Of a stretch of 20,723 nt of DNA, positions 1-20,723 are shown piece after piece. Each line of letters starts with the position of its first letter. Position 1 is the first letter of the stretch. The notes beneath the pieces were generated by a model, which made no database searches, had not been told where the DNA came from, and saw only the letters and a list, made by a program, of their open reading frames with translations. The position numbers and the translations under genes were made by a program. This stretch comes from a virus: the IMG/VR virus record IMGVR_UViG_3300001419_000053, positions 3,648 to 24,370 of that record; one strand, given 5' to 3'.

Positions 1-44
1 GGGCCGGGTTTGGCGGACTGGGGTCTGATATCGGAAGGAATGCG

Positions 45-626
45 ATGGGCCTGACGATAGGCGACATCGATGCCCGACATGCCTTTCGCGTCGGCCCCGG
101 CCAGACGCCGGAAGACTTTACCGACACGGAAAGCACGGCCGACAAAATCGATGCCCGACATGCCTCTCGCGTCGGCCCCGGCCAGACGCCGGAAGACTTT
201 ACCGACACGGAAAGCACGGCCGACAAAGCGGTAACGGGCGCGATTATTGGGTTCCGGCTGGGCATGGTCAGCATGAACCCTGTAGTCACCCTGGCATCAG
301 CCGCCCTGGGCGCTCTCGTCAATACGATGCCGCCTAATCCCGAGCTCTACGACAAAGAAATGGAGAAGGAAGCGCGAAACAAAGCCCAGGCCGATGATGA
401 TCACCGGCAGCGTGCCGTCGCTCTATCGAATAAGAGCGGATCCGCGTCAACACTTCTGACGGGAGTTGAAGAAGAAACAGGGCTGAGTGCAACGGAAACA
501 CTGGCAAATCCAACGGCAACGACATCGATCTGGAGTCGTCCCTGGCGGGCGACGATAGCTACCAGCGGCCGCGGTCTCCTGACGCCGGCGCCTGTAAAAC
601 TAAAAACCCTGCTGGGAGGGTCCTGA
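45..626 (+). CDS. Small phage protein between terminase and portal positions (KTLLG C-terminal type), possibly 5'-partial
   Basis: 193 codons from the ATG. I recognise the C-terminal signature shared by many small podoviral proteins encoded just before the portal: a GxASTxLTG motif (SGSASTLLTG, residues 131-140) followed at the end by KTLLG (residues 187-191). Their function is not known to me. A hydrophobic Gly/Ala-rich stretch (about residues 76-105) precedes a charged helix. Residues 8-61 are two copies of a 27-residue unit beginning IDARHA. The start is uncertain: GGAAGGA at 33-39 sits 5 bases before this ATG and supports it, but the frame is open to the left edge and the upstream residues (AGFGGLGSDIGRNA) look protein-like, so the true start may lie outside the window. 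It ends 1 base before the portal ATG. Confidence 0.7.
   Translation: MGLTIGDIDARHAFRVGPGQTPEDFTDTESTADKIDARHASRVGPGQTPEDFTDTESTADKAVTGAIIGFRLGMVSMNPVVTLASAALGALVNTMPPNPELYDKEMEKEARNKAQADDDHRQRAVALSNKSGSASTLLTGVEEETGLSATETLANPTATTSIWSRPWRATIATSGRGLLTPAPVKLKTLLGGS
66..227 (+). repeat. Tandem duplication, 2 x 81 bp, in frame
   Basis: Units 66-146 and 147-227 are adjacent and differ at one base (CTTTCGCG versus CTCTCGCG, changing Phe to Ser). Each encodes 27 residues starting IDARHA and ending STADK. The near identity at the DNA level points to a recent duplication. Confidence 0.97.
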
Positions 627-627
627 T

Positions 628-2253
628 ATGGAGAAGGCGGAACAAAACATCACCCGGCTGAAACAGTTAAAGACCCACCGCGCGCTCTGGGAACCGCACT
701 GGCAGGAAGTTGTTGATTATATTATGCCGGACCGTCCCGGGGTAACGCGCACAACGCAGCCGGGACAGAAAAAAACAAACAAGATCTATGACGATACCGC
801 CGGTGAGGCTCTCGATCTGTTTTCATCCGGCCTGGCCGGAATGCTGACAAACGAGGCAATGCCCTGGTTTGCGCTTCGTGCCGTCGATAAACAACTGAAT
901 GATGCCGACGATGTCAAGGCATGGCTGGAAGATACTGAATCCGTGCTCTATGAGGCATTTACCATATCGCGCCTCTATCAGGAATTATTCAGCGCATACC
1001 AGGACTTGGGAGGCGTCGGCACGACAAGCCTGTCGATAGAACCGGGCGAGCGTCAGCCGCTGGCCTTCAAGACGCGCTTTATTAACTCAATCTATATTGC
1101 CGAAGACAAGGACGGCAATGTCGATACCCACTATCGCATGGAGAATATGACGGCCCGGCAGATCGATCAGCAATGGCCAAACGGGGGATCGGAAGAAGTG
1201 ACGCAGGCCCTGGCTAATAATGAGCCGGACAAGGAATTTGAGGTTCTGCATGCCGTATATCCCCGTTCCGACCGGGATGCGTCGAAGGTTGATGCTGAAA
1301 ACATGCCCTGGGAATCGATATACCTGGAGACAGACAAAAAACATATCCTTGAAACCGGCGGCTATCATGAATTTCCCTTCGCCGTGCCCCGGTTCAAAAA
1401 ACTGGGCAGCGAGTGGTACGGCCGCAGTTGCGGGATGAGAGCCCTGGCCGATACCAAAATGTTAAACGAGATGTGCAGGACAACGCTTCGCGCCGCACAG
1501 AAAGCCGTTGATCCGCCCCTGCAGGGTCCGGACGAGGGGTATATCATGCCCCTGCGTACCGGTCCGGGCGGAGTCAATTACCGGTCGCCGCACCTCAAGG
1601 GCGATGAATTCAAGGCAATGGATTTCCATGCCGACGTGGGCCTGGGGCTTGAGATGGAAGAACAGCGCCGCGCGGCGATCAGGGCCAAGTTTTACTGGGA
1701 TCTCTGGCTGCTTTCCGATTCTCCACAAAAAACAGCCTATGAAGTAGCCCGCCGCTACGACCAGGCGACCAAGCTGCTCGGACCCCAGTTGATGCGGGTG
1801 CAAATCGAGCTATTGAGGACCATTATACTTCGATCCTTCGGCATCCTGAGTCGTTCCGGCGATATATTGCCGCCGCCCGATTCGCTTCGCCGTGCCGGAG
1901 TTAAGGTCGAGTATATAAGTCCTATCGCCAAAATGCAGCGCCTCTATCAGGCCCGGGCGCTGCAGAGCGCCTTTGCCTTTGTCGCCCCGCTGTCGGAGCG
2001 CAGCCCCGATATATACGACCGGATAGATCCCGACGAGGTAGTTGATCTGGCCATCGATCTCTTTGGTGTGCCGCAGAAAGTGCTGCGAACAAAAGACCGC
2101 GTCAAAGCCATACGCAAAGGCCGACAGGAGGCCGAATACCGCGAAACACAGCGTCGGGCCATCGGTGAGTCCGTCGATATTGCCGAAAAAGCCAGCAAGG
2201 CAGATCCCGGCGCGGGCCTGCTGTCGCTGCTCCAGCCCCAGGGAGACGCATAA
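628..2253 (+). CDS. Portal (head-to-tail connector) protein, T7 gp8-like
   Basis: 541 residues, close to T7 gp8 (536). The portal forms the dodecameric ring at one capsid vertex, nucleates head assembly, is the DNA channel and docks the tail. Family features visible are the N-terminal segment LWEPHWQEVVDYIMPDR (about residues 20-36), AGMLTNEAMPWFAL (about 70-83), a central WYGRSCGMRALADTKMLNEM block (about 263-282) and a helical, charged C-terminus. This is the 'bacteriophage head to tail connecting' family of short-tailed phages. The ATG follows the previous TGA by one base, and a GGGAGGG stretch at 612-618 can serve as ribosome site. Its stop overlaps the next ATG (TAATG), implying translational coupling with the Bbp19-like gene. 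No frame damage is seen. Confidence 0.95.
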   Translation: MEKAEQNITRLKQLKTHRALWEPHWQEVVDYIMPDRPGVTRTTQPGQKKTNKIYDDTAGEALDLFSSGLAGMLTNEAMPWFALRAVDKQLNDADDVKAWLEDTESVLYEAFTISRLYQELFSAYQDLGGVGTTSLSIEPGERQPLAFKTRFINSIYIAEDKDGNVDTHYRMENMTARQIDQQWPNGGSEEVTQALANNEPDKEFEVLHAVYPRSDRDASKVDAENMPWESIYLETDKKHILETGGYHEFPFAVPRFKKLGSEWYGRSCGMRALADTKMLNEMCRTTLRAAQKAVDPPLQGPDEGYIMPLRTGPGGVNYRSPHLKGDEFKAMDFHADVGLGLEMEEQRRAAIRAKFYWDLWLLSDSPQKTAYEVARRYDQATKLLGPQLMRVQIELLRTIILRSFGILSRSGDILPPPDSLRRAGVKVEYISPIAKMQRLYQARALQSAFAFVAPLSERSPDIYDRIDPDEVVDLAIDLFGVPQKVLRTKDRVKAIRKGRQEAEYRETQRRAIGESVDIAEKASKADPGAGLLSLLQPQGDA

Positions 2254-2516
2254 TGGACCGGACGCCTCGAGATCGTTACGGCGATTATATCGACACCTTT
2301 TCATCCCTTCCGGGTAAGCGTGTTCTGGCCGATCTGATCCGGTTTTGCCACGGCGATCTGACGACGGCGGTCATGTCCGACGTGGATGGAAAGATCGATC
2401 CGTACTACACGGTGTTGAATGAAGGTAAGCGACAGGTGTTGCTCTATATCAGGCAATACATGAAAGAACCCCCGGTCCATGCCGATCATGCCGACGACGG
2501 CGGAGGACCTCTTTAA
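2253..2516 (+). CDS. Bbp19-like small phage protein
   Basis: 87 residues. The pattern F..LPGKRVLADLIRFC (about residues 16-30) followed by DP...LNEGKRQVLLYIRQY (about 48-69) matches what I know of the Bbp19 family, first noted in Bordetella phage BPP-1: a small protein placed between portal and scaffold in many podoviruses, of undefined role. Presence in the head module suggests a head or connector accessory part, but that is inference from position. The C-terminus is short and acidic with His residues. The start overlaps the portal stop (TAATG). The assignment rests on remembered sequence pattern and position, not on a search. Confidence 0.8.
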   Translation: MDRTPRDRYGDYIDTFSSLPGKRVLADLIRFCHGDLTTAVMSDVDGKIDPYYTVLNEGKRQVLLYIRQYMKEPPVHADHADDGGGPL

Positions 2517-2531
2517 GAAAGGATCATATCT

Positions 2532-3383
2532 ATGACGATGTTGACAGGAGACCAACAGCAACAGCAGCAGCAGCAAAACGAACCGCCTGAGTGGACGGGC
2601 AAGCTCTCCGACGATCTCAAGTCGGAAGATGCCATTGCATCCTTCGCCAAGTTCAAAGCCGGTGAAGGCGAGGAACTGGTGCCCGTTCCCTTGTCGCTGG
2701 CCCGATCCTACCGCGAACTGGAAAAACAACTCGGCAGCACGGAAGACCGCCTGGTCATTCCCGGCGCCGACGCAGATCCCGAGGAATGGAACAAACTATA
2801 TACGGCCCTGGGCCGTCCTGAAACGCCCGACGAATACGGCTTCAAAAAGCCTGAATTTCCCGCAGGCGTGGAATATGACGAAACGCTGACGGCAGGGTTT
2901 GCAAAACTGGCACATGAAGCCGGCCTGTCAGCGGGACAGGCACAGAAGATTTTTGACTGGTGGAACGGCATGACAACAGAGCGGTTTAATGATGCCACGA
3001 AAAAGGCCGACGAATTTTACCAGCAGGCCGATACTGAATTTCGCACCAAATGGGGCGCCAAATATGAAGATCGCATGAACAAATGCAAAATGGTTGTCAA
3101 CGCGATCGGTGGTCCGGACTTTAAAAGATTTTTATCCGATACCGGGCTGGGGAACCATCCTGCGATGATCGGCTTCATGGACAGCATCGCCAACCGTGTC
3201 AGCGAGGCGGCCATTATTGACGGATCAGACGCGGCAACAAACAAAACGCTTACCCGCTCCGACCTTGAGGCGATGCAGAGGGATCCCCGCTACAGTGGTG
3301 GTCCCGGGGTGCGGGATGAAGGATTTATCAAGAAGGTAGAAGATGGATTTAAGGCGCTCTATCCCGACAAAAAAGAGGAATAG
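2532..3383 (+). CDS. Head scaffolding (capsid assembly) protein, T7 gp9-like position
   Basis: 283 residues. It is expected to co-assemble with capsid protein inside the procapsid and leave before DNA packaging. The sequence fits: strongly charged, helix-rich, with the podoviral scaffold pattern W.GKLSDDLKS... FAKFKAGEGEE... LARSYRELEKQLG (about residues 21-67), then WNKLYTALGRPETPDEYGF (about 84-102), and a basic/acidic C-terminus (about 260-283), where scaffold proteins usually bind capsid. A run of eight Gln lies at residues 8-15. AAAGAAAGGA precedes the ATG at 2532; the ATG two codons further in (2538) is an alternative. It lies immediately before the capsid gene, separated by a 216-base structured gap. 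Confidence 0.88.
   Translation: MTMLTGDQQQQQQQQNEPPEWTGKLSDDLKSEDAIASFAKFKAGEGEELVPVPLSLARSYRELEKQLGSTEDRLVIPGADADPEEWNKLYTALGRPETPDEYGFKKPEFPAGVEYDETLTAGFAKLAHEAGLSAGQAQKIFDWWNGMTTERFNDATKKADEFYQQADTEFRTKWGAKYEDRMNKCKMVVNAIGGPDFKRFLSDTGLGNHPAMIGFMDSIANRVSEAAIIDGSDAATNKTLTRSDLEAMQRDPRYSGGPGVRDEGFIKKVEDGFKALYPDKKEE
2553..2576 (+). repeat. CAR trinucleotide run encoding Gln x 8
   Basis: Eight consecutive CAA/CAG codons near the scaffold N-terminus. Such runs can change length by slippage; here each change of one unit would keep the frame. Confidence 0.95.
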
Positions 3384-3438
3384 GCTCCTGATTGTATGAA
3401 GCGAGGACGGCACGCGCCATAATCCTCACATATTAACC

Positions 3439-3465
3439 GTCGGCGGCGCTTGAAACGCCGCCGGC
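3439..3465 (+). terminator. GC-rich hairpin, candidate weak terminator or processing site
   Basis: Arms 3439-3448 and 3456-3465 pair over 10 bp with one G-U; the loop is CTTGAAA. It follows the motif TTAACC. No T-run follows (ATAACCCC), so a classic Rho-independent terminator is doubtful; an attenuator or RNase processing site is equally possible. A sibling hairpin lies at 4715-4743. Confidence 0.5.
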
Positions 3466-3489
3466 ATAACCCCAGAGAGAGGCCCTCAC

Positions 3490-3538
3490 AAAGACCGACC
3501 GGCCCGCCCGAGTGCGGACAACCGCTGCCCCGGTCTTT
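3490..3538 (+). promoter_or_regulatory. Inverted repeat AAAGACCG...CGGTCTTT in the capsid leader
   Basis: Perfect 8-base arms at 3490-3497 and 3531-3538, 33 bases apart. Inside, GCGG-ACAA-CCGC (3514-3525) forms a 4-bp hairpin. Together they could fold as a closed domain in the leader RNA. Its function is unknown. Confidence 0.45.
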
Positions 3539-3586
3539 CAGACGAGGATAACCTGGTCAAGGGATCACGGTATTCACATTTGAAAG

Positions 3587-3594
3587 AAGGAGGT
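3587..3594 (+). promoter_or_regulatory. Strong ribosome binding site of the capsid gene (AAGGAGGT)
   Basis: Eight bases complementary to the anti-Shine-Dalgarno end of 16S rRNA, 5 bases before the ATG at 3600. The same octamer at the same spacing precedes the next gene, marking this pair as the most strongly translated in the window. Confidence 0.85.
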
Positions 3595-3599
3595 GGCTT

Positions 3600-4433
3600 A
3601 TGTCCACGACAGTCTCTGAATCATTTCGCGCAGAAATGGAATCAGGCATTAAAGTAGCATACCAGCAGATCGGCTCAAAGCTCCGCGGCGCCGTGCGCAT
3701 CAAATCGGGCGCCAAGGGTTCGACGGTAAGCTGGAATAAGATCGGCAAAGGGCAGGCGTCGCAGAAATCGCGTCACGGCGACGTGGTCCCCATGAACCCC
3801 ACGCACTCGAAGGTTACCGGTACCATGGCGGACTGGTATGCCGGCGATTATGTGGGCAAAATCGATGAAAAGAAAATCGATTTCGATGAAAAAGAAGCGA
3901 TCAGGATTACCGGATCGGGCGCCATCGGGCGCAAGACCGACAACCTGATCATAACCGCCATGGACGGCACGAGCAATACCGTTGCCGTCGGCGCCACGGG
4001 GCTTTCAAAGGCCAAGATCCTTTCCGCCTTTGAAACCCTGAATGGCAATGACGTCCCCGATGACGGCAACCGGTATGTTGCCGTCGGCGCCCATCAGTGG
4101 AATGAATGCATCAATATTGCCGAGTTCAAGTCGGCGGAATATGTCGGCCCCGGCGAGCTTCCCTGGCTTCGCGGCACGTCGGCAAAGCGGTGGCTCAATT
4201 TTATATGGTTTCTCCATACGGGCCTGCCGCTTGCCGCCGGCACACGCAAGGTCTTTTTCTGGCACAAGATGGCTGTCGGATACGGCGAATGTCAGGAGAT
4301 GTTTACCGACATATCGTGGGTGCCTCAAAAGGCGGAACATTTTGTCGACACGATGTTTTCGGGCTGTGCCGCTCTCATCGACGACGACGGCGTTGTTGAG
4401 GTATCCTGCGACGATGACGCGAGCATAACATAA
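3600..4433 (+). CDS. Major capsid protein
   Basis: 277 residues, shorter than T7 gp10A (345). It should form the icosahedral shell; an HK97-type fold is expected for this family. It resembles the podoviral capsid proteins with features such as AYQQIGSKLRGAVRIKSG (about residues 20-37) leading into a strand-rich N-arm (GSTVSWNKIG), a DVVPMNPTHSKV segment (about 61-72), a DYVGKIDEKKIDFDEKEAI element (about 83-101) and TDNLIITAMDG (about 113-123). The C-terminal third carries a glycine-rich receptor-like patch before an acidic end. Position directly after the scaffold and the very strong ribosome site both support a high-copy shell protein. A small probable decoration gene follows 19 bases after the stop. 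Confidence 0.9.
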   Translation: MSTTVSESFRAEMESGIKVAYQQIGSKLRGAVRIKSGAKGSTVSWNKIGKGQASQKSRHGDVVPMNPTHSKVTGTMADWYAGDYVGKIDEKKIDFDEKEAIRITGSGAIGRKTDNLIITAMDGTSNTVAVGATGLSKAKILSAFETLNGNDVPDDGNRYVAVGAHQWNECINIAEFKSAEYVGPGELPWLRGTSAKRWLNFIWFLHTGLPLAAGTRKVFFWHKMAVGYGECQEMFTDISWVPQKAEHFVDTMFSGCAALIDDDGVVEVSCDDDASIT

Positions 4434-4439
4434 AGAAGG

Positions 4440-4447
4440 AAGGAGGT
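4440..4447 (+). promoter_or_regulatory. Ribosome binding site deciding the start of the small post-capsid gene
   Basis: AAGGAGGT, identical to the capsid site. It is 5 bases from ATG 4453 but only 2 from the in-frame GTG at 4450, so ATG 4453 is the better start. Confidence 0.8.
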
Positions 4448-4452
4448 TAGTG

Positions 4453-4698
4453 ATGGCATATTCACAGTCAAACCTTGGGCTTATCGGGTATTCGGCGGGG
4501 ACCAAAGTGTGGTTGTACTCGTCAACCGATGCGGCGTCGGTGATCGCCGCCGACACGGATTACTTCGACGACCAGGTTGCCGACTTTAATGCCGGCGATG
4601 TCATGATCATCGTCGATACCAGCAGCCACCCGGCGATAGATCTCTGCCAGATATCCGCCGCCGACGAAACGAGTTGCGTGATCACCATCGGCACGTAA
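4453..4698 (+). CDS. Small post-capsid protein, probable head decoration or stabilisation protein
   Basis: 81 residues from the ATG at 4453; an in-frame GTG at 4450 is too near the ribosome site. The protein is acidic and strand-rich: SQSNLGLIG near the start, then KVWLYSSTDA, DYFDDQVADFNAGDVMIIVD and a hydrophobic end. I recognise the pattern 'W.Y...D....v....YF......l..GD.I.v' from small proteins that follow the capsid gene in many podoviruses and that are usually left unnamed. A decoration role is inferred from size, position after the capsid gene and the equally strong ribosome site. It is followed by a hairpin (4715-4743). Confidence 0.7.
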   Translation: MAYSQSNLGLIGYSAGTKVWLYSSTDAASVIAADTDYFDDQVADFNAGDVMIIVDTSSHPAIDLCQISAADETSCVITIGT

Positions 4699-4714
4699 TA
4701 CGCAAACCCTTAAC

Positions 4715-4743
4715 CGCCGGCGGCACTGGCAGTGCCGTCGGCG
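4715..4743 (+). terminator. Strong GC-rich hairpin after the capsid unit, candidate terminator or processing site
   Basis: 13-bp stem with one G-U (arms 4715-4727 and 4731-4743) and a GGC loop; TTAACC precedes it, as for the hairpin at 3439-3465. It is followed by CATTAAAAGG rather than a T-run. Its place after the capsid and decoration genes is that of the T7 terminator that follows gene 10, so partial termination is plausible, but the missing T-run leaves RNA processing or 3'-end protection as alternatives. Confidence 0.55.
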
Positions 4744-4762
4744 CATTAAAAGGCATGTTAGT

Positions 4763-6316
4763 ATGACAATCGCTTTTCTGGCGGTAACGCTCTGTATATT
4801 TCCTTTCATAAGATGGCAACGTGGTCATGAATCGGGCAACTGTCTGACGATCATAGTGGCCTCGGGCATGTGGGGTTTATATGCCTGGTATTTGATTGAT
4901 CATCCTCTTGCCCTGCCCATCGATCCCGTTTCTCTCGCTCTGTATGGATTCGCGGCATGGATCGTCCTGTCGCTGTCCTGGGGAAAAAGCTCGCAGGGCC
5001 TTTTTGATGCCCTGACCTGGCTGGGATGTCTGACCGTGTTTTTTGTTGCGCGGCAGGCGCCGGCAGAGACAGTCCTGCTGCTCTGTGTTGTGCCTGCCCC
5101 GGTCCTGTGTGCGCATACTCTCTGGCAGAGGATAAGAGGCGTTGTGCCCGCCGGAATAATAGGGAACACCAATCACAGCGCCGCCCTCTATCTCGTCTAT
5201 TTTTTCGCGGCGCTCTGGCTTGCCGGTCATGTGTCGCCCTGGTTTAATGTCCTGGCTTTGTTGTGCGCCCTGGGAATTGTGGCGTCCCGGTGCCGTGCCG
5301 CCACGGTCGCGCTCTTTGCCGGTCTCTTCGTCGTTTTTATTGACCGTCCTTTTTTTATAGCAGTCGGCATCGTCTGTGTTGCCGCACTGTTACTGTCGTC
5401 GTTTTTTATATTGAAACACAAAAACCGCCTGCATCGCTTTTATTCGGCGGAACGTATATCTTTTTATTATGTCGCCGGCAGTATGATCCTGCAGCGCCCC
5501 TTTTTCGGCTGGGGGTTGCGTATGTTTCGACGTGAATATCCTGTTCTGTGTCCCCATGTGGCGCATGTGGTCGGGCGCAACCCCGAACACTTTTCCGCGA
5601 CGCACCGGGTTCACAACGATCACCTCGAGGTAATGGTGGAAACCGGCATGGTGGGGTATGGTCTGTTTATTCTTATCTTTTATCAATCTCTCCTTTCTGC
5701 TCCCGCCCTGTTCCCGATTGTTGCAGCGTTTATGATTGATGCCTGCTTTTTCTTTCCCTTCAGAGAGACTCATACCGCCATTCCTTTCTGGGCAGTCCTG
5801 GGCGCATTGACGGCGGGGATCCCCGCCGATCCCGCCGCGGCGCATTACGCGCAAGCAGGCGTTTGCTCTCTGGCCGCTATCGCCGTCACGGGAGTGGCGT
5901 ATCGTAAACTGGCCGGTATCTACTGGTATTCCCGCGCTCGGAAGCTGCCGGTCGATAATAACCGGACCAGGTACTTCCTTGCCCGCGCCGTTCGAAACGA
6001 TCCAAACAATGCAAAATATCTCGATACGGCGGCGGTGGCCTGGGTATCCCAGGATATGCTGAGATCTCTTATCTATGCCGTCCGGAATATCGTCTGCTTT
6101 GACGGCGGCCGGGTGAAATGGGGACTCTACGACAACCTGGCCCGTGTTGTTCTCTCCACGGGACACCTTAAAATCGCGCGCTATCTGACGGATCAGGCGC
6201 TTCTGTTGAACTCCCGGTCCGATCGAAGCCGGGCGCTCAGCAAAACGCTTGTCGAACTGGAGGCATTACAAAAAAAAGCGAGAATGGAGGCGAAAACACA
6301 TGGCGTCAATCATTGA
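4763..6316 (+). CDS. O-antigen ligase/polymerase-like (Wzy_C family) membrane protein with C-terminal helical repeats
   Basis: 517 residues. About ten or more hydrophobic segments fill residues 2-375. Family motifs seen: GNTNHSAALYLVYF (about 134-147), SRCRAATVALFAG, PFFGWG at 246-251 followed by F...YP, and HRVHNDHLEVMVETGMVG with H284, N285 and E293, the periplasmic-loop signature of the WaaL/Wzy/PglL superfamily. Such enzymes move lipid-linked glycans onto lipid A core, onto growing polymer or onto protein. Residues about 385-517 are soluble and helical, resembling TPR repeats seen in some members. The ribosome site is weak (AAAAGG, about 11 bases off), and the end overlaps the tail tubular A start by 17 bases. 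It is out of place among virion genes; seroconversion or receptor masking is an inference. Which sub-activity it has cannot be told. Confidence 0.85.
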   Translation: MTIAFLAVTLCIFPFIRWQRGHESGNCLTIIVASGMWGLYAWYLIDHPLALPIDPVSLALYGFAAWIVLSLSWGKSSQGLFDALTWLGCLTVFFVARQAPAETVLLLCVVPAPVLCAHTLWQRIRGVVPAGIIGNTNHSAALYLVYFFAALWLAGHVSPWFNVLALLCALGIVASRCRAATVALFAGLFVVFIDRPFFIAVGIVCVAALLLSSFFILKHKNRLHRFYSAERISFYYVAGSMILQRPFFGWGLRMFRREYPVLCPHVAHVVGRNPEHFSATHRVHNDHLEVMVETGMVGYGLFILIFYQSLLSAPALFPIVAAFMIDACFFFPFRETHTAIPFWAVLGALTAGIPADPAAAHYAQAGVCSLAAIAVTGVAYRKLAGIYWYSRARKLPVDNNRTRYFLARAVRNDPNNAKYLDTAAVAWVSQDMLRSLIYAVRNIVCFDGGRVKWGLYDNLARVVLSTGHLKIARYLTDQALLLNSRSDRSRALSKTLVELEALQKKARMEAKTHGVNH

Positions 6317-6866
6317 TATTTGCAATCAGGCGCTGTATGACCTGGGCGACAGTTCGATCAGTTCACTGACGCAGGACGACCGGAAGGCCCGGCTGTGTAA
6401 TGGAAAGTATGGATTTGTCCGCGATGCCGTTTTGCGGTCCTATCCCTGGAATTGTGCCATAAAACGCGATGAGCTTGCACGGGAAGCCGACGCGCCTGAC
6501 TGGGAATATACCTATAAATACGCCCTCCCGGGCGACTGTCTGCGCGTCCTGCGCATGAAGGAAGAAGACGACAACGGCTATGCATGGAAGGTGGAAGGCC
6601 GCGCCGTCCTGACCGACGCGACAACCTGTTCTATTCGCTATATTTACCGGTGCACCGTCGTCAATAATTATGATGCCCTTCTCTGCAGCGCCCTCGCCGC
6701 GCGCCTGGCGGCAGAGATCGCCTATCCGCTGACGCAATCCAATACGTTGTTAAAGGCAATGTGGGATCTGTACCGCCTCAAGATCGCCGAGGCGCGAAGC
6801 GCCGACGCCCAGGAAGGCACGCCCGACACAGTGATGGAAGACACCTGGCTGGATGCCAGGGAGTGA
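6300..6866 (+). CDS. Tail tubular protein A, T7 gp11-like
   Basis: 188 residues, near T7 gp11 (196). It forms the adaptor ring between portal and nozzle. The N-terminus MASIIDICNQALYDLGD and the following ...RKARLCNGKYGFVRDAVLRSYPWNCAIKR (about residues 27-55) are characteristic, as is the C-terminal helical pair with ALAARLAAEIAYPLTQS (about 128-144). I chose ATG 6300 because GGAGG at 6286-6290 lies 9 bases upstream and the family begins at this residue; an in-frame ATG at 6249 would add a lysine/arginine-rich extension read from inside the ligase gene. It overlaps the ligase stop by 17 bases, suggesting coupling. The gp12-like gene starts 6 bases after its stop codon. Confidence 0.93.
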   Translation: MASIIDICNQALYDLGDSSISSLTQDDRKARLCNGKYGFVRDAVLRSYPWNCAIKRDELAREADAPDWEYTYKYALPGDCLRVLRMKEEDDNGYAWKVEGRAVLTDATTCSIRYIYRCTVVNNYDALLCSALAARLAAEIAYPLTQSNTLLKAMWDLYRLKIAEARSADAQEGTPDTVMEDTWLDARE

Positions 6867-6871
6867 GGAAG

Positions 6872-8869
6872 ATGGCAAAGGTATCCCCCATACTGACAAA
6901 TTTTACCGGAGGCGAGTGGTCGGAACGTCTCCAGGGACGTATTGATCTGGAAGGGTATTACAACGCATGTCGCACCCTGGAAAACATGATCGTCCATCCC
7001 CACGGCGGCGCCTCAAGGCGTTTTGGCACCTGTTTCGTGGCTGAGACCAAAGATTCATCAAAAACCGCGCGCCTGGTCCCCTTTATCTTTTCTACCGAAC
7101 AGGCATATATATTAGAACTGGGCGATCAGTACATGCGCGTCTTTAAAGACAACGGCCAGATCGTCACCGGCGGCGGGGCGGCCTATGAAATAGCGACATC
7201 CTATATTGAATCGCAACTATCGACCATAAAACATGCACAATCGGCTGACACGATGTATCTGGTCCATCCTTCCGTACCGACGCAGAAACTGACCAGGACT
7301 GCGCACACCACCTGGATCATGGATGATGTGGACTGGCAGGACGGCCCCTATGAAGCGGAGGTATCGGGAGTCAATCTTGATCCAGACGGCACAACGGGGA
7401 ACGTCACCATCGTGGCCGCCGCGTCGGTCTTCGCTGCTGCCGATGTGGGAAGGCTGGTCCGATGGCAGGCCGACGACGGTAACTGGTACTGGTTCAAGAT
7501 TACCGACTATGACTACGCCACACAGATCAAGGCCGACGTTAAGGGGTCCGATCTTCCCAACCATAACGCCAGTAATCCCTATCGCCTGGGGATCTGGTGC
7601 GGCGGATCTGGATACCCGTCGTCAGTCTCATTCTATGAACAGCGTCTGGTCCTGGCGGCATCGGATGAATATCCGCAAACGATATGGGGATCAAAATCAA
7701 ACGACGATACCGCATCCGGCATTTCCTATGAAGACTTCACCCCCGGCACCGACGACGACGACCCCTATGGCTATACCATTGCCGCCGATCAGGTCAATGT
7801 TGTTCGCTGGCTCAATGCGGTACGGTACCTCATGGTCGGCACCGTCGGCGGCGAGTGGATTATGTCGTCGGGCTCAGACGATGTCCCCATTACGCCTTCG
7901 GCCGTTAAAGTTCGCCGTGAGGCGACCTATGGATCCTACAATCTGCAGGGACTGGCCATCGGCAGGGCCATTCTGTTTCTGCAGCGCGCCGGCCGCAAGA
8001 TCCGCGAACTGGCCTATCGCTACGAATTGGACAATTACGTCGCACCCGACCTGACCCTCCTGGCGGAACACGTTACCGAAGGCGGCATTGTTGATTGGGC
8101 CTGGCAGTCTGAACCCGATTCCATACTGTGGTGTGTTCGTGCCGACGGCGTCCTGCTGGGCCTGACCTATGATCGCGATCAGGGTGTCGTTGCCTGGCAC
8201 CGGCACATCACCGACGGCGAAGTCGAATCCGTGGCAGTTATTCCCGCCTCGGATCATGATCAACTGTGGATGATCGTCAAGCGCACTATCGGCGGAGAGA
8301 CAAAACGATACGTCGAGTACATGAAACCCGATTTCGGCACCGCCGTGGAAGACGCCTTCTTTGTCGACTGCGGTCTTTCCTATGACGACACGGCTACGGA
8401 TACCTTCAGCGGTCTTGATCACCTTGAAGGGGAGACAGTATCAATCCTGGCCGACGGCGCCGTCTGTGCCGACACCGACGTCGTCAGCGGCGCGATAACC
8501 CTGTCCGATGCCGCGAGTGTCGTTCATGTCGGGCTTCCCTATACGTCCGTCCTGGAACCCATGCGCCTGGAAGCGGGATCCCAGGAGGGCACGGCCCAGG
8601 GTAAAATAAAGAGGATACATAAACTGATCGTCCGTTTTTACCGGACCATCGGCGCCCGCATCGGGACCGATTCGGAAAATATAGATGTTGTGCCCTTCCG
8701 AAAACCGTCGGATCTCATGGGATCGGGGCCGGCGCTGTTTACCGGCGACAAAGAGGTTGAATTTCCCGGCGGCTATTCGAAGGACTCTTTTATCAGAATT
8801 GAACAGACACAGCCCCTGCCGATGACGGTGCTGTCGATCATGCCGAGGATGAAGACCTATGACGGATAA
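6872..8869 (+). CDS. Tail tubular protein B (nozzle), T7 gp12-like
   Basis: 665 residues (T7 gp12 is 794). It forms the tapering lower tail tube below the gp11 ring and holds the fibres. The N-terminus PILTNFTGGEWSERLQGRID, then a YY...C.TLENMIVHPHGGASRRFG block (about residues 25-50), is the hallmark of this family. The rest is strand-rich with many aromatic residues and acidic turns, as expected for a beta-propeller/barrel tube; MQTIWGSK-like and YLMVGTVGGEWIM segments in the middle also recur in the family. ATG 6872 is chosen because GAGTGAGGAAG precedes it and the conserved N-terminus starts there; the frame extends 37 codons further upstream inside gp11 but with no family likeness. It overlaps the next gene by 11 bases. 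Confidence 0.93.
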   Translation: MAKVSPILTNFTGGEWSERLQGRIDLEGYYNACRTLENMIVHPHGGASRRFGTCFVAETKDSSKTARLVPFIFSTEQAYILELGDQYMRVFKDNGQIVTGGGAAYEIATSYIESQLSTIKHAQSADTMYLVHPSVPTQKLTRTAHTTWIMDDVDWQDGPYEAEVSGVNLDPDGTTGNVTIVAAASVFAAADVGRLVRWQADDGNWYWFKITDYDYATQIKADVKGSDLPNHNASNPYRLGIWCGGSGYPSSVSFYEQRLVLAASDEYPQTIWGSKSNDDTASGISYEDFTPGTDDDDPYGYTIAADQVNVVRWLNAVRYLMVGTVGGEWIMSSGSDDVPITPSAVKVRREATYGSYNLQGLAIGRAILFLQRAGRKIRELAYRYELDNYVAPDLTLLAEHVTEGGIVDWAWQSEPDSILWCVRADGVLLGLTYDRDQGVVAWHRHITDGEVESVAVIPASDHDQLWMIVKRTIGGETKRYVEYMKPDFGTAVEDAFFVDCGLSYDDTATDTFSGLDHLEGETVSILADGAVCADTDVVSGAITLSDAASVVHVGLPYTSVLEPMRLEAGSQEGTAQGKIKRIHKLIVRFYRTIGARIGTDSENIDVVPFRKPSDLMGSGPALFTGDKEVEFPGGYSKDSFIRIEQTQPLPMTVLSIMPRMKTYDG

Positions 8870-9317
8870 AATACGAAGCGAAACATTTCGCCCGGACCAT
8901 CTCCGGGCCATCCAGATAGACCCGGACAACCCTGATCCGACGGTGGAATCTCTCCTGGGCCGCCTCGACGCGCGTGCCGAACAGTACGCGAAAGCAGGCC
9001 CGGCCTGGACGATGTTTGATGGCTCCCGCGTCGTTGCCTGCGGCGGCGTAATCACCATTTATCCGGGATCTGGTGAGGCGTGGTTGTTGTTAGAGCGGGG
9101 TTTTTCCCGGCCGCTGTCACTGACGCGATATCTGTGCGAAGCACTTGACCTCTGTTTTGGACATTTTGCCTTTCACCGGATCCAGGCTACCGTCATGACG
9201 GACAATCGGCCCGCCCATCGCCTGATTCAACGCCTGGGATTTATTCCCGAGGGATCCATGCTCTACTATGGCGCCGGGAAGGAACATTTTATCAGATATG
9301 CGAGGTTCAATATATGA
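8859..9317 (+). CDS. GNAT-fold internal virion protein, T7 gp13-like
   Basis: 152 residues (T7 gp13 is 138). The middle strand pair WTMFDGSRVVACGGVITIYPG (about residues 50-70), a helix (RYLCEALDLCFG) and the end RIQATVMTDNRPAHRLIQRLGFIPEG are typical of GNAT acetyltransferase folds and of the gp13/DUF2833 phage proteins. The usual acetyl-CoA pyrophosphate loop (Q/RxxGxG/A) is not evident; GFSRPLSLTRYL occupies its place, so enzymatic activity is doubtful and a structural or assembly role as for gp13 is more likely. It overlaps the nozzle gene by 11 bases and shares ATGA with the next gene, so the three are probably translated as a coupled set. Confidence 0.85.
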   Translation: MTDKIRSETFRPDHLRAIQIDPDNPDPTVESLLGRLDARAEQYAKAGPAWTMFDGSRVVACGGVITIYPGSGEAWLLLERGFSRPLSLTRYLCEALDLCFGHFAFHRIQATVMTDNRPAHRLIQRLGFIPEGSMLYYGAGKEHFIRYARFNI

Positions 9318-9763
9318 GCGCTGCTGCCATAAGCCTGGGATTGTTGGCCACATCGACGGCATTGTCTGCCTACAGTACCTATGAACGGGCGAAAAGCGAA
9401 AAAGAGATTGCAGAATATAACGCCTCGGTACGTGAAGAAGACGCCGCCGCCGCAGAGACGCAGGCACAGGAAGAAGCCGATCTGCATAGAGACCGGGTTC
9501 GCCGTCTCATGGCGACGCAACGCGCCGGTTATGCGAAGGCCGGCGTCACCAGACAGGGATCACCCCTCGCGGTCCTGTCCGATACCCTGTCGGAAGGCGA
9601 AAAGGACGCCATGGCCATACTGGCCCAGGGCATGACCACGGCCAGCCGGTACAGATCCGACGCTTATGGATACCGAATGACCGGATCAGCCGCATGGAAA
9701 GGCGGCCAACTGAAAACCGTCAGCACATTACTGACGGGAACGTCACTGATGACGAGGGATTGA
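9314..9763 (+). CDS. Internal virion (core) protein, T7 gp14-like
   Basis: 149 residues. A small, alanine-rich protein with a hydrophobic N-terminal helix (AAISLGLLATSTALSAYSTY, residues about 4-23), then a long charged coiled-coil-like helix (about 24-75) and a glycine-containing C-terminus with QRAGYAKAGVTRQGSPLAVL (about 69-88). That last segment (RAGYAKAGV...GSP..VL) is typical of gp14-like proteins in many podoviruses. In T7, gp14 is ejected and lodges in the host outer membrane as part of the trans-envelope conduit; the same is inferred here. Its ATG overlaps the previous TGA, and the next gene starts one base after its stop. Confidence 0.85.
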   Translation: MSAAAISLGLLATSTALSAYSTYERAKSEKEIAEYNASVREEDAAAAETQAQEEADLHRDRVRRLMATQRAGYAKAGVTRQGSPLAVLSDTLSEGEKDAMAILAQGMTTASRYRSDAYGYRMTGSAAWKGGQLKTVSTLLTGTSLMTRD

Positions 9764-9764
9764 T

Positions 9765-11471
9765 ATGATCAATATCCAGCGATATTATCAACAACAAACC
9801 GGTCCCGCTGTCGGCGGCAGGACCGTGCTCGATCCCCGAGCCCGATCGGCAGAATTTGCGGGGATAGACCGGCTTGCCGGCGATGCCGCGGATCTCGCCA
9901 CGCGATACGAAAAAATTCAACAGGAACGCGACACCGTCGACGTCCTGAGCGCCTATGACGCCTTTGCAGATGAAGAACGATCGTTCCTGCAGGAGCAGCT
10001 GAATCTCAAAGGGAAAAATGCCCGCACCGCTATTGCCGCCGGCGCCGAATGGTACGGAAAGACGTCGGGGCGGTATGCATCGGAAATCCTCACCAATGAC
10101 GGCCAACGGCAGGAATTCAACCGGTTGATCAGTCGCCGCCGGGAATCGGGTCTCAATACCCTGGCGCGGCATGCCGCACAGGAACACCGCGCCGACATCG
10201 ATGACACGTTGCGGGGCGCTCTGGCAACGGCAGAGGAAGACATCCGAATGCATCCCGGCCGATCCGACGATGCCGTCAGTACCTTTCGAACCATGCTGTC
10301 CACACTCCGATCAGGTCAGGACACGACTGCCGACGCCATCGCCGCGGAACGTCAGCTCCGGACGGCGGCTGTACAGGCCATGATGCATGACCAGCCCGCC
10401 GCGGCCCTCGAGTACATCGAGAAGCACAAAGAGGCCCTGGGCGGCGTATATGGCCAGCTTAAAAATCAGATTACAACAATACGGGATCGCGGTAAGGAGA
10501 CGGATGCCTATTATATTTTGAAAGATCAATACGGCGACGATTACGACAGCGCCCTCGACACGGTCCGGAAACCGGGATTCATGAAGCGCCACGGCCTGAC
10601 GCTGGACAATGCCGACGCCGTCGCTTTAACCTTGAAGGCGGAACGCAAAGAACAGGCGGATCGGAAAGATGCCGCCGACAAGGAGCAGCGAGAAAAAGAA
10701 ACCGATATTATCTTTAAGGCGATTCGGCAGAAAGACTACAAGACTGCGATCGACGCCCTCGAGAGCGCCGAGGCAATCGACGAAATGATTAAATACGACA
10801 TTGAGCAGGCGATCACCGAGGCGCAGCCCGAACCGGCCGACGTGATCTGGGGCCGGATATTGGAAGGTATCAGGAAAAAAGATATCCGCCATAAATCGCA
10901 GTTGCTCCCCGCGCTGGCCCGGGGAATCACCCCCGAGCAGTACAACAAGGCCGTTTCACTGATCAAGACGGTATCCGAACAGTCTGACCCCGGCTATTTC
11001 CGCGCCCTTGATTACCTCAAGAGTCAGATCATGCCGAAGAAAGCCTGGGATGTGGGCGAAAGCGACGAAGAACACGACCGATATTACCGTGCCGTCGTCG
11101 CCCTTGATGAAATAGCCGCCGCCGCCGAGAAGGCCGGGAAACCCATTACCGGAAACGCCTTTATCGCGGCAGCCAGGGACCTGGCGCCGTCCTATATGAA
11201 TACACAGGCAGAACTAATAAGAAAAAAGGTGTCCAAGTTCTCCACAGGCACCTCCATCGAATTGCCGCCCGCCCTGATCAAACTCTCCGGAGGCGATGCC
11301 GAATCATTATATCGGGGTGTTAAGACCGTCGACGAGGCATACCGGAAACTGGCCGTCAAACTCCTGGACGATGCCCGCCCTCAGCGCCTGGTCAATAAGG
11401 ATACCATCGCCGCCGCCATCGCCCGGATAAAGGAGTATGAGGCGGCCCGTCAATCGGGAGGTGCGCCATAA
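9765..11471 (+). CDS. Internal virion protein, T7 gp15 position
   Basis: 568 residues (T7 gp15 is 747). Almost entirely helical and charged, rich in Ala, Asp, Glu, Lys and Arg, with no enzymatic motif that I recognise. The N-terminus (INIQRYYQQQTGP) and the LATRYEKIQQERDTVDVLSAY segment resemble core proteins encoded between gp14-like and gp16-like genes in other podoviruses. A coiled-coil-like stretch lies at about residues 285-315 (KAERKEQADRKDAADKEQRE). By position it should be an ejected core protein that bridges the periplasm together with the giant protein that follows. The assignment is by context and composition. It ends in a TAATG overlap with the next gene. Confidence 0.75.
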   Translation: MINIQRYYQQQTGPAVGGRTVLDPRARSAEFAGIDRLAGDAADLATRYEKIQQERDTVDVLSAYDAFADEERSFLQEQLNLKGKNARTAIAAGAEWYGKTSGRYASEILTNDGQRQEFNRLISRRRESGLNTLARHAAQEHRADIDDTLRGALATAEEDIRMHPGRSDDAVSTFRTMLSTLRSGQDTTADAIAAERQLRTAAVQAMMHDQPAAALEYIEKHKEALGGVYGQLKNQITTIRDRGKETDAYYILKDQYGDDYDSALDTVRKPGFMKRHGLTLDNADAVALTLKAERKEQADRKDAADKEQREKETDIIFKAIRQKDYKTAIDALESAEAIDEMIKYDIEQAITEAQPEPADVIWGRILEGIRKKDIRHKSQLLPALARGITPEQYNKAVSLIKTVSEQSDPGYFRALDYLKSQIMPKKAWDVGESDEEHDRYYRAVVALDEIAAAAEKAGKPITGNAFIAAARDLAPSYMNTQAELIRKKVSKFSTGTSIELPPALIKLSGGDAESLYRGVKTVDEAYRKLAVKLLDDARPQRLVNKDTIAAAIARIKEYEAARQSGGAP

Positions 11472-14400
11472 TGTCCCCCATCGATCTCTCCGATCTCCCC
11501 CCGGCCATCGATCTCTCCGATCTCCCCCCGGCCATCGATCTCTCCGATTTCCCTCGCCGCCCCTTTCTCGCCGAAGAGGAGCCCGTCCATTTTGACCTGG
11601 AAGGCACACTCGACGAGATCTCCCGCATTTCCCCGTCCGTCTCCGACGACCCCAGGGGAGACTTCGGCCGCATGGTCTGGACCGTCGCCCGTCCTTTTGT
11701 CTCTACCGGCTACAATGCCGCCTCGGCGCTCAACCGGGGCATGGGTGCCCTGTCGGAGCACCTGGATATAATACAGGAATATATAAGCGATGTTGCCCAT
11801 ACTGAAAAAGTCGAAGTCTTCGAGAAGGCCGCCCGGCAATATGAAGAAAATGCCGAATACTGGAAGAAGCGCGTCGATACCGTCGGATCGTCATTTATGG
11901 AAGAACTGCTCGGCGAGGCCCTGGGCGGCGCCGTGCCGGGGATCACTGAATTCATGCTCAATGTGCCCTATGCCGCCGCCCTGGGCGCGGCAGAGGCCCA
12001 CAAGGAAGGACAAGGCGAGATACTCGGCGCACTTACCGAGGCCGCGAAACGGGGCGTGCTGGGTATGGTCTTTCGCGCCATGCATCCCTTAAAACAATAT
12101 CTTCGGGCGCCGGTCATGGGGACCGTCTTCGGCGCACAGACAGCCCTGGAAGGCGGCGATATGCGTGAAACTGCAAAAGGTTTCGGTACCGGCGCACTCT
12201 ATTCCCTGTCCAGTCCCGGCGGGAAAATGGGCCTTAATGACATCGGGGCCGAGATGCGCCGTGCGGCAGCGCTGTCCCAGGCCAATGAATCGATCCAGCA
12301 TCTCAGCATTATGAAGACTATTTCGGATTATGAGCGTTCCCATGCCGAACGCCGCAGGCAGGAAGCGGACATTCGCCGTCAGGAACGCAACGCCGAGGCC
12401 GATAAATTCATGGAAGCGCAGGAAAAGGAGAACGCCGATTTTATGGACTATGTCCAGGCGGATATGCTTAGTATGGTATCCGGCGGCAGCGCAGGCCAGC
12501 AGCGTGATTTCAACGAAGGCGGCGGATGGGAAGTAGGCCGGGTCGCGTCGGGATATCCTCAGTGGTTTCGCGATATTTGCAAAAAACACAAGACCGGGAG
12601 AGACGAATTCTTGCGTATCGTCTCAAAATATGAGAATGAGCAACCATTAACCGATCGGCAGCAGCGGATATATGACGCCTTTTCCTGGGCCGCCATTGAT
12701 GAATCGCGCAAACCGCAGTATGCCGACATCGAAGAGGTACTGAAAGGGATTGACGATGACCGAGAATTTAGAAAGAGAGAAGATCAAGAAGCGCTTAAAG
12801 ACGAAATTATTAACGAGATTAAGGCGGAAGAGAGCCTTACGGAGGAAGAGTTCCGAGAAGCCCTCGACGACTGGGACCGCATAGTTTCCGGAGAAAGCAC
12901 ACCGTCACAGACACCCCGCCGCCGGGTACCCCCGGACATGAAAGATACCGGCATGTCCCAGGTAAATATCGAAGGCGGCGCTGAACCGATCCTGGAGCAG
13001 GAACCCGCCCCGCCCCGACAGCGGCCCGATCGACAGTTGGATCTGCTCGTTCGGATACTGGACCAGGAAGTCCCCGGCATGGACAGGGAAGTTGACAATA
13101 GAGGCCCGAATGAGCAAAATTATATATATGAAACGAAACTCGACAAACAATCGGAGCTCCCGTTCGACGAGGTATCCCATGCCAGAAGAACGGATCTTGC
13201 CACGGCGGCAAAAACGGCCGAGATCCAGCCGGAAATCGTATCCCGTGCCGCCGGAACGTATCGGACCCGAACCGTAACCATTCGAACCCCCGCCGACGCC
13301 GCCCACCTGTCCGAGCTCAATATCGGCGACAAGGCCCAGGAACACTTTCTTATCATCATGATGGATGCCGAACAAAAGGTTATCGGCGTCCATCAATACA
13401 GCAAGGGAACATCGCACAGTGCCCCCGCTGAAATGGGCGTTATTCTGGGACACGCGCTAACCGTGCCCGACGTCAAAAGTGTACTCCTGGCGCATAATCA
13501 CCCCTCAGGCAATCCTCAATTATCCAAGGAAGACCAAACTGTTTTTAATATGTTGCGGCACGCTGCAACAGACACGGGAGTCGATGTTCTGGATATGATC
13601 GCCGTCGTCGGGAAGGTCGGCGACAGTCCCGGCGAATATTCGTCATGCATGGAAGGATCGACAGGCCGTGAAATACCGCAGTATGCCGGACAGCCGGAGT
13701 CGGTCATCCCCGTGGTGGAACGTATCGTCGCACGCCCCGGCGAACATCTCAGGGCAGTATCAGGGTCCGCCGATATGATGATCTATGGAAAGGAACGCTA
13801 CCCTGACGGCGCCCTGCTGCTGCTCAATCCGAAAAATGAAATCATCGGCGCCATCCGGATTCCCGACTATGGGCAGCTACAGGGGCGCACCACACGGGAT
13901 ATTGTAACGGAGATCCATAAGACCAACGCCATGGGAATGATCGTATACGATCCGACGCGGAAACTGTCTTCCGATGAAATGCGGAATCTGCAACGCTTTG
14001 CCACGGCGACCTCTATGGATTTATATGACATAATCGACGGTTCCGGATCCGCCGCGGACCGCAACAGTATGCCGCCCCGGCCTTATAGGACACCCGCGCC
14101 CGACGAGTATTCGTACGCCTTTCAACCGGCCAAAGATTTTAAACAGAGAACGCCGGAAGAAGAAACAGACAATGACCGTATCTACCGCCGGAGCGATATC
14201 GTCAAGCTGCTGCGCGACAAACTTGATATTCCGATCCGGACGGGCCGTTTTCGCGACAGGGCACTGGGGATCTTCAAGGTTCGTGACGAGGTGGTCCGCA
14301 CGCGCCAGGCCAACGACATTGAAGTCATCGCCCATGAGATCGGCCACGCCCTCAACAAGTTTCTATGGGGTCTTAAAAAAAGGAACTTAAATACGGAGCC

Positions 14401-17400
14401 CTTTACCTATTATGCCGATGAACTGGGGCCTATTGCGACGCAGCCCAAGGCCGGCCAGCCGGTACTCCAGGAGGGGTTTGCTGAATTTGTGCGGTTATAT
14501 GTCACCGATAATAACCGTGCCCTGCAGGTGGCGCCCCGCTTCCATCGTTATTTTGAAGAGACGCTCCGCGATAAGGCCCCCGAAGTCAAAGAAATCTTTC
14601 TTGAAGCCCGCCGGAACTTCGAAGGGTGGTTGAAGCAGCCGCCGCTGCACCGTATCCTGGGACAGATGTCCGTCGACCAGAATAACCGCCGCGCCACAAC
14701 CCTCGACGATCTCTATACCGCCGGCATTGACGACCTGTTTCCCCTCCGTGATGTGGTCAACACGATGACCAAGGGAAAAGCCGCCGCCGCCGCCGATGAT
14801 CCCTATGTTCTGGCGCGCCTGCTTCGTGGATGGACGGGCAAGGCCCAGGTCTTTCTGCGACATCGCCCCTTTACATTCGGAACCTACGAAGATGCCGGAA
14901 AATCGCTTCATGAGATCCTGCAGCCCGTCAAAACGCGCCTTGATGAATTCCGGGCCTATGTCGTCGCCAAGCGGACGCTGGAGTTAAAGGGGCGCGATAT
15001 CGAAACGGGGATACTGCCAGCCGACGCCCGCTGGGCCGTCGATGCCTATGAATCCGACTTCGCGCCCGTATTTGCCGAGTTGAAAGAATACCAGGATCTC
15101 ACGCTGCAGTACCTCCGCGACAGCGGCGTCATCGGGGAAAAGGCATACACCAAGATCAAAAAGCTGAATGACGACTATGTCCCCCTCTATCGCGTCATGG
15201 AAGAGAGCGCCCGGGAATATGGCATCGGTACCGGGATGGAGTCCCGGGACCCCGTGAAACGCATCAAGGGATCCGCGAGAGATATTCAGGATCCGCTGGA
15301 ATCGATCGTCAAAAACACATACCTTTACATCAATCTGGCCGAAAAGAACGCCGTCGGCCGTGCCCTGGTGGAATTGGCTGAGAAGACCGGCGGCCAGGGG
15401 AAATTCATAGAACGGATACCACAGCCCCTGCAGAAGATTGCCATCAGGGAACCGGAGCTTATGGGTATCCTGACGCGATACGGCAAATGGACGGAAACGA
15501 GCCGGTACCGGGAAACACAAAAAAAGGTCGGCGAAAAAATCACCGCCGTCGACGCCGAAGGTGAAGGACTGAAACCGATCGACAAGGTCGAAGAACGCGC
15601 CCGCGAAGCACTCCAGGCCCGAGGGTTTTCCCAGGGCGAGACGGAACAGATACTGAACCGCCTCAAAGGCGCCAAGACGCCGGAAGCGAAAAGCAAGATC
15701 ATTGAACGCACCATCGAAAAGATCGTCGTCAAGGAAACGGTCCAGGAATTCGGCCTGGAACTGCCCGGCGATACCGTCGAAATCTTTCGTGCTTCGGCTT
15801 TTGTGCCCAAGGATAACGTCATTTCCGTCTGGCGTGACGGGAAACGGGAGCTTTACGAAGTGCATCCCGACGTCGCCCGCACCTTTCAGGCCCTGGACCG
15901 TGAAGATCTCAACCTTTTTGTAAAGCTTATGGCAATACCGGCGAAGATGCTCCGTGCCGGCGCCGTCTTGACCCCTGAATTTATGATCCGCAATCCGCTT
16001 CGTGATCAATTTTCAGCATTTGTATATTCAAAATACGGCTTCATTCCCGGCGTGGACCTTGCCCGCGGGATGTTTCACCTGGTCCGCCGTGACGATATGT
16101 ATAAAAACTGGATGAAAGCAGGCGGCGTCCATTCCATGCTGACATCGATGGACCGGACCTACATGCAGGACAATCTGGGCGATGTTCTGCAGAAATATCC
16201 CGTCAAAAACCTGGTAAAAAACCCCATCGAGTTGCTGCGTGTCCTGACGGAACTGACCGAAGCGGGAACTCGCCTCGGTGAATTTTCGCGCGGATATCCG
16301 AAAGAAGGCGGCGGCAAGGCGGGAGCGCAAGCCGCGGCATTTTCATCTCGCGAAGTGACTCTCGATTTTGCCCGCATTGGCGCCAAGACTAAGGCCGTTA
16401 ATGCCCTTATAGCCTTCTGGAACGCGCAGATACAGGGCGGTGATCGCATGGTTCGGGCCTTTAAAGACAACCCGCTGCAGGCGTCATGGAAGGCCGTCGC
16501 GTCCATAACAGTACCGTCTATAGCCCTGGCCATTGCCAATCACGACGACCCCCGCTGGAAACATATTCCCCAGTGGGAAAAAGACCTCTTCTGGATCGTC
16601 ATGACCGACGACCATGTCTGGCGCATCCCCAAGCCCTTCGGACTGGGGATCCTGTTTGGATCCGTGCCCGAGCGGGTCGTCGAGTATATCCTTGATCGGG
16701 ATCCCGATGCATTTCACGGTCTGCTGGAATCCCTGGGCCGCGGCATGTCGCCGGGGATGATCCCTACGGGCGCCCTGCCTTATATCGAAAACTGGGCGAA
16801 CAAGAGCCTTTTCTTTGATCGCGGCATCGTGCCCCCCGGCCGTGAAGACGTGCTCCCCGAATACCAGTACCAGCCCTACACGACAGAGACGGCCAAACTC
16901 CTGGGCCGCTTTTTCGGGAAGCTCCCCGATCTGCCCGACATCGATGTCCTGCCCACAGCGCCGGCAAAGGTAGAGAACCTGATCCGCGGCTGGACCGGCG
17001 GCCTGGGCATGCACGTCCTCAAGATCCTCGATGCCGGTCTCGATGCCGCCGGCATGACCGCAGAGGGCCCGACGGAACCGACGAAGACCCTCTCCGATAT
17101 CCCCTTCATTAAAGCCTTCGCCGTGCGGTATCCGTCGGCAAGCGCCGAACCTGTTGCCCGCTTTTACGAGGACTATGACGCATACCGAAAGACACAAAAC
17201 ACAATCAAAACCCTGGCGGAGAAAGAGAATAACCCCGCCGCCGCGGCAAAACTGCTGTCAAAGCACAAAAAACGCCTGGCCGTCAATCTCGATATGACCT
17301 ACCAGTCGCTTCGGAATATGCACCGGGTAGTCGATGCCATTTATTCAAACCCCGACATGACGGGAGATGAAAAGCGCGAACTGATCGATATTACGTATAT

Positions 17401-17464
17401 GGGCATGATCTCCGTTGCCGAACGGGGAGAAGGTCTTATCAAGGCCATGAAGGAGCGGGATTGA
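11471..17464 (+). CDS. Giant polyvalent internal virion protein with JAMM and HExxH peptidase-like domains and LPD38-like C-terminus
   Basis: 1997 residues (T7 gp16 is 1318). In order: a 9-residue IDLSDLPPA tandem repeat (residues 4-30); hydrophobic/amphipathic helices (about 140-250); a coiled coil rich in Arg, Gln and Glu (about 275-325); a JAB/RadC-like JAMM domain (about 600-705) with E654, H675-N-H677-PSG and S685..D688; a second, similar but motif-less unit (about 745-850); a zinc peptidase site HEIGH (955-959) with GFAEF (E1005); a long helical middle; and a region starting near RNPLRDQFSAFVYSKYGF (about 1505) typical of large polyvalent protein-associated domain 38. Such proteins are thought to be injected with the DNA. 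I do not see the transglycosylase signature of T7 gp16. TAATG overlap with the preceding gene. Confidence 0.9.
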   Translation: MSPIDLSDLPPAIDLSDLPPAIDLSDFPRRPFLAEEEPVHFDLEGTLDEISRISPSVSDDPRGDFGRMVWTVARPFVSTGYNAASALNRGMGALSEHLDIIQEYISDVAHTEKVEVFEKAARQYEENAEYWKKRVDTVGSSFMEELLGEALGGAVPGITEFMLNVPYAAALGAAEAHKEGQGEILGALTEAAKRGVLGMVFRAMHPLKQYLRAPVMGTVFGAQTALEGGDMRETAKGFGTGALYSLSSPGGKMGLNDIGAEMRRAAALSQANESIQHLSIMKTISDYERSHAERRRQEADIRRQERNAEADKFMEAQEKENADFMDYVQADMLSMVSGGSAGQQRDFNEGGGWEVGRVASGYPQWFRDICKKHKTGRDEFLRIVSKYENEQPLTDRQQRIYDAFSWAAIDESRKPQYADIEEVLKGIDDDREFRKREDQEALKDEIINEIKAEESLTEEEFREALDDWDRIVSGESTPSQTPRRRVPPDMKDTGMSQVNIEGGAEPILEQEPAPPRQRPDRQLDLLVRILDQEVPGMDREVDNRGPNEQNYIYETKLDKQSELPFDEVSHARRTDLATAAKTAEIQPEIVSRAAGTYRTRTVTIRTPADAAHLSELNIGDKAQEHFLIIMMDAEQKVIGVHQYSKGTSHSAPAEMGVILGHALTVPDVKSVLLAHNHPSGNPQLSKEDQTVFNMLRHAATDTGVDVLDMIAVVGKVGDSPGEYSSCMEGSTGREIPQYAGQPESVIPVVERIVARPGEHLRAVSGSADMMIYGKERYPDGALLLLNPKNEIIGAIRIPDYGQLQGRTTRDIVTEIHKTNAMGMIVYDPTRKLSSDEMRNLQRFATATSMDLYDIIDGSGSAADRNSMPPRPYRTPAPDEYSYAFQPAKDFKQRTPEEETDNDRIYRRSDIVKLLRDKLDIPIRTGRFRDRALGIFKVRDEVVRTRQANDIEVIAHEIGHALNKFLWGLKKRNLNTEPFTYYADELGPIATQPKAGQPVLQEGFAEFVRLYVTDNNRALQVAPRFHRYFEETLRDKAPEVKEIFLEARRNFEGWLKQPPLHRILGQMSVDQNNRRATTLDDLYTAGIDDLFPLRDVVNTMTKGKAAAAADDPYVLARLLRGWTGKAQVFLRHRPFTFGTYEDAGKSLHEILQPVKTRLDEFRAYVVAKRTLELKGRDIETGILPADARWAVDAYESDFAPVFAELKEYQDLTLQYLRDSGVIGEKAYTKIKKLNDDYVPLYRVMEESAREYGIGTGMESRDPVKRIKGSARDIQDPLESIVKNTYLYINLAEKNAVGRALVELAEKTGGQGKFIERIPQPLQKIAIREPELMGILTRYGKWTETSRYRETQKKVGEKITAVDAEGEGLKPIDKVEERAREALQARGFSQGETEQILNRLKGAKTPEAKSKIIERTIEKIVVKETVQEFGLELPGDTVEIFRASAFVPKDNVISVWRDGKRELYEVHPDVARTFQALDREDLNLFVKLMAIPAKMLRAGAVLTPEFMIRNPLRDQFSAFVYSKYGFIPGVDLARGMFHLVRRDDMYKNWMKAGGVHSMLTSMDRTYMQDNLGDVLQKYPVKNLVKNPIELLRVLTELTEAGTRLGEFSRGYPKEGGGKAGAQAAAFSSREVTLDFARIGAKTKAVNALIAFWNAQIQGGDRMVRAFKDNPLQASWKAVASITVPSIALAIANHDDPRWKHIPQWEKDLFWIVMTDDHVWRIPKPFGLGILFGSVPERVVEYILDRDPDAFHGLLESLGRGMSPGMIPTGALPYIENWANKSLFFDRGIVPPGREDVLPEYQYQPYTTETAKLLGRFFGKLPDLPDIDVLPTAPAKVENLIRGWTGGLGMHVLKILDAGLDAAGMTAEGPTEPTKTLSDIPFIKAFAVRYPSASAEPVARFYEDYDAYRKTQNTIKTLAEKENNPAAAAKLLSKHKKRLAVNLDMTYQSLRNMHRVVDAIYSNPDMTGDEKRELIDITYMGMISVAERGEGLIKAMKERD
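11480..11552 (+). repeat. 27-bp tandem repeat, 2.7 copies
   Basis: Units 11480-11506 and 11507-11533 are identical and a third partial copy follows to about 11552 (last base variant gives Phe). Each codes IDLSDLPPA. The repeat lies four codons into the giant virion protein gene. Confidence 0.93.
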
Positions 17465-17467
17465 GAT

Positions 17468-17557
17468 ATGTTTAATTCTACCATAATGTCGGAGAAAATG
17501 CGCATCGATGCGGCGGATCCGGGTGTTCCGGAGTACGATTTCACTACATTTCTGTAG
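17468..17557 (+). CDS. Possible 29-residue peptide after the giant gene
   Basis: An ATG 3 bases after the preceding stop opens 29 codons ending in TAG, filling most of the gap before the XhlA-like gene. The product begins MFNSTIMSEKMRID and ends YDFTTFL. No clear ribosome site lies close by; AAGGAG at about 17449-17455 is 13 bases away. Coupling to the giant gene would be needed for translation. No likeness is recognised, and it may be chance. Confidence 0.3.
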   Translation: MFNSTIMSEKMRIDAADPGVPEYDFTTFL

Positions 17558-17572
17558 GAAGGGATACGTCAA

Positions 17573-17785
17573 ATGGGAAATGGATTTATGGTTATAACGG
17601 AGAAGGACTGGGAACACGCCGACTCAACTCAGCGTGACTGGATGGTTTTCAACACCTTGCAAAGTCTCAACACCCGGATGCAACTGCTGGAAAAGCGGGA
17701 CTTCTATTACAAAGTATGCGCCTTCGGCGGCGGCATGGTCGGCGGCGCCCTGGTTATGGGTGCGGCAAAATTCGCCGGAGGCTAA
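17573..17785 (+). CDS. Small membrane protein, XhlA-like (lysis-associated)
   Basis: 70 residues. The N-terminal part is polar and carries ITEKDWEHADSTQRDWMVF (residues 8-26) and a heptad-like NTLQSLNTRMQLLEKR segment (27-42); the C-terminus is one hydrophobic Gly/Ala-rich helix (about 49-68). This layout, a soluble helix followed by one C-terminal membrane segment, is that of XhlA-type and similar small proteins encoded with phage holins, which help the holin or attach to the membrane. GGAAGGG lies about 10 bases before the ATG; a second ATG at 17588 is in frame. It heads the lysis cassette with the DUF5675 and holin genes. Precise role unproven. Confidence 0.7.
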   Translation: MGNGFMVITEKDWEHADSTQRDWMVFNTLQSLNTRMQLLEKRDFYYKVCAFGGGMVGGALVMGAAKFAGG

Positions 17786-17806
17786 CAACAGGAGAGGAGA
17801 AGACAG

Positions 17807-18226
17807 ATGAGAACCTTTGAATTGATACGAATTGCCAACACTATGGCTGGCGCCTTCGGCGTCTATCTCTATAAGTCAACACCCTTTGCCGTAACGCTGG
17901 AACCGCCCTGGAAGGACAACAAGAAAAATAAGTCTTGCATTCCCGCCGCGATATACCTTGCCCAGCTATGGGAAAGCCCTACTTACGGCCCGGTCTATAG
18001 ATTTCAAGACGTGCCCGGCCGGGACTATGTCCTGAATCATTGGGGCAACCTCCTTAAAAATACGGAAGGTTGTGTCTTGATTGCCGAAAAGTTCGGGATA
18101 CTCGACGGCCGTCCCGCCGTCCTGACGTCGCACAATTCCCCGGGAGAAGGCTTCAATGAATTCATGAAGCTGGCCGCAGGCGATCGTGAAATAAAAATAA
18201 TCATCAGAAATCGCTGGGAGGTGTGA
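17807..18226 (+). CDS. DUF5675 family protein in the lysis cassette
   Basis: 139 residues. The pattern TLEPPWKDN...SCIPAAIY (residues 30-50), VPGRDYVLNHWGN (69-81) and NTEGCVLI (85-92) matches the DUF5675 family, common in phages and of unknown function. H78 and C89 with G80, N81 and G88 recall the H...GC layout of YkuD-type L,D-transpeptidases; that resemblance is my inference and not an established assignment. No signal peptide or membrane segment is seen. AGGAGAGGAG lies 5-15 bases before the ATG. It sits between the XhlA-like gene and the holin, the usual slot of an endolysin, and the holin gene starts one base after its stop. Confidence 0.8.
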   Translation: MRTFELIRIANTMAGAFGVYLYKSTPFAVTLEPPWKDNKKNKSCIPAAIYLAQLWESPTYGPVYRFQDVPGRDYVLNHWGNLLKNTEGCVLIAEKFGILDGRPAVLTSHNSPGEGFNEFMKLAAGDREIKIIIRNRWEV

Positions 18227-18227
18227 C

Positions 18228-18653
18228 ATGGGACTGCTGGGAGACATGACACTGGGCGGCGTCAAGGGATTCATGGAAGGCGCCGGAACACTGGCCAAAG
18301 ATTTGAGATCAGCCCTTACGGGGGAGATTTCTCCGGAGAAAAAAGCGGAGTTAATGCAAAAGGCCGATGAACTGGAGGCCCAGGGTATGAATGCCCAGGC
18401 GGATATAAATAAAATTGAAGCGGCGCACCCGAAACTGTTCGTCTCCGGCTGGCGCCCGGCCCTGGGCTGGGTCTGTGTCCTGGGGATCGGGTATCAAATG
18501 GTATTCCGGCCGCTGCTGGGGTGTGCTCTGGTGTGTTGTGATGTCACCCTGCCTGTGCTTGACATCAGAGATCTCATAAGCCTGGCCGTTTCCATGCTGG
18601 GCCTGGCGGGATACCGCACCTACGAAAAAACAAAACAAGTTGCCAGGGACTAG
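18228..18653 (+). CDS. Holin, three-transmembrane (GTA_holin_3TM-like)
   Basis: 141 residues. The N-terminal half is soluble and helical, with EISPEKKAELMQKADELEAQ (about residues 33-52). Then comes the signature FVSGWRPALGWVCVLGIGYQ (about 72-91), a second hydrophobic segment (about 94-107), and LISLAVSMLGLAGYRTYEK (about 117-135). GWRPxxGW and the closing LGL.G.RT.EK are the marks of the '3TM holin for gene-transfer release' family (PF11351). It would form the membrane lesion that times lysis. It follows the DUF5675 gene by one base, with GGGAGGTG as ribosome site just before the ATG, and precedes the tail fibre by 12 bases. Confidence 0.88.
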   Translation: MGLLGDMTLGGVKGFMEGAGTLAKDLRSALTGEISPEKKAELMQKADELEAQGMNAQADINKIEAAHPKLFVSGWRPALGWVCVLGIGYQMVFRPLLGCALVCCDVTLPVLDIRDLISLAVSMLGLAGYRTYEKTKQVARD

Positions 18654-18665
18654 GGGGAGAAGATT

Positions 18666-20339
18666 ATGGCTTTGGAAAGTGTAATAACGCGCAAGGCGTA
18701 CACCGGCAACGGCGTCAACGACACCTTCGCCGGCACAAATATCAAGATCGTTGACAGTTCTCACGCGGAGGTATATGTCGCCGGCGTATTGCAGACGGAA
18801 GACACGCACTATACTGTCAGCGATGTCGGTGAAGATACGGGCTTTATCGTTACATTTGAGGCGGCATATATCCCTGCCAGCGACGCACAGGTCCTGCTGA
18901 TCCGGGTCCCGCCGCTGAAACAGCAAACCAGATATCCTGCAAACAGCGCCTTTCCCGAAGACGATCACGAAGATGCCCTTGATTATCAGACCATGATATC
19001 GCAGTATCTGCGCGAACTGCTCAACCGTGCGCTGAAACTGGCCGTCACGTCTGCATATACCGACATCGAGGTACCGGATCCGGAAGATGGAAAACTTCTC
19101 CGTTGGAAATCCGACCTGTCTGGTCTGGAAAATTTCGACATAGCAGGCATTTCCGCCCTGGCTGTCAGCGATTTCATGAAAACCGTCCTGGATGATGAGA
19201 CGACGACAGAATTGCTGTCCAGTATCGGCGTCAGTGATTTCATGCAGACCGTCCTGGATGATGAGGCAACGACAGAATTGTTGTCCAGTATCGGCGTCAG
19301 TGATTTCATGCAGACCGTCCTGGATGATGAATCAACGGCCGCGGTCCAGGCAACTCTCGGCATTGCATCTTTTGACAAAGAAGTAGTGGAAACAAATATG
19401 CTGTTGCTGGCTTTGAAGGTGGCGGTTATTGGATCGCTTGTTAAATACGGGATGGTGGACGCAATCGCCGATGCGTTCGTCGATGAAAGCGGGGTCGATA
19501 CAGGCGCGTCAGAGTATGTGACATATGACGGAGGTAGCGATCTATATGAAAGCGATACAGGGACAGAAACCTGGGCGGAGACGCTGAACGCAGATAATAC
19601 AGTCTGGGCGAACGGCACGATCAGACAGGTCCTGTCCGCGGCGGATATATCCACCAGCGGATCAGCTATTCGTATAACCGTGCAGGCGAGTACTTCGGCC
19701 GGCTTTGAGGTAGATAACTTTGCTATTGTTGAACGGGATTCTGTAGCGAATGGAACAACGATACCCACTGAAATTCTTTTTGACGGGACGAGCGGGCTGA
19801 TACTGGCGGCGGGAGAAAGCGCAACCAGTGACTGGTTGACGTATGCTTTGGATGAAACGAAGGATTATCTTTTGATTGCTGATTTAGCGGCCGATGTAGG
19901 CGCCAGGGTGTTGATAGGTACCGGCCTCATATATTACAAGGCTGCGTCTGATTCATATAATACGCAGAATTTGACTGCCGACGGTAATCAGTCGAATACA
20001 TATCTTTTTTCCTCAGTGGAGATTTTTGCTGGAAGCATGTCTCTCCAGTCTGAGACAAGCGACGCCGACGCACAGCCGGATACGATAAGGATGGTAATGA
20101 TCGCGGGAAATACCGCAGGGTATACGATCAACACGGATTATAAGGGCTGGGTAAGTAGAGACGCGGGGACAACATGGACCCAGGTCACACTTGCCGATGA
20201 GGGTGATTATTCGTCAGATGCAAAGGTGTTGGAAGGCGAAGCCGATGTGTCGGGACAGCCTGCTGGAACATCGATAAAATGGAAGGTTACAAGCGACAAA
20301 GACATTGATGTGAGAGGCATAGGGCTACTATGGGAATAA
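18666..20339 (+). CDS. Tail fibre / receptor-binding protein with T7 gp17-like N-terminus
   Basis: 557 residues, the same size class as T7 gp17 (553). Residues about 4-130 match the T7-type fibre anchor: YTGNGVNDTFAGTNIKI, AEVYVAGV, DTHYTVS, then IPASDAQVLLIRVPPLKQQT and FPEDDHEDALDYQTMI. This part attaches the trimeric fibre to the nozzle. Residues 167-232 are three 22-residue repeats beginning VSDFM, probably a coiled or linker segment. The rest is strand-rich and includes YKGWVSRDAGTTWTQVTLADEGDY and a closing VSGQPAGTS.KWKV...D..GIGLLWE, a C-terminal module I recall from phage tail proteins in metagenomes. No chaperone domain is seen. The C-terminal half is visibly poorer in G+C than the upstream genes, suggesting exchange of the host-binding part. 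Confidence 0.87.
   Translation: MALESVITRKAYTGNGVNDTFAGTNIKIVDSSHAEVYVAGVLQTEDTHYTVSDVGEDTGFIVTFEAAYIPASDAQVLLIRVPPLKQQTRYPANSAFPEDDHEDALDYQTMISQYLRELLNRALKLAVTSAYTDIEVPDPEDGKLLRWKSDLSGLENFDIAGISALAVSDFMKTVLDDETTTELLSSIGVSDFMQTVLDDEATTELLSSIGVSDFMQTVLDDESTAAVQATLGIASFDKEVVETNMLLLALKVAVIGSLVKYGMVDAIADAFVDESGVDTGASEYVTYDGGSDLYESDTGTETWAETLNADNTVWANGTIRQVLSAADISTSGSAIRITVQASTSAGFEVDNFAIVERDSVANGTTIPTEILFDGTSGLILAAGESATSDWLTYALDETKDYLLIADLAADVGARVLIGTGLIYYKAASDSYNTQNLTADGNQSNTYLFSSVEIFAGSMSLQSETSDADAQPDTIRMVMIAGNTAGYTINTDYKGWVSRDAGTTWTQVTLADEGDYSSDAKVLEGEADVSGQPAGTSIKWKVTSDKDIDVRGIGLLWE
19164..19361 (+). repeat. Three 66-bp repeats in the tail fibre gene
   Basis: Units 19164-19229, 19230-19295 and 19296-19361 each code 22 residues starting VSDFM. 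The first two and most of the third share DNA sequence closely (GTCAG[C/T]GATTTCATG; ACCGTCCTGGATGATGA); the third diverges at its end (AAVQATLGI). Similar 'F..tvLDD..a......lG' repeats are known from other phage fibres. Confidence 0.92.
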
Positions 20340-20355
20340 AGGAGGAATAAAAACA

Positions 20356-20496
20356 ATGTCGGTTATGAAATTAGTTTCAAAAAGAGCGATCCAAAAGAAC
20401 CCCGCGACGGTGTTAAAAAAACTTATTGCCCTCTTGGTGCGTAAGAAACTCATTACCACACAGGAGGCCCGATCATTGCGGGAAAGCGATGACTAA
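20356..20496 (+). CDS. 46-residue hypothetical protein after the tail fibre
   Basis: Starts MSVMKLVSKRAIQKNPATVL and ends in an acidic ARSLRESDD. It is basic overall with a leucine/isoleucine-rich helix (KKLIALLVRKKLITTQEA). The 'LV.KKLIT..EA..L' ending resembles short oligomerisation or SHOCT-like helices, but that is weak. AAAGGAGGAA lies about 9 bases before the ATG, a good ribosome site, and it follows the fibre stop by 16 bases, so it is probably the last gene of the operon. Function not recognised; a fibre-associated or regulatory small protein is possible. Confidence 0.65.
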   Translation: MSVMKLVSKRAIQKNPATVLKKLIALLVRKKLITTQEARSLRESDD

Positions 20497-20524
20497 TATT
20501 TGACTAAAAACTGTGTCGATAATG

Positions 20525-20577
20525 GGGTATTTAAGGGTATATCAGGGTAAAAACAGCATCCCTCTTTATGAGGGGTA
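20525..20577 (+). repeat. Iterated GGGTA motifs, three at 10-base spacing
   Basis: GGGTA starts at 20525, 20535 and 20545, exactly one helical turn apart, and again at 20573. Such phasing would place the motifs on the same DNA face and is typical of protein-binding iterons, but no binder is known. Confidence 0.6.
20558..20576 (-). terminator. Weak candidate terminator for leftward transcription
   Basis: Arms 20558-20564 and 20570-20576 pair over 7 bp with one G-U, loop TTTAT. On the minus strand the hairpin is followed by GCTGTTTTTA, a modest T-run; on the plus strand it is followed by an A-run, which does not fit a terminator for the late operon. Confidence 0.3.
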
Positions 20578-20723
20578 AAAAATGAAAGTCCCGGAATTGT
20601 TTGATATTTATTGAAGGGCGATGCGGGATTCGCATCAACAGCCTTTAGCCTGGAAGGCCAGCGTCAGCCTTGCAACCACCTAATAATGTTACCCTTATTA
20701 TTATTATTTGTAAAATGACCAAC

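Follow-up and report, generated by a model that had tools for sequence, protein, structure and literature searches.

A WaaL/Wzy_C-superfamily membrane enzyme encoded between the capsid and tail genes of T7-like podoviruses

That phages can modify the bacterial surface with Wzy-type enzymes is established, both for the seroconversion polymerase Wzy-beta of phage D3 (PMC4815439) and for capsule in the case of Acinetobacter prophages (PMC13228068). The D3 gene follows those for tail fibre and O-acetylase, lies on the minus strand with the inhibitor gene iap nearby, and has a product that acts in lysogens. VG_p25 of VarioGold (Wzy-type by annotation, PMC9658991) and wzy1Ph/wzy2Ph of Acinetobacter (PMC13228068) are likewise phage-carried Wzy-type surface enzymes; they are described as prophage or moron genes, VG_p25 opposes the late genes, and none has been reported inside a head-tail operon. 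The non-phage counterparts with which comparison is most instructive are WaaL (PF04932; E. coli WaaL, 7tpg) and the PglL-type protein O-oligosaccharyltransferases, which have their superfamily and essential residues in common with the enzyme described here (PMC3643930). The phages with the most comparable gene order are the HTVC010P-type podoviruses (Pelagibacter phages, MEP301, YeP4), which have homologous portal, capsid, gp11 and gp12 genes and in which the interval from capsid to gp11 is empty or contains only small ORFs. Searches of open-access papers yielded no report of a Wzy-type enzyme inside a T7-like virion operon.

A gene of this kind, here termed wzy, is present in a stretch of 20,723 nucleotides, the window, which is bases 3648-24370 of the 24,370-base viral record IMGVR_UViG_3300001419_000053 (parent contig L002). 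Its surroundings, in window coordinates, are as follows.

628-2253, + strand: portal (head-tail connector), PF12236 at 432.7 bits
2532-3383, + strand: scaffold or capsid assembly-like protein, phrog_3742 at 3.8e-35 and phrog_458 at 4.3e-20
3600-4433, + strand: major capsid protein, PF19821 (Phage_capsid_2) at 213 bits
4450-4698, + strand: decoration-like ORF of 82 aa, phrog_18004 at 1.1e-12 (a family of unknown function)
4715-4743, + strand: GC-rich hairpin with a 13-bp stem and without a T-run, 3′ of the capsid and decoration genes
4763-6316, + strand: wzy, Wzy_C/WaaL-family membrane protein of 517 aa, PF04932 at 1.2e-11 and a fold match to WaaL 7tpg
5252-5671, + strand: Wzy_C domain of the wzy product, residues 164-303, by Pfam HMM
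5294-5296, + strand: codon for R178 of wzy, in the alignment column of E. coli WaaL R215
5453-5455, + strand: codon for R231 of wzy, in the column of E. coli WaaL R288 and phage D3 Wzy-beta R270
5612-5614, + strand: codon for H284 of wzy, in the column of E. coli WaaL H338 and phage D3 Wzy-beta H300
5942-6298, + strand: C-terminal TPR domain of the wzy product, residues about 394-512, by Foldseek of the full-length model
6300-6316, + strand: overlap of 17 bases between the end of wzy and the start of gp11, from the sequence
6300-6866, + strand: gp11, tail tubular A-like, phrog_394 at 3.8e-57
6863-8869, + strand: gp12, tail tubular B-like, phrog_376 at 3.7e-223

The portal, scaffold, capsid, gp11 and gp12 genes are thus in the order of the late operon of T7-like (HTVC010P-type) podoviruses, and the closest isolate portals, at 41-44% identity, are those of HTVC010P-type Pelagibacter phages. 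The placing of wzy between the capsid/decoration genes and gp11, proposed from the sequence-only reading, is borne out by the profile matches of the neighbours (PF19821, phrog_18004, phrog_394). After gp12 there is a GNAT acetyltransferase gene (8859-9317) with a weak match to phrog_308, an internal virion protein family, and in HTVC203P an acetyltransferase is annotated at the equivalent place. Further 3′, a 1,997-aa ORF (11471-17464), probably an internal virion protein, starts with near-identical short repeats (IDLSDLPPA).

Family, fold and active-site residues of the wzy product

The wzy ORF is intact, with its TGA stop at 6314-6316. The Pfam Wzy_C model (PF04932) gives 45.1 bits, above its cut-off of 31.7, a result with which a search of the parent record agrees, and it matches all eight aligned wzy members. 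Both of the motifs to which attention had been drawn are present, PFFGWG at residues 246-251 and HNxHLxxxxETG, as HNDHLEVMVETG, at residues 284-295, and there are about 12-13 hydrophobic segments. An AlphaFold2 model of the membrane part (residues 1-392), built from only 10 sequences, has a pLDDT of 77 and a pTM of 0.80. When it was compared by Foldseek with solved structures, the sole significant match was WaaL (chain 7tpg_B; E 3.2e-4, probability 1.00, TM 0.56/0.55, of which 0.56 is by query), the second-best match having a probability of 0.21. The earlier description of a complete WaaL/Wzy-type protein therefore holds. An unrelated transporter was considered and rejected, since the fold search of the membrane part returned no significant one (best transporter match E 0.065, probability 0.21).

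Residue columns lead to the same family. R178 aligns with R215 of E. coli WaaL, in a column that is R or K in all aligned members, while R231 and H284 occupy invariant columns, the former with E. coli WaaL R288 and D3 Wzy-beta R270, and the latter with E. coli WaaL H338 and D3 Wzy-beta H300. The two D3 residues are essential by mutagenesis (PMC4815439), and the residue list in PMC3643930 gives, from cited work, R215, R288 and H338 of E. coli WaaL as important for function. Fold, Wzy_C domain and equivalents of these three residues are thus common to the wzy product and WaaL; unlike E. coli WaaL, to which it is 13% identical in the alignment, it is phage-encoded within a virion operon and has an added TPR domain. 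D3 Wzy-beta, also a phage-encoded Wzy_C protein, is shorter (386 aa), is without a TPR domain and has no detectable full-length profile similarity to it.

Direct profile comparison gave only a short motif match to E. coli WaaL (probability 21) and no match to D3 Wzy-beta, so the link to WaaL is carried by the HMM, the fold and the residue columns. The model for exosortase-associated O-glycosylation ligases (TIGR03097) scores 29.7 bits, below its cut-off of 188.1, and the IctB model, which we take to be a misnamed Wzy_C relative, matched one wzy member only. Nothing significant was found by Foldseek of the full-length model against a viral structure library. With HMM match, polytopic fold and catalytic Arg, Arg and His all present, the wzy product belongs to the Wzy_C/WaaL superfamily.

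The C-terminal domain, which the sequence-only reading had missed, is a different matter. The top Foldseek matches of the full-length model are TPR proteins (TM by target up to 0.84, E-values 0.005-0.1), which swamp that search and make it uninformative on the membrane part; TPRs were also returned, weakly, by a profile search of PDB sequences. Such a domain is more usual in ligases and protein oligosaccharyltransferases than in O-antigen polymerases, and LPS may consequently not be the target of the enzyme. One alternative that this raises is a PglL-like protein O-oligosaccharyltransferase that glycosylates host pilin or another periplasmic protein and so changes a pilus receptor. Besides the TPR domain, it is favoured by P246, G249 and G251 being spaced as are P313, G316 and G318 of PglL (matched by eye to the residue list in PMC3643930), and by the location of the nearest bacterial homologue (L018, Desulfobacterales), behind three genes which, judged by eye, resemble pilO, pilP and a secretin gene. 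However, that homologue is only 22-23% identical, no acceptor gene was recognised in the phage, and PglL_A (PF15864) has no match in eight members at E up to 10, a search in which HMMER filters may drop very weak matches. The HMM and structure comparisons envisaged at the outset have in this way returned Wzy_C and WaaL but not PglL_A, and we regard the PglL-like alternative as unlikely, though with some substance. The TPR domain and the secretin-adjacent homologue lend some likelihood to a protein acceptor. Specificity is not readable from simple sequence comparison in the WaaL/PglL superfamily (PMC3643930); the Wzy_C domain is compatible with a ligase or a polymerase role, and ligase, polymerase and protein oligosaccharyltransferase appear indistinguishable at this level.

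Overlap with gp11 and the hairpin 3′ of the capsid genes

The last 17 bases of wzy are also the first of gp11, whose ATG is at 6300 and whose GGAGG ribosome-binding site lies inside the wzy 3′ end. The overlap is also 17 bases in L011, and it is 4 bases in L005, L016 and L026-L029, so that one exists wherever both genes are complete. On this arrangement wzy reads as translationally coupled to gp11. [The gp11 proteins of L005, L016 and L026-L029 are extended at the N terminus by about 90 residues, which are absent from gp11 of the window.] Codon use in wzy correlates with that of the rest of the operon at r 0.775, within the range of its neighbours (0.69-0.92), and so carries no mark of recent capture.

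The 64-nt interval between the decoration gene and wzy, whose hairpin likewise did not figure in the sequence-only reading, folds at −28.3 kcal/mol, with a z of −2.9 against dinucleotide shuffles. All podoviral loci examined, whether they carry wzy or not, have a strong hairpin 3′ of the capsid or decoration gene, though its sequence differs from one to another; against dinucleotide shuffles z lies between −2.4 and −6.4 in five of six loci tested, L016 being weaker at −1.4. In relatives without wzy the hairpin is directly 5′ of gp11. As it keeps its place 3′ of the capsid or decoration gene whether or not wzy is there, wzy sits on the gp11 side of the hairpin. The position of the hairpin recalls that of the T7 terminator after gene 10, and it may end transcription, in which case wzy would depend on a promoter that escaped detection.

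Occurrence of wzy in unrelated head modules

Eight further podoviral contigs (L005, L011, L016, L026-L030) have wzy between the decoration gene and gp11; in all eight a counterpart of the decoration-like ORF adjoins the capsid gene. They were found by alignment-based scans of IMG/VR, and the alignment was needed: with single sequences as queries, neither the viral contigs nor the GenBank phages gave a relative, and wzy is without a match among GenBank phage records. The common order is portal-scaffold-capsid-decoration-wzy-gp11-gp12, with L027 lacking the portal end and L030 cut within wzy. Since wzy of L026, L027 and L028 is 99-100% identical, the podoviral set including the window amounts to about six distinct lineages. 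Identity to the window copy is 30-33% for wzy and 55-59% for gp11. The window copy is the most distant in wzy, capsid and gp11 alike, and L011 is next in wzy and gp11, though its capsid gene sets it apart less clearly. Recurrence of the same wzy junctions in these contigs led to rejection of an assembly chimera, and the expectation that related contigs would have the gene at the same locus was confirmed. For L026-L028 against L029, dN/dS of wzy is 0.087-0.089, compared with 0.083-0.087 for the capsid gene and about 0.10 for gp11, values which place wzy, like the capsid gene, under strong purifying selection. The view that wzy is woven into the operon instead of being loosely inserted is well served by the overlap, the shared slot in all wzy-carrying podoviral relatives and this selection.

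Other relatives lack the gene. In MEP301, HTVC203P, YeP4 and a human faecal contig, gp11 comes next after the capsid gene, in some cases with small ORFs between them, and wzy is absent. Among 80 contigs that were the best of a longer capsid-profile list, among whose listed matches the known wzy contigs are absent, 79 have gp11 downstream and wzy was found by tblastn in none of the 79, a figure for a sample and not a frequency. The gap between capsid and gp11 in them is mostly about 300-400 bases, but in 10 it is occupied by 1.6-4.2 kb of other genes, among them genes for collar-like proteins and what looks, by eye, like a toxin-antitoxin pair. In L006 the slot (8652-9940) has a putative phrog_1962 glycosyltransferase, and in L008 (8269-10001) two methyltransferases. 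The statement that T7-like phages have no such gene at this place is therefore right as to the usual absence of wzy, but the slot itself is an accessory hotspot. [The L006 and L008 slots each also encode a related unknown protein of about 200 aa, and the slot in L108, L123-L125, L127 and L129 holds repeated collar-like proteins of the 'GWLVCDGSAISRTEYADLF' type, possibly host-range cassettes.]

Unrelated inserts at the same place in other phages, and the rarity of wzy in the capsid-profile sample, are what would be expected if wzy were cargo without benefit to the phage, captured accidentally and kept by chance, or unexpressed. This is contradicted by purifying selection (dN/dS about 0.09), and the conserved position, coupled overlap and retention of catalytic residues at 30% identity also argue against it; we consider it highly improbable.

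Occurrence of wzy extends to a second type of head module. In L012 and L013 (L013 also in L014 and L015) it directly precedes a capsid gene of the Mu gpT type, with a lambda-type portal gene alongside, and in L013-L015 it is directly 3′ of a decoration gene. A more distant wzy is in the structural region of L017 (a 101-kb contig), between capsid and head-closure genes with other genes intervening. [The late region of L012 also has, at 11396-13431, a methyltransferase that resembles rhamnosyl O-methyltransferases, and a weak GT2 match; these are perhaps further surface modifiers.] In a tree the six podoviral and two gpT-type copies are united, with 96/95 support, to the exclusion of the bacterial rows, in a group that gives the window copy no firm position, and L017 groups, with weaker support, near the bacterial homologue L018. 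As the phage-specific group spans unrelated head modules, wzy has moved between unrelated phages.

The adjacency of wzy to decoration-type genes in both modules would be explained if the enzyme were tied to the virion itself, for instance by adding a glycan to the decoration protein. However, the decoration proteins of the T7-like and gpT-type modules belong to different families and wzy of L017 is not beside decoration genes. Moreover, capsid assembly is cytoplasmic, while enzymes of the WaaL fold work on the periplasmic side of the membrane. There is very little chance that this explanation is correct.

Counterparts in bacteria are few. A first scan of a genome collection was empty and a second gave one Desulfobacterales homologue. 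At E 1e-30, a cut-off that would miss more distant host ligases, one of 389 genomes of the class of G058 and one of 395 of its phylum are reached; the match is to the same genome both times, and is in a phage fragment. By this measure wzy appears rare in bacterial chromosomes.

Lifestyle, proposed function and significance

The sequence-only reading had set the locus apart from the genes for lysogenic conversion, and this contrast is not secured. A serine recombinase is encoded at 346-966 of L002, upstream of the window and ahead of the terminase genes; the Mu-like G013, a gpT-type relative, has a tyrosine integrase; and a 6.8-kb contig (L052, G058:C66) of the Desulfobacterales genome G058 has capsid, decoration and frameshifted wzy genes beside bacterial genes. 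The G058 capsid gene is 56% identical to that of the window, and a related portal is on another contig. L052, which may be chimeric, gives a hint that the host is one of the Desulfobacterota and that there may be prophage remnants. [A gene reading as a glycyl-radical enzyme is joined to its phage fragment.] Among other genomes, G289 has capsid, gp11, gp12 and portal homologues and no wzy, while in G415 and G168 (Desulfobacterota) a related capsid gene was the only counterpart of a window phage protein, and the stretches read contained no wzy.

These features, together with the action of the D3 and Acinetobacter Wzy proteins from prophages (PMC4815439, PMC13228068), are the case for wzy being a lysogenic-conversion gene, the phage or its relatives persisting as prophages and the enzyme excluding superinfecting phages as in D3. 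Against this, wzy overlaps gp11 and follows the capsid genes, a position at which a prophage is normally silent. The D3 and VarioGold genes lie beyond the head operon and are encoded on the other strand. The parent contig, which is incomplete, has no tyrosine integrase, and seven of the eight contigs searched, most of them fragments, gave none. The serine recombinase best matches DNA invertases (phrog_125) and might invert a tail-fibre segment or serve integration, and the Desulfobacterales evidence is weakened by the potential chimerism and the frameshift. Lysogenic conversion seems a rather improbable explanation, but one to be kept in mind.

The best reading, which we hold with moderate confidence, is that the wzy product is made late, resides in the inner membrane and, acting as a glycan ligase or polymerase on lipid-linked glycans of the host, alters the surface of the infected cell. 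Its active site (R178, R231, H284) would, by analogy with the family, face the periplasm, and the TPR domain would be at the C-terminal end of this inner-membrane enzyme. As the contig gave no GT2 match and no other sign of partner glycan genes, the enzyme must use glycans made by the host; the family suggests undecaprenyl-linked glycans as donor. These would either be ligated to an acceptor, which might be lipid A-core, pilin or another protein, or be joined as repeat units in a new way. Co-transcription with the tail genes behind the hairpin, and translation coupled to that of gp11, would have the enzyme made late, as operon position suggests, and probably below the level of capsid. The changed surface could then lower re-adsorption of progeny or of competing phages; freeing of progeny from cell debris by a phage-induced surface change has been proposed for other genes (PMC12373910).

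A broader proposal, which we advance tentatively and with less confidence, is that a phage-specific clade of WaaL-fold ligases in the virion operons of unrelated tailed phages provides a late lytic function in exit or exclusion, the surface being rebuilt alongside virion assembly and independently of lysogeny. Phage enzymes of the superfamily are familiar from prophages, where they alter the serotype or capsule of the lysogen; here the gene is a member of a head-tail operon, is under strong purifying selection in T7-like phages and recurs in an unrelated head module. The cargo slot behind the post-capsid hairpin is a good place to seek other late-acting phage genes. If wzy is late-acting, lytic growth would itself include a change of the cell surface, with a bearing on the escape of progeny from receptor-bearing debris, on competition between co-infecting phages and on the diversification of surface glycans in uncultured bacteria.
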